The notes under the pieces are model-generated. The model saw nothing but the letters and a program-made list of their open reading frames with translations. It did no database searches and had not been told where the DNA came from. DNA of 40,040 bases from a virus, in IMG/VR virus record IMGVR_UViG_3300021957_000105, positions 1 to 40,040 of that record; one strand, written 5' to 3'. Position numbers and translations under genes: made by a program. Shown one piece after another: positions 1 through 40,040 of the stretch (position 1 is the stretch's first letter; every line of letters starts with the position of its first letter).

Positions 1-435
1 GACAACACCTGCTTCAATCAACTTTCGGCGATTGTCCAGGTGTGCGGCTTGAGTTTCTTCTTTAGATCCACCGAAGTATGGGACACAATGACCCTCTTCA
101 GCCATGACAGCAGTAACCGGTCGCCATGCATCTGTCGTTGGACAATGCACATCAAAGTCACCAAGGATACGACCAAACTTACCCTTCATGTCTTCGCCAT
201 CACGAGCAACTTGTGTTCTCAATACTGGATTCTTACCCAGTAATTCTTTGAGTCGCTTGCTTGCGGCTTTACCGAATACCTTTTCTACCTTGTCTCGGGT
301 ACGTGATTCGGGTGTATCAATGCCCATGATACGTACTCGCTCGTTTTTCAACCAGACACCAAAACCAAGATCAATGTCAACATCTACTGTGTCACCATCA
401 ACCACCTTAATCAACTTCGTTCTATATTCGTACAT
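1..435 (-). CDS. Staphylococcal-nuclease-like (SNase) protein, C-terminus cut by window edge
   Basis: The reading frame is open from an ATG at 435 to the left edge, giving 145 residues without a stop, so the C-terminus is missing. An AAGGA ribosome-binding site lies just upstream. Residues 11-16 read VVDGDT, and 33-43 read VRIMGIDTPES, which matches the thermonuclease core: the catalytic Asp of GDT, then Arg35, Asp40 and Glu43 in the R...DTPE block. A GR pair at 88-89 fits the second catalytic Arg. The family cleaves DNA or RNA with Ca2+. No signal peptide is visible, so the product is probably cytoplasmic and may degrade host DNA or process phage DNA; that role is inference. It lies 8 bases downstream of the secreted-protein gene and is probably co-transcribed from the same late promoter. 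Confidence 0.8.
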   Translation of the reverse strand, partial: MYEYRTKLIKVVDGDTVDVDIDLGFGVWLKNERVRIMGIDTPESRTRDKVEKVFGKAASKRLKELLGKNPVLRTQVARDGEDMKGKFGRILGDFDVHCPTTDAWRPVTAVMAEEGHCVPYFGGSKEETQAAHLDNRRKLIEAGVV

Positions 436-443
436 TGCTTTCC

Positions 444-812
444 TTAAAAATTAAATTCTATTCTTGCGCCGACCATATGATTATTAACAACAACCGCTGC
501 CCTTGAACCTGCGACTGTCCATAGTAACCACTCGGGGGCATCGTTCTCAATCAAACTGTGCATTCCCCAGAGACTTAAAGCAGTAGCAAGGGCAAGTTCG
601 CCATCACTAATTGTACTGCCGAACACGGGGTTCACTTCACGAAAACATTCACACGGGTCTCTCATCGCAGAATATGACTGTAAACCATCTAGAACTACAA
701 CACTAGCATAGAACGTGTAAATTTGTTTTTCTCTTTCACTCCACTCTTTCGCACTTACATTATGTGTCCATAGCAAAAGGCACATTAGTGCCATTACTTT
801 TTTAACGTACAT
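444..812 (-). CDS. Small secreted or membrane protein of unknown function, late-expressed
   Basis: The product has 122 residues. I chose the ATG at 812 because GAGAGG lies 7 bases upstream; the longer frame to 851 would run into the late promoter. Residues 1-21 form a signal peptide (MYVKKVMALMCLLLW..., with a likely cut after NVSA). The mature part has three fairly hydrophobic stretches around residues 30-45, 72-88 and 95-115, a conserved-looking REVNPVFG segment, and ends in IEFNF. The D..QS...E.NPVFG layout recalls small DUF5658-type membrane proteins, but this is only a resemblance. A TATAAATA late box lies at 856-863. Late timing plus export would suit envelope remodelling, lysis support or superinfection exclusion, none of which is shown. 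Confidence 0.7.
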   Translation of the reverse strand: MYVKKVMALMCLLLWTHNVSAKEWSEREKQIYTFYASVVVLDGLQSYSAMRDPCECFREVNPVFGSTISDGELALATALSLWGMHSLIENDAPEWLLWTVAGSRAAVVVNNHMVGARIEFNF

Positions 813-855
813 AACGTTACCTCTCAAAGGGCCCCGACCGAGGCCTCTCAAAAGA

Positions 856-863
856 TATTTATA
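856..863 (-). promoter_or_regulatory. T4-type late promoter (TATAAATA)
   Basis: The minus strand reads GTATAAATA, the gp55-dependent late promoter box. It ends 43 bases before the ATG of the secreted-protein gene and overlaps the end of the methyltransferase gene. The same GTATAAATA core occurs at two other late genes in the window. Confidence 0.7.
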
Positions 864-1587
864 CTTTTAGCGGGTTAGCAGAGGCTATCCTGTTCTTGGC
901 TACTTCAAAATATGTGACATCCATCTCAATACCAATAAAAGAACGATGACAGTTAGCACAGGCAACACCCGTTGTGCCGCTACCCATGGTGTTGTCAAGC
1001 ACCGTATCACCTTCGTTGGAATACGTCTTAATGAGATATTCCATCATGGAAACGGGTTTTTGAGTAGGATGATAACCTTTCTCTTGTTTCCATTTCTGGA
1101 CGCTTTTAGGGTATCTGGTACCCTCTGGATTGTCACGATGTTTTGATTGTGCTGAACCATAGACTTCACCAATTTTGGCGGTATCTGATTTAAAACCACC
1201 ATACGGTGTGCTGTACCACATCTGAGGATTGTATGTTGGTTTCTTGCGATAGAACACCAAAATATTTTCATGTGCCTTGAGCGGCATGACCTTGGCATTC
1301 ATCGGGTTTGTGCCTTGAGGTTTCTCCCAGATCCACTCGTACCGTAGATTCGCCAGATTAGATGCCGCAAGTGTGGTCGTGAATGGCTGTTGGGCGGTGA
1401 ATACCATCGCCGCGTTTTCTTTACAGACCCGATTGTATTGCTCCCACAGTTGATCTAACGGTATGATACTGTCCCATTTACAGGCGGTGGTACCATATGG
1501 TAAATCAACTAGAAGGAGATCAACACTATCATCGGCTAACGACGGTAGTATTTCAAGACAATTACCTAACCGTAAATCTGCATCCAT
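859..1587 (-). CDS. DNA methyltransferase, beta-class N6-adenine/N4-cytosine (N6_N4_Mtase)
   Basis: The 242-residue protein carries the two hallmarks of amino-methylating DNA methyltransferases in beta-class order. The catalytic motif IV DLPY is at residues 28-31, and the SAM-binding motif I DNTMGSGTTG is at 198-207, with HPTQKP at 173-178 and IGIEMD at 218-223. The region between (about 90-170) would hold the target-recognition part. The enzyme transfers a methyl group from SAM to adenine N6 or cytosine N4; the motifs do not settle which base. Its start overlaps the end of the putative endonuclease gene by 22 bases, so the two are translationally coupled and probably form a restriction-modification pair. 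An orphan methyltransferase protecting phage DNA is the alternative. Confidence 0.92.
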   Translation of the reverse strand: MDADLRLGNCLEILPSLADDSVDLLLVDLPYGTTACKWDSIIPLDQLWEQYNRVCKENAAMVFTAQQPFTTTLAASNLANLRYEWIWEKPQGTNPMNAKVMPLKAHENILVFYRKKPTYNPQMWYSTPYGGFKSDTAKIGEVYGSAQSKHRDNPEGTRYPKSVQKWKQEKGYHPTQKPVSMMEYLIKTYSNEGDTVLDNTMGSGTTGVACANCHRSFIGIEMDVTYFEVAKNRIASANPLKV

Positions 1588-2159
1588 TCTTCAAGTCCTA
1601 TTGTGTATTCTGAATTAAGGAGATCAACCAGTCGCTTAGAGCCAGACATCCAATCATCGTTGTCTGCTTTCTCACCGCCCTGTTGAGCACCAAAGTACTT
1701 ATTACGGATCTTACCCTTTGCAATACCCTTCATCACAAGGTGGTTTTCTTCAGCAAGTATTTTCTGAAAGTTTTCTTTAGACATCAACCGAACAACATCG
1801 TCAGTGCCGTCAGGATTAATACCCGCAAAACACAGCCATTCCCAGTCTTTACCCTCAGCAACGTGGTTCATCATCCAAGTGTTTTCCTGAATGATACCAT
1901 TTTTCTGTTGGGCAAGAGAGAACTTGTATTCAATCTTGACACCGTTGATGATAGAATCATGACTCGGGTTGAGTGGTCGTTCTACTTTACAGCCAAGTTC
2001 AGCAAACACACCGTCAAGAATCTTCTCGCCGAACTGACCTTTCTGCTTGTTGCCGAGGAACTTGTATCCCTCAAACGCAGTGCCAATCCAATAGTCTTGA
2101 TTCTGTTCAACGATATAATCTTTAGCGCCACACTTGAGGGCAGAGGAAGAAAGATTCAT
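1566..2159 (-). CDS. Putative restriction endonuclease, PD-(D/E)xK-like
   Basis: The 197-residue protein has no family I recognise by name, but it shows the active-site pattern of PD-(D/E)xK nucleases. Asp68 in SHDS is followed eight residues later by Glu77-Tyr-Lys79 (VKIEYK), and Glu45 lies in an upstream helix (GQFGEKILDG). The predicted strand order (helix with Glu, turn, strand with Asp, strand with ExK) fits. It is the first gene of a two-gene operon behind a sigma70-type promoter at 2192-2220, has a GGAG site before ATG 2159, and overlaps the methyltransferase gene. The pairing with a DNA methyltransferase is the main reason to call it a type II restriction enzyme; a phage endonuclease attacking host DNA is an alternative. 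Function is inferred. Confidence 0.6.
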   Translation of the reverse strand: MNLSSSALKCGAKDYIVEQNQDYWIGTAFEGYKFLGNKQKGQFGEKILDGVFAELGCKVERPLNPSHDSIINGVKIEYKFSLAQQKNGIIQENTWMMNHVAEGKDWEWLCFAGINPDGTDDVVRLMSKENFQKILAEENHLVMKGIAKGKIRNKYFGAQQGGEKADNDDWMSGSKRLVDLLNSEYTIGLEEWMQIYG

Positions 2160-2191
2160 AATAATAACTCCAATTCACTAATTCAAACACT

Positions 2192-2220
2192 ATGATATCA
2201 TGATTGGAGTGTTTTGTCAA
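2192..2220 (-). promoter_or_regulatory. Sigma70-type promoter of the endonuclease-methyltransferase operon
   Basis: On the minus strand TTGACA (2215-2220), 17 bases, then TATCAT (2192-2197). It sits in the gap after the carbamoyltransferase gene, 33 bases before the endonuclease ATG, so the pair can be expressed early by host RNA polymerase independently of the upstream operon. Confidence 0.7.
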
Positions 2221-3905
2221 CATGTTTTATCAATTTTCATCAATTTATTTTCGTGAACTATTATCACATGATCTAGATCACGATTGTCTAGAATCCACAG
2301 AGCATCTTCTAGTGTATTGAGAATAGGTTTACCGCCTATGTTGAACGAGGTATTGAGCAGTACATACGGGCTTCGCCTGTCCAATAACTGGTAGATAAAA
2401 GGCGATTCGTGTTTCTTTAGTGCCTGAACTCTTGCGGTGTTATCCACATGATTGACCGCAGATAGTTGTTCTCGCCATGATTCTCGTGTTGTCAAAGCAT
2501 AGTTCATTGCTTCCAGATTGTAATACGATGGACTCTCAAAATATGTTTCAACATCACGATCTCTTACGACCGGAGCAAATGGACGATACCATTCACGATG
2601 CTTGACCTTCGCGTTGATCTTATCTTTCATGCCTGGGTATGACGCACTCGCCAGAATAGATCTTCGGCACAATGATCTAGCACCGACTTCAATACCACCG
2701 TCAATGAAACCTACAATCTTACCCTCTTCTATTATATCAGAGAAATCTTCAAGATCAATCTCTGTCGCGGCTCGTTCTTCCAGAAGAGCCGGCACATTCT
2801 CTAGATCCATCAATCGGAGATCTGATAGATGTGGATCTTTACAAGGCGCTAGATCTCGCTTGAAGAAGTCCGCAAGCATACCCAGAGCAAGACCTGAATC
2901 ACCAGGATTAGAAGGTACAAACACGTTGAAATTTGGATATAGTTCTCGGATCATTTGATTCACGATCACGTTCATACCACAACCGCCACTAATCAATATG
3001 TTGTTATCATATTTCTCAGCGATTGGTACAATAGACTCGTCAAAGACAGTCTTGATCATGACCTTGGCGAGTTCTTGGAGTTCCCATGCGATTTGACATT
3101 CTTGTTCTTTGGTTAAAGGAAACTTGTCAGGAAATCCATATCGTTTTTTGTAGTGATCAATCAACTGCTTGCCCGGCCACATATTACCAAGCAATCCCTC
3201 TTCTTTGAAGACTAACTTCGGATAGACCTCTTTCATATACCAGTTGATAGTATGATAAGCGTCAGTCGTGTAGTGACCATATGCAGATAGACCCATCATT
3301 TTACCTGCGGTGTCAATTCTGATAGATCTTGCAAGACGACCACCACCTCCCGGCGATGGCTTTAAACATATACTGAATGGCAGAAAGTCGGATAAATTGC
3401 AGAACAACCAACCGATATTGATATAGTCTAACACCTCATGATTTAATCGGTGTTTGTCAAAACCAAATCTGCCCGAGAAACAAGTATCACCACCGCCATC
3501 ATAGGTCAAGGCTAATGCTCTTCCGCCACGAAAAGGCGATTGCACATAGGCAGACCTTGCGTGAAGGGCATGGTGATGAACATCTCCCATGTCTATCATT
3601 TCATCATTCTTGAAAGCCGAGCCTAGAATTCTCAGCAACTCCGGCTCTGATTCCTTGAAAAAGAATCCTTTGTGAAGGATGTACTTAAAGTCATTATCAA
3701 TATCGTAGTCTCGTTTGAGAAGACGAATCACCTCTTGGATGATATGCATGAACTCATCCAGCCGCGCTTTGTTTTTAAGTGACGGCTGATAGTGTTTTTC
3801 TTTAATGATTTTTTCTAGTTCTACCTGTATAATGCGATCATTTGCAGGATCAGTTACAGCGATTGCGGCATCATGCCCTAGAAATATGGCAAGCGATGGT
3901 TTCAT
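2217..3905 (-). CDS. Carbamoyltransferase, NodU/TobZ family
   Basis: At 562 residues this is the normal length for the family. The N-terminal Kae1-like domain shows GHDAA at 10-14, the metal-binding histidines in DVHHHALHARSAY (about 108-120) and the phosphate-binding TYDGGGDT at 134-141. SGGCGMNV and PSNPGDSGLALG lie mid-protein, and a C-terminal YrdC-like half contains GARSLCRRSIL, HREWYRPFAPVV and the YVLLNTSFNIGGKP block. Family members make carbamoyl adenylate from carbamoyl phosphate and ATP and pass the carbamoyl group to a hydroxyl, typically on a sugar or antibiotic. Phage members are known but their acceptor is generally undefined; a sugar or a modified base are both possible. The gene begins 2 bases after a small basic protein gene and ends the long 6542-2217 gene run. 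Confidence 0.92.
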   Translation of the reverse strand: MKPSLAIFLGHDAAIAVTDPANDRIIQVELEKIIKEKHYQPSLKNKARLDEFMHIIQEVIRLLKRDYDIDNDFKYILHKGFFFKESEPELLRILGSAFKNDEMIDMGDVHHHALHARSAYVQSPFRGGRALALTYDGGGDTCFSGRFGFDKHRLNHEVLDYINIGWLFCNLSDFLPFSICLKPSPGGGGRLARSIRIDTAGKMMGLSAYGHYTTDAYHTINWYMKEVYPKLVFKEEGLLGNMWPGKQLIDHYKKRYGFPDKFPLTKEQECQIAWELQELAKVMIKTVFDESIVPIAEKYDNNILISGGCGMNVIVNQMIRELYPNFNVFVPSNPGDSGLALGMLADFFKRDLAPCKDPHLSDLRLMDLENVPALLEERAATEIDLEDFSDIIEEGKIVGFIDGGIEVGARSLCRRSILASASYPGMKDKINAKVKHREWYRPFAPVVRDRDVETYFESPSYYNLEAMNYALTTRESWREQLSAVNHVDNTARVQALKKHESPFIYQLLDRRSPYVLLNTSFNIGGKPILNTLEDALWILDNRDLDHVIIVHENKLMKIDKTC

Positions 3906-3907
3906 TA

Positions 3908-4231
3908 TTACGAGATCATCTCCGAAATTTCACGAGCATACTTCGCGTTGGTTACTGGGACTGCGTTGCTTTTGTGGAGAGTGGCAATTCCGATGACGAA
4001 ATCTCCGGTGTATTGCTGGGACTCTCGCTTGTCGCCTCCTGCCTTTCTTGGAGTAAGAGGTGCCGATGGGTAGCGTTCAATCTCTGACGCACGTTGGCTT
4101 GCATACGACGAACTTGGTTTGTATTCCTGAAACTTAGGCGGTGCATATTTGACATAGACTTCCCCTTTGGGTTTTTTAGGCTTGCGTTTCCGACCACTAC
4201 TGTCGTACTTATACGATCCGAAAACTCTCAT
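3908..4231 (-). CDS. Small basic conserved-looking phage protein, function unknown
   Basis: The product has 107 residues with a strongly basic N-terminus (GRKRKPKKPKGE at 13-24), a proline- and serine-rich middle and a compact C-terminus containing TGDFVIGIATLHKSNAVPV. The last block looks like a defined motif shared among T4-like marine phages, which I recall but cannot verify here. ATG 4231 has a very good GGAGGA site. It is packed between an acidic protein gene and the carbamoyltransferase. The basic tail suggests nucleic-acid contact; this is inference. Confidence 0.7.
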   Translation of the reverse strand: MRVFGSYKYDSSGRKRKPKKPKGEVYVKYAPPKFQEYKPSSSYASQRASEIERYPSAPLTPRKAGGDKRESQQYTGDFVIGIATLHKSNAVPVTNAKYAREISEMIS

Positions 4232-4852
4232 TCATTCCTCCATATATGAAAAGTGCTCTTGAATATCAATTGAACTTCTTTCATCATGCCAGTCAGTGAC
4301 GAACTCACCAACCATGGCATAGTAGCCTTTACCTGTGGTATCGGCATAATCAAAGTCAGCATCAATCTCTATCTTATCATAAAAATAACTCTCAATCAAG
4401 TGGGCACAGTCAGTTTCTACAATACCGACATAAAATTTCTCGGGATCAAAGTCGTCTTCTGACATGATGAGAACTTCACCAAAGCCACCTTTCTCAGCAC
4501 TATGGAACACAAGAACAGGCACGGTATCTTTGCCGGGATGGTTATCGCTCGTATATGCCTCTCGGCCATAGAGATGATTATACTCAAACGGACCTAAGTG
4601 ATCACCAATCTCGTTGCCGTCAACGTCTTCCTCTTGGATATAATACTGGTTGTCAGCATATGGACCATTGAGATGTTCAATATCATCTAACTCATGCCAT
4701 GGAAATTCAGATCCACAATCATCAAAATCAGCAAAGTGATCAATGATATCACCCTCATCGGCATCTTTAAAATCATCAAACTGCGCTTGAGTGATTTGAC
4801 CAATGGTTAACTCGCCGCCATAGCGACCAGTGGATACTCTAAATCTACGCAT
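4232..4852 (-). CDS. Acidic protein of unknown function
   Basis: I chose ATG 4852 (MRRFRVSTGRYG) because GGAGAAG lies upstream and the start shares TGATG with the preceding stop; the longer frame to 4867 would overlap the neighbour further. The 206-residue product is very acidic and rich in Asp, Glu, Tyr and Phe, without cysteine clusters, signal peptide or membrane segments. An N-terminal YGGELTIGQITQ stretch is followed by long acidic blocks. DNA mimicry is a possible reading of such composition but unsupported. I do not recognise a family. Confidence 0.7.
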   Translation of the reverse strand: MRRFRVSTGRYGGELTIGQITQAQFDDFKDADEGDIIDHFADFDDCGSEFPWHELDDIEHLNGPYADNQYYIQEEDVDGNEIGDHLGPFEYNHLYGREAYTSDNHPGKDTVPVLVFHSAEKGGFGEVLIMSEDDFDPEKFYVGIVETDCAHLIESYFYDKIEIDADFDYADTTGKGYYAMVGEFVTDWHDERSSIDIQEHFSYMEE

Positions 4853-5325
4853 CAATTCTTCTCCCAACTAATATCAGGGCGAGTGTCGCCACTGCCATTC
4901 CAATTTACTTTACAACCACTCTCCTCAATGAGAGGAATGATTGCCTTGAAGTTGGCAACACCTTCGTCGCGGCCATCGAAACAGAATACAGAACTACCAG
5001 CAATTTCTGGGGGCATACAAACAAAGCCATCCACACTGGTGTCAGGTTCATAGCCGAGATCCTCGAAGTCACCTGAAACGAAACCCTCTCCTTCACAATG
5101 TCCACAATGTTCATCTTCTTCATCGTCGAAACCTGTACCGTCACAGTAGTGGCAATCTTCTTCGCTCGCACCATAGACTTCACAGTCCTGAGAATGATTG
5201 AACAACACTTTGGACAAGTCATCATGCTCGACTTCACCCCATGCACACGATTGACAACACGGCAGGTTCCACTCAACGAACCAACCTTCGGCACGAAGTG
5301 CCTCCTGCATTCTAGCAAAACTCAT
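4852..5325 (-). CDS. Cysteine-rich putative zinc-binding protein, unknown function
   Basis: The product has 157 residues. The N-terminus (about 12-55) has EGW..EWNLPCCQSC...E and VLFNHSQDCE, resembling the DUF6891-type layout. Two CxxCxGxG repeats follow, CHYCDGTGF and CGHCEGEGF at about 58-82, like the zinc-binding repeats of DnaJ. The C-terminal half has a DTRPDISW end. It probably binds zinc and may contact proteins or nucleic acids. The start overlaps the end of the upstream 50-residue gene by 14 bases and its stop overlaps the next start in TGATG. Confidence 0.7.
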   Translation of the reverse strand: MSFARMQEALRAEGWFVEWNLPCCQSCAWGEVEHDDLSKVLFNHSQDCEVYGASEEDCHYCDGTGFDDEEDEHCGHCEGEGFVSGDFEDLGYEPDTSVDGFVCMPPEIAGSSVFCFDGRDEGVANFKAIIPLIEESGCKVNWNGSGDTRPDISWEKN

Positions 5326-5464
5326 CGCACTTCCTTATAGTTTCGTAATCTGTTAATAGCATCATTTCACCTTGAGCCGCCACTACTTGTTCTGGTAGGA
5401 TCCCAGATTCGAGACATGCTTCATACCAATCAGCAAACCCAACCACTGCTTCTTCAAAACTCAT
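5312..5464 (-). CDS. 50-residue hypothetical protein
   Basis: ATG 5464 overlaps the preceding stop in ATGA, and the frame ends 14 bases inside the next gene. The product starts MSFEEAVVGFADWYEACLES and is an acidic, helix-prone peptide with two late cysteines. Support comes from tight coupling on both sides and from filling an otherwise empty gap in a packed operon. Function unknown. Confidence 0.55.
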   Translation of the reverse strand: MSFEEAVVGFADWYEACLESGILPEQVVAAQGEMMLLTDYETIRKCDEFC

Positions 5465-5667
5465 CGATACACCTCATCCGTTTTTACGAACACTGTGTAG
5501 TCCGTGTTATGACCAGGAAACCCCTTATCATCATGCACTACCATGTCCACACCGAAACCTTCGTCAAAGACCTCTGAAACGAAACCAAACGCACGTTTAC
5601 CGTTGCGTTCAAAGTTTACATAGCAACCGTTCAGATACGCTTTGTGGTTAGTTGTTACTTCACTCAT
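5461..5667 (-). CDS. 68-residue hypothetical protein
   Basis: The product starts MSEVTTNHKAYLNGCYVNF and has alternating strand-like segments (GKRAFGFVSEVF, YTVFVKTDEVYR) suggesting a small beta-barrel, perhaps SH3-like. AGGAG precedes ATG 5667, and both ends overlap neighbours in ATGA. No family recognised. Confidence 0.65.
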   Translation of the reverse strand: MSEVTTNHKAYLNGCYVNFERNGKRAFGFVSEVFDEGFGVDMVVHDDKGFPGHNTDYTVFVKTDEVYR

Positions 5668-5813
5668 GTATTATCTCCTGACCGATATTTGACATCGTTC
5701 TTATCGAACGGTTTGCGAGCGGCAGTCTTATCTGCCTCTTTCTTTCTGTCCTTCATGACGATGGACTTGTTGAATTTGTGGGCAAACTTCGCCACGGGAT
5801 TCTTCTCTTTCAC
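5664..5813 (-). CDS. 49-residue basic peptide with GTG start
   Basis: The frame starts at GTG 5813, 8 bases after AAGGAG, and its stop overlaps the next ATG in ATGA. The product (KEKNPVAKFAHKFNKS... KDRKKEADK) is lysine-rich and closely resembles a tiny basic protein seen in many T4-like marine phages, as I recall. It could bind nucleic acid. The GTG start explains why a plain ATG scan misses it. Confidence 0.65.
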   Translation of the reverse strand: MKEKNPVAKFAHKFNKSIVMKDRKKEADKTAARKPFDKNDVKYRSGDNT

Positions 5814-5825
5814 CAGAACAACTCC

Positions 5826-6098
5826 TTAGATTAAATATCCTTTTGTTTTTAAACTGTCTGGTGTCCATCCTTCGATGATGATTTTAGCCGTCATACCGAA
5901 TCCCATAGCGTCAAGAACACCACGGATGTATTCGATCTCATCTGCCTCTTTCAGACCAGCATGATACGCACGGCTGTCATCCGCCATCATGAATGTCCAG
6001 TCGTGAAACTTACATTTCTCATGAAGGATTTCACAGATTTCTGTGGCTTCCATACCACTATTGAAGGCTTTCGCATACAAATTTAAACTATTCTCCAT
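5826..6098 (-). CDS. 90-residue hypothetical protein
   Basis: The product begins MENSLNLYAKAFNSG and appears mostly helical, with EICEILHEKCKFHDWTF and a C-terminal GWTPDSLKTKGYLI. AGGAG lies 9 bases before ATG 6098, which is 11 bases inside the upstream gene. No family recognised. Confidence 0.65.
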   Translation of the reverse strand: MENSLNLYAKAFNSGMEATEICEILHEKCKFHDWTFMMADDSRAYHAGLKEADEIEYIRGVLDAMGFGMTAKIIIEGWTPDSLKTKGYLI

Positions 6099-6264
6099 TC
6101 AACGGTACTCCTATTGCACAATATTCAGTCCATGCTTTGAACACTTTTATGGACTCTTTCTTACTCAAACCAAAAGACTCTTGCAGAACTCTGGGTGCAC
6201 CAAACATGTTGATGGTACCACTGTCCCGCAATTTGTCCAGAAAAATAAACATTTCGTTACCCAT
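6088..6264 (-). CDS. 58-residue conserved-looking helical protein
   Basis: ATG 6264 follows GGAGG by 7 bases and shares its first base with the upstream stop codon. The product reads MGNEMFIFLDKLRDSG...MFGAPRVLQESFGLSKKES, with an FLDKLRDSGT..MFGA..LQ..FGL.++E pattern that I associate with a small protein widespread in marine T4-like phages. The second half resembles a short helix-turn-helix, so a DNA-binding role is conceivable. Overlaps the next gene by 11 bases. Confidence 0.65.
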   Translation of the reverse strand: MGNEMFIFLDKLRDSGTINMFGAPRVLQESFGLSKKESIKVFKAWTEYCAIGVPLNGE

Positions 6265-6542
6265 TATGATGCCTCCTTAGGTGCAAACAACTTAGAAAAA
6301 CCTTCGACCAGAAGATTGTAAGAAAAGATCTCATATCGCCACTCACGGTACCAACAATGGTATTCGTCAGACTCAAACATTTCCTGTTCTGCTTTCTCGT
6401 AACGAGCCTCAAACGCCTTGAGACAATCCAAAGTATCTTCAATACCCATGAAACCTTTGAGGATTTGAAGTGCTTTGTTGAAGTCAATTTCGCCTTCTAG
6501 TTCTTCTCGGTCAAACGCATCTTGGTAAATAACTCGGGCCAT
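6264..6542 (-). CDS. 92-residue hypothetical protein, first gene of a micro-gene operon
   Basis: I chose ATG 6542 (MARVIYQDAF) because GAGAG of the 32-base leader repeat lies upstream; ATG 6557 has no ribosome-binding site. The product is acidic and helical (EELEGEIDFNKALQ, KAFEARYEKAEQEMFESDEY) with a tryptophan-rich WYREWRYEIF block. It is directly behind the strong promoter at 6571-6599. Function unknown. Confidence 0.65.
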   Translation of the reverse strand: MARVIYQDAFDREELEGEIDFNKALQILKGFMGIEDTLDCLKAFEARYEKAEQEMFESDEYHCWYREWRYEIFSYNLLVEGFSKLFAPKEAS

Positions 6543-6548
6543 GTCTCT

Positions 6549-6580
6549 ATCTCTCATTGATTAAAAACATATTATCGCAC
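6549..6580 (-). repeat. 32-base promoter-leader repeat, copy A
   Basis: Identical over 32 bases to 7697-7728. On the minus strand it runs from just before the -10 box GATAAT through the 5' leader to the GAGAGAT ribosome-binding site. In both copies the ATG follows 6 bases after GAGAGAT. Confidence 0.9.
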
Positions 6581-6599
6581 ATTGGAACAGGTTTGTCAA
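6571..6599 (-). promoter_or_regulatory. Strong sigma70-type promoter
   Basis: TTGACA (6594-6599), 17 bases, GATAAT (6571-6576) on the minus strand, with TGC just before the -10 (extended -10). It drives the gene run from 6542 down to 2217. Confidence 0.8.
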
Positions 6600-6622
6600 T
6601 CACCTGGATGAATAGTCATTAT

Positions 6623-6769
6623 TCAGCCGGTGAATAGTAGTCCGTAACCGAACATAGCACCAAGAATAGCACCCATGAAACAACAAGCGAAAAACGCTAC
6701 CACAGGATTCTCTTTGATCTGCTTTTCCCGCTTAGGCACAGAAAAATCTTTCTTTGCATAATCTCGCAT
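6623..6769 (-). CDS. 48-residue single-span membrane peptide
   Basis: ATG 6769 is preceded by GGGAGG in a leader repeat (6761-6783). The product has a basic, soluble N-terminus (MRDYAKKDFSVPKREK) and one hydrophobic span, VVAFFACCFMGAILGAMFGY, at about 23-42. It is probably an inner-membrane peptide. Role unknown. A 5-base gap to the next promoter follows the stop region. Confidence 0.6.
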   Translation of the reverse strand: MRDYAKKDFSVPKREKQIKENPVVAFFACCFMGAILGAMFGYGLLFTG

Positions 6770-6783
6770 ACTAAAATGCCTCC
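6761..6783 (-). repeat. 23-base translation-initiation leader repeat, copy A
   Basis: Matches 6930-6952 at 22 of 23 bases. It contains GGAGG, a T-rich spacer, and the codons for Met-Arg-Asp, so two adjacent genes share both ribosome-binding site and first codons. Confidence 0.85.
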
Positions 6784-6785
6784 CT

Positions 6786-6938
6786 TTAATCAAACTTGTC
6801 TAGAATTGCAAGAATGTCCTTGGTATTCAATCCCAAGCGCCGCAGTTTGCGTACTGCCATTTCCCTCGTGATGAGGTCGTCTCGCAATTGCATTGCCACA
6901 AATTCAATCTCTCGTTTTACTTCTCTTATATCTCGCAT
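6786..6938 (-). CDS. 50-residue helical protein
   Basis: I chose ATG 6938 (MRDIREVKREIEFVAMQL) because GGAGG lies just upstream; the longer frame to 7028 overlaps another gene without a ribosome-binding site. The product is charged and helical, ending LRRLGLNTKDILAILDKFD, which suggests a small helix-turn-helix-like fold. Function unknown. Confidence 0.6.
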   Translation of the reverse strand: MRDIREVKREIEFVAMQLRDDLITREMAVRKLRRLGLNTKDILAILDKFD

Positions 6939-6952
6939 ATTAAAATGCCTCC
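6930..6952 (-). repeat. 23-base translation-initiation leader repeat, copy B
   Basis: Second copy of the GGAGG-to-MRD leader at 6761-6783, with one mismatch. Confidence 0.85.
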
Positions 6953-7116
6953 TTTTCAAAACGCTCCATATCACGTTCAACTGTCCTGACCATGCGAATC
7001 GCCTCTTGAACTCGCAGACCATATTCACGCATCAACATCTTGGCGACTTCACCTCGACCTCGACCGCTCTCAATTGCCTCTTGAACAACAAACACCAACT
7101 GACCCATTGCACTCAT
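6940..7116 (-). CDS. 58-residue helical protein
   Basis: ATG 7116 follows GGGAGG and overlaps the preceding stop in TAATG. The product (MSAMGQLVFVVQEAIESG...RVQEAIRMVRTVERDMERFEK) is two amphipathic helices. EVAKMLMREYGLRVQEAIRM looks like a compact helix-turn-helix, giving a weak case for DNA binding. Its tail supplies the GGAGG site for the next gene. Confidence 0.65.
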   Translation of the reverse strand: MSAMGQLVFVVQEAIESGRGRGEVAKMLMREYGLRVQEAIRMVRTVERDMERFEKEAF

Positions 7117-7493
7117 TAGAACTGCCTCCCAAAATCAACGTTAGACCAACCCTCACCATCAACCATCCATGCAGTACCACACTTCTCGTTGACGATGATA
7201 TCACCAACAGAAACCGAATGCATTCGAGTGAACTTCTGAATGCAAGACCCTTCAGGTCCGTAACCGTTACCGACATGAAATACATCTTCAAGGGTATCAA
7301 CACCGGTAACACGAGCAACCGAAGCGAAGTGATCTGACATCCAAGGTTCAAATTTCTCAGAACCACCCATGAACTTGACATCACGATGGATTGCGATCTC
7401 GGGAAAGTCGCCGAAGTCGCCATCCCAACCAACTTTATTCAGGTGGTCAGATGCTTCGTTTGACAAATGAAACTGGTGAATTAAATATGACAT
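7116..7493 (-). CDS. Conserved-looking phage protein of unknown function
   Basis: The product has 125 residues and starts MSYLIHQFHLSNEASDHLN. Motifs GGSEKFEPWMSDHF, EDVFHVGNG and MHSVSVGDIIVNE resemble a protein family I recall from many marine T4-like phages. The SVGDIIV segment looks like a small beta fold. No signal peptide. Its ATG overlaps the upstream stop in TAATG, so it is translated with the 7493-7690 gene. Confidence 0.7.
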   Translation of the reverse strand: MSYLIHQFHLSNEASDHLNKVGWDGDFGDFPEIAIHRDVKFMGGSEKFEPWMSDHFASVARVTGVDTLEDVFHVGNGYGPEGSCIQKFTRMHSVSVGDIIVNEKCGTAWMVDGEGWSNVDFGRQF

Positions 7494-7690
7494 TATACAG
7501 TCCTCACAATGTAAGCGGGTTTAGTTGGATCCAGTTTGAGTTCAGGATTGGTCACTTCCGTCACTACATCCCAGATTTCTGCATTCTTCAATGCGTCAAA
7601 CAAAAACTCAGAAACAACCTGGTGTCCTTTCGTCGCACGATCAGCAACATACTCAGCATAGGTCTCAAAGTCAGTAATTCGGTCAGTCAT
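7493..7690 (-). CDS. 65-residue hypothetical protein
   Basis: I chose ATG 7690 (MTDRITDFETYAEYVADRA) because it sits 6 bases after GAGAGAT, as in the other copy of the leader repeat; ATG 7705 lacks a site. Helical N-terminal half, strand-like TKPAYIVRTV end. It is the first gene behind the promoter at 7719-7747. Confidence 0.6.
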   Translation of the reverse strand: MTDRITDFETYAEYVADRATKGHQVVSEFLFDALKNAEIWDVVTEVTNPELKLDPTKPAYIVRTV

Positions 7691-7696
7691 ATAGCG

Positions 7697-7728
7697 ATCT
7701 CTCATTGATTAAAAACATATTATCGCAC
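7697..7728 (-). repeat. 32-base promoter-leader repeat, copy B
   Basis: Identical to 6549-6580 over 32 bases; contains the -10 box, leader and ribosome-binding site of the 7690 operon. Confidence 0.9.
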
Positions 7729-7747
7729 GTAGAAGAGCAAAAGTAAA
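7719..7747 (-). promoter_or_regulatory. Sigma70-type promoter
   Basis: TTTACT (7742-7747), 17 bases, GATAAT (7719-7724) on the minus strand with TGC before the -10. The upstream sequence differs from promoter 6571-6599, so only the -10 and leader are duplicated. Confidence 0.7.
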
Positions 7748-7838
7748 GCGCTAAGTTATTGATTCATAACGGGTTTTAAACATCAATAAAATCAATGACT
7801 TACAGATGAAAAAACTTAACTTTTTTTAGATCAATTTG

Positions 7839-8342
7839 TTATAAGGAACCTATAAAATCGTTATAAGGAGACATTGATTCAATGCTTTCAATATCTAAAG
7901 CCAGCATCATCAACCGGCTTTCATGTCGGAATTCTTTCCAGAACTCAGGGTCATGTTCTTCAATGGATTTTGCATTGTGATAGATATCAAAGAACTTGAT
8001 GATACGCACCTCTTCGGGCGCTATCTGCAACCTCAAGCGGTCGTGTTCTTTTCGTACCCTTCGGTTACCCACATAAGCAGGTGGCTTTGTCAGATACCAC
8101 ACGTACTCAGCAACTTTTTCACCAAAGACATCCTCCACGTTCTCAAGGGTAGCATTCGTATCTTCAACTGTATCATGAAGTAATGCCGCAATTACAGCCG
8201 TCTCACTGAGCCCATGGACACGAACCAGATCACCTACGGCTTCTGGATGCGTTATATAGGGTTCTCCAGTGTACTTTCTGGTCTGCCCTCTGTGATAAAT
8301 GGCAGCCCAGTTTCTAGCGTGGATTATCTTTGATTCATTCAT
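7839..8342 (-). CDS. MESH1-like (p)ppGpp hydrolase, HD-domain (RelA/SpoT hydrolase family)
   Basis: I chose ATG 8342, 167 residues, close to the usual MESH1 length of about 180. The family signature is clear: HRGQTRKYTGEPYITHPEAV (17-36), LLHDTVEDT (54-62) and IIKFFDIYHNAKS (114-126). This provides the metal ligands His32, His56-Asp57 and Asp119. No synthetase domain is present. Such enzymes remove the 3' pyrophosphate of (p)ppGpp with Mn2+, and some also act on NADPH. In an infected cell it would blunt the stringent response; that role is inferred. The start overlaps the end of the metallopeptidase gene by 8 bases, so the two are coupled. Confidence 0.88.
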   Translation of the reverse strand: MNESKIIHARNWAAIYHRGQTRKYTGEPYITHPEAVGDLVRVHGLSETAVIAALLHDTVEDTNATLENVEDVFGEKVAEYVWYLTKPPAYVGNRRVRKEHDRLRLQIAPEEVRIIKFFDIYHNAKSIEEHDPEFWKEFRHESRLMMLALDIESIESMSPYNDFIGSL

Positions 8343-8781
8343 CCCAATACAACTCCGTAAATTCTTTCTCTCGTTTAAATGCTTCTTTTTCCCATGGCTG
8401 GTCTCGATAGCGGATCGTGCCACCGCGAGGTCCTACGGGAATCTTCTGACCCTTCCAGAAAGTACCACCCTGAGACAACTCCCTGCGAATGTACTGTTTG
8501 ATATGGATTAATTCATGGGCAATTGTAGTGGCAATCTCACGAGGTTCTACTGCTCGCAACTTACCTTCATTGACCACTTTACCCACTTCAACCAGATACT
8601 CATCAGCATCGTTCTCAATTGCCTGACCAAAGAAACCATCTTCTACGACATTTTTGAACTGAATACCGATAACGATATCCCGCTTGAACTCGCGAGGAAA
8701 CAACTCGTTAACGACATCTTCAGCAAATTCTTCGTAGATTTTACGGTTTTTGATACGACCTTTGAACTGGAGTAGCAACAT
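8335..8781 (-). CDS. Small zinc metallopeptidase-like protein (HExxH)
   Basis: The 148-residue product contains IATTIAHELIHIKQY with His89-Glu90 and His93 as the zinc-binding HExxH, and PWEKEAF at about 129-135 supplying a probable third glutamate ligand. The size and the PWE.EA motif resemble short SprT-like or minimal-gluzincin proteins. No signal peptide, so it should be cytoplasmic. AAGGG precedes ATG 8781, and a strong promoter lies at 8811-8839. It is co-translated with the alarmone hydrolase, so it may cut a host protein early in infection; no target is known. Confidence 0.75.
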   Translation of the reverse strand: MLLLQFKGRIKNRKIYEEFAEDVVNELFPREFKRDIVIGIQFKNVVEDGFFGQAIENDADEYLVEVGKVVNEGKLRAVEPREIATTIAHELIHIKQYIRRELSQGGTFWKGQKIPVGPRGGTIRYRDQPWEKEAFKREKEFTELYWDE

Positions 8782-8810
8782 ATGTACCCTTATTGACTAA
8801 CTAAAGCACC

Positions 8811-8839
8811 ATTATGACAGGAATTGCGGGTGGTGTCAA
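8811..8839 (-). promoter_or_regulatory. Sigma70-type promoter of the metallopeptidase-hydrolase operon
   Basis: TTGACA (8834-8839), 17 bases, CATAAT (8811-8816) on the minus strand, 30 bases before ATG 8781. Confidence 0.75.
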
Positions 8840-8840
8840 G

Positions 8841-8863
8841 CATTAATTGATGCTTTTGAAGCA
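8841..8863. other. Tandem inverted repeats between divergent promoters
   Basis: AGCAT..ATGCT (about 8840-8855) and TGCTTTTGAAGCA (8851-8863) overlap in the spacer between the minus promoter at 8811-8839 and the plus promoter at 8868-8896. They could be an operator or a weak hairpin; no T-run follows. Confidence 0.35.
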
Positions 8864-8867
8864 TATA

Positions 8868-8896
8868 TTGTATTCTCAATCCTCATCAATTATATA
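8868..8896 (+). promoter_or_regulatory. Possible plus-strand promoter
   Basis: TTGTAT (8868-8873), 17 bases, TATATA (8891-8896), placed before the plus-strand gene at 8929. Weaker match than the minus-strand promoters. Confidence 0.45.
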
Positions 8897-8928
8897 TAGA
8901 TATAACATATCATATGAGAATTTATTAA

Positions 8929-9333
8929 GTGCCACTATCACAATCCCACCTCACTTCTAGTGTTTGTACACAATGCGGACAATGTTGTCATTTTGAGGAG
9001 TATGATCCCAATCTGCCAGTCCATGCTCAGGTGATGGAAACAGGGCAAATGATGACTGGCTTTATTGCTGGTAATCCTAACACACCTACGTACCTCCCTA
9101 TAGTTCTCAAAGAGTTTAACGGTTCCAACTGGCTTACGTGTGCGTATCTACAAGATACTCAATGCACCAACTTCGATTCTGACGGAAACGATCTACGCCC
9201 GGACCGTTGTAGAGACTGGTATTGTCATGACGCCGATGGAGTTCCCAATGAGTATCTCACTTCGGGAGTAGATGTGGACGTTATTAAGATTATAGTGGAT
9301 AATGTCCACGAAACTAACCTAGCAGGAGAATGA
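8929..9333 (+). CDS. YkgJ-like cysteine-cluster protein (putative Zn/Fe-binding)
   Basis: The product has 134 residues from a GTG start. Cysteines CTQCGQCC at 13-20 are followed by Cys71, Cys79 and RPDRCRDWYC (Cys94, Cys99). This CxxCGxCC...C...C...RP..CR.w.C layout is that of the YkgJ/PF03692 family, proposed to bind iron-sulfur or zinc and of unclear reaction. It is the only clear plus-strand gene in the window. The GTG immediately follows an in-frame mini-ORF (ATG 8914, four codons, TAA), so reinitiation or loss of an older start is possible. It converges with the glycosyltransferase gene with 2 bases between stops. Confidence 0.8.
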   Translation: MPLSQSHLTSSVCTQCGQCCHFEEYDPNLPVHAQVMETGQMMTGFIAGNPNTPTYLPIVLKEFNGSNWLTCAYLQDTQCTNFDSDGNDLRPDRCRDWYCHDADGVPNEYLTSGVDVDVIKIIVDNVHETNLAGE

Positions 9334-9335
9334 CC

Positions 9336-10031
9336 TCAGGTCGTTGTGCTTGACTGATGAGTCGCCTGGACCGTCGTTGCGTACCTTCCTAGACATCCTA
9401 ACATTCCTGTCATTAGTTGCTTACACATGATCGCATCGTTTGGCCAGGCACCAAATTCTTTCACTAACTTTATCAACTTTATAGCACCTTTTGGTTTTAT
9501 AAAGTATGCCGAGTTTCCAGGCAAACCTTGTGGTACATCATGATTATCTATCCACGGCACGGGTGATATCACGTTCTGTGATATTGCTTCATGATATGCT
9601 TGAGAGCGTCTGGTCGCTCCTCGAGGATCGTTCAACGATATAACCGAATACTTAGAGTCTTGAATGGGTTTTAATTCTAACTTACGAGTGAACAGAGCAT
9701 CATGTTCCAATATCATATAAGGTTCATCATGCTGGACGCATAATTCCCAGAGCCGATAATGAGACATAAAACATGCCATGCGCTTTTTTGGATCAGCCGT
9801 CTCATAGGGAGACTTCCAAAGACCCGTTGCGATATCTATATGACCCTTAGTCCATGGATAATTCCACTGAAGTTTTCTAGTCTTAAATTCTTCTACTACA
9901 TTATCAACAGTGGTCGCAATAAATTTATCTACAGTAAATTCGTTGTCAAAGTGATTAGAACTGTCGATCAACACATCCGCCTGTTGAAAGGATTCTGGAT
10001 TGTCCGACAGTGTAATAACCTTGGCTCTCAT
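9336..10031 (-). CDS. Glycosyltransferase family 25-like protein
   Basis: I chose ATG 10031 (MRAKVITLSDNPES), 231 residues; the longer frame overlaps the cupin gene. The N-terminal strand KVITL is followed by FMSHYRLWELC (88-98) and YMILEHDALF (105-114), the GT25 pattern in which SH..LW binds nucleotide sugar and the acidic E-x-D block binds the metal. A PGNSAYFIKPKGA segment fits the later family motif. Such enzymes add sugars to lipooligosaccharide or proteins in the cytoplasm. Acceptor unknown: virion protein, host surface glycan or DNA. Last gene of the 10903-9336 run. Confidence 0.7.
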   Translation of the reverse strand: MRAKVITLSDNPESFQQADVLIDSSNHFDNEFTVDKFIATTVDNVVEEFKTRKLQWNYPWTKGHIDIATGLWKSPYETADPKKRMACFMSHYRLWELCVQHDEPYMILEHDALFTRKLELKPIQDSKYSVISLNDPRGATRRSQAYHEAISQNVISPVPWIDNHDVPQGLPGNSAYFIKPKGAIKLIKLVKEFGAWPNDAIMCKQLMTGMLGCLGRYATTVQATHQSSTTT

Positions 10032-10032
10032 C

Positions 10033-10440
10033 TTAGTTGCCGTCCCAGTTGAGATCCTGTTGAGCACCTTGTGCTTCTTCATGTTCTGCTGAAGGCACAC
10101 GAGAACCCTGTGAACGTCTCACGATGTCATTGTGATCAAACTCTGACCAATACAACTCAAAAGCAACACCATCTGCGAGCCCTACAAACTGATGCCATAC
10201 ACCGGCAGGTACTGCCATGTATTCACCCGCGTTTAGAACTGTGGTGTCCACAATATCGCTATTCTCTGGCCATGTGCGAATCAGCAACTTGCCAGACTCA
10301 ACAAAGAACCCGTTCGATTTGGTGGTGTGATAGTGTTCAGAGCATTGAAAGTCCTTCTTGAACTCAATCCTGTGGAACTCTAACGAACCGTTTGCTTCAA
10401 TTTGCTGAGTCTTACCCCAGATCTTTCCTGCTGATTTCAT
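10033..10440 (-). CDS. Single-domain cupin
   Basis: The 135-residue product has the cupin metal site: His36, His38 and Glu48 in SEHYHTTKSNGFFVESG, and His83 in VPAGVWHQF. It resembles mannose-6-phosphate isomerase type II cupins and sugar-modifying cupins; the exact reaction is not readable. The C-terminal 30 residues are polar and probably disordered. AAGGA precedes ATG 10440, which overlaps the MazG-like stop in ATGA. Placement beside a GT25-like gene suggests sugar metabolism. Confidence 0.78.
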   Translation of the reverse strand: MKSAGKIWGKTQQIEANGSLEFHRIEFKKDFQCSEHYHTTKSNGFFVESGKLLIRTWPENSDIVDTTVLNAGEYMAVPAGVWHQFVGLADGVAFELYWSEFDHNDIVRRSQGSRVPSAEHEEAQGAQQDLNWDGN

Positions 10441-10769
10441 AGGTCTGCTTCCTTAACAAAAATACCATCAATCATTTTACCCTTGCGATCTTTGATGTCA
10501 GACCATGCCGCTTCAAGACAATCTGTGATGTGCCAATCGTTTCGCTCCATGATGTTGATCAACACCACCATGATATCACCGATGTCATCTTTCAGATCTT
10601 TGCCCTTACAGATGTTGTCTGACAATTCACCGACCTCTTGGATCAATTTCAAACACTGGTCTTTGTCAGTGCTTCCTTCAATCAAGTTACGATCACGATG
10701 CCACGTTTCAATACGTGCAATCATTACATCTGTAATGCCTCGTGACTCACCATTCCAAGTGTCGTTCAT
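10437..10769 (-). CDS. MazG-like nucleoside triphosphate pyrophosphohydrolase
   Basis: I chose ATG 10769 (MNDTWNGESRG), 110 residues, because the longer frame depends on a TTG inside the preceding gene. Residues 45-48 EVGE and 61-65 DDIGD form the ExxE...DxxD magnesium-binding signature of all-alpha NTP pyrophosphatases, with a hydrophobic helix IMVVLINIM between. The family hydrolyses NTPs to NMP and pyrophosphate and in phages is linked to nucleotide-pool control. It is coupled by ATGA overlap to both neighbours. Confidence 0.82.
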   Translation of the reverse strand: MNDTWNGESRGITDVMIARIETWHRDRNLIEGSTDKDQCLKLIQEVGELSDNICKGKDLKDDIGDIMVVLINIMERNDWHITDCLEAAWSDIKDRKGKMIDGIFVKEADL

Positions 10770-10903
10770 AGTTTTTTTGCCTTGTACCAATTGATATGAT
10801 CGTTCCAGTTATTGAACTCACCTCGAATCGGGCAGAAAAACTGTCCATTATAGGGCGGTTTGGATATGTCCTTGTAGGACAAGTTTAACTCAGTTTGTCT
10901 CAT
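10766..10903 (-). CDS. 45-residue hypothetical protein
   Basis: ATG 10903 follows TAAGGA, and its stop overlaps the MazG-like ATG in ATGA. The product begins MRQTELNLSYKDISKPPYNG and has FFCPIRGEFNNWNDHINWYKAKKL, an aromatic-rich end. Accepted for its ribosome-binding site and coupling. Function unknown. Confidence 0.5.
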   Translation of the reverse strand: MRQTELNLSYKDISKPPYNGQFFCPIRGEFNNWNDHINWYKAKKL

Positions 10904-10958
10904 TACATTCCTTAGAAGTTAAAAAATTATATATAATTCCAACTTAACACGGTGAAAT

Positions 10959-11114
10959 ATGTCTCTCTTAAAAACCATGGTGCTGGAAAAATACGTACCC
11001 GTTGTAGGTAAAACTTACTATCTTTATCGCAACTTCAGTGGTAAACTTTTTGTCACTGATGATAATATAATAGCAGGTGAAAAAATCTGTAGTTACGTTT
11101 GGGTTGCGGGATAA
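10959..11114 (+). CDS. Possible 51-residue plus-strand protein
   Basis: ATG 10959 to TAA 11114 encodes MSLLKTMVLEKYVPVVGKTY... with strand-like segments and ends YVWVAG. GGTG lies 5 bases before the ATG, and a palindromic TTATATATAA (10927-10936) upstream could act as a -10 in both directions. It fills an otherwise empty 190-base gap and overlaps the end of the next minus-strand gene by 22 bases. Moderately likely to be real. Confidence 0.4.
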   Translation: MSLLKTMVLEKYVPVVGKTYYLYRNFSGKLFVTDDNIIAGEKICSYVWVAG

Positions 11115-11350
11115 CCTTCGTACCAAGTGACTACTGTTTCAGAACGAAAACTTCTCCAACCTGCTTTATCTAGACACCACACTACCAAGTGGTCGCTCTC
11201 TTCACGTTGTTCGAGAATCTCTGGTACATTGTGACCAGACAATTCTACATTCAAAGTGCAAGGCATTATCCTTAACTCACCTGTACCAATCTTATTGAAC
11301 TCAACTGTTACTACACCGGCTTGCGCGGCTTTAGTAAATCCTTTCATCAT
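11093..11350 (-). CDS. WYL_2/DUF2693-like Sm-fold protein
   Basis: The 85-residue product contains VTVEFNKIGTGELRIMPCTLNVEL and, later, LVVWCLDKAGWRSFRSETVV. The RxM.CTLN...VWDLDK.GWRSFR pattern is that of the small WYL_2 (DUF2693) proteins common in T4-like phages. A small beta-barrel that binds nucleic acid or a ligand is expected; function is unknown. ATG 11350 overlaps the lipoprotein stop in ATGA, so it is co-translated with it. Confidence 0.65.
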   Translation of the reverse strand: MMKGFTKAAQAGVVTVEFNKIGTGELRIMPCTLNVELSGHNVPEILEQREESDHLVVWCLDKAGWRSFRSETVVTWYEGYPATQT

Positions 11351-11907
11351 AATTCTACTACCTCTACTATTGTTGGTACCACATCAATACCATTCACGAT
11401 ATCTGACGAGATCAAATCTCCCAGAGCATTCTTTTTACTACGTGTCCACTTAAGACCAACATACACACGATACTGCTGTTTCGCTGTCACCAACACCGCT
11501 TTGTTCCACTCTTCATAACCGACAGGTGCAATCTTACCGACAGTGTTTCGTACAACAGAGTTTGTTTCTGTGGACATCTCAACGCTAGATTCGTCACCGG
11601 CTTCTGCTACGGTGTACTCGGTGTCTTTGTTTACTTGCCCAGCGATCTGGTCAGCAAGGTCCGCCTTAGCAATCATCATAGCCTTTTCAACCGCTAGTTG
11701 AAGGTTAGATGACACCGCAGTACCAACACCGTAAATATATCCGTGTTTGTTTTTCCGATCAAGTAATCCACGCTTCTCTTCAGAATCAATGTACCACTCG
11801 GGAACGAGGCTGAGAATAGAATTCTCGGTAGACTCTTGTTTTACTTTATAGTTAGACGCACATCCAACTGTTAACATCAATACCGCTATTGCTAATAACG
11901 CTTTCAT
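11347..11907 (-). CDS. LPP20-like outer-membrane lipoprotein
   Basis: The 186-residue product opens with MKALLAIAVLMLTVGCASNY: a lipoprotein signal with lipobox LTVGC and Cys16 as the lipidated residue. The mature part has VPEWYIDSEE, then YIYGVGTAVSSNLQLAVEKAMMIAKADLADQIAGQ, matching the PEW..... G.G.A.S....A...A..AR..L layout of the LPP20 family. Residues after Cys are Ala-Ser, so transport to the outer membrane is expected. LPP20 function is unclear even in bacteria. In a phage it could alter the host surface or block secondary infection. It sits between a secreted protein gene and a WYL_2-like gene behind promoter 12220-12249. Confidence 0.75.
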   Translation of the reverse strand: MKALLAIAVLMLTVGCASNYKVKQESTENSILSLVPEWYIDSEEKRGLLDRKNKHGYIYGVGTAVSSNLQLAVEKAMMIAKADLADQIAGQVNKDTEYTVAEAGDESSVEMSTETNSVVRNTVGKIAPVGYEEWNKAVLVTAKQQYRVYVGLKWTRSKKNALGDLISSDIVNGIDVVPTIVEVVEL

Positions 11908-11915
11908 AACATATC

Positions 11916-12191
11916 CTATTTTGCTAATGCTATAATAACACCAAGGAGTCCCACATCTACCAGTTGGACTTTTACGTAGTCACCGAACCGATTATGAGGA
12001 TCAAACTTCTGCTTGCCTTCTTGAGTCGTTTCAGTGCATTTTCGGACTTTGGTTTCTTTAACCAGTTGCCCATCTTCAAAGTGTTGCGTCACCTCATAGT
12101 GACAATTGCTAGACGATTCTTCTTCTGCGTATGCGCTAAATGCGAACACCAGAAACAGAAAAAGAATAAAGATCTTCAGAAGTGTTTTCAT
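11916..12191 (-). CDS. Small exported protein with C-terminal hydrophobic segment
   Basis: The 91-residue product has a strong signal peptide (residues 1-22, cut after SAYA). A Glu/Ser-rich stretch with a CHYEV...CTET cysteine pair that could form a disulfide follows, and then a hydrophobic tail VKVQLVDVGLLGVIIALAK. It should be periplasmic or inner-membrane anchored. It is the first gene of the lipoprotein operon, directly behind promoter 12220-12249. Function unknown. Confidence 0.65.
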   Translation of the reverse strand: MKTLLKIFILFLFLVFAFSAYAEEESSSNCHYEVTQHFEDGQLVKETKVRKCTETTQEGKQKFDPHNRFGDYVKVQLVDVGLLGVIIALAK

Positions 12192-12219
12192 AATATAGTA
12201 CTCGTTCGTAAGAATAGTT

Positions 12220-12249
12220 ATTATAACACATTCTTAACGGGTTTGTCAA
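12220..12249 (-). promoter_or_regulatory. Sigma70-type promoter of the lipoprotein cassette
   Basis: TTGACA (12244-12249), 18 bases, TATAAT (12220-12225) on the minus strand, with TGTGT before the -10. The -35 and spacer start TTGACAAACC, as in promoter 6571-6599. Confidence 0.8.
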
Positions 12250-12497
12250 CCTCTTAAGATTCCTTGGAGTTTATCTTCAAAGGCTTCAACTTTCTCTAGA
12301 CGATTAGGCCAGTAGATATAGTCCTTCTCAGGATTGGCTTTAAGACTATTCAACAAGGGCGTGACCGCATTGTACAGTTCGTGCAATCGATTATGGGTGT
12401 CCAGAACTGTGTCTGCTTTCTCTTGCAAAGCGATAACTGTATCCAGTTCGTCTTCAGTTACCGCAGTAAAGCCAAAATCAAAAATGTCTTCACTCAT
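12246..12497 (-). CDS. 83-residue hypothetical protein
   Basis: I chose ATG 12497 (MSEDIFDFGFTAVTEDEL), preceded by GGAG. The product is helical, with long amphipathic stretches (EDELDTVIALQEKADTVLD, HNRLHELYNAVTPLLNSLK) suggesting a coiled coil. It overlaps the preceding small gene by 8 bases and its stop overlaps the -35 box of the next promoter. Confidence 0.65.
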   Translation of the reverse strand: MSEDIFDFGFTAVTEDELDTVIALQEKADTVLDTHNRLHELYNAVTPLLNSLKANPEKDYIYWPNRLEKVEAFEDKLQGILRG

Positions 12498-12666
12498 CAA
12501 AACTATCCTCCAAAGTAAAAGTAAATGAATCGGTAGTATACTCAGTTGGATTCAACATCCAATTCATTACATTTTCGCGCAGATCTTCGCTGGCTTTTTC
12601 TTCTTCCATGTCCAGACGAAACTGGCGATAGGCAACAAAATCTAAAATGTTATTATTTTTATCCAC
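12490..12666 (-). CDS. 58-residue hypothetical protein with GTG start
   Basis: The frame starts at GTG 12666, 9 bases after AGGAG. The product (MDKNNNILDFVAYRQFRLDM then EEEKASEDLRENVMNWM) is acidic and helical. It fills the gap between two genes with overlaps at both ends (6 and 8 bases). Confidence 0.55.
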   Translation of the reverse strand: MDKNNNILDFVAYRQFRLDMEEEKASEDLRENVMNWMLNPTEYTTDSFTFTLEDSFDE

Positions 12667-13102
12667 AGAGAGGTGCTCCTTTTACACGATTTACTCTATC
12701 CCATTCGTCGGGCGACACATCGTTCAGACGAGCCGCAGTGCCTTTAGGCGCGGAGATTTGACCATTGTAGTGACCCGGAGCAGAAGTAGTAATATGTTGA
12801 TACGCATCATCACGAGACATGGCTGGTCCGTGTTGTTTGTCATGAATGAACAATTGAATCAGTGAATAGTGAATCACTTTCATAAGATCTTTACGCCACT
12901 CGGCGGGAGTCTCGCCCTTCTTCCCGTAACGTCTGCCATACTTACCGACATTCCCCATACAAAAACCAGTACCATGACCATCATCAATGATAGACTCCGT
13001 TGCTTGGATCTTGCCCGTTGCATAATGTTCGTCGTATGTTGCATCAACGTAATCTTTTACTTCCTGAATTAAGTCACCCTCATTGAATTTATATTCTATC
13101 AC
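12659..13102 (-). CDS. DUF3310-like protein (phage nucleotide kinase-like region)
   Basis: The 147-residue product starts at GTG 13102 after GGAG, inside the end of the preceding gene. Residues about 45-85 (GFCMGNVGKYGRRYGKKGETPAEWRKDLMKVIHYSLIQL) match the F..GN..KYv.R.G.K....DL.KA..Y pattern of DUF3310. That domain is often annotated vaguely as nucleotide kinase, without solid biochemistry. The C-terminus (about 95-147) is rich in Gly, Pro and Asp. Confidence 0.6.
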   Translation of the reverse strand: MIEYKFNEGDLIQEVKDYVDATYDEHYATGKIQATESIIDDGHGTGFCMGNVGKYGRRYGKKGETPAEWRKDLMKVIHYSLIQLFIHDKQHGPAMSRDDAYQHITTSAPGHYNGQISAPKGTAARLNDVSPDEWDRVNRVKGAPLCG

Positions 13103-13499
13103 TCACTCTTCTCCTCAAATCGCTCGTTGAGAACCTATGGTCTCGTTTGTTAAAGTGTATCTCAATGCCTCTACTAGCACAAATTGCTCTACCCGTAAAT
13201 TTGGCGTCTTTATATTCTTCACCAATTATTCTAACATTAATTTCATACATTGTCAATATGTCTTGAAGATCTTGTTCAGTGACGTAGGGTATGATCTCAT
13301 CAACATATTTAATAGCATTCAACTGAGCATATCTTTCAACAACAGTCTGAATAGGCTTGTTCTTCTCTGGTCGATCAATAGTGGGATCAACCTGCAAACC
13401 ACAGATCAAATAATCACACTGACTCTTTGCCTCGCGAAGCATCGCACAATGACCGGCATGAAGCAAGTCAAAAGCACTGCACGTAAATCCTATTATCAT
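13089..13499 (-). CDS. Cytidylyltransferase-like protein (TagD/GCT type)
   Basis: The 136-residue product is the usual size for glycerol-3-phosphate cytidylyltransferases. FDLLHAGHCAML (10-21) holds the HxGH nucleotide-binding motif, and RFSTSDLRRRV near 122-132 is the RxSTSxLR signature. The enzyme joins CTP and a phosphorylated alcohol to give CDP-alcohol and pyrophosphate. The acceptor could be glycerol phosphate, ethanolamine phosphate or a sugar phosphate. Its presence in a replication operon is puzzling but seen in other T4-like marine phages, as I recall. Confidence 0.82.
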   Translation of the reverse strand: MIIGFTCSAFDLLHAGHCAMLREAKSQCDYLICGLQVDPTIDRPEKNKPIQTVVERYAQLNAIKYVDEIIPYVTEQDLQDILTMYEINVRIIGEEYKDAKFTGRAICASRGIEIHFNKRDHRFSTSDLRRRVSDRI

Positions 13500-13505
13500 A
13501 ATCTT

Positions 13506-13688
13506 TTACCAGTTGTGTACAACGTTTGCCATAATAAAAAAACAAGTCATAAAGTTTACACCGACTATCAACGTTCTGACTAAGGTGATGTAACTATCAT
13601 AGGGTTCTGTCTTGTCGTCCGAGTAACCACCCAGTGAATACTGCCATATCTTACCAATTTTAATTAAGAGTTTCTTCACTTCCGTCAT
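13506..13688 (-). CDS. 60-residue membrane protein
   Basis: The likely start is ATG 13688 (MTEVKKLLIKIGKIWQYSLG), though no strong ribosome-binding site is visible, so the start is uncertain. A hydrophobic span, LVRTLIVGVNFMTCFFIMANVV, lies at about 36-57. The YDSYITLVRT...VNF.TCFFIMAN.V..W end resembles a small membrane protein of marine T4-like phages, as I recall. It overlaps the preceding membrane-protein gene by about 29 bases. Confidence 0.55.
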   Translation of the reverse strand: MTEVKKLLIKIGKIWQYSLGGYSDDKTEPYDSYITLVRTLIVGVNFMTCFFIMANVVHNW

Positions 13689-13863
13689 CATATGTAACGA
13701 TGATTTCACCGTCTTCGTTGATCTCAATCTCTTTGGCGTCAAAGGCTTGTAGGATAGTACCCCAAACATGGATTATTCCCTCTTCTTTGCCGAAGAACTT
13801 TCCTGCGTAATAAGATGCCATCATAAGGCCAATGGCGATGAGAGTGTGTAGATATGGGTCCAT
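13660..13863 (-). CDS. 67-residue N-terminally anchored membrane protein
   Basis: The product begins MDPYLHTLIAIGLMMASYYAG, one membrane span, followed by an acidic soluble tail (KEIEINEDGEIIVTYDDGSEE) with beta character. It starts 11 bases after the helicase gene, so it is translated within the replication operon. Function unknown. Confidence 0.65.
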   Translation of the reverse strand: MDPYLHTLIAIGLMMASYYAGKFFGKEEGIIHVWGTILQAFDAKEIEINEDGEIIVTYDDGSEETLN

Positions 13864-13874
13864 GTGCGAATCTC

Positions 13875-15269
13875 CTAATTGAATCTAATACCTTTTAGTT
13901 TTTCGCCTGCTCTGGTCTTTTCAAAAACTGGAATATCATCATCCTCATCATTGGTCAAGGTCTGTTCTTCCTGTTTTACGTCAAATAGTCGCATTTTAGA
14001 TCTGTCTACACCTACAACAAATCGTTTGTTGGCGCTAGGATCGTTATAACGATTCTTTAACTGCTTCACCATAATCTGACCTAACTTGTCCATCTCTTCA
14101 TTAGAGACGAGAGCAAACATTAAATCCGCTGTCGCCGGCAAGCCAAACGATTCAGACGTATCTTCTAAGCCAGGATCTGAGTTACCGTAACCTGATCTGG
14201 TGGTCTGTGTCGCTGATACAATAGGCACATTGAATTCAACTGCAAGACCTCGCATTTCTTCAGCAATAGACTTGATGTAGGAGTATGAGTTAATAGCACC
14301 ACCCATACCCTTCATTCTTGCGCTTGCACATATATTTAGATAATCTATAAAGATAATTTCAGGTGCAAACTTCTTTTTTAACTTTAATTCATTCAATAAT
14401 GCACGAAAGTGACCAGTGTGAGCGGCGCCAGTAGGATATTCTTTGATGATTAGTTTGCCTTGAGTACTAGAGGCAATCTTACTTACACGATCTTTGAACA
14501 TCTTTTCTGACATATGATCTAACTGATCAATGGGCACGTTCAACAAGTTTGCGTCAATACGTTCTGCGATTCGTTCTTCAGCCATTTCCATGGTGATGTA
14601 TAGGACGTTACGACCTTGAGAAAGTGCATTGGCGGCGACATGACACATGAACAATGATTTACCTACACCCGTACCTGCCAGCGCGATGTTCAGCGTCTTG
14701 TTGGGCAAACCACCTTTGGTAATGGTATTGAAGTACTCAAGGTCGAACGGAATACGTTCTTCTTGCTCATGATAAAAGGCGTATCGCTCATCAACGTTCT
14801 CAAGATAATCATGACCTACGTTGGTGTCAAAGCACACCGCCAATGCATTCTGTAGAATATCGGGCAAAGAATCTTTTGTTGCGGTCTGGTGTTTGCCATC
14901 AATAATCTGAATTGATTCCATAATAGCAAGATAGACTGCTCTATCTTGGCACCACTTCTCAGTAGTGTCTAACAACCACTCAGCATTCTCTTCTTTTCTC
15001 TCGAAAATAACGGGCAGAATGTCAAGTGCGTGGGTATATGTTTGTTCGGTAAATTTACTAGACTGATCTATCTCAATCTTGAAAGCATCCAGTGAGGGTA
15101 GTTTGTTATACTTGCCAACAAACTTAATCACCTCACCGAACAATGATCTATAAACACCTTCAAAGAAATCAGGCTTGATGAACGGTATAACTTTACGCAT
15201 ATACTCTTCATCGGTAAGCATGTTTCTAAGTATTGTTTGTTCAAGATCTATTTTCAACTTCTTCTCCAT
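13875..15269 (-). CDS. 41: Replicative DNA helicase gp41 (DnaB-like)
   Basis: The 464-residue product matches T4 gp41 in length (475). Residues 1-165 form the N-terminal domain. GTGVGKS (199-205) is Walker A, EIIFIDYLN is Walker B, and SATQTTRSGYGN carries the DnaB-type motif with its glutamine sensor. The protein forms a hexamer that unwinds the lagging-strand template ahead of the fork and works with a primase. It overlaps the upstream 100-residue gene by 29 bases, following UvsX. Confidence 0.93.
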   Translation of the reverse strand: MEKKLKIDLEQTILRNMLTDEEYMRKVIPFIKPDFFEGVYRSLFGEVIKFVGKYNKLPSLDAFKIEIDQSSKFTEQTYTHALDILPVIFERKEENAEWLLDTTEKWCQDRAVYLAIMESIQIIDGKHQTATKDSLPDILQNALAVCFDTNVGHDYLENVDERYAFYHEQEERIPFDLEYFNTITKGGLPNKTLNIALAGTGVGKSLFMCHVAANALSQGRNVLYITMEMAEERIAERIDANLLNVPIDQLDHMSEKMFKDRVSKIASSTQGKLIIKEYPTGAAHTGHFRALLNELKLKKKFAPEIIFIDYLNICASARMKGMGGAINSYSYIKSIAEEMRGLAVEFNVPIVSATQTTRSGYGNSDPGLEDTSESFGLPATADLMFALVSNEEMDKLGQIMVKQLKNRYNDPSANKRFVVGVDRSKMRLFDVKQEEQTLTNDEDDDIPVFEKTRAGEKLKGIRFN

Positions 15270-15543
15270 ATTGTAGTGATCCGTCTTCTACGGCATCTGA
15301 TAGAATGGCTTCAAGGACATCACCTACATGTTTTTGTAGATCAACGTTCTCTTCAGTTAAATCGCCATCAGGTGTAGATTCTATCACAAAATTAAAGTTA
15401 AGGCAACCATTATCTCCATCAAAGGCAATATTACCATATCGTATAACGGTCTCCGGATAATCACCGGTGTTGAGTCTTACGTCCCATGCCTGTCTACCGC
15501 CTCCTTCAACAGGGACAAGATCATAATCCACTCCCTCTTTCAT
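15241..15543 (-). CDS. Conserved-looking 100-residue protein between UvsX and gp41
   Basis: The product (MKEGVDYDLVPVEGGGRQAW ... VIRYGNIAFDG ... LNFNFVIESTPD ... LTEENVDLQ) appears to be a beta-sheet protein with a helical C-terminus. I recall a similar protein at the same place in other marine T4-like phages. It overlaps uvsX by 4 bases and gp41 by 29 bases, so all three are co-translated. A replication accessory role is a guess from position only. Confidence 0.72.
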   Translation of the reverse strand: MKEGVDYDLVPVEGGGRQAWDVRLNTGDYPETVIRYGNIAFDGDNGCLNFNFVIESTPDGDLTEENVDLQKHVGDVLEAILSDAVEDGSLQYGEEVENRS

Positions 15544-16571
15544 AACTCGCCTTCCACCTCAAAGTCCAGTGATGGATCGGTAGGTGAACCTACTGAGTAT
15601 GCTTTGCGAACATAATCTTGAAAGCCTTCATCTTCTAGCATACTCGACCAGAAATCGCGATCTAACTCTTTGAGTCGATACTTCTTCTCTTCACCTGCTT
15701 TAGAGTACCAACCATTAGATGGCTTGAATACATACTCACCGGCTATAGCCACATCAAGTAGCCCAGACATTTCATCGATACCACCTTCCCATGAGACAGT
15801 GATAGGAATCTTAGACTGCTCTTTGACAAAGCGAGACTTTTCAACCTTGATGACAAAATCATAACCCATGACTTCGGTACCAGTCTTGTTCTGTCTGCGA
15901 CCAATGATCCAGATGTTGTTTGCCGAGTAGTAGATGCCGGTACCACCGCCCACGATGTCTTTAGGAAACAAACCAATCTCTTTATAAGTGTGGTTGATAG
16001 CCAGCAATGGAATGTTCTTCATCGCAAGGTAAGGTGTGGTCATACGGAACAAACCCTTCAGAGCCTTGGCACGAGACATATCGGCAACAGACTTCTCATT
16101 CAGTGCATCTTCAAGTTCTTTCTTTGACGCAAGGTTACCAATAGAGTCAATGACAATAATCACATCGTCTTGTTTGTCCATATCTTCCAGTTGTCCTACC
16201 AAGTCAAACTTCAACTCTTCAACATCGGTAATAGGTACGTGCAGTACACGTGCCGTATCAATACCAAAGGCATCAAAGTAAGATTGTGGTGAACCAAACT
16301 CTGAATCATAGAACAACATTACAGCATCAGGTTTTGCATTCAAATAGGCGGCTGCCATCTTGAGTGCAAACGAAGTCTTGAAGTGTTTTGATGGACCAGC
16401 AAGCACTGTAAGCCCAGGAGTAATACCACCGTCCAGAGAACCTGTCAAAGCCACATTCATCATAGGCACATCAGTCTGCACCACTTCTTTCTCTTGAAAG
16501 AATTCTGATTTATCCATCTGTGACGATAGTTTAATCTTGGAATTCTTTTTAAGTTTCGCCATTAGCGACAT
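15540..16571 (-). CDS. uvsX: UvsX RecA-like recombinase
   Basis: The 343-residue product has GPSKHFKTS (59-67) as Walker A, in the form typical of UvsX rather than RecA, IIVIDSIGN as Walker B, and LLAINHTY downstream. It polymerises on ssDNA and performs strand exchange for recombination-dependent replication, loaded by UvsY and remodelled with UvsW. ATG 16571 has AAGGAG and overlaps the glutaredoxin gene by 10 bases. Confidence 0.95.
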   Translation of the reverse strand: MSLMAKLKKNSKIKLSSQMDKSEFFQEKEVVQTDVPMMNVALTGSLDGGITPGLTVLAGPSKHFKTSFALKMAAAYLNAKPDAVMLFYDSEFGSPQSYFDAFGIDTARVLHVPITDVEELKFDLVGQLEDMDKQDDVIIVIDSIGNLASKKELEDALNEKSVADMSRAKALKGLFRMTTPYLAMKNIPLLAINHTYKEIGLFPKDIVGGGTGIYYSANNIWIIGRRQNKTGTEVMGYDFVIKVEKSRFVKEQSKIPITVSWEGGIDEMSGLLDVAIAGEYVFKPSNGWYSKAGEEKKYRLKELDRDFWSSMLEDEGFQDYVRKAYSVGSPTDPSLDFEVEGEL

Positions 16572-16786
16572 AATATCTCCTTCAGTTCAACGTAACCCCC
16601 AATTGGATTACCATCAATTTTAATTTGTGGGAAGGTAGTTGCACCCTCAAACTCTGCTAAGATTTCTTCCTTAGTGAAATCTATTTCATATATTTTGTAT
16701 TCATATTCAACACCTTCTGATTCACATAGTTGTATAGCGGCGTCACAGAAGGTGCACATCAATTTACCCCAGATCTCGACGATCAT
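16562..16786 (-). CDS. Glutaredoxin
   Basis: The 74-residue product has the redox motif CTFC at 11-14, the TTFPQIKIDGNPIGGYVEL block with the cis-Pro and the glutathione-binding GGY. It is short for a glutaredoxin but similar to phage versions such as T4 NrdC-type proteins. It probably reduces ribonucleotide reductase. No nrd gene is in this window. ATGA overlap with the preceding gene. Confidence 0.88.
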   Translation of the reverse strand: MIVEIWGKLMCTFCDAAIQLCESEGVEYEYKIYEIDFTKEEILAEFEGATTFPQIKIDGNPIGGYVELKEILCR

Positions 16787-17631
16787 TTGATGTTGCGTAT
16801 ATTAAAACACTCATCAAGGACCGTGAGACGATCGGTCATACCAATAAGCATTCGCACATCGGAGTTGGCAAATTCACCACCAAAAGATTTCGCTTCTTTT
16901 GCTGTGATCTCAGCGTCTAAACCCGCTTTGATAAACGTAGGAATAGACAACGATGTATCTTGCATCACATCGCTACTCTCAATAAGGCGACGAACCTTAG
17001 AGGGGTTTGCACCTTGACAATCAATGATTGTCTGATACATTTGATTAAAGAAAGTTTGCTTGACTGCTTTAAAGCCGACAATGGCCAGTTTTGCATACAC
17101 AATTTCATGGTGTGTGCCGACCAGAACTTTCTTTGCACCCACAATAGTATTGTTCATGATAATGTTAGTATGTGCATCGACAGTCTTTTCATCACCACCA
17201 ATCATGAGCGTGTCACCGTTCAGAACTTCAAGTGCAGTCTCAGCCACTTCGGGTGAATAGATAACTTTACCTAAGAACCATTGTGCGTCAGTAACACCGA
17301 TAATTCGGTCTAGAGTCTCGTTGGTGATTGTAGTCTTGAGACATATACCAGCATCCGACTCTTTATAAATCTGAGCAAAGAGGTCCAACAACTCAGCATC
17401 ATCTGCGGTGTTGTTTTTCAGCAAAGGCAAATCTTCGCAGATATAGACGATGTTAGTGGCTTTAAGAATTTCTTCCATGTCGCCTTGTACAACATCTACC
17501 AGGTTTCTGTCAAACGATGCACGAGTGGCATCTGCTAGGTAGTTGTCACCAATAATACCAATTCTCAGTTTACCTACGGGTTGTGATGCATCATCATTAT
17601 TTTCTTGAGGGGCTACTTCTATTTCGCTCAT
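16783..17631 (-). CDS. Nucleotide-sugar-dehydrogenase-like protein with atypical cofactor loop
   Basis: The 282-residue product starts after a polar leader with KLRIGIIGDNYLADAT (21-36), a Rossmann strand in which the usual GxGxxG reads GIIGDNY. A later VIYSPEVAE...GDTLMIGGDE block matches the middle of UDP-glucose/GDP-mannose dehydrogenases, and the remainder is helical as in their dimerisation domain. The catalytic Cys of the family is not obvious. It may be a degenerate or repurposed dehydrogenase. The position between primase-like and recombination genes suggests a replication-linked rather than sugar role; this is inference. Confidence 0.55.
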   Translation of the reverse strand: MSEIEVAPQENNDDASQPVGKLRIGIIGDNYLADATRASFDRNLVDVVQGDMEEILKATNIVYICEDLPLLKNNTADDAELLDLFAQIYKESDAGICLKTTITNETLDRIIGVTDAQWFLGKVIYSPEVAETALEVLNGDTLMIGGDEKTVDAHTNIIMNNTIVGAKKVLVGTHHEIVYAKLAIVGFKAVKQTFFNQMYQTIIDCQGANPSKVRRLIESSDVMQDTSLSIPTFIKAGLDAEITAKEAKSFGGEFANSDVRMLIGMTDRLTVLDECFNIRNIK

Positions 17632-17640
17632 ATTTTACTC

Positions 17641-18576
17641 CTATGAATTTTTATAAGCATATTCAACAGCACGATCCGCTTCAACTTCAAGCGGTCTGTT
17701 ATCATACCACATTCCATTGTCTTTGTCAAGTTGGCGACAAAGGTCTGCAACTTCTCTGGCTGTTATGGGGTATCCTCTCTTGATTGCATTGCCAGCAGTA
17801 GCGATCATGATCTGATACATTTTGTGGTACCATCCAGTACCAGTTATGACTTGATATTCCATCGCTAATTGTCTAGGAAAAAATGGACAGTCGCGATAAT
17901 CTGACCATACTAGATTTGATTCTTTCATCTGACTTTTACGGTACTCTACTACCGCAGCCGCCATCTCAGGCGGTAGTCTATCAAGAAAAGAATTGCTGGC
18001 TGAAGGTGGCTTGTAACTCCACTGAGACATTATATAGTCTGGATCTACTTCGTCACCGTCATTTCCAAACGTGAAATTGAATGCTTCAGGATATTGAGCA
18101 GGAACATAATACATCCGTGACAGATCTTTCGTCTGCTTGTCACCAATATCCTGTAAATGTTTATTAAAAGCATACCAGAAATGTGGTATCTCATCTTTAT
18201 CTAACTCGCGAGTCAAGGGAAAGACCAAACGAAACTTAGGATTTACGGGAGTGCTTGATGCAGTTGAGTAACAAAGCCATCGGTACTTACCGCAAATTTC
18301 TTGCAGGTTGTGTCTGAGATCTCCAGTGTGTATATCAAAATCATCCACATCAACAGCACACCAACGAGACCAACCGCTAACGTTCCGATTAGAGCGCGTA
18401 CTGTCTTTGACATACATAGCAGGACTAAGCAAAGCAGAAGAATTATTGCCACCTTTGACTCCTGGTTCTTGTGATAGTTTAGTGAGAAATTTAGTGAATG
18501 CAGACCATGAACCCAGCGTCATTTGACGATGTGTTTTATTATCATACGTATTTTTGAAGATAGTAATCTGATACAT
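17641..18576 (-). CDS. AEP-type (archaeo-eukaryotic) primase-like protein
   Basis: The 311-residue product has WCAVDVDDFD at 72-81 (acidic metal pair Asp76/Asp78), YSTASSTPVNPKFRLVFPL at 103-121 and LSRMYYVPAQY at 152-162. This order, D.D, then S/T..S.......R.vfPL, then ..SR..y.P, is the pattern of prim-pol and related AEP proteins. A C-terminal helical domain (about 230-311) ends in a DRAVEYAYKN helix. It could prime synthesis for the gp41 helicase encoded downstream in the same operon. No DnaG-type gp61 is visible here, though it may lie outside the window. The promoter at 18583-18611 fits strong early expression. Confidence 0.6.
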   Translation of the reverse strand: MYQITIFKNTYDNKTHRQMTLGSWSAFTKFLTKLSQEPGVKGGNNSSALLSPAMYVKDSTRSNRNVSGWSRWCAVDVDDFDIHTGDLRHNLQEICGKYRWLCYSTASSTPVNPKFRLVFPLTRELDKDEIPHFWYAFNKHLQDIGDKQTKDLSRMYYVPAQYPEAFNFTFGNDGDEVDPDYIMSQWSYKPPSASNSFLDRLPPEMAAAVVEYRKSQMKESNLVWSDYRDCPFFPRQLAMEYQVITGTGWYHKMYQIMIATAGNAIKRGYPITAREVADLCRQLDKDNGMWYDNRPLEVEADRAVEYAYKNS

Positions 18577-18582
18577 GAGACT

Positions 18583-18611
18583 ATTATAATGTATTTTCAG
18601 TCAGATGTCAA
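18583..18611 (-). promoter_or_regulatory. Perfect-consensus sigma70 promoter of the primase-UvsX-gp41 operon
   Basis: TTGACA (18606-18611), 17 bases, TATAAT (18583-18588) on the minus strand, overlapping the end of gene 43. The next ATG is 7 bases past the -10, so the primase-like transcript would start at or next to its ATG unless a second promoter lies further upstream. Confidence 0.85.
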
Positions 18612-21055
18612 CCGAAAAATGCTTCTAGTGTGGCACGTGGTTCAGCAGACCAACCGACGGCATCTAGAATGGGGTTCAAAGGATCTACAAAAGATTTATC
18701 AAACATGGTGTTGTAGTCAATCTGAGGTATCAAACCTAACTCTTTAGGCAAGACACCGGGGAATGAAATGATATTCTCGTTTATACGGTTAGGTACTTTT
18801 AGATACAGGAACTTGATCTTTTCACCGTTCTGAATCTTCTCATACTTGTCCGATAGGCCTTGTTTCTTGATGTGGTGATTATATAGCAGGGCGCCACGAG
18901 AATGAATAGGAGTACCCTTGCCGTAGATTGTCACACGGTCAGAATACTTATCTACATTAGTCACACCACGAGGAAAAGCAATCGCTTCGGGCGGCAGAGT
19001 AGAAAACTCTTTACGAAATGTCCGAATGAATTTCTGTGTATCGTCTTCAGTACCCTCAATGATAACACGAAAGACTTCTTTGAATTTATCACGCACAATC
19101 TCAGGTGTGCTGGACTTGATCGCTTCAATACCCATCATCTTGAGTTTAGGTTCAGCGTATTGCACACCCTCGCTGTTGTGAACGTTGAGAATGTATCTCT
19201 TCTTTGCCATCCATATGCCACGATCTGCGATAACCTCACGTTTCATGATCATGCGATTCTCATAGGCATTTGTCTCATCCGCCAGAGTCTCATAGCCATC
19301 AGCAATGACCTTCTCAAAATGCTCACACACTTTATCAAGAAAGTTCACAGGATTGGCAGGCTTGTGGAGATTGACAAGCGATGACATATTGATGTACACA
19401 GAGTCAGTATCAATCGCAATCACATAGTCATCTTTCGTGCCAAGAATATTCTGCATCTCAGCATTGACCGATGCTTCAGCATTCTTAATCGCTCGCTGAC
19501 CACTAGTCGTGACAGCCTCTGCAATCTGCAAATCAAAGTATCTGAACCACTGATTCGCCATTGCGCCATAGAGTGAGTTCATCAGAATCTTTACCGCCAT
19601 CTGTTGATTGTCAAAGATGGTGATATCATTTGCTAGTTTCTTTGTGGGTGCTTCGGCATACTTCTTCTGCGCTTCAATCATCTTGGTCTTGGCATCTACG
19701 CGATCACCATAGAACTGCTTGATTACCTTTGGAATAATACCCTCAATGTCTTTGCGATATTTGGTGCCGTTCGCCGCTTGTGCAAAGTCTCCATCGTCAC
19801 CGTCAATCCATGAGAGAGTCTCGGGTGACATATTGTATTGTACAATGATATTAGGATACAGGCTGTTCAAGTCAAACGAGGTTACCCAATCATGTGCACC
19901 AACTACAGGATCTTTTACATAGCCGCCGACAATAGAACCTTTTGCTTTGTTCTGCTTGGGCGGTACAACAATGTCTTGCTTGAGTAAGGCATTAAAGATA
20001 ACAGCATCCCATATCGTGGTAGTGCCGAAGGTGTCAGAGTAATTAGTCTTGGCTTTATATGCCATGGTGAGAGCCAATGTAATAAGACCCATCTTCTCTT
20101 CTAGTTTGTCTACCAATTCTACGTCTTTGATGTTGTAGTCAATGAATTTTTGATAGTCGTTCTTATAGAGCGTGTGGAGATTGCCATGTTCTTCGTAGGA
20201 GAGTTTATTCTCGCCAAGTATTGAGTATGCAATGTGATCCAGTTTGTATGACTCTTGCTCGCCGTAAGTGAGTTTACCAAACTTCTGAAACAAATCATAG
20301 TAATCTAACTGTGAGATACCCTCAAGGTCATACACAATGGCATCTTGACCCATCTTGGTGTGAATCTTTCGTTGTCTGATCAGACCCCAAGGTGATAACT
20401 TCTTGGCTTCTTCTTCGCCCATCAGCCGAGTGATACGATTAGCGAGATACGGAATGTCAAACTGTTTTGTGTTCCAGCCAGTCACAATATCAGGACAGGT
20501 AGACTTAGATGACCACCAACCAAGAAACGATTGAAGCAGATTTTTTTCAGTCTCACAATAGAAATACTTGACCGCTTTATCGCTGAGGCTGACATCATAA
20601 GGTTGTGAACCCCAAACATAATATACATTAGTTATGTTATTCTTACATGTAATAGCAGTGACTTCATGAAGGGCGTCTTCAGGAAAGGGAAAGCCTTCGT
20701 CAGATGCTACCTCAATATCAATAGTGGTCACATTAATGCGTTCACGCTCAAAGGTAATGTCACGAGGAAAAGACGTGCCAATATATTGGAGCACGAAGTT
20801 GGACATGCCACTGACCGGATAGTTGGGCACATCTTCATACTGTTTTATGAAGTCGGACGCCTCACGCATGTCATTGAATTCTATAGGCGACACCTTGGTG
20901 CCATATAGACTGCTGAATTTAGATGCAACACCCTTGGGGGTAGGTACAAAAAGACTGGGTTTATATCTTATCTTCTTTTGAACTCGTTCGCCATTCTCAT
21001 AGCCACGATAAAGAAGATTAACGCCGTAACGGGTAACATTGGTATAATATTTCAT
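18608..21055 (-). CDS. 43: DNA polymerase gp43 (family B)
   Basis: The 815-residue product is somewhat shorter than T4 gp43 (898). Exonuclease motifs: TIDIEVAS with Asp113 and Glu115, [10 protein letters not shown] at 195-204 and YNIKDVE at 307-313. Polymerase motif [10 protein letters not shown] at 394-402, motif [15 protein letters not shown] at 489-502, and motif C AIDTDSVY at 547-554 with Asp549 and Asp551. It replicates the phage genome with the gp45 clamp and proofreads. It has its own promoter at 21062-21090. Confidence 0.97.
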
Positions 21056-21061
21056 TCAGTA

Positions 21062-21090
21062 AGTATACTGTATTCCTTAGTCTTTGTCAA
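21062..21090 (-). promoter_or_regulatory. Sigma70-type promoter of gene 43
   Basis: TTGACA (21085-21090), 17 bases, TATACT (21062-21067) on the minus strand, inside the end of the upstream glycosyltransferase gene. The -10 is 6 bases from ATG 21055, so a transcript from it would start almost at the ATG. Confidence 0.7.
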
Positions 21091-21829
21091 GTGATATCCA
21101 CTCAAAATCTGGATGTTTTTCGCGTCTGTACATGGTCGTCATATCGTACTTACCGTTTCGCATAGACTTGGGGCGATCGGTGACAGTGCCACCATACTTT
21201 TCGTCTACGATTTGAGTACAGGGCGCATGGAGAACAACCGCGGGATCTGTGTGCGCTTGACTTGCATCTGCGCCTATACCCATGAGATTGACCCAGCGAG
21301 GATCCTTTCGGCGATTCATCGGCCAGTATATCACATTGTTTTTTATTTTAGCAACTCTGCAATACGTATCTGTTGCGGAGTGAAGACACGACATAGGACC
21401 TCTTGAATTACTGCCCCGGTCTCTTACCAAGTTCAACCACTGCTGTGCTACGCCTTGCTGACAAGTCCATATTTCCATTGCTGTACCCAGAACAATCGTA
21501 GGCATTTGTTTCCACTTACTCATAACCATTCTAAAAGTGTCAACGTGCTTTGGACGGAGATAAGCGTCATGTTCCATTACCCAAATTCTTTCGCCCGATG
21601 CTATTCTCTTTGCCATTCTATATGCGGAATGAAACGAACCCATTTCTTGAGGTGATCTACTGTCAGAACTAATATAGTCTAACTCAGGCAGTAATGTAGT
21701 CGGAGTGACACATTGGACAACATGTATTTGGAATATATCTTCAACGGGTTTAAATGATTCTAACGCTCGCTCGGTATATCTTACCGCTAGTGGATTGTTT
21801 AGATCCACCTGCATGTAGGCTTGAATCAT
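21077..21829 (-). CDS. Putative glycosyltransferase (GT25-like)
   Basis: The 250-residue product has GSFHSAYRMAKRIASGERIWVMEHDAYLRP at 64-93, with the H..A.....E..WVMEHDA layout in which the acidic E-x-D block would bind metal and nucleotide sugar, as in GT25-like enzymes. The middle (PMSCLHSATDTYC) and C-terminal VLHAPCTQIV parts are not recognisable. Its ATG overlaps the methyltransferase stop in ATGA, so a sugar transfer plus methylation pathway is plausible. Substrate unknown. Confidence 0.5.
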   Translation of the reverse strand: MIQAYMQVDLNNPLAVRYTERALESFKPVEDIFQIHVVQCVTPTTLLPELDYISSDSRSPQEMGSFHSAYRMAKRIASGERIWVMEHDAYLRPKHVDTFRMVMSKWKQMPTIVLGTAMEIWTCQQGVAQQWLNLVRDRGSNSRGPMSCLHSATDTYCRVAKIKNNVIYWPMNRRKDPRWVNLMGIGADASQAHTDPAVVLHAPCTQIVDEKYGGTVTDRPKSMRNGKYDMTTMYRREKHPDFEWISLDKD

Positions 21830-22575
21830 CGCCAGAACTCATCGTCCGATTGCATTCCAAACAGTTCTTCAAAGTGAAAAGGACTATTCTTTATCATCCA
21901 ACATGCGATTCTGATCTTGGCATTGACCTTAAACTTTTCAAAGTCGGCTGATCCTTTCTCCAACCAGTTAGAAAGATCTCTTGACACATCGCCAATCGTA
22001 AAGCAAGTAATCTCACTGTGCTTTATTTTATATCGTTCGGCAGTGTATCCGTTTGCTTTGAGATACTCATTAAAACAATCAATCGCACCGTGAACTAAAG
22101 TTGTGTCATGAAAGAGAATACAACCAGTCTCTTTCAGATGTTTGAGTGCATTCATGGCATCACGAAACGCCGCCGCGTTTGTATGTTCTGCATCTATAAA
22201 AATAATATCATACTTGGTTGTTACCGGCAGATAAGCGAGATCACCTTGAAACGTCTCCATCCTGTCTGTAGGTACCTCCCAGTGTTCCAACAGTTCATAG
22301 ACTTTTTCAAACGATGGACTACCATTATGTCCTTGACCACGAATGTGATCTTTATTTCGTTCGTCAGGATACGACTCAGGATATAGATCCAAAGCCATGA
22401 GATATTTCAGTTTAGGATTTAGAAGTTGGTAGGGTAAACTCTGACCGTAATAGGTGCCGACTTCTAGCCAGTTGTAGTCTTTAAAGTAGTGGCCCAAGGC
22501 GATCATGAACTCGGTATCACCTTTCATCATCATACCGTTGTCTTCAGGATTATTAATATCAAACTTTTTGGACAT
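21826..22575 (-). CDS. Class I SAM-dependent methyltransferase (Methyltransf_24-like)
   Basis: The 249-residue product has motif I as WLEVGTYYGQS (36-46) and the strand YDIIFIDAEHT (122-132) with GCILFHDTT after it, the layout of class I methyltransferases acting on small molecules or sugars. No DNA-methylase (DPPY) motif is present. It is followed directly by a glycosyltransferase, suggesting modification of a glycan. No clear promoter immediately upstream; a strong hairpin lies at 22668-22718. Confidence 0.75.
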   Translation of the reverse strand: MSKKFDINNPEDNGMMMKGDTEFMIALGHYFKDYNWLEVGTYYGQSLPYQLLNPKLKYLMALDLYPESYPDERNKDHIRGQGHNGSPSFEKVYELLEHWEVPTDRMETFQGDLAYLPVTTKYDIIFIDAEHTNAAAFRDAMNALKHLKETGCILFHDTTLVHGAIDCFNEYLKANGYTAERYKIKHSEITCFTIGDVSRDLSNWLEKGSADFEKFKVNAKIRIACWMIKNSPFHFEELFGMQSDDEFWR

Positions 22576-22667
22576 AATTTAATCTCATGTGTAAAATTGG
22601 TCCGACATTTTTAGGTGATCCGTTCCGTGAGATCCAAGAACGCCGGCAAACTTGTATGCTATTACTT

Positions 22668-22718
22668 AGACGATAAAGAATGGGTCGGGGGGATGCGTCC
22701 CCCCAGTTTATGCCGTCT
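22668..22718. other. Long imperfect hairpin with a seven-pair G/C core
   Basis: Outer arms AGACG-ATAAA (22668-22677) and TTTAT-GC-CGTCT (22707-22718) enclose the stem GGGGGGA (22687-22693), loop TGCG, TCCCCCC (22698-22704). No T-run follows on either strand, so it is not a textbook terminator. It lies in the only sizeable non-coding stretch of this section (22576-22742), between the micro-membrane genes and the methyltransferase gene. Candidate RNA structure, processing site or attenuator. Confidence 0.7.
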
Positions 22719-22742
22719 TGCGCTTAAGAGGCACCCAAGGTT

Positions 22743-22886
22743 TTACAAATATGGCGCTGGCATATACAGACTTGAGCCCGCTGTGTACACACCGTAGTTA
22801 GGTGTGAAGAGAGGTGCTATTAGACCTCCCAGTACAAGCGAAGCAAAGAATACAATGCCTAACCAACTTTTGATTTTCTTAATCAT
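22743..22886 (-). CDS. 47-residue membrane peptide
   Basis: ATG 22886 overlaps the previous stop in ATGA and lies behind AAGGA. The product is MIKKIKSWLGIVFFASLVLG... with one hydrophobic span (8-26) and a Pro/Tyr-rich tail ending PAPYL. It is the third of three tiny overlapping genes after Hsp20. Function unknown. Confidence 0.55.
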   Translation of the reverse strand: MIKKIKSWLGIVFFASLVLGGLIAPLFTPNYGVYTAGSSLYMPAPYL

Positions 22887-23035
22887 CTTGCTTCCTTGAT
22901 ATAATACTGTCTGCATTCATGAATACTCTCTGCTATGCCATCCTGTACTTCTTGTTCGCATTTTGCATTAAGTTTTCGGTTACTGTCGCCTACAAGTATG
23001 ATACCTACAAACACCATTGCTAGTAGTCCGCCCAT
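22883..23035 (-). CDS. 50-residue membrane-anchored peptide
   Basis: ATG 23035 overlaps the preceding stop in TAATG. N-terminal span MGGLLAMVFVGIILVG, then a polar helix with two cysteines (KCEQEVQDGIAESIHECRQ). The size and layout resemble small spanin-like or Rz-like peptides, but there is no second evidence for lysis. Confidence 0.5.
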   Translation of the reverse strand: MGGLLAMVFVGIILVGDSNRKLNAKCEQEVQDGIAESIHECRQYYIKEAR

Positions 23036-23142
23036 TATATTGAGACGTAACTAATGAGCATGATGAATGGTGCTACTGCTAAGATAGTGAGTAATTGCAT
23101 GACTGCAATGACCCCTTCTTTACTACTTACTAAAGTTTTCAT
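23035..23142 (-). CDS. 35-residue membrane peptide
   Basis: ATG 23142 starts 10 bases after AAGGA at the end of the Hsp20 gene. MKTLVSSKEGVIAVMQLLTI followed by LAVAPFIMLISYVSI gives one hydrophobic span. It couples to the next gene through TAATG. Confidence 0.5.
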   Translation of the reverse strand: MKTLVSSKEGVIAVMQLLTILAVAPFIMLISYVSI

Positions 23143-23145
23143 TTC

Positions 23146-23583
23146 TTAAGTGTCCTTTTGAGAATTGATTTCTATTTTTCTCGGACGCTTCTCTTCGGGC
23201 AGTTCTACTCTGAGTTTAATCACTAGTAGTCCGTTGACGAATTCCGCTCCATCAACGACAACGTGGTCTGCGAGTCGAAATGTTTCCACGAATTTCTTCG
23301 TAGTAATCCCTTTGTGAAGATACTCACGAGTATCCTCTTCTGGGTTTCCCCGAATCACTAGAACACCGGGCTTTGCCTCGATATCTAGGTCTTTCTTTTT
23401 GTAACCACCAAGTGCAAATTCCATGGCGTATTCCGTGTCACTATATTTGATAATATTGTGACGAGGAAAACCCTTCTCGTTTGCTCCTGCGACTGTTAGT
23501 TTTTCTATCTCATCCCATACATGGTCGAAACCAATGAAACGAGAGTGGGGGAACGAAAACACTTTTGTTCGTGTATTAACCAT
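23146..23583 (-). CDS. Small heat-shock protein, Hsp20/IbpA family
   Basis: The 145-residue product has the alpha-crystallin domain: YAMEFALGGYKKKDLDIEAKPGVLVIRG (about 52-79), then a strand pair with FRLADHVVVDGAEFVNGLLVIKL, where the usual GVL reads GLL, and a short C-terminal tail. It holds unfolding proteins as an ATP-independent chaperone. Hsp20 genes are common in T4-like marine phages, possibly aiding capsid or polymerase folding. Promoter 23651-23679. Confidence 0.9.
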   Translation of the reverse strand: MVNTRTKVFSFPHSRFIGFDHVWDEIEKLTVAGANEKGFPRHNIIKYSDTEYAMEFALGGYKKKDLDIEAKPGVLVIRGNPEEDTREYLHKGITTKKFVETFRLADHVVVDGAEFVNGLLVIKLRVELPEEKRPRKIEINSQKDT

Positions 23584-23650
23584 TTGCTATCTCCTTATGT
23601 TAAGCAAGATTGTTGTCTATCGACCAGCAATTGCCGCATCGACACTAATA

Positions 23651-23679
23651 TATATAACACAAATTATCCTAAGAGTCAA
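23651..23679 (-). promoter_or_regulatory. Sigma70-type promoter of the Hsp20 operon
   Basis: TTGACT (23674-23679), 17 bases, TATATA (23651-23656), with TGTGT before the -10, on the minus strand. Confidence 0.7.
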
Positions 23680-23689
23680 GTATTTTAAA

Positions 23690-24202
23690 TTAAACGTATG
23701 TGCTAGGGTCGGGGGCGCGTTCTACACCAAAGGAAAATGTAAGTCTTGATGATGATGTTGAGATTTCATGGTGTGTGCCGCGCGGTATGAAAACCCAGTC
23801 TCCTGGCGCAAACTGCAAGGGGCTCTCTGCAAAGTTGGTATTCTCAACCTTGAGATCAATATTACCTAGACCTTGTACCAGAATAACGTCCATGCCATCT
23901 TTGTGCCAGGGATAACTGAAGTTCTGTGAACCCATGCCTATGAAACATATGCACGTATTTTGGTTCTTAGGAAATAACTCGTTCATCTCTGCTATCAGTT
24001 CATGACCGAATTTAGGAAAACTACCACGAGTGTGTGAGGCGTTCAGAGAGACTCTGTACTTGCCTTCATTCATGTCCAATAGTTTTTCGGGATGAGTATC
24101 TAGAAATTGTATTGCTTCCGACCAGCCATAGTTGAATCTAACATGTCCAAAAAAGGGCGTCTTTGATCTAATCTGGTCTAGAGAATCACGAAGTCCAATC
24201 AC
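23690..24202 (-). CDS. JmjC/cupin-like putative Fe(II) oxygenase
   Basis: The 170-residue product has PWHKDGMDVILVQGLGNIDL at 98-117 and FAPGDWVFIPRGTHHEI at 131-147. His100-x-Asp102 with a distal His144 or His145 forms the HxD...H iron triad of 2-oxoglutarate oxygenases, and the GDWVFIPRGTHH strand is as in JmjC/Cupin_4 proteins. It might hydroxylate a protein or small molecule. It is fused by a 4-base overlap to RegA and so is expressed with the replisome. The 2-oxoglutarate-binding residue is not obvious. Confidence 0.65.
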   Translation of the reverse strand: MIGLRDSLDQIRSKTPFFGHVRFNYGWSEAIQFLDTHPEKLLDMNEGKYRVSLNASHTRGSFPKFGHELIAEMNELFPKNQNTCICFIGMGSQNFSYPWHKDGMDVILVQGLGNIDLKVENTNFAESPLQFAPGDWVFIPRGTHHEISTSSSRLTFSFGVERAPDPSTYV

Positions 24203-24570
24203 TTATTGCCTATATTATACTTGGGACATAACTCCCAATCATGTTTATCTTTATGTGAGATAATCTTAATCTGTCTCAAAGGAGCACACTCACTCACTTG
24301 GGTCTTATCTAGAATCTGAATCAGACCCCAATCAGACAACAACTGAGTGATGCTGTTTCGTCTCAGAATGTCATTTTCTTCTAAGTTTGATTTTTTACCA
24401 TCCAGCAAGAACAACTCTTTGAAGTGCACAATAAAGTATCTACCCTGCTTGTGCAGAATATGACATGACTGAAACAATTTATTTTCTTTGCGGCTGGCTA
24501 CACCCATGCGAGTCAACGTCTCACGAACCTTCAGAAAGTCATCAGGTTCATTGAGAGTAACTTCAAGCAT
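24199..24570 (-). CDS. regA: RegA translational repressor
   Basis: The 123-residue product (from MLEVTLNEPDDFLKVRETLT) has almost the T4 RegA length (122) and matches the family through RETLTRMGVASRKENKLFQS, CHILHKQGRYFIVHFKELF and LLSDWGLIQILD. It binds initiation regions of early mRNAs and represses their translation. I chose ATG 24570 by homology; a GTG at 24603 would add 11 residues overlapping gp62. A strong ribosome-binding site is missing for both, consistent with self-regulation. Confidence 0.92.
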   Translation of the reverse strand: MLEVTLNEPDDFLKVRETLTRMGVASRKENKLFQSCHILHKQGRYFIVHFKELFLLDGKKSNLEENDILRRNSITQLLSDWGLIQILDKTQVSECAPLRQIKIISHKDKHDWELCPKYNIGNK

Positions 24571-24589
24571 CTGAGCAGGCGACCATAAT

Positions 24590-24967
24590 TTATTTTCTTC
24601 CACCTTTACTAATCCTTATTCTTATATCGTTAAGGTTGTCGGAGGAGAGTATAGTTAGGGCTTGCTTTGCTTTATCATTGCTATAACCATAATACTCTTT
24701 AACAACATCCAAATCACTCACGATCTCAGGCTTAATCCACTTAGAGAATCGTTTTCTTTTTCTAACAATATTTATAAGAAAATCAAATTGAAGTTTGTTA
24801 TCAAGAATATGAAATTGGTTCATAGCATTTGCAACCGCTACAGTATCTTGAAAATAAGACAGCGAACGATTTGTCATGTACGGCAGATATGCTTTCTCTG
24901 ACTCCTCGTCCACTATCATATTTTGTTTACTGTAGTTTATAGCAGTGACGTATTCAAATGGACTCAT
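24590..24967 (-). CDS. 62: Clamp loader small subunit gp62
   Basis: The 125-residue product has the gp62 family features NRSLSYFQDTVAVANAMNQF and the basic block RKRKRFSKW near 70-78. T4 gp62 is 187 residues, so this is a short marine-type version. It forms the loader with gp44 that opens gp45. Its start overlaps the end of gene 44 in ATGA. Confidence 0.9.
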   Translation of the reverse strand: MSPFEYVTAINYSKQNMIVDEESEKAYLPYMTNRSLSYFQDTVAVANAMNQFHILDNKLQFDFLINIVRKRKRFSKWIKPEIVSDLDVVKEYYGYSNDKAKQALTILSSDNLNDIRIRISKGGRK

Positions 24968-25902
24968 TTAAATTCTACACCCGCCATAACCTCAGTCATA
25001 CAGGCAACGATATTCAATTCGTGGTCTGCCACAAAGGCGGCTTTGTATTGATAGTCCGCAAGAATAAGCACCAACTGTGGTATACTCTGCGGTTCGATCC
25101 GATCGCTCATATCATCATATAAATTACGGAAGATTGCCGAGGTATCTACGTCCACATTGTTTGCAACCCAGAGACGCATTGCTTTAAAGTTCTTAGCCTT
25201 TAATGCCTCAAAGAGTGCATCATAGTTGTAAGCAGACACCGCCTCGTTAATCTCAATACCGCCCATCTGACTACGTTGCAACTCATTAAGCACTCGGCGC
25301 CAGTCGGGGGCATGTCTCAGAATTAACTCACCAAGACCTTGTTTCGAAACGCCATGAACAGGAGTGCCTTCTTTTGCCATGATGTCCAACGCACGAGTCA
25401 TCATCTGACCACACAACGCTTGCATGTCTTTCTTAGATGTATTGAATTCATATACACCACACCGTGAGTGGAGTGGTTCAATGATACGATTCTTAAAATT
25501 ACAGGTTAAAATGAATCGGCAGTTATCTGAAAACTCTTCAATGAACCCACGTAATGCAGGTTGCGTTGACTGAGGATTCAGATAATCTGCCTCATCAAGT
25601 ATGACAATTTTGTAGCCACCCTGTAATGAAACGGTAGATGCAAATCGCTTGATCTTGCCGCGAAGGGTGTCAATGTTCCCTTCTTCAGATCCGTTTACGA
25701 CAATGTAATCGAATCCTAGTTCATTACAGATTGCTTTGGCTACAGTTGTTTTACCTAAGCCAGCAGTGCCAGTAAACAACATGTTGGGTATGTTGCCAGT
25801 TTCTACAAACTTACTGAACGTGTCTTTTAATGCTTGTGGTAAAATGGTATCTGCGATAGTCGCAGGACGATATTTCTCAACCCAGAGGAATTCCTCTTTC
25901 AT
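24964..25902 (-). CDS. 44: Clamp loader large subunit gp44 (AAA+ ATPase)
   Basis: The 312-residue product (T4: 319) shows FTGTAGLGKTTVAKA with Walker A at 45-52, ILDEAD Walker B at 101-106, a sensor-1 region ILTCNFKNRI and the SRC motif at 146-148. The C-terminal collar domain has many helices. It forms the gp44/62 loader that places the gp45 clamp on primer ends. Confidence 0.95.
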   Translation of the reverse strand: MKEEFLWVEKYRPATIADTILPQALKDTFSKFVETGNIPNMLFTGTAGLGKTTVAKAICNELGFDYIVVNGSEEGNIDTLRGKIKRFASTVSLQGGYKIVILDEADYLNPQSTQPALRGFIEEFSDNCRFILTCNFKNRIIEPLHSRCGVYEFNTSKKDMQALCGQMMTRALDIMAKEGTPVHGVSKQGLGELILRHAPDWRRVLNELQRSQMGGIEINEAVSAYNYDALFEALKAKNFKAMRLWVANNVDVDTSAIFRNLYDDMSDRIEPQSIPQLVLILADYQYKAAFVADHELNIVACMTEVMAGVEFK

Positions 25903-25930
25903 TCACTTGCCTCATAATATAAATTTAATT

Positions 25931-26125
25931 TTAGCCGTCTTCAGAATTAGACTGCTCAGTTTCTACCATCTGGATCAAAGCAACACTCTGATCTCGCAAC
26001 TGACCAATCGTAGCAAGTTCTTCACCACGAAAGCCACCTCGTGCGGCTACTGTGTCAATGACAGCCACCGTACTTCGGGTAACACGATTTACCAGATCAA
26101 TCATATCTTCATTTACTTCACTCAT
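25931..26125 (-). CDS. 64-residue helical protein between gp44 and gp45
   Basis: The product (MSEVNEDMIDLVNRVTRSTV... ARGGFRGEELATIGQLRDQS) has two amphipathic helices around a Gly-rich turn. It sits 2 bases after the clamp gene. I recall small proteins at this site in related phages. A clamp or clamp-loader accessory role would be a guess. Confidence 0.65.
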   Translation of the reverse strand: MSEVNEDMIDLVNRVTRSTVAVIDTVAARGGFRGEELATIGQLRDQSVALIQMVETEQSNSEDG

Positions 26126-26127
26126 AA

Positions 26128-26802
26128 CTACGCTCCATACGTACTAGTTTTTTCAAGTGCCACCCAATATTCAATATCGGTGTCCCTATTCACAAAATGT
26201 GAAATTAATTTAGATGAAATAGCCACATCATAATCACCGTCAATCATCTTCAGATTTGAGATGTTAAACACAAAGTTAAACTCAGGATTCTCAAAGGTGC
26301 CATCAACGTCAATTGAGAATGCATTAGATGTTCCATCGTTGTTATCTATAACATTACAACAGACTACATTATCTTTGACTGCTACTGACATTTCAGTATG
26401 ACCGAGAACAGACGCGGCTTTCTTAATTCGTGATAAAGTCTCACGATCTAAAGTAAATTTAACTTCGGCATCAGGCATTATAACATCAGCCGAGGGAGAA
26501 GTCAACATGTCAGGATCAGAGAAGAAATACTTGATACGTGATCGTCCACTACCATCAGTGACAGTCACAAAGTTGTCTTCAAAGGCGAGTCGTGGTGAGT
26601 CAAGAAGGCTCAGTGTAGAAAGAAACTCGTTAAGGTCATAGATGCCAAACTTCTGAGGGAAGTTCACATCAAGAGACGATGTACTCACCACATTCTTGGC
26701 TTCTGATACAGTCTTTACAACGTTGCCAGAGTTTATTACAATGTTTGAGTTAATTGAAGCGAAGTTCTTCAACACTTCAAGAGTTGTGCCATTTAGTTCC
26801 AT
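26128..26802 (-). CDS. 45: Sliding clamp gp45
   Basis: The 224-residue product matches T4 gp45 (228) in length and features: MELNGTTLEVLKNFASINSN at the start, FPQKFGIYDLNEFLSTLSLL, and DFVFNISNLKMI-type strand FNFVFNISNLKMIDGDYDV near the end. It forms a trimeric ring that tethers gp43 and also activates late transcription with gp55. It has its own promoter (26843-26871). Confidence 0.93.
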   Translation of the reverse strand: MELNGTTLEVLKNFASINSNIVINSGNVVKTVSEAKNVVSTSSLDVNFPQKFGIYDLNEFLSTLSLLDSPRLAFEDNFVTVTDGSGRSRIKYFFSDPDMLTSPSADVIMPDAEVKFTLDRETLSRIKKAASVLGHTEMSVAVKDNVVCCNVIDNNDGTSNAFSIDVDGTFENPEFNFVFNISNLKMIDGDYDVAISSKLISHFVNRDTDIEYWVALEKTSTYGA

Positions 26803-26842
26803 AATATATTCCTTGCATTTTACTGCGGGTTAATTTACAACT

Positions 26843-26871
26843 ATTATACACTTTTCTGCGGGTAAAGTCAA
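26843..26871 (-). promoter_or_regulatory. Sigma70-type promoter of the gp45-gp44-gp62-RegA operon
   Basis: TTGACT (26866-26871), 17 bases, TATAAT (26843-26848) on the minus strand; the -35 overlaps the gp46 stop. CTGCGGGT occurs twice on the plus strand around it (26823 and 26856), possible operator half-sites. Confidence 0.8.
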
Positions 26872-28574
26872 GCAACCTTTGAAAAGTTTTTGTGCTTGAT
26901 AAACTCAATCTTACGATCAAATTTATTATCAAGAAGTTCACCTTTGTGTGAGATGATAAACACATTGGTCTCATTGTCTATTGTGTCAAGAATCTTGAGT
27001 AGATTCTCAACCCCATCCGCATCGAGAGAACTGTCGAAAGTCTCATCAAGAATCAGTAGGTTGGTGGCGATACTGTTCTTCATCTTAGCAACCTGCCTCC
27101 AAGTAAACAGGAGTGCTAAGTCGATGCGTTGCTTTTCACCCTCGGAGAAACTGTCATAAGAAAACGCATCACGATGGCGTGACCGTATGGTTTCTTTGAA
27201 AGATTCGTCTAAGTCAAAGTGAACGTAGAAATCAAGCACCTGAAGATACTGGTTGGTCAACTGATTGATGACCGGCAGGTATTGCTTGATGATCTTGGTT
27301 TTAATACCAGTATCTTTAAGGAGTTCTGTTATGACGTTGTTGTATTCTCTCTGTTCGGCGAGGTCGTGCCGCTCGTCCGTGAGAGCATATTTTTTACTCT
27401 CTTCACTTGTGAGAGTATCTCGTGCTTCGGACAGGCTATGTACACCTGTTTCGAGTTCGGATAACTCACCTTGTAAAGAAGTAATTCTTCTTTGGGTCCA
27501 TGTGATTTTTTCTTTGATGGTGTTGATTTGATTACGTTGCTCAACCTCTGTATCAATTGAGGACTGAATATCTTGTTTATCATTAGTTAACTTTCCTATT
27601 TGGTGTTCACACTGCTGTCTTGCTTCTTCAAGTTCGTCCCACTTGTCTTTGGCGTTCTGTACCTTATCCAATCGGAAGGAGGATTCGATGGCTTGCTCAC
27701 AGGTGGGGCAGTCTTCGTTGTCTTCATAGAATTTAATCTCTTTGTTAGATGCTTTCTGCTTAGAGTTAAACTGAAAGACATACTTACCCATCTCGTTGAT
27801 CTTAGTATCCAATGCAGACTGACGGGTTTGAAGGTCAGATAAAACAGTATCTTCCCAACTAGTTACTTGGGTGTTAAGGCGGGCCAACTCCGACTGTTCG
27901 TCTTCAATCTGTTCTAACTTCTCTTGCTTGGCAGTTTCAGAGATTTTTGTTAACTCACCTAGGTGACGCTTCTGTGAGTCTATCTTGGTCTGGACTAACT
28001 GCAATTCATGCGAGTTACCAGATATAGATTCTTTAAGTATAGAAGTCTTCTCTTTTAGAATGCTGTTCATTTTAGAGAACACATTAATGTCCAGGAGATC
28101 TTCGATGACTTCTCGCCTCGTGGATGCGGGGAGTTGCATGAAAGGAATAAAACTGCTACTCCCCAGCACCACGATTTGATGAAAGGTTTTGTGATTTAAC
28201 TTGAGAATGTTCTGCTCAAGGACTTTCTGATACTCTTTGGCATGTGAGTTCTGATTGACCATGGTGTCACCCTGCCATATTTCAAACACAGCAGGCTTCA
28301 AACCACGAACCACTTTATAACGCGCACCGGCGACGGTAAACTCAACTTCAACAACTGTCCCTTTGTTGTTGACACTATTCACCAATTGGACCTTATTGAT
28401 GTTGCGATGCGCCTTTCCAAAGAGAGCAAAAGATAGCGCATCCAGCATAGTGGATTTACCAGAACCATTATGACCAACCACGAGAGTAGTCGCGGTTTCT
28501 TCTAGATTTAGGTTCGTAAAACTGTCGCCGGTGCTTAAAAAGTTTTTGTATTTCAACGAGTGAAATGTTATCAT
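26868..28574 (-). CDS. 46: Recombination endonuclease subunit gp46 (Rad50-like SMC ATPase)
   Basis: The 568-residue product (T4: 560) has VVGHNGSGKSTMLDA (32-46) as Walker A, long coiled-coil arms around a zinc hook CPTC near residue 296, the signature SFSEGEKQR near 475-483, and LLILDETFDSSLD near 506-518 as Walker B. It pairs with gp47 to process DNA ends for recombination-dependent replication and host DNA breakdown. ATGA overlap with gene 47. Confidence 0.96.
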   Translation of the reverse strand: MITFHSLKYKNFLSTGDSFTNLNLEETATTLVVGHNGSGKSTMLDALSFALFGKAHRNINKVQLVNSVNNKGTVVEVEFTVAGARYKVVRGLKPAVFEIWQGDTMVNQNSHAKEYQKVLEQNILKLNHKTFHQIVVLGSSSFIPFMQLPASTRREVIEDLLDINVFSKMNSILKEKTSILKESISGNSHELQLVQTKIDSQKRHLGELTKISETAKQEKLEQIEDEQSELARLNTQVTSWEDTVLSDLQTRQSALDTKINEMGKYVFQFNSKQKASNKEIKFYEDNEDCPTCEQAIESSFRLDKVQNAKDKWDELEEARQQCEHQIGKLTNDKQDIQSSIDTEVEQRNQINTIKEKITWTQRRITSLQGELSELETGVHSLSEARDTLTSEESKKYALTDERHDLAEQREYNNVITELLKDTGIKTKIIKQYLPVINQLTNQYLQVLDFYVHFDLDESFKETIRSRHRDAFSYDSFSEGEKQRIDLALLFTWRQVAKMKNSIATNLLILDETFDSSLDADGVENLLKILDTIDNETNVFIISHKGELLDNKFDRKIEFIKHKNFSKVA

Positions 28575-29632
28575 GCAATTTCCAAACTCTGTGCTTCAAT
28601 CATTAGTTCACGGACTTGACCTTTGATACGTTCTTTATCCAAGTCTGTATCTACAGCGTCAATATAAGTATACAACAAATCATCCGTAGAGTCAATGTTT
28701 ATTTTATCATCATCTACTTGTTTGCCCGCAAAGTCTTGAAAGTTCTCTGCTATCTGAAGTCCATGGATCTTTCTCATATTGATCCGATCAATAAACTTCT
28801 CAAACTCCTGAGGCTTGGTCTTGTTAATTACGATAACCTTCACAAACTTCTCATCCAGATTTGAGACGTTGCGTAGTGCTTGTTGTTGCTTGGTATCGTC
28901 ATAGAGAATCTTTTCAAACAAAGTGATAGGATTTTCGACGGGGGTCAGTTCACGAGTCTCGGTGTCCAACACATGGAAGTACTTCCTGTCGTTGGCATCT
29001 GACCAAAAGAATTCCATTTGACTGCCAAGATAGTGAATGTTATTCTGAGAACTTTTTGTGTGAAAGTGTCCTGACAACACCATATCAAATCGCCTAAACG
29101 CATCCGCAGACATGCCATCAGAACATGGTATGCCTTTCTGCATCTCAAAGCCGCTGAGTTCTAGGTGTGCGCCAACAACATCTGCCTTACATGTGTTCAA
29201 AAAGAATCGGGTCTTCTCTTCATTCTCTGCGTTGATCCAAGGCACCAGCGCAATAGGCATGCCATCATATGACACCACTTCAGGCTTCTCAATGATACGA
29301 ACCTCATTCATATAGTGACCGAGCAGTTCTTTGAGTGCGTTTAACTGATTGGTGTTTTTGTAGTAGACATCATGATTACCTGGTATAATATCCATATGAA
29401 TGCCACGATCCCTAAGAACGTCAAGGAAAATACGGCGGTTGTGGTTAAGTGCTTTAAAATTGATCGAAGTACGGTTTTCATAATAGTCTCCCAGGTGCAA
29501 GATCTTTTTGATGCCGTGTTCTTCAAGGTATGGAAAGAAAACATCACGATAGAATTTCTCTTGATAGTCCATGAAGATCTCAGAACTGTTTCTGATTCCT
29601 GCGTGGGTATCGTTCAGAATTGCGACTCTCAT
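28571..29632 (-). CDS. 47: Recombination endonuclease subunit gp47 (Mre11-like)
   Basis: The 353-residue product (T4: 339) has phosphoesterase motifs NDTH (7-10), LHLGDYYENR (45-54), IPGNHD (83-88) and LSGHFHT (about 185-191), which bind two metal ions. It is the nuclease partner of gp46. ATGA overlap with gene 55. Confidence 0.96.
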   Translation of the reverse strand: MRVAILNDTHAGIRNSSEIFMDYQEKFYRDVFFPYLEEHGIKKILHLGDYYENRTSINFKALNHNRRIFLDVLRDRGIHMDIIPGNHDVYYKNTNQLNALKELLGHYMNEVRIIEKPEVVSYDGMPIALVPWINAENEEKTRFFLNTCKADVVGAHLELSGFEMQKGIPCSDGMSADAFRRFDMVLSGHFHTKSSQNNIHYLGSQMEFFWSDANDRKYFHVLDTETRELTPVENPITLFEKILYDDTKQQQALRNVSNLDEKFVKVIVINKTKPQEFEKFIDRINMRKIHGLQIAENFQDFAGKQVDDDKINIDSTDDLLYTYIDAVDTDLDKERIKGQVRELMIEAQSLEIA

Positions 29633-30213
29633 TGCATAAACTCCGACAGATCAGAATCCGCATGGCGAGTTCTTTTCTTCTTGACCTTCTTACTATAGTC
29701 CTTGACATCTTTATCGTTGTCTTTTACCAGATCAATTCTTTCTCGTAACTCATCAACAAACGCTTGTGTTTGTCGCGATGCTTGATCATTATCAATCTCT
29801 TCTGCCACCATGAGTTCTAAGCCGCTTTCAGACAAATATTTTAACTTTATGTCTTGTTGCTTCTTTTCCTTCTCAATGCGGCGTAGGAACGCATACCATG
29901 CGATCTGAGTGAAGTATGCGAAGGCATTGGGTTTCCCTGTACGTGTGGCTTTGTCAATGTTGTAGTTCTCAATCGCTTTAAGACAATTTTCTACAGCATC
30001 CATCACCATCTCTTCACGATAGGTATACCGCACAAAGTTTGCCTTGTGTGATAAACCCTCACTGATCTTCAGAAAACATCGTGCGATGTAGTCCGTGACA
30101 ACAGGTCTGGGTAGATCATTTTCTTTTGCTTCTCGCACTGTGGTCACATAGTCCACGACTGCTTGTGAGAAATCTGCGTTGTTTACGTAATGTGGTTTTT
30201 CTTTAGGTTTCAT
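29629..30213 (-). CDS. 55: Late sigma factor gp55
   Basis: I chose ATG 30213 (MKPKEKPHYVNNADFSQAVV) because GAGAGG lies 7 bases upstream; 194 residues against 185 in T4. Region 2-like sequence: NFVRYTYREEMVMDAVENCLKAI and KPNAFAYFTQIAWYAFLRRI, where the FAYFTQI.(W/Y)AFLRRI block recognises TATAAATA. It replaces sigma70 on host RNA polymerase and works with gp33 and gp45. Three TATAAATA sites in the window are its likely targets. Promoter 30238-30266. Confidence 0.95.
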   Translation of the reverse strand: MKPKEKPHYVNNADFSQAVVDYVTTVREAKENDLPRPVVTDYIARCFLKISEGLSHKANFVRYTYREEMVMDAVENCLKAIENYNIDKATRTGKPNAFAYFTQIAWYAFLRRIEKEKKQQDIKLKYLSESGLELMVAEEIDNDQASRQTQAFVDELRERIDLVKDNDKDVKDYSKKVKKKRTRHADSDLSEFMQ

Positions 30214-30237
30214 AGTTACCTCTCGCAATGAATCATT

Positions 30238-30266
30238 ATTATACTACAAAAAAAAGTTTAAGTCAA
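30238..30266 (-). promoter_or_regulatory. Sigma70-type promoter of the gp55-gp47-gp46 operon
   Basis: TTGACT (30261-30266), 17 bases, TATAAT (30238-30243) on the minus strand, with an A/T-rich spacer. It lies back to back with a plus-strand promoter at 30270-30298, only 3 bases between the two -35 boxes. Confidence 0.75.
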
Positions 30267-30269
30267 CAC

Positions 30270-30298
30270 TTGACAGATAAGGATATTTGTGGTATAAT
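30270..30298 (+). promoter_or_regulatory. Perfect-consensus plus-strand promoter reading antisense
   Basis: TTGACA (30270-30275), 17 bases, TATAAT (30293-30298), with TGTGG before the -10. Transcription would run into the 3' end of the minus-strand LSm-like gene. A 31-codon plus-strand frame at 30337-30432 (MNSVISEWEWNNVTLWVFFF...) with a hydrophobic end lies downstream but lacks a good ribosome-binding site. An antisense RNA is the simpler product. Confidence 0.65.
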
Positions 30299-30333
30299 AG
30301 AGCATCGCTCGCAGAAGAACAGAGTATACTCAA

Positions 30334-30807
30334 TTAATGAATAGTGTCATCTCTGAGTGGGAATGGAATAACGTTACTTTGTGGGTCTTTTTCTTCACTG
30401 GTTCCATCATGTTTGTCTGCTTTCTTATCTAACAATCTTTTCATTGCTTCTGATATTCTTGCAAGACCTTCTAACTGATCTTTTTTATATTCTTCCACGC
30501 GTTCTTTAGCGATCATCTGACAGTCTACTATAGCAGTTCGATACTGATTTATAAGGTAATCACGAGGGCGATTGATTGATATAATATGATCGCTATTAAC
30601 CATTATGTAATCAGTATCATCTTCTAAAAAATTAATAAATGGTCTGAATGCATACATTCTATCACCACCATCATATTCAAAATTAATAATTGTCATGGCA
30701 TTTCTAACAATTAATTGATTATCATCATCAGATGGCCATTCCATAACTTCACATACGACTTCACTGCCATTTGATAATTTAAATTGTGCTAGATCTTTCT
30801 TTGTCAT
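30334..30807 (-). CDS. LSm/Hfq-like small-barrel protein
   Basis: The 157-residue product begins with FKLSNGSEVVCEVMEW, then NQLIVRNAMTIINF and a VNSDHIISINRP strand. Residues about 8-80 have the strand order of an Sm fold (L.nG.ev...V, then L.V.nA). The C-terminal half is a charged helix and an acidic tail ending IPFPLRDDTIH. I recall similar proteins near UvsW in marine T4-like phages. RNA binding is plausible but unproven. Its start overlaps the glycosyltransferase gene by 29 bases. Confidence 0.6.
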   Translation of the reverse strand: MTKKDLAQFKLSNGSEVVCEVMEWPSDDDNQLIVRNAMTIINFEYDGGDRMYAFRPFINFLEDDTDYIMVNSDHIISINRPRDYLINQYRTAIVDCQMIAKERVEEYKKDQLEGLARISEAMKRLLDKKADKHDGTSEEKDPQSNVIPFPLRDDTIH

Positions 30808-31561
30808 TCTCTGTCCAAGGAAATACTTCAGATGAATTTCGTTTGTAAATGTCTAACATTGCAAATTTTAAATCAATCGTTTTATTTGCTAGTCTCTTTA
30901 TATATACTTTCCTAGGACCCTTTAAGTGAGCAAATTTACCAGCAAGTTTGCTTCTTTGGAATGCCTCGCTTACTTGCCATTGATCATTACCCGCCGATGT
31001 TCTTAATGTATGTGCAGTATAAGATGTTTCGTTTTTCATAATCTGATAGATTGCTTGAAACGTACCTATGTCATGCCATGCTTTTAATTTAAACACTTCA
31101 TTGCTAAAATACACGTGTTCCCAACGATTCATAAACGTCTTGCACCATGGGTGTTTTACATTGAATGCAATCCAACCATTTTCAGAGTTTTTACCTCCAC
31201 GATCTAGATATGTAAACAAATCATTGCCGTGAGGCAAACGATCACTCAGCCACTTCTCATCATAGTCTTCCAACTGTACGACATCACAGTCCATCCATAC
31301 CACATGCGTCACATCTGACTGCATTTTATCCATTATATGTTCTATGATTGCTTGTGGTTTGTGCGAGAATTTATCCCACCAGTGATCAAAATGATCTACC
31401 ATTACTTGTGAGTTAGAATCTCTCCAACGTTGCCACTCAACGTGTCTGCTACCTTTCCCTTCTTCATAATGATACGGTTGATGTTGCCACGTAGAGGTAG
31501 CGTCTTCGCCAAAATCATTCCACAAGGTTTCGTTCCAGCAGGTAATAAAATCTACCTTCAT
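30779..31561 (-). CDS. Putative GT-A-type glycosyltransferase
   Basis: The 260-residue product has VVWMDCDVVQ at 87-96, with the DxD metal motif (Asp91, Asp93) after a hydrophobic strand, and a WCKTFMNRW segment with IAFNVKHP (a donor-domain strand) downstream. That pattern is typical of GT-A nucleotide-sugar transferases. The acceptor is unknown. It sits between UvsW and the LSm-like gene, overlapping both, and so is expressed with the recombination genes. Confidence 0.55.
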   Translation of the reverse strand: MKVDFITCWNETLWNDFGEDATSTWQHQPYHYEEGKGSRHVEWQRWRDSNSQVMVDHFDHWWDKFSHKPQAIIEHIMDKMQSDVTHVVWMDCDVVQLEDYDEKWLSDRLPHGNDLFTYLDRGGKNSENGWIAFNVKHPWCKTFMNRWEHVYFSNEVFKLKAWHDIGTFQAIYQIMKNETSYTAHTLRTSAGNDQWQVSEAFQRSKLAGKFAHLKGPRKVYIKRLANKTIDLKFAMLDIYKRNSSEVFPWTENDKERSSTI

Positions 31562-33030
31562 AAGGTAACTTTGGACACTTTGCTTTTAAATTGTTCGCTG
31601 TTGTATATTTTTATTCTTTCTACACTATGACGTAGTGTGAAATTGGGTTTACCTTTACTCTTTAGATCATCTGCAATGTCGTAGAGTTTGGTCGTTCTGC
31701 CATCATCTGATAATCGTAAGCCTCGACCAATGGACTGTAACACCCTGATTTGACTTTTGCTTGGAGACGCAAAGATGATGTTGTGTATATTCCGTATATT
31801 AATCCCTGTACTAAAAGTGCCCAAACTAGCGAGAGTAATAGAGTCTGTTTGAGACTCGATAATCGACCGAACTGCTTCACGATCTGTTGTTTTAGTTTCA
31901 CCACTGACATAAAATAATTTCCTTCCTTCAGGCATTTTGTCTTCTATCAGATCTCTCAGAACTTTGCCGTGTTTGTCTACAAGATTGAAGAGAACGAGAG
32001 TATTACCGTCAAGACTAATAGCGAGATTACGTATAAAGTTATTGCGTTTGTTGTGTGATACCAGGAAGTCAATCTCCTCTTGATACGAGCAACCATGAAG
32101 CCTATCTCCATCTTCTTTTAAATGTTGTAAAAGTATAATGTCAATGTCTAGACTGGCAAGTTGCTTTTTCTCTTGGAGTGTCGCGGTGGTCGTTACTCTA
32201 TGGACTGGACCAAACAATCCTTCAAGCACCAGTTTATGAACCTGTGTGCCGTCTAGCGTACCTGTTGTACCAAATCTGTACTCTGCATTGTACGATTTGT
32301 TCATAATCGATGACAACGACTTAGATTTAAAGCCGTGTACCTCATCACCAAATATGCAACCAAAATCCTCAAACCACTTTGGGCTGAGTTTATAGATTGA
32401 TTGCCACGTGGTGATGATTATTCGTTTATTTGTTTCTTTATCTTTACCACTGTATATTTTATGAAACAATTCCGAGTCAAAACCATACTCAGTAAAGTCT
32501 TTCGCCATTTGTTCAACCAAAGATGTTGTGGGAACAATGAGCAACACTTTCTTATCGTGATTCTCTAGATACCAACGCATCAACATGTAGATGATGAGGG
32601 ACTTACCACTACCTGTTGGTGATATCAGAATGGATCGTTTAAATTTAATTGCATGACACACAGCATCATACTGATAGTCTCGTGGTGCAAATGGAAGTCC
32701 AAGAGTGGATATCCACTTCATTGTTTCCATATGATTGACTTTGTTTATGGTCTGTGGCACACCGTACGGACCATCTTCTACGTGAATGCCATATCCACGT
32801 TCCATACAAAACTTCTTGATGCTCCAATACAAACCCGCATTGATCTCACCGTTAGTGCGGTTCAGCATACGAATCTTGCCGTCCCATCTTCGGGCTTTGA
32901 CCGCAGGCATAAACTTCGCACCCGGTACCTCAAACGTGTAATACTCAGATAACTCAGACGCCACCGATTGATCGCAGTCTGTCAACTGGAGCATCGCGTG
33001 ATCTTTTAATCTGAATTTAATTTCTTGCAA
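31558..33030 (-). CDS. uvsW: UvsW helicase (superfamily 2)
   Basis: The 490-residue product (T4: 503) starts at TTG 33030; AGGG is 6 bases upstream, and homology of the N-terminus to T4 UvsW supports it. Motifs: PTGSGKS (138-144), DEVH (229-232), SIGRGLRLSDD (motif VI, about 436-446). It branches and unwinds R-loops and recombination intermediates, shifting replication from origin to recombination mode. It directly follows uvsY. Confidence 0.94.
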   Translation of the reverse strand: MQEIKFRLKDHAMLQLTDCDQSVASELSEYYTFEVPGAKFMPAVKARRWDGKIRMLNRTNGEINAGLYWSIKKFCMERGYGIHVEDGPYGVPQTINKVNHMETMKWISTLGLPFAPRDYQYDAVCHAIKFKRSILISPTGSGKSLIIYMLMRWYLENHDKKVLLIVPTTSLVEQMAKDFTEYGFDSELFHKIYSGKDKETNKRIIITTWQSIYKLSPKWFEDFGCIFGDEVHGFKSKSLSSIMNKSYNAEYRFGTTGTLDGTQVHKLVLEGLFGPVHRVTTTATLQEKKQLASLDIDIILLQHLKEDGDRLHGCSYQEEIDFLVSHNKRNNFIRNLAISLDGNTLVLFNLVDKHGKVLRDLIEDKMPEGRKLFYVSGETKTTDREAVRSIIESQTDSITLASLGTFSTGINIRNIHNIIFASPSKSQIRVLQSIGRGLRLSDDGRTTKLYDIADDLKSKGKPNFTLRHSVERIKIYNSEQFKSKVSKVTL

Positions 33031-33474
33031 TTAGAACCCTGCTTCAAACTGTTTCCATCTGATGATGTTACCTACAGTTTGATGCCTCCACTTGAGATTA
33101 TCAACTATTTCCTTAAGTGTATCTATCATGGTTTTTAAGTATTCAATCCTGGCTTCACTTGCCACAAGTTCTGTATCAGCCTCAACAAAGTGTTCCATGT
33201 CACCTTTCAGAATTTTTAGCCCGTCAAATGGATCTGGATTCCAACCTTGAGCCGCAATTTCTTCTTGACTCAATTTACCATGGAACCAAAGCCATTTATA
33301 TTTCATTAGTTCTTTTTGTTTGAACTCAGCGTCTTTGAGTTTCAACTTGGCCTTAGACAACAAGCCAAGATACTTAGCATGAAGTTCAGGAGTTTGTTGA
33401 CTAGATATGTCTAGGGAGTTAGGATCGATTCGGCAGTCTTTCTGCCACGCATCCAATATTTGTTCTAATGTCAT
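33031..33474 (-). CDS. uvsY: UvsY recombination mediator
   Basis: The 147-residue product (T4: 137) is helical and matches T4 UvsY at both ends: MTLEQILDAWQKDCRIDPNS and the C-terminal IIRWKQFEAGF against T4 ...MRAFEAGK. It loads UvsX onto ssDNA coated with gp32. Its own promoter lies at 33503-33531. Confidence 0.85.
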   Translation of the reverse strand: MTLEQILDAWQKDCRIDPNSLDISSQQTPELHAKYLGLLSKAKLKLKDAEFKQKELMKYKWLWFHGKLSQEEIAAQGWNPDPFDGLKILKGDMEHFVEADTELVASEARIEYLKTMIDTLKEIVDNLKWRHQTVGNIIRWKQFEAGF

Positions 33475-33502
33475 TATATAGTCTCATAGTAAAATATCTT
33501 TT

Positions 33503-33531
33503 ATTATATCACAAAATCTCAAAGTAATCAA
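33503..33531 (-). promoter_or_regulatory. Sigma70-type promoter of the uvsY-uvsW operon
   Basis: TTGATT (33526-33531), 17 bases, TATAAT (33503-33508) with TGTGA before the -10 on the minus strand. It overlaps the end of the tail-tube-like gene, letting the recombination genes escape late control. Confidence 0.7.
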
Positions 33532-34000
33532 ATGCAAATGTCATAGGACATGTGATAAACGTTTCTTCACTGGCAGCATTCATCTGAACATCACCTAGCG
33601 TAACAGGGAAAGCATTCACATACCTAAACTCTTTGTTCTTGTTGTTAGAACTGGTAAGTAATGCGACTGAGATATCACAGTAATCCGATAGCGATGGATT
33701 GTCAAAAGAAGAGAGTCTATGCTTGGACTCTACCATATTCTCCATCCAAGTGTAAATCTCCGAATATACTTCCATGTTTTCATCTAGTAAAACGTCCATT
33801 GATAGTGACGCAAATTCAATTTGATCACCAATAAAAGGAACACCAGCCAGACGAGGTCGACCTAACTTAGTCTCGCCGATTTCCATACTAGGATGTTGGA
33901 TAGATTGTGCCGCAAAAGAGAGATAAGGATATCTCTCCTTGTTAATCAGCACCCGAAAACCCGTAGGTTGTAAATAGTTTGTTTGGCAATAATCTTTCAT
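33509..34000 (-). CDS. Tail-tube-like virion protein (gp19 family)
   Basis: I chose ATG 34000 (MKDYCQTNYLQPTGFRVLIN), 163 residues, equal to T4 gp19 in length (163). The longer frame to 34045 would translate the terminator. The fold pattern fits tail-tube proteins: a TGFRVLINKERYPYL strand pair, DVLLDENMEVYSEIYTWM and a C-terminal TFAFDYFEI strand (T4 gp19: ...VTLALDYWE). It polymerises into the inner tail tube if the assignment is right; other gp19-fold proteins such as gp54 are alternatives. A TATAAATA late box ends 5 bases before the ATG and there is no ribosome-binding site. Confidence 0.6.
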   Translation of the reverse strand: MKDYCQTNYLQPTGFRVLINKERYPYLSFAAQSIQHPSMEIGETKLGRPRLAGVPFIGDQIEFASLSMDVLLDENMEVYSEIYTWMENMVESKHRLSSFDNPSLSDYCDISVALLTSSNNKNKEFRYVNAFPVTLGDVQMNAASEETFITCPMTFAFDYFEIL

Positions 34001-34005
34001 ACAGT

Positions 34006-34013
34006 TATTTATA
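34006..34013 (-). promoter_or_regulatory. T4-type late promoter (TATAAATA), leaderless arrangement
   Basis: The minus strand reads GTATAAATA, 5 bases, ATG (34000). With late start sites about six bases after the box, the mRNA would start at the ATG. It lies 3 bases from the gp23 terminator's T-run. Confidence 0.75.
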
Positions 34014-34016
34014 CGT

Positions 34017-34041
34017 AAAAAAAACCCCGCACGAGGCGGGG
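34017..34041 (-). terminator. Rho-independent terminator after gp23
   Basis: On the minus strand CCCCGC (34041-34036), a 5-base loop and GCGGGG (34030-34025), followed by eight T residues (34024-34017). A perfect six-pair G/C stem. It closes the gp21-gp22-gp23 unit and isolates it from the tail gene. Confidence 0.9.
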
Positions 34042-34075
34042 TCAAAACGTTTTATTGTTTTTATTTTATACAGTC

Positions 34076-35476
34076 TTAGGCGAGGATATTGTCAACGCGG
34101 AAGATTCTGTAGTACTGGTTAGAACGAGCCGTTCCCAGACCTTCGTTCAATGCAGAACCACCTTCTGAGTAAGGATTACTTACCATACCATAACGAGTCT
34201 TGAACCCGATACGTGGTTGGAAGTCATTCTCACCAACTGCACGTACCATCTGGAGAGGTACGTAAGGGCAGTAGAATACACCAGCGTCATAAGGATTGGT
34301 GCCTTTGTAACCAACAGTTACATAGTCAGCAACCGCATATGGGTCGATGTAGACTTTGGTGCGTCCGTTAAGAACACCAGCAAACGTGTTGCCTGTGTCA
34401 TCTACGTTCAAAGAAGTAGACAATGCAGGTGAGTAGTCAAGCATACCAGCGGCAGTCAAGGCAGTAGCAACATCTGAAGAACAGATGATGAAGTTACCCT
34501 TACCACGACGAGTTTCTTTAGCGATTACGTTACACTCACGCTCCAATTGAACCAAGAGACCCTTGAACTTCTCAACTGACCAACGGCCATCGGCGTCAGT
34601 AGCGAGGTCAAAGATACCAGCAGTCTGGATACCAGCCTGTCGTGAACCAATCTTCGCTTGGCTGTTGATAGTTCGGATAACTTCTCGGTTGATTTCAGCA
34701 AGAATCTCAGTTGACAAAATGTTTGCCAATTCTGTTTCTGCGTCAAGACCGTGGATTGCCTTAAGATCTTGTGCAAGTTCCAGAGTGTACTCTGCTTTCA
34801 ATGCACGTGACTTAGCGACAACGCTGGTCTTATCAATTGAGAAACCCATCTCATGGAAAGTGTTTGCACCAGCGCCAGTCCCGAGGGCTTCTGCGTCAGC
34901 AGTTGACATACCAACACCTACGCTAGGTACGAACAAACCTTCTGAGTCAACAAGATCTGAGTCTTGTACGCCAGACGTTTCACCGTCAGTCGCACCAGCC
35001 AAACCTGAAGGACCACGTGAGTTGTGAGATCCAGCATTTGCTTCGTCATGTACACTGTCACCAGAGTAAGTAGTTTGTGCTTCGTTGAAGAGTGCTTCAG
35101 TACCTGCGGCACCACCACCAACTTTAGGCGTCTTGTATTGTGAACGCATAGCGAAGATCAAGCCCGTAGGACCAGTCATAGGCTGTACACCACATACATC
35201 ATATGCCATCAAGTTAGGCATTGCGCGACGAACAAGAGCGATCAGGATTGGATTCCAGTTAGTAGCGGCACCGGTGCCACCGTCATTTCCAGAAATACCG
35301 TTTCCAGCCGCGTTAGCCGCAACTTCGTTCATCATACCCTGCTCATAGAGGGCTTTTTCTTGGTTCTCAAGTACCGCGGCAGTTACGCTACGACGATGTG
35401 AATCTGAAATTTTACCTGCAGACTCTTCGTTGAGTACTGGAGACCATTTTTCTACTAATTGATCATACGATTGCAT
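34076..35476 (-). CDS. 23: Major capsid protein gp23
   Basis: The 466-residue product has a gp23-like N-terminus with an encapsidation-type region: SAGKISDSHRRSVTAAVLEN, NPILIALVRRAMPNLMAYDV (64-83), PMTGPTGLIFAMRS and a C-terminal FQPRIGFKTRYGMVSNPYSE, which are recognisable T4 gp23 blocks. T4 gp23 is 521 residues. The first approximately 65 residues would be removed by the gp21 protease. ATG 35476 follows AAGGAG, unlike the leaderless late genes. It probably is expressed with gp21 and gp22. Confidence 0.97.
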   Translation of the reverse strand: MQSYDQLVEKWSPVLNEESAGKISDSHRRSVTAAVLENQEKALYEQGMMNEVAANAAGNGISGNDGGTGAATNWNPILIALVRRAMPNLMAYDVCGVQPMTGPTGLIFAMRSQYKTPKVGGGAAGTEALFNEAQTTYSGDSVHDEANAGSHNSRGPSGLAGATDGETSGVQDSDLVDSEGLFVPSVGVGMSTADAEALGTGAGANTFHEMGFSIDKTSVVAKSRALKAEYTLELAQDLKAIHGLDAETELANILSTEILAEINREVIRTINSQAKIGSRQAGIQTAGIFDLATDADGRWSVEKFKGLLVQLERECNVIAKETRRGKGNFIICSSDVATALTAAGMLDYSPALSTSLNVDDTGNTFAGVLNGRTKVYIDPYAVADYVTVGYKGTNPYDAGVFYCPYVPLQMVRAVGENDFQPRIGFKTRYGMVSNPYSEGGSALNEGLGTARSNQYYRIFRVDNILA

Positions 35477-35487
35477 TAGTATTCTCC

Positions 35488-36531
35488 TTATTTGTTAGAT
35501 TTTTTGATTGCTGAAAGGTACTGAGACATTGCACCGTTAATTTCGGCGGTATCGTCAGACCAATCGTCAGTAGTTTCATCAAGAACTTCTTCAGTGATTT
35601 CTTTCTTAAAGTAAGACTCTTTAACAGTCTTGACTTTAGCAGTGAAAGATTCTTCATCTTCAAAGTCTAAAGATTCTACTAATGACTTTAACTTTTCTAC
35701 TTCAGTTTCGGCCATATCACGTGCACTTTCGCGAACGATAGTATCACGCTGGAGGGCTTCTAACTGTTGTGACATTTCAATTGCAGTGCCAGTTTGTTCG
35801 TTGAGTTTTTCTTCCAACTCTTGAACTGTTTCTGCAAGTTCATCAACTAAGTCTACCTTGGTTTCAGGAACGTCGATGTAAGATTCAACGAACAAGTCTT
35901 TCAACGAGTTCATAAAGCCTTCAGCGATCTCAGTGCGAAGACCAGTCTCCACAGCGAGTTTGTTCTCTTCCATCCATTGTTCAACTACGTAGTTGAGATA
36001 TGAATCAACTTTCTCCACGAGATCAGAACGAGTAGAATCAAGTTCTTCTTCCAATCGAGATTGATACTCGTCTTCTAAACGAAGAACTTCTTCCGAGATT
36101 TTCGTTTTGATTGCAGTTTCAAAGATGACAGCAGTTTTCACTTTAAACTCATCTGATAAAGTGGCTTCGCTTTCTACCAATGTGTTGAGTTCGTCAGAAA
36201 AATCGTAAGATGCTTCCGCAACTTCTTCTTCTTCAGAGATCTCTTCAACACCCATTTGATCCAGAAGAGCCTCAAGGTCTTCTTTCTTCATGGATGCCAT
36301 CATTTTGTAGCCAGCGTTAACCATTGCAGCCTTTGCCTTAGGCGTATTGCCTAGAGGTGCAGGCTCGTCTTTGCCGTCTTTGTCGCCTTTACGCTTACCC
36401 GCTTTTTTCACTGATGCGGACGTAGCCGCTACAGATGCAACGCTTTGCGCTTCAGCATTCTTCATATCGTGACCTTCCTCGACTTGGTTGTCCTCATCGT
36501 GAAGTTCAAGGTCTAAATTATCTTCAGACAT
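35488..36531 (-). CDS. 22: Prohead core scaffold gp22
   Basis: I chose ATG 36531 (MSEDNLDLELHDEDNQVEEG), preceded by AAGGAG; 347 residues against 269 in T4. The protein is very acidic, with long coiled coils (about 110-300: SRLEEELDSTRSDLVEKVDS, then LVDELAETVQELEEKL), as expected for the scaffold. A basic Ala/Lys-rich stretch at about 35-55 (KKAGKRKGDKDGK) interrupts the acidic N-terminus. It assembles with gp23 and is digested by gp21. Lies directly upstream of gp23. Confidence 0.9.
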   Translation of the reverse strand: MSEDNLDLELHDEDNQVEEGHDMKNAEAQSVASVAATSASVKKAGKRKGDKDGKDEPAPLGNTPKAKAAMVNAGYKMMASMKKEDLEALLDQMGVEEISEEEEVAEASYDFSDELNTLVESEATLSDEFKVKTAVIFETAIKTKISEEVLRLEDEYQSRLEEELDSTRSDLVEKVDSYLNYVVEQWMEENKLAVETGLRTEIAEGFMNSLKDLFVESYIDVPETKVDLVDELAETVQELEEKLNEQTGTAIEMSQQLEALQRDTIVRESARDMAETEVEKLKSLVESLDFEDEESFTAKVKTVKESYFKKEITEEVLDETTDDWSDDTAEINGAMSQYLSAIKKSNK

Positions 36532-36541
36532 ATTTGACTCC

Positions 36542-37204
36542 TTATTTGTTTGACTTGAGCAACGAGAGGAAATTTTTAAACTCACGAATCTGCGTCTCGT
36601 AAAGATGCTTTTTCGGAGCAGTTTTAATTTCTGTCTCCATTTCTTCAATTACTTGAGGTTGAATAATGCCATTATTCCATACCCACTCTACGCCTTCCAT
36701 TATGCCATTGACAAATGCGGCTGGAGCGGAGGGATCTTGTACGATATCGACTGTATTTAAAATAAAATCGTCACGTACATAGTTAGCACCACCTTTACTC
36801 TCAAGACTACCCATACCACGAGTTGACACGCCTAGTTGAACGCCACCTTCAAGTAGACCTTTTACAATCTGACCCATAGGAGTATCCAAAATTTGTGCCT
36901 TTCCAACAACATCATTACCCTTCCATTCTAGTTGGGTAATGAGGTGAGAAACTTTATCAAGATTCACAGTAGGACCTTCGGGATGATTTAACTCACCCAC
37001 TGCTCGCTTCTGTGCCACTTGTTCGGTAACGTACTTATCTACTGCCTTTTCCATGATGGGCTTAGGATAAATACGACCGTTTCTATTCTTTTGTTCTGCT
37101 TGTGCAAATACACCTTCAATGGCAAACGACTTAGGCTTACCATCTTTTGCTTCTGTGATCACCGTTTCAATGGACTGATCAATGTATTCTGCCATTAATT
37201 TCAT
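36542..37204 (-). CDS. 21: Prohead core protease gp21
   Basis: The 220-residue product (T4: 212) has AVGELNHPEGP (68-78), with catalytic His74, and LGVSTRGMG (124-132), with catalytic Ser127. FAQAEQKNRNGRIYP fits the family N-terminus. It degrades the scaffold and trims gp23 during prohead maturation. ATG 37204 follows AAGGAA directly after the stop of the 67-residue gene. Confidence 0.95.
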   Translation of the reverse strand: MKLMAEYIDQSIETVITEAKDGKPKSFAIEGVFAQAEQKNRNGRIYPKPIMEKAVDKYVTEQVAQKRAVGELNHPEGPTVNLDKVSHLITQLEWKGNDVVGKAQILDTPMGQIVKGLLEGGVQLGVSTRGMGSLESKGGANYVRDDFILNTVDIVQDPSAPAAFVNGIMEGVEWVWNNGIIQPQVIEEMETEIKTAPKKHLYETQIREFKNFLSLLKSNK

Positions 37205-37408
37205 TTACATTTCCTTAGCAAACATGACACCCATCTTTTCTGCCTCTTTCTGAGACCTATAGGTGTCTAATTTATCGCCGTCAATATAAACGGAGAACCC
37301 TTTGTTATCTTTATGAACCATAACCGTATGCTTGCTAACCTTCTTTTGGAAAACGTGTTCCCCAGCAGGCATGGATTTTGCTTCTCTTATGTTCTTAAAA
37401 GATTTCAT
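37205..37408 (-). CDS. 67-residue late protein upstream of gp21
   Basis: The product MKSFKNIREAKSMPAGEHVF... is basic, with KHTVMVHKDNKGFSVYIDGDKL as strand pairs and a helical end. By position it may correspond to gp68, a core protein, but at half its length and without visible similarity. ATG 37408 follows a TATAAATA box by only 5 bases. ATG 37372 (MPAGEHVF), with AGAGAAG 8 bases upstream, is an alternative start if a leader is needed. Confidence 0.6.
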   Translation of the reverse strand: MKSFKNIREAKSMPAGEHVFQKKVSKHTVMVHKDNKGFSVYIDGDKLDTYRSQKEAEKMGVMFAKEM

Positions 37409-37413
37409 AGTTT

Positions 37414-37421
37414 TATTTATA
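37414..37421 (-). promoter_or_regulatory. T4-type late promoter (TATAAATA), leaderless arrangement
   Basis: The minus strand reads GTATAAATA, 5 bases, ATG (37408), the same spacing as at 34006-34013. It would drive the gp21-gp22-gp23 late unit, which ends at the terminator 34017-34041. Confidence 0.75.
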
Positions 37422-37426
37422 CAATC

Positions 37427-37705
37427 TTAATTTTCAACAGGTTCTTCAACTTCATTATTATAAATTTGACCAGCAATTCGTGCTTTGGCTTGATCCAGAG
37501 TGTCTTGCAAACGATCACTTACCATGTCATTGAACTGTTTACCTGCTGTGGTAAAATCTTTCTTATCAATAGCATCAAGAAAATCATTGATGTCGTTTTT
37601 TTCTAAATCAACATCATCGCCAGTAACAGTACCCAGATCACCTACTGGACCCTGGTCTACAACTTCAATTTCTGGCTGTTCTAATTCTAATTCTACTTCA
37701 CTCAT
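37427..37705 (-). CDS. Prohead core protein gp67-like
   Basis: The 92-residue product has an acidic N-terminus and a helical core, FLDAIDKKDFTTAGKQFNDM then VSDRLQDTLDQAKARIAGQI. T4 gp67 has LIEAIKSNDLVAARKLF then IDLIKEEKIAIARNFL, the same spacing of helix motifs. It is the minor scaffold component beside gp22. In T4 the order is 20-67-68-21-22-23, matching its place upstream of gp21 here. No clear gp20 is present in this window. Confidence 0.7.
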   Translation of the reverse strand: MSEVELELEQPEIEVVDQGPVGDLGTVTGDDVDLEKNDINDFLDAIDKKDFTTAGKQFNDMVSDRLQDTLDQAKARIAGQIYNNEVEEPVEN

Positions 37706-37706
37706 T

Positions 37707-38321
37707 TTATATCCTCGCTATGTAAGATGTTTTCTTTAAATTATCATTAAGTTTTCTGCCTGTACTACCAGCAGTTTTGTGTTCTGAAAGCGTTTCGTCC
37801 CAGACCTGATCCGCAGCCGCATTCGCAATTGCAGTAACATCGGCTGGTGTAATCGCAACCGCAAGTGCTTCTACCGTAATCAATTCAACAATGTTGGATC
37901 GTACCAGTGACACTGAGGCACCTTCAGCAAAGAAGAACGGTGTTTCACCTGCTTCTCTAGTATATAGGTTACCTGTTATAGTCAATGTGTAGGACGATTT
38001 ACTAGGTGCAGGTTGTATTCTCCAACCGTTCTCTAAGAAGTATGTAACACCCAAGTCTTGTGATTCTGTAATCGGGTCACCACCAACAGCAGTGAATGCT
38101 TTATCCCACACCCTTGCATCTGGCGCGTCTTGCGAAAATAAGATCCATTCTTTCCAAGCAGAGTATAGGTCAGTCTTTACGTCCAGTACAGTGACACCTT
38201 CGTTTACAAAGATAGTCTTGGTCGCACCGTCAAATGCAACCTTTTGATTTGGATGGCCACCTTCATCAGTGGGCAACCAATCCCACCACGTACCGTAGCG
38301 GATAGTGGTCATAAATCCCAT
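37707..38321 (-). CDS. Virion structural protein (hypothetical)
   Basis: The 204-residue product has an N-terminal beta-rich domain: KVAFDGATKTIFVNEGVTVL, DVKTDLYSAWKEWILFSQDA and YFLENGWRIQP...TLTITGNLYT. The C-terminal part is ITPADVTAIANAAADQVWDE then SEHKTAGSTGRKLND. I recall this organisation from tail or fibre-associated proteins of marine phages, but no specific role can be read. Start overlaps the preceding stop in TAATG. Confidence 0.65.
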   Translation of the reverse strand: MGFMTTIRYGTWWDWLPTDEGGHPNQKVAFDGATKTIFVNEGVTVLDVKTDLYSAWKEWILFSQDAPDARVWDKAFTAVGGDPITESQDLGVTYFLENGWRIQPAPSKSSYTLTITGNLYTREAGETPFFFAEGASVSLVRSNIVELITVEALAVAITPADVTAIANAAADQVWDETLSEHKTAGSTGRKLNDNLKKTSYIARI

Positions 38322-40040
38322 TACTGAGCGATCTCTTTGAACTCTACTGTGAACAGTGCTCGTACATCTTCGACATCAAGTACCATCTGTTTGGCATAAA
38401 CAGTCCACACAAAGTCTGGTCCAATGAACCCGAATAACTGTGGTGAACCACCCGTAGTTGTACCTGTACTTGTTACTGGTGTTGTCCAATCAGCATCGGC
38501 ATAGAGTACCGCAGTGTTCAATCCTGTGTACTTCAAGTACACCTCATCTGTTGACAACGTGAATCCAGCAAAGTCTTTTGCTTTGTACAAACCACCGCCA
38601 GGATTAGGAGGAAACGTTTTTATGTAGGGCTCGCCCAATGTCCATTCACTTGCAGTAGCAGTTACCGATGTCGGGTTGACCCATGCAAGTGCGCCACTGG
38701 GTTGTGCAGAGATGTCTTTGTTGATTGAGATATCGTTACCATCAATCTCCATGACTACTGATCCCGCAGGAACGTTAGTGCCTGATACGGATGCGCCTAC
38801 TGCGACACTACCAATTGCAGTCAGAGTGATAACACGACCCGAAGATGCAGTGCCACCATCAATCGTTTGAGAACCAGATGAAGAGTTGGTGATCGTTGTA
38901 ATGTCTTCAAACTTCGTACCACCATCATCCGATGCGTTCTTGAATCCACCATTCTGAATATCAACATACGTATCTGTGAGACTCTTTTCTCCATGACCCG
39001 TGTACATATCTTCGAAAGCACGTTTGTTGGTTAAGCCTGATTCGTAGTTAACACCCGCAGTTGACAACTGGATTTCTGTTCCTGGCACATTTGTCCATTC
39101 ATGCCCAGAGTGAACTGTTTGTGCTTGAACTTTCCAGTGTACTGTTGCGTGTCGGCTTGCACCTGCTTGTTTCATTGATTGCGTAATTGCCGCATCGAAG
39201 GCGGATACTGAAAACAATGTGGGAACGAATATATCGTGATTAGTTGCCCCGCTTGGTTTCACTGGTTGTGGTCTAATAGAGAACAACGGTTCAAACGATG
39301 CAGTGGGTACAACAAAGTGTGGTGAACTGAATACACGAGGCGAACCCAGTGATTGTAAATCAATATCAGTCTCAGTCCATACTGCGGCAGACCAAACACG
39401 AATGTAAACTTCTGTTGCCGCAGTTGCACCCGCATTACCACCGGTGAGTACTGTTGCCCAAGGACCAGCATCAATCTCTGCGTCTGTGTATGCACGAATT
39501 GCTTGACACTGTGGTAATGATGCAGTAGCACTCATTGGTTCGGTGTAACTGTTACCGTGGTAGTATGAGTGAATGACAACACGTTGCCCCTCAAAGAAAG
39601 TACCGAAACGAACACGTCCAGCACCATGCCACTGAATATCAATCCAGTACAGGTTGTCTTTACCTAGATCAAATTTCATACCAGATCTGTTAGAGAGACT
39701 ACGTGAACCATCCAGAACATCACCATTGAAGGTATCAATACCCAATGTGGTTGCTGTGGTTGCGTGAGAACATGCTACCAGTGTATCTACTTTGGTGCCG
39801 CTAATGTTAGAACGTCTCTCAAGATAGAGAACGCCATCTGGACCTACATGGAACATAAACCCGTTGTTGGCATCAAACAAACCAAATCGTCGTGATACAC
39901 CAGTTGCTACGGGTGAGTCCAGAGTTCCTGCACCACTGAATAAACAAGTTCCCATAAACAAATGAGATGAACCTGCGATGTAGTGATGGTATGTTTTTGC
40001 TGTTGCGGTTGCAAGGTCACCTTCGTTACTGACTGCAACC
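38321..40040 (-). CDS. Large virion structural protein, N-terminus cut by window edge
   Basis: The frame is open from its stop at 38321 to the right edge with no start signal: 572 complete codons plus a partial one. The apparent start at 39961 is only a TTG inside a longer frame (upstream residues include LATATAKTYHHYIAGSSHLF). Domains visible: RRFGLFDANNGFMFHVGPDG (a concanavalin-like or receptor-binding-like beta region), GKDNLYWIDIQWHGAGRVRFG, and a Ser/Thr/Gly-rich strand-repeat part near the C-terminal end (ITTITNSSSGSQTIDGG, SGTNVPAGSVVMEID). It is probably a tail or capsid-decorating protein. Its role cannot be fixed from the sequence. Confidence 0.7.
   Translation of the reverse strand, partial: VAVSNEGDLATATAKTYHHYIAGSSHLFMGTCLFSGAGTLDSPVATGVSRRFGLFDANNGFMFHVGPDGVLYLERRSNISGTKVDTLVACSHATTATTLGIDTFNGDVLDGSRSLSNRSGMKFDLGKDNLYWIDIQWHGAGRVRFGTFFEGQRVVIHSYYHGNSYTEPMSATASLPQCQAIRAYTDAEIDAGPWATVLTGGNAGATAATEVYIRVWSAAVWTETDIDLQSLGSPRVFSSPHFVVPTASFEPLFSIRPQPVKPSGATNHDIFVPTLFSVSAFDAAITQSMKQAGASRHATVHWKVQAQTVHSGHEWTNVPGTEIQLSTAGVNYESGLTNKRAFEDMYTGHGEKSLTDTYVDIQNGGFKNASDDGGTKFEDITTITNSSSGSQTIDGGTASSGRVITLTAIGSVAVGASVSGTNVPAGSVVMEIDGNDISINKDISAQPSGALAWVNPTSVTATASEWTLGEPYIKTFPPNPGGGLYKAKDFAGFTLSTDEVYLKYTGLNTAVLYADADWTTPVTSTGTTTGGSPQLFGFIGPDFVWTVYAKQMVLDVEDVRALFTVEFKEIAQ

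Follow-up and report, generated by a model that had tools for sequence, protein, structure and literature searches.

A putative type II restriction-modification pair in a marine T4-like phage, and solitary relatives of its nuclease in genomes depleted of TCGA

A 40,040-base IMG/VR record of a marine T4-like virus of bacteria (the whole of which is referred to as the window) carries two adjacent genes that probably encode a complete phage type II restriction-modification (R-M) system. The nuclease (R) and its cognate adenine-N6 methyltransferase (M) would both read the palindrome TCGA, and would act on host or co-infecting DNA; a probability of roughly 0.7 is placed on this reading. The R-M assignment was first made in a preliminary description of the same DNA and is upheld by a predicted restriction endonuclease fold, a PADLOC match, linkage of R to M, purifying selection, co-divergence and avoidance of a 4-bp target.

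Both genes lie on the minus strand, R (197 aa, ATG start) at 2159-1566 and M (242 aa, ATG start) at 1587-859. As described before, the end of R and the start of M overlap by 22 bp (1566-1587), which is suggestive of translational coupling, and the identical overlap occurs in the related contigs L007, L012 and L014. A sigma70-like promoter, TTGACA-17-TATCAT with an extended TG, is found upstream (2220-2192, minus strand); it agrees with the consensus at 11 of 12 positions, ranks among the top two sites in 8 kb and has a counterpart in position in the nearest relative, L007, whose sequence reads TTGAAA-17-GATAAT. The promoter-like site itself stands; the earlier claim that it serves just these two genes is not supported, since a third same-strand ORF (851-444; 135 aa from TTG) begins 7 bases past the M stop with no terminator seen between the two, and may share one transcript with R and M. 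The true start of this ORF is likely to be an internal ATG; its N-terminus resembles a signal peptide and its product is of unassigned function. Adjoining the pair on its upstream side is a gene for a Nol-like carbamoyltransferase (2217-3905), a product also annotated in S-SSM5 and P-RSM4, though not beside an R-M pair there. T4-like core genes on the same strand of the window encode DNA polymerase, UvsX, a DnaB-type helicase, clamp loader, SbcC/SbcD-like (gp46/47-type) proteins, a late sigma factor and UvsY, together with the head genes for major head protein, scaffold and protease.

No restriction endonuclease match for R was obtained from Pfam or NCBIfam, and searches of solved structures by sequence, with R and with an R profile, gave no match. 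R belongs with PHROG 6927 (5e-32; unknown function) and is matched weakly, over residues 13-88 only, by the PADLOC type II endonuclease model REase_II PDLC03515 (1.4e-6). The same model matches 28 of 30 relatives; it also matches the divergent homologue of S-BM3 (1.5e-27) and, likewise strongly, that of S-ShM2. An AlphaFold model built from a 30-sequence alignment (mean pLDDT 90, pTM 0.84) predicts a PD-(D/E)xK nuclease core in canonical layout, with E45 in helix 37-54, D68 opening strand 69-71, and E77 and K79 on strand 74-82. In comparisons by Foldseek and VIA-align the top fold matches were restriction endonucleases and related nucleases. Eco15I was the best PDB match (Z 9.8 over 114 residues, 3.2 Å); other scores were 9.7 for I-Ssp6803I, 9.5 for NhoI, 8.4 for ThaI, 7.4 for HinP1I, 6.8 for PvuII and 6.5 for DpnI, and EcoRV was also among the top matches. 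The similarity to NhoI and Eco15I (Z 9.5-9.8) extends over the core only, at 12-14% identity. The motif pointed out earlier (Glu45 and Asp68-x8-Glu77-x-Lys79) is not a product of chance, because K40, G41, E45, D68, E77 and K79 are invariant across an alignment of 50 non-redundant homologues. From fold and conservation, R is a putative PD-(D/E)xK type II restriction endonuclease, in which E45, D68, E77 and K79 would be catalytic. Two giant-virus proteins in BFVD share the R fold: A0A076FFB8 of Aureococcus anophagefferens virus (TMq 0.60) and A0A5J6VLA4 from a Megaviridae sample (TMq 0.42).

M matches PF01555 at 1.9e-30. It contains the DLPY (motif IV, residues 28-31) and DNTMGSGTTG (SAM-binding motif I, 198-207) that had been noted previously, as well as HPTQKP (173-178), and the motif order, with IV ahead of X and I, is that of the beta class. 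Its nearest solved relatives, DpnA, CcrM, MboIIA and RsrI, are adenine methyltransferases; N4-cytosine methyltransferases match as well. M is predicted to be an N6-adenine methyltransferase acting on the site of R. Methyltransferases similar to M are present in more than 500 phage records, among which the R-linked enzymes are a distinct subgroup: median identity to the window M in the target-recognition region was 0.85 and 0.74 for R-linked proteins versus 0.40 for those without R.

Scans of IMG/VR together with phage records yielded 208 R loci, forming 78 non-redundant clusters at 95% (NR95). M is downstream of R in 55 of the 78 and overlaps it, or lies no more than 4 bp away, in 51; six different junctions are seen, of -7, -34, -61, -22, +4 and -10 bases. 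Most homologues are paired with M and a minority, which proved the most revealing, are solitary, contrary to the pattern, homologues always without a methyltransferase, that had been named as fatal to the R-M assignment. Three more clusters (L059, L077 and L090) have a different, DPPY methyltransferase directly downstream of R. Of the annotated phages, P-SSM7 and MH319743, a single-cell record, have M immediately after R. Viewed from the methyltransferase, all 45 loci with an enzyme of 69% or more identity to the window M have on the same contig either R (35) or R2 (10), a second endonuclease-like family of ~193 aa that is usually directly upstream of M. R2 takes the place of R ahead of the M clade at L187:1933-2514, L206:1942-2523, L220:1636-2223, L226:1449-2033 and L227:1914-2468, among others. 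It has the residues E30, D57 and ISNK69, had no match in a PHROG search and is modelled (pLDDT 90.5) with a PD-(D/E)xK-like fold resembling Eco15I (Z 8.3), NhoI, EcoRV and DpnI, for which Foldseek alone gave weak results. Profile comparison of R with R2 revealed no convincing homology, though the catalytic positions line up. Two unrelated nucleases alternating beside one M clade are what is expected under R-M pairing. Both R and M are under purifying selection (omega ~0.1 for each). The rate of change in R is about double that in M, and distances for the two proteins are correlated (r = 0.84; the best of 2000 permutations gave 0.46).

The R nuclease is carried by hundreds of marine contigs and another R-M pair is annotated in P-SSM4, so the rarity of complete systems in T4-like phages had been overstated. 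The P-SSM4 pair (PSSM4_046/047; L517:40590-42235), near the helicase GC36/dam GC38 region, is similar to that of the window in having adjacent endonuclease and methyltransferase genes in a marine T4-like phage. Since P-SSM4 is absent from the records with R homologues, its endonuclease differs from R. No relatives were detected in a plasmid search or in two scans of ~85,000 bacterial and archaeal genomes by short peptide patterns, which can miss distant relatives. Judged from these searches, the pair represents a widespread marine-phage type II family that is so far phage-only. Virus-encoded R-M as such is already known; what is new, within the reach of the tools used, is the size of the family, its restriction to phages, the exchange of R and R2 beside one M and a solitary branch in which one tetramer is lost throughout the genome. 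Literature searches on phage-encoded R-M and on TCGA avoidance by cyanophages returned nothing.

The genome of a phage with an unprotected nuclease should lose the site of that nuclease. S-SSM4, which has R and no such M, contains no TCGA against 330 expected, while P-SSM7, with both genes, retains 259 of 339. Pooled observed/expected ratios (O/E) were 0.11 in 17 solitary-R contigs (contigs with another methyltransferase, divergent ones and those with a broken M having been dropped; 0.29 in all 25 unfiltered), 0.42 in 63 paired contigs, 0.40 in R2+M contigs and 0.97 in contigs with M and without R. Two sets of controls, T4-like contigs picked by gp23 and lacking R on the stretch examined, gave 0.92 (n = 59) and 0.80 (n = 57). 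In solitary-R contigs TCGA was the most depleted of 136 tetramers, whether compared with either control or with paired contigs, and it was also the most depleted in R2+M contigs. The contigs are phylogenetically non-independent, and when R was collapsed at 80% the difference between solitary and paired forms had P = 0.08 and that between solitary forms and controls P = 2e-5. The solitary, TCGA-free state occurs at about five places on the R tree (L084; L346/L352; L170; L162; the S-SSM4 clade). Ten R-lacking isolates of Kyanoviridae or related groups have a TCGA O/E of 0.70-0.95, compared with none in S-SSM4 and S-SSM6b. There are exceptions. In ACG-2014f R is solitary, its motifs are intact and 335 of 415 TCGA sites are present; this phage also keeps CCGG, unlike other cyanophage isolates, and one guess is that its DNA is globally modified. 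L320 and L329 are weaker exceptions. Taken over the main clade, these ratios make TCGA the probable site of R.

In the window itself 60 TCGA were counted where 135 were expected; the O/E of 0.44 is below those of all 59 window-like controls (lowest 0.52), and that of a close relative, L357, is 0.54. The 60 sites lie outside two stretches free of TCGA, 1-4975 (the R-M region and its flanks) and 17181-23274 (6 kb with DNA polymerase). Over the subclade of the window avoidance of TCGA is not clear, L007 and L012 showing none; here the assignment of TCGA follows from conservation of M, and that TCGA is the site of this particular pair is favoured with rather less assurance than for the main clade.

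A different tetramer was lost in a second clade. S-ShM2, whose solitary R is divergent (25% identical), has no TTAA where 586 are expected, and its relative S-BM3 has 76 of 552; the ratio in all other isolates is 0.77-1.05. Specificity therefore seems to differ between R clades, each solitary clade apparently being without its own tetramer. The length of the PDLC03515 model (186 aa) and the TTAA purge in S-ShM2 would both fit the MseI (TTAA) group.

These patterns suggest how the system might work. After injection the sigma70-like promoter of the pair would drive its expression, R would cut the host chromosome and any co-infecting DNA at unmethylated TCGA, and M would methylate phage DNA and spare the phage genome. 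The gene order, R before M, and the partial depletion of TCGA in paired phages would fit a brief period of self-restriction. In relatives without M, whether it was lost or never present, R may be tolerated through removal of TCGA from the genome, and site removal seems to replace methylation in solitary-R phages. It is about an even chance that this amounts to restriction without modification, in which M-less phages, with genomes of ~180 kb, have erased the 4-bp target of their nuclease (TCGA for the main clade and TTAA for that of S-ShM2), absence of the site marks self, and the family is one answer to host DNA destruction without denA and denB.

The T4 genes denA, ndd and denB are missing from cyanomyoviruses and other marine T4-like phages, and it has been suggested that cyanomyoviruses may degrade DNA in a way yet to be described (PMC2984593). 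A host-DNA-cutting role for R, in which the pair would operate on unmarked host DNA much as the chlorovirus systems are held to do (PMC7019647), fits this absence; the most likely role of R is the cutting of host and co-infecting DNA, and R is thus a candidate to fill the place of denA/denB. The competition weapon proposed earlier is a possible role, host DNA degradation being at least as likely. A version of it compatible with the R-M reading, in which the pair is kept mainly for exclusion of superinfecting phages or satellites and not for host DNA breakdown, is credible at somewhat under even odds. TCGA is kept in many co-occurring marine phages, and the Marseillevirus R-M system spares host DNA and has been put forward as a weapon against viruses that infect the same cell (PMC7253447), so competitor exclusion may apply here too. 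The Marseillevirus system is also a virus R-M pair with R expressed before M; it differs from that of the window in its site (GATC), in leaving host DNA undegraded and in packaging M (PMC7253447). Against exclusion as the main role, the lack of denA, ndd and denB leaves room for a host-DNA nuclease, and the chlorovirus endonucleases, which were not responsible for exclusion, are held to break down host DNA within minutes (PMC7019647). The systems of PBCV-1 and its relatives likewise have adjacent virus-encoded R and M genes with short sites, R being thought to degrade host DNA. Unlike the situation in the window, the chlorovirus host is eukaryotic and R is packaged in the virion, and the part of the source drawn on here describes no solitary-R variant with a purged site (PMC7019647).

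Among phages, R.Nph3I/M.Nph3I of NrS-3 is likewise phage-encoded, and that pair is biochemically active; GGATCC, the target of the M, occurs just once in the NrS-3 genome (PMC10734518). NrS-3 differs in being a temperate Nitratiruptor phage with the sites RGATCY/GGATCC (PMC10734518). Odn of ICP1 resembles solitary R as a lone phage endonuclease directed against non-self DNA, but is an origin-directed chimeric nuclease and no restriction enzyme (PMC8263062).

The R-M reading could be right and the site wrong. Were the pair a genuine type II system with another site such as AGCT, the TCGA avoidance of its relatives would be host-driven or clade-specific. L007 (34 of 36 TCGA) and L012 (45 of 45), the closest relatives of the window, do not avoid TCGA; AGCT is absent from the window (0 of ~77-125 expected), as it is from the close relative L357 and from L360, L379, L401 and L412, and in paired contigs no tetramer is more depleted, TCGA included. 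However, most marine isolates have little AGCT, R-lacking ones among them (0.18-0.62), and it is at zero in the R-lacking, window-like contigs L360 and L401, while its depletion in solitary-R and R2 contigs is no greater than in P-SSM7-like controls. AGCT was set aside as the site of R as R-lacking relatives and isolates avoid it too; its absence from the window is probably due to host restriction or an unseen system. Host-driven avoidance of TCGA is countered by phages of one host strain that differ in TCGA according to R: S-SSM6b, which has R, contains 0 of 66 expected sites and S-SSM7, which lacks it, 59 of 77, both being listed from Synechococcus WH8109. A site other than TCGA is, on balance, unlikely.

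Other palindromes are purged in this group. CCGG is absent or nearly so from all marine cyanophage isolates examined (L515-L525, L255-L274, L526-L543) except ACG-2014f, and several Prochlorococcus phages lack GCGC and CGCG; these purges are common to R-lacking isolates and were rejected as signals of R. GTAC is missing from S-SM1 and Syn1 (50 kb of each examined), which are without R. Palindromes purged in the absence of R (CCGG, AGCT, GTAC) indicate that host restriction can yield such signals. S-SM1 also encodes a 170-aa singleton with a GKDLIDANGFSYESK motif, SSM1_072 (L522:43522-44034), directly after the helicase, the place occupied by R in S-SSM4 and S-ShM2. No family or relative was found for SSM1_072, and a search of Syn1 for a relative gave none; it is possibly another solitary restriction enzyme.

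Two further readings would separate R from M altogether. Hjc resolvases rank just under restriction endonucleases in similarity of fold to R (Z 7-9, up to 8.9; fold only, R having no sequence match to solved chains), and R might be a structure-specific or repair nuclease, akin to a Holliday-junction resolvase, beside an orphan methyltransferase. This is very improbable given the REase_II match in 28 of 30 relatives, linkage to M over many junctions and the replacement of R by R2 at the same place, and a resolvase would provide no reason for purges of TCGA and TTAA in phages with a solitary R. Equally remote is the possibility that R, whose closest folds are the methylation-dependent NhoI and Eco15I, is itself an enzyme of that kind (NhoI/Eco15I or DpnI), directed against modified DNA and not the partner of M. 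It would cut the methylated DNA of its own phage if the sites agree and would exert no selection against unmethylated TCGA in M-less phages, and in most relatives M is directly downstream of R, where a type IIM enzyme (NhoI/Eco15I) would be expected to have no adjacent cognate methyltransferase.

With R and M read as partners in a type II system, a phage R-M family whose site can be inferred brings the question of host DNA degradation by cyanomyoviruses within reach of tests on cultured phages, in P-SSM7 (R and M) and in S-SSM4 and S-SSM6b (R only). From genome statistics alone, TCGA and TTAA can be predicted as the sites of enzymes that are still uncharacterised, and the solitary forms suggest that viruses can swap protective methylation for wholesale removal of the site.
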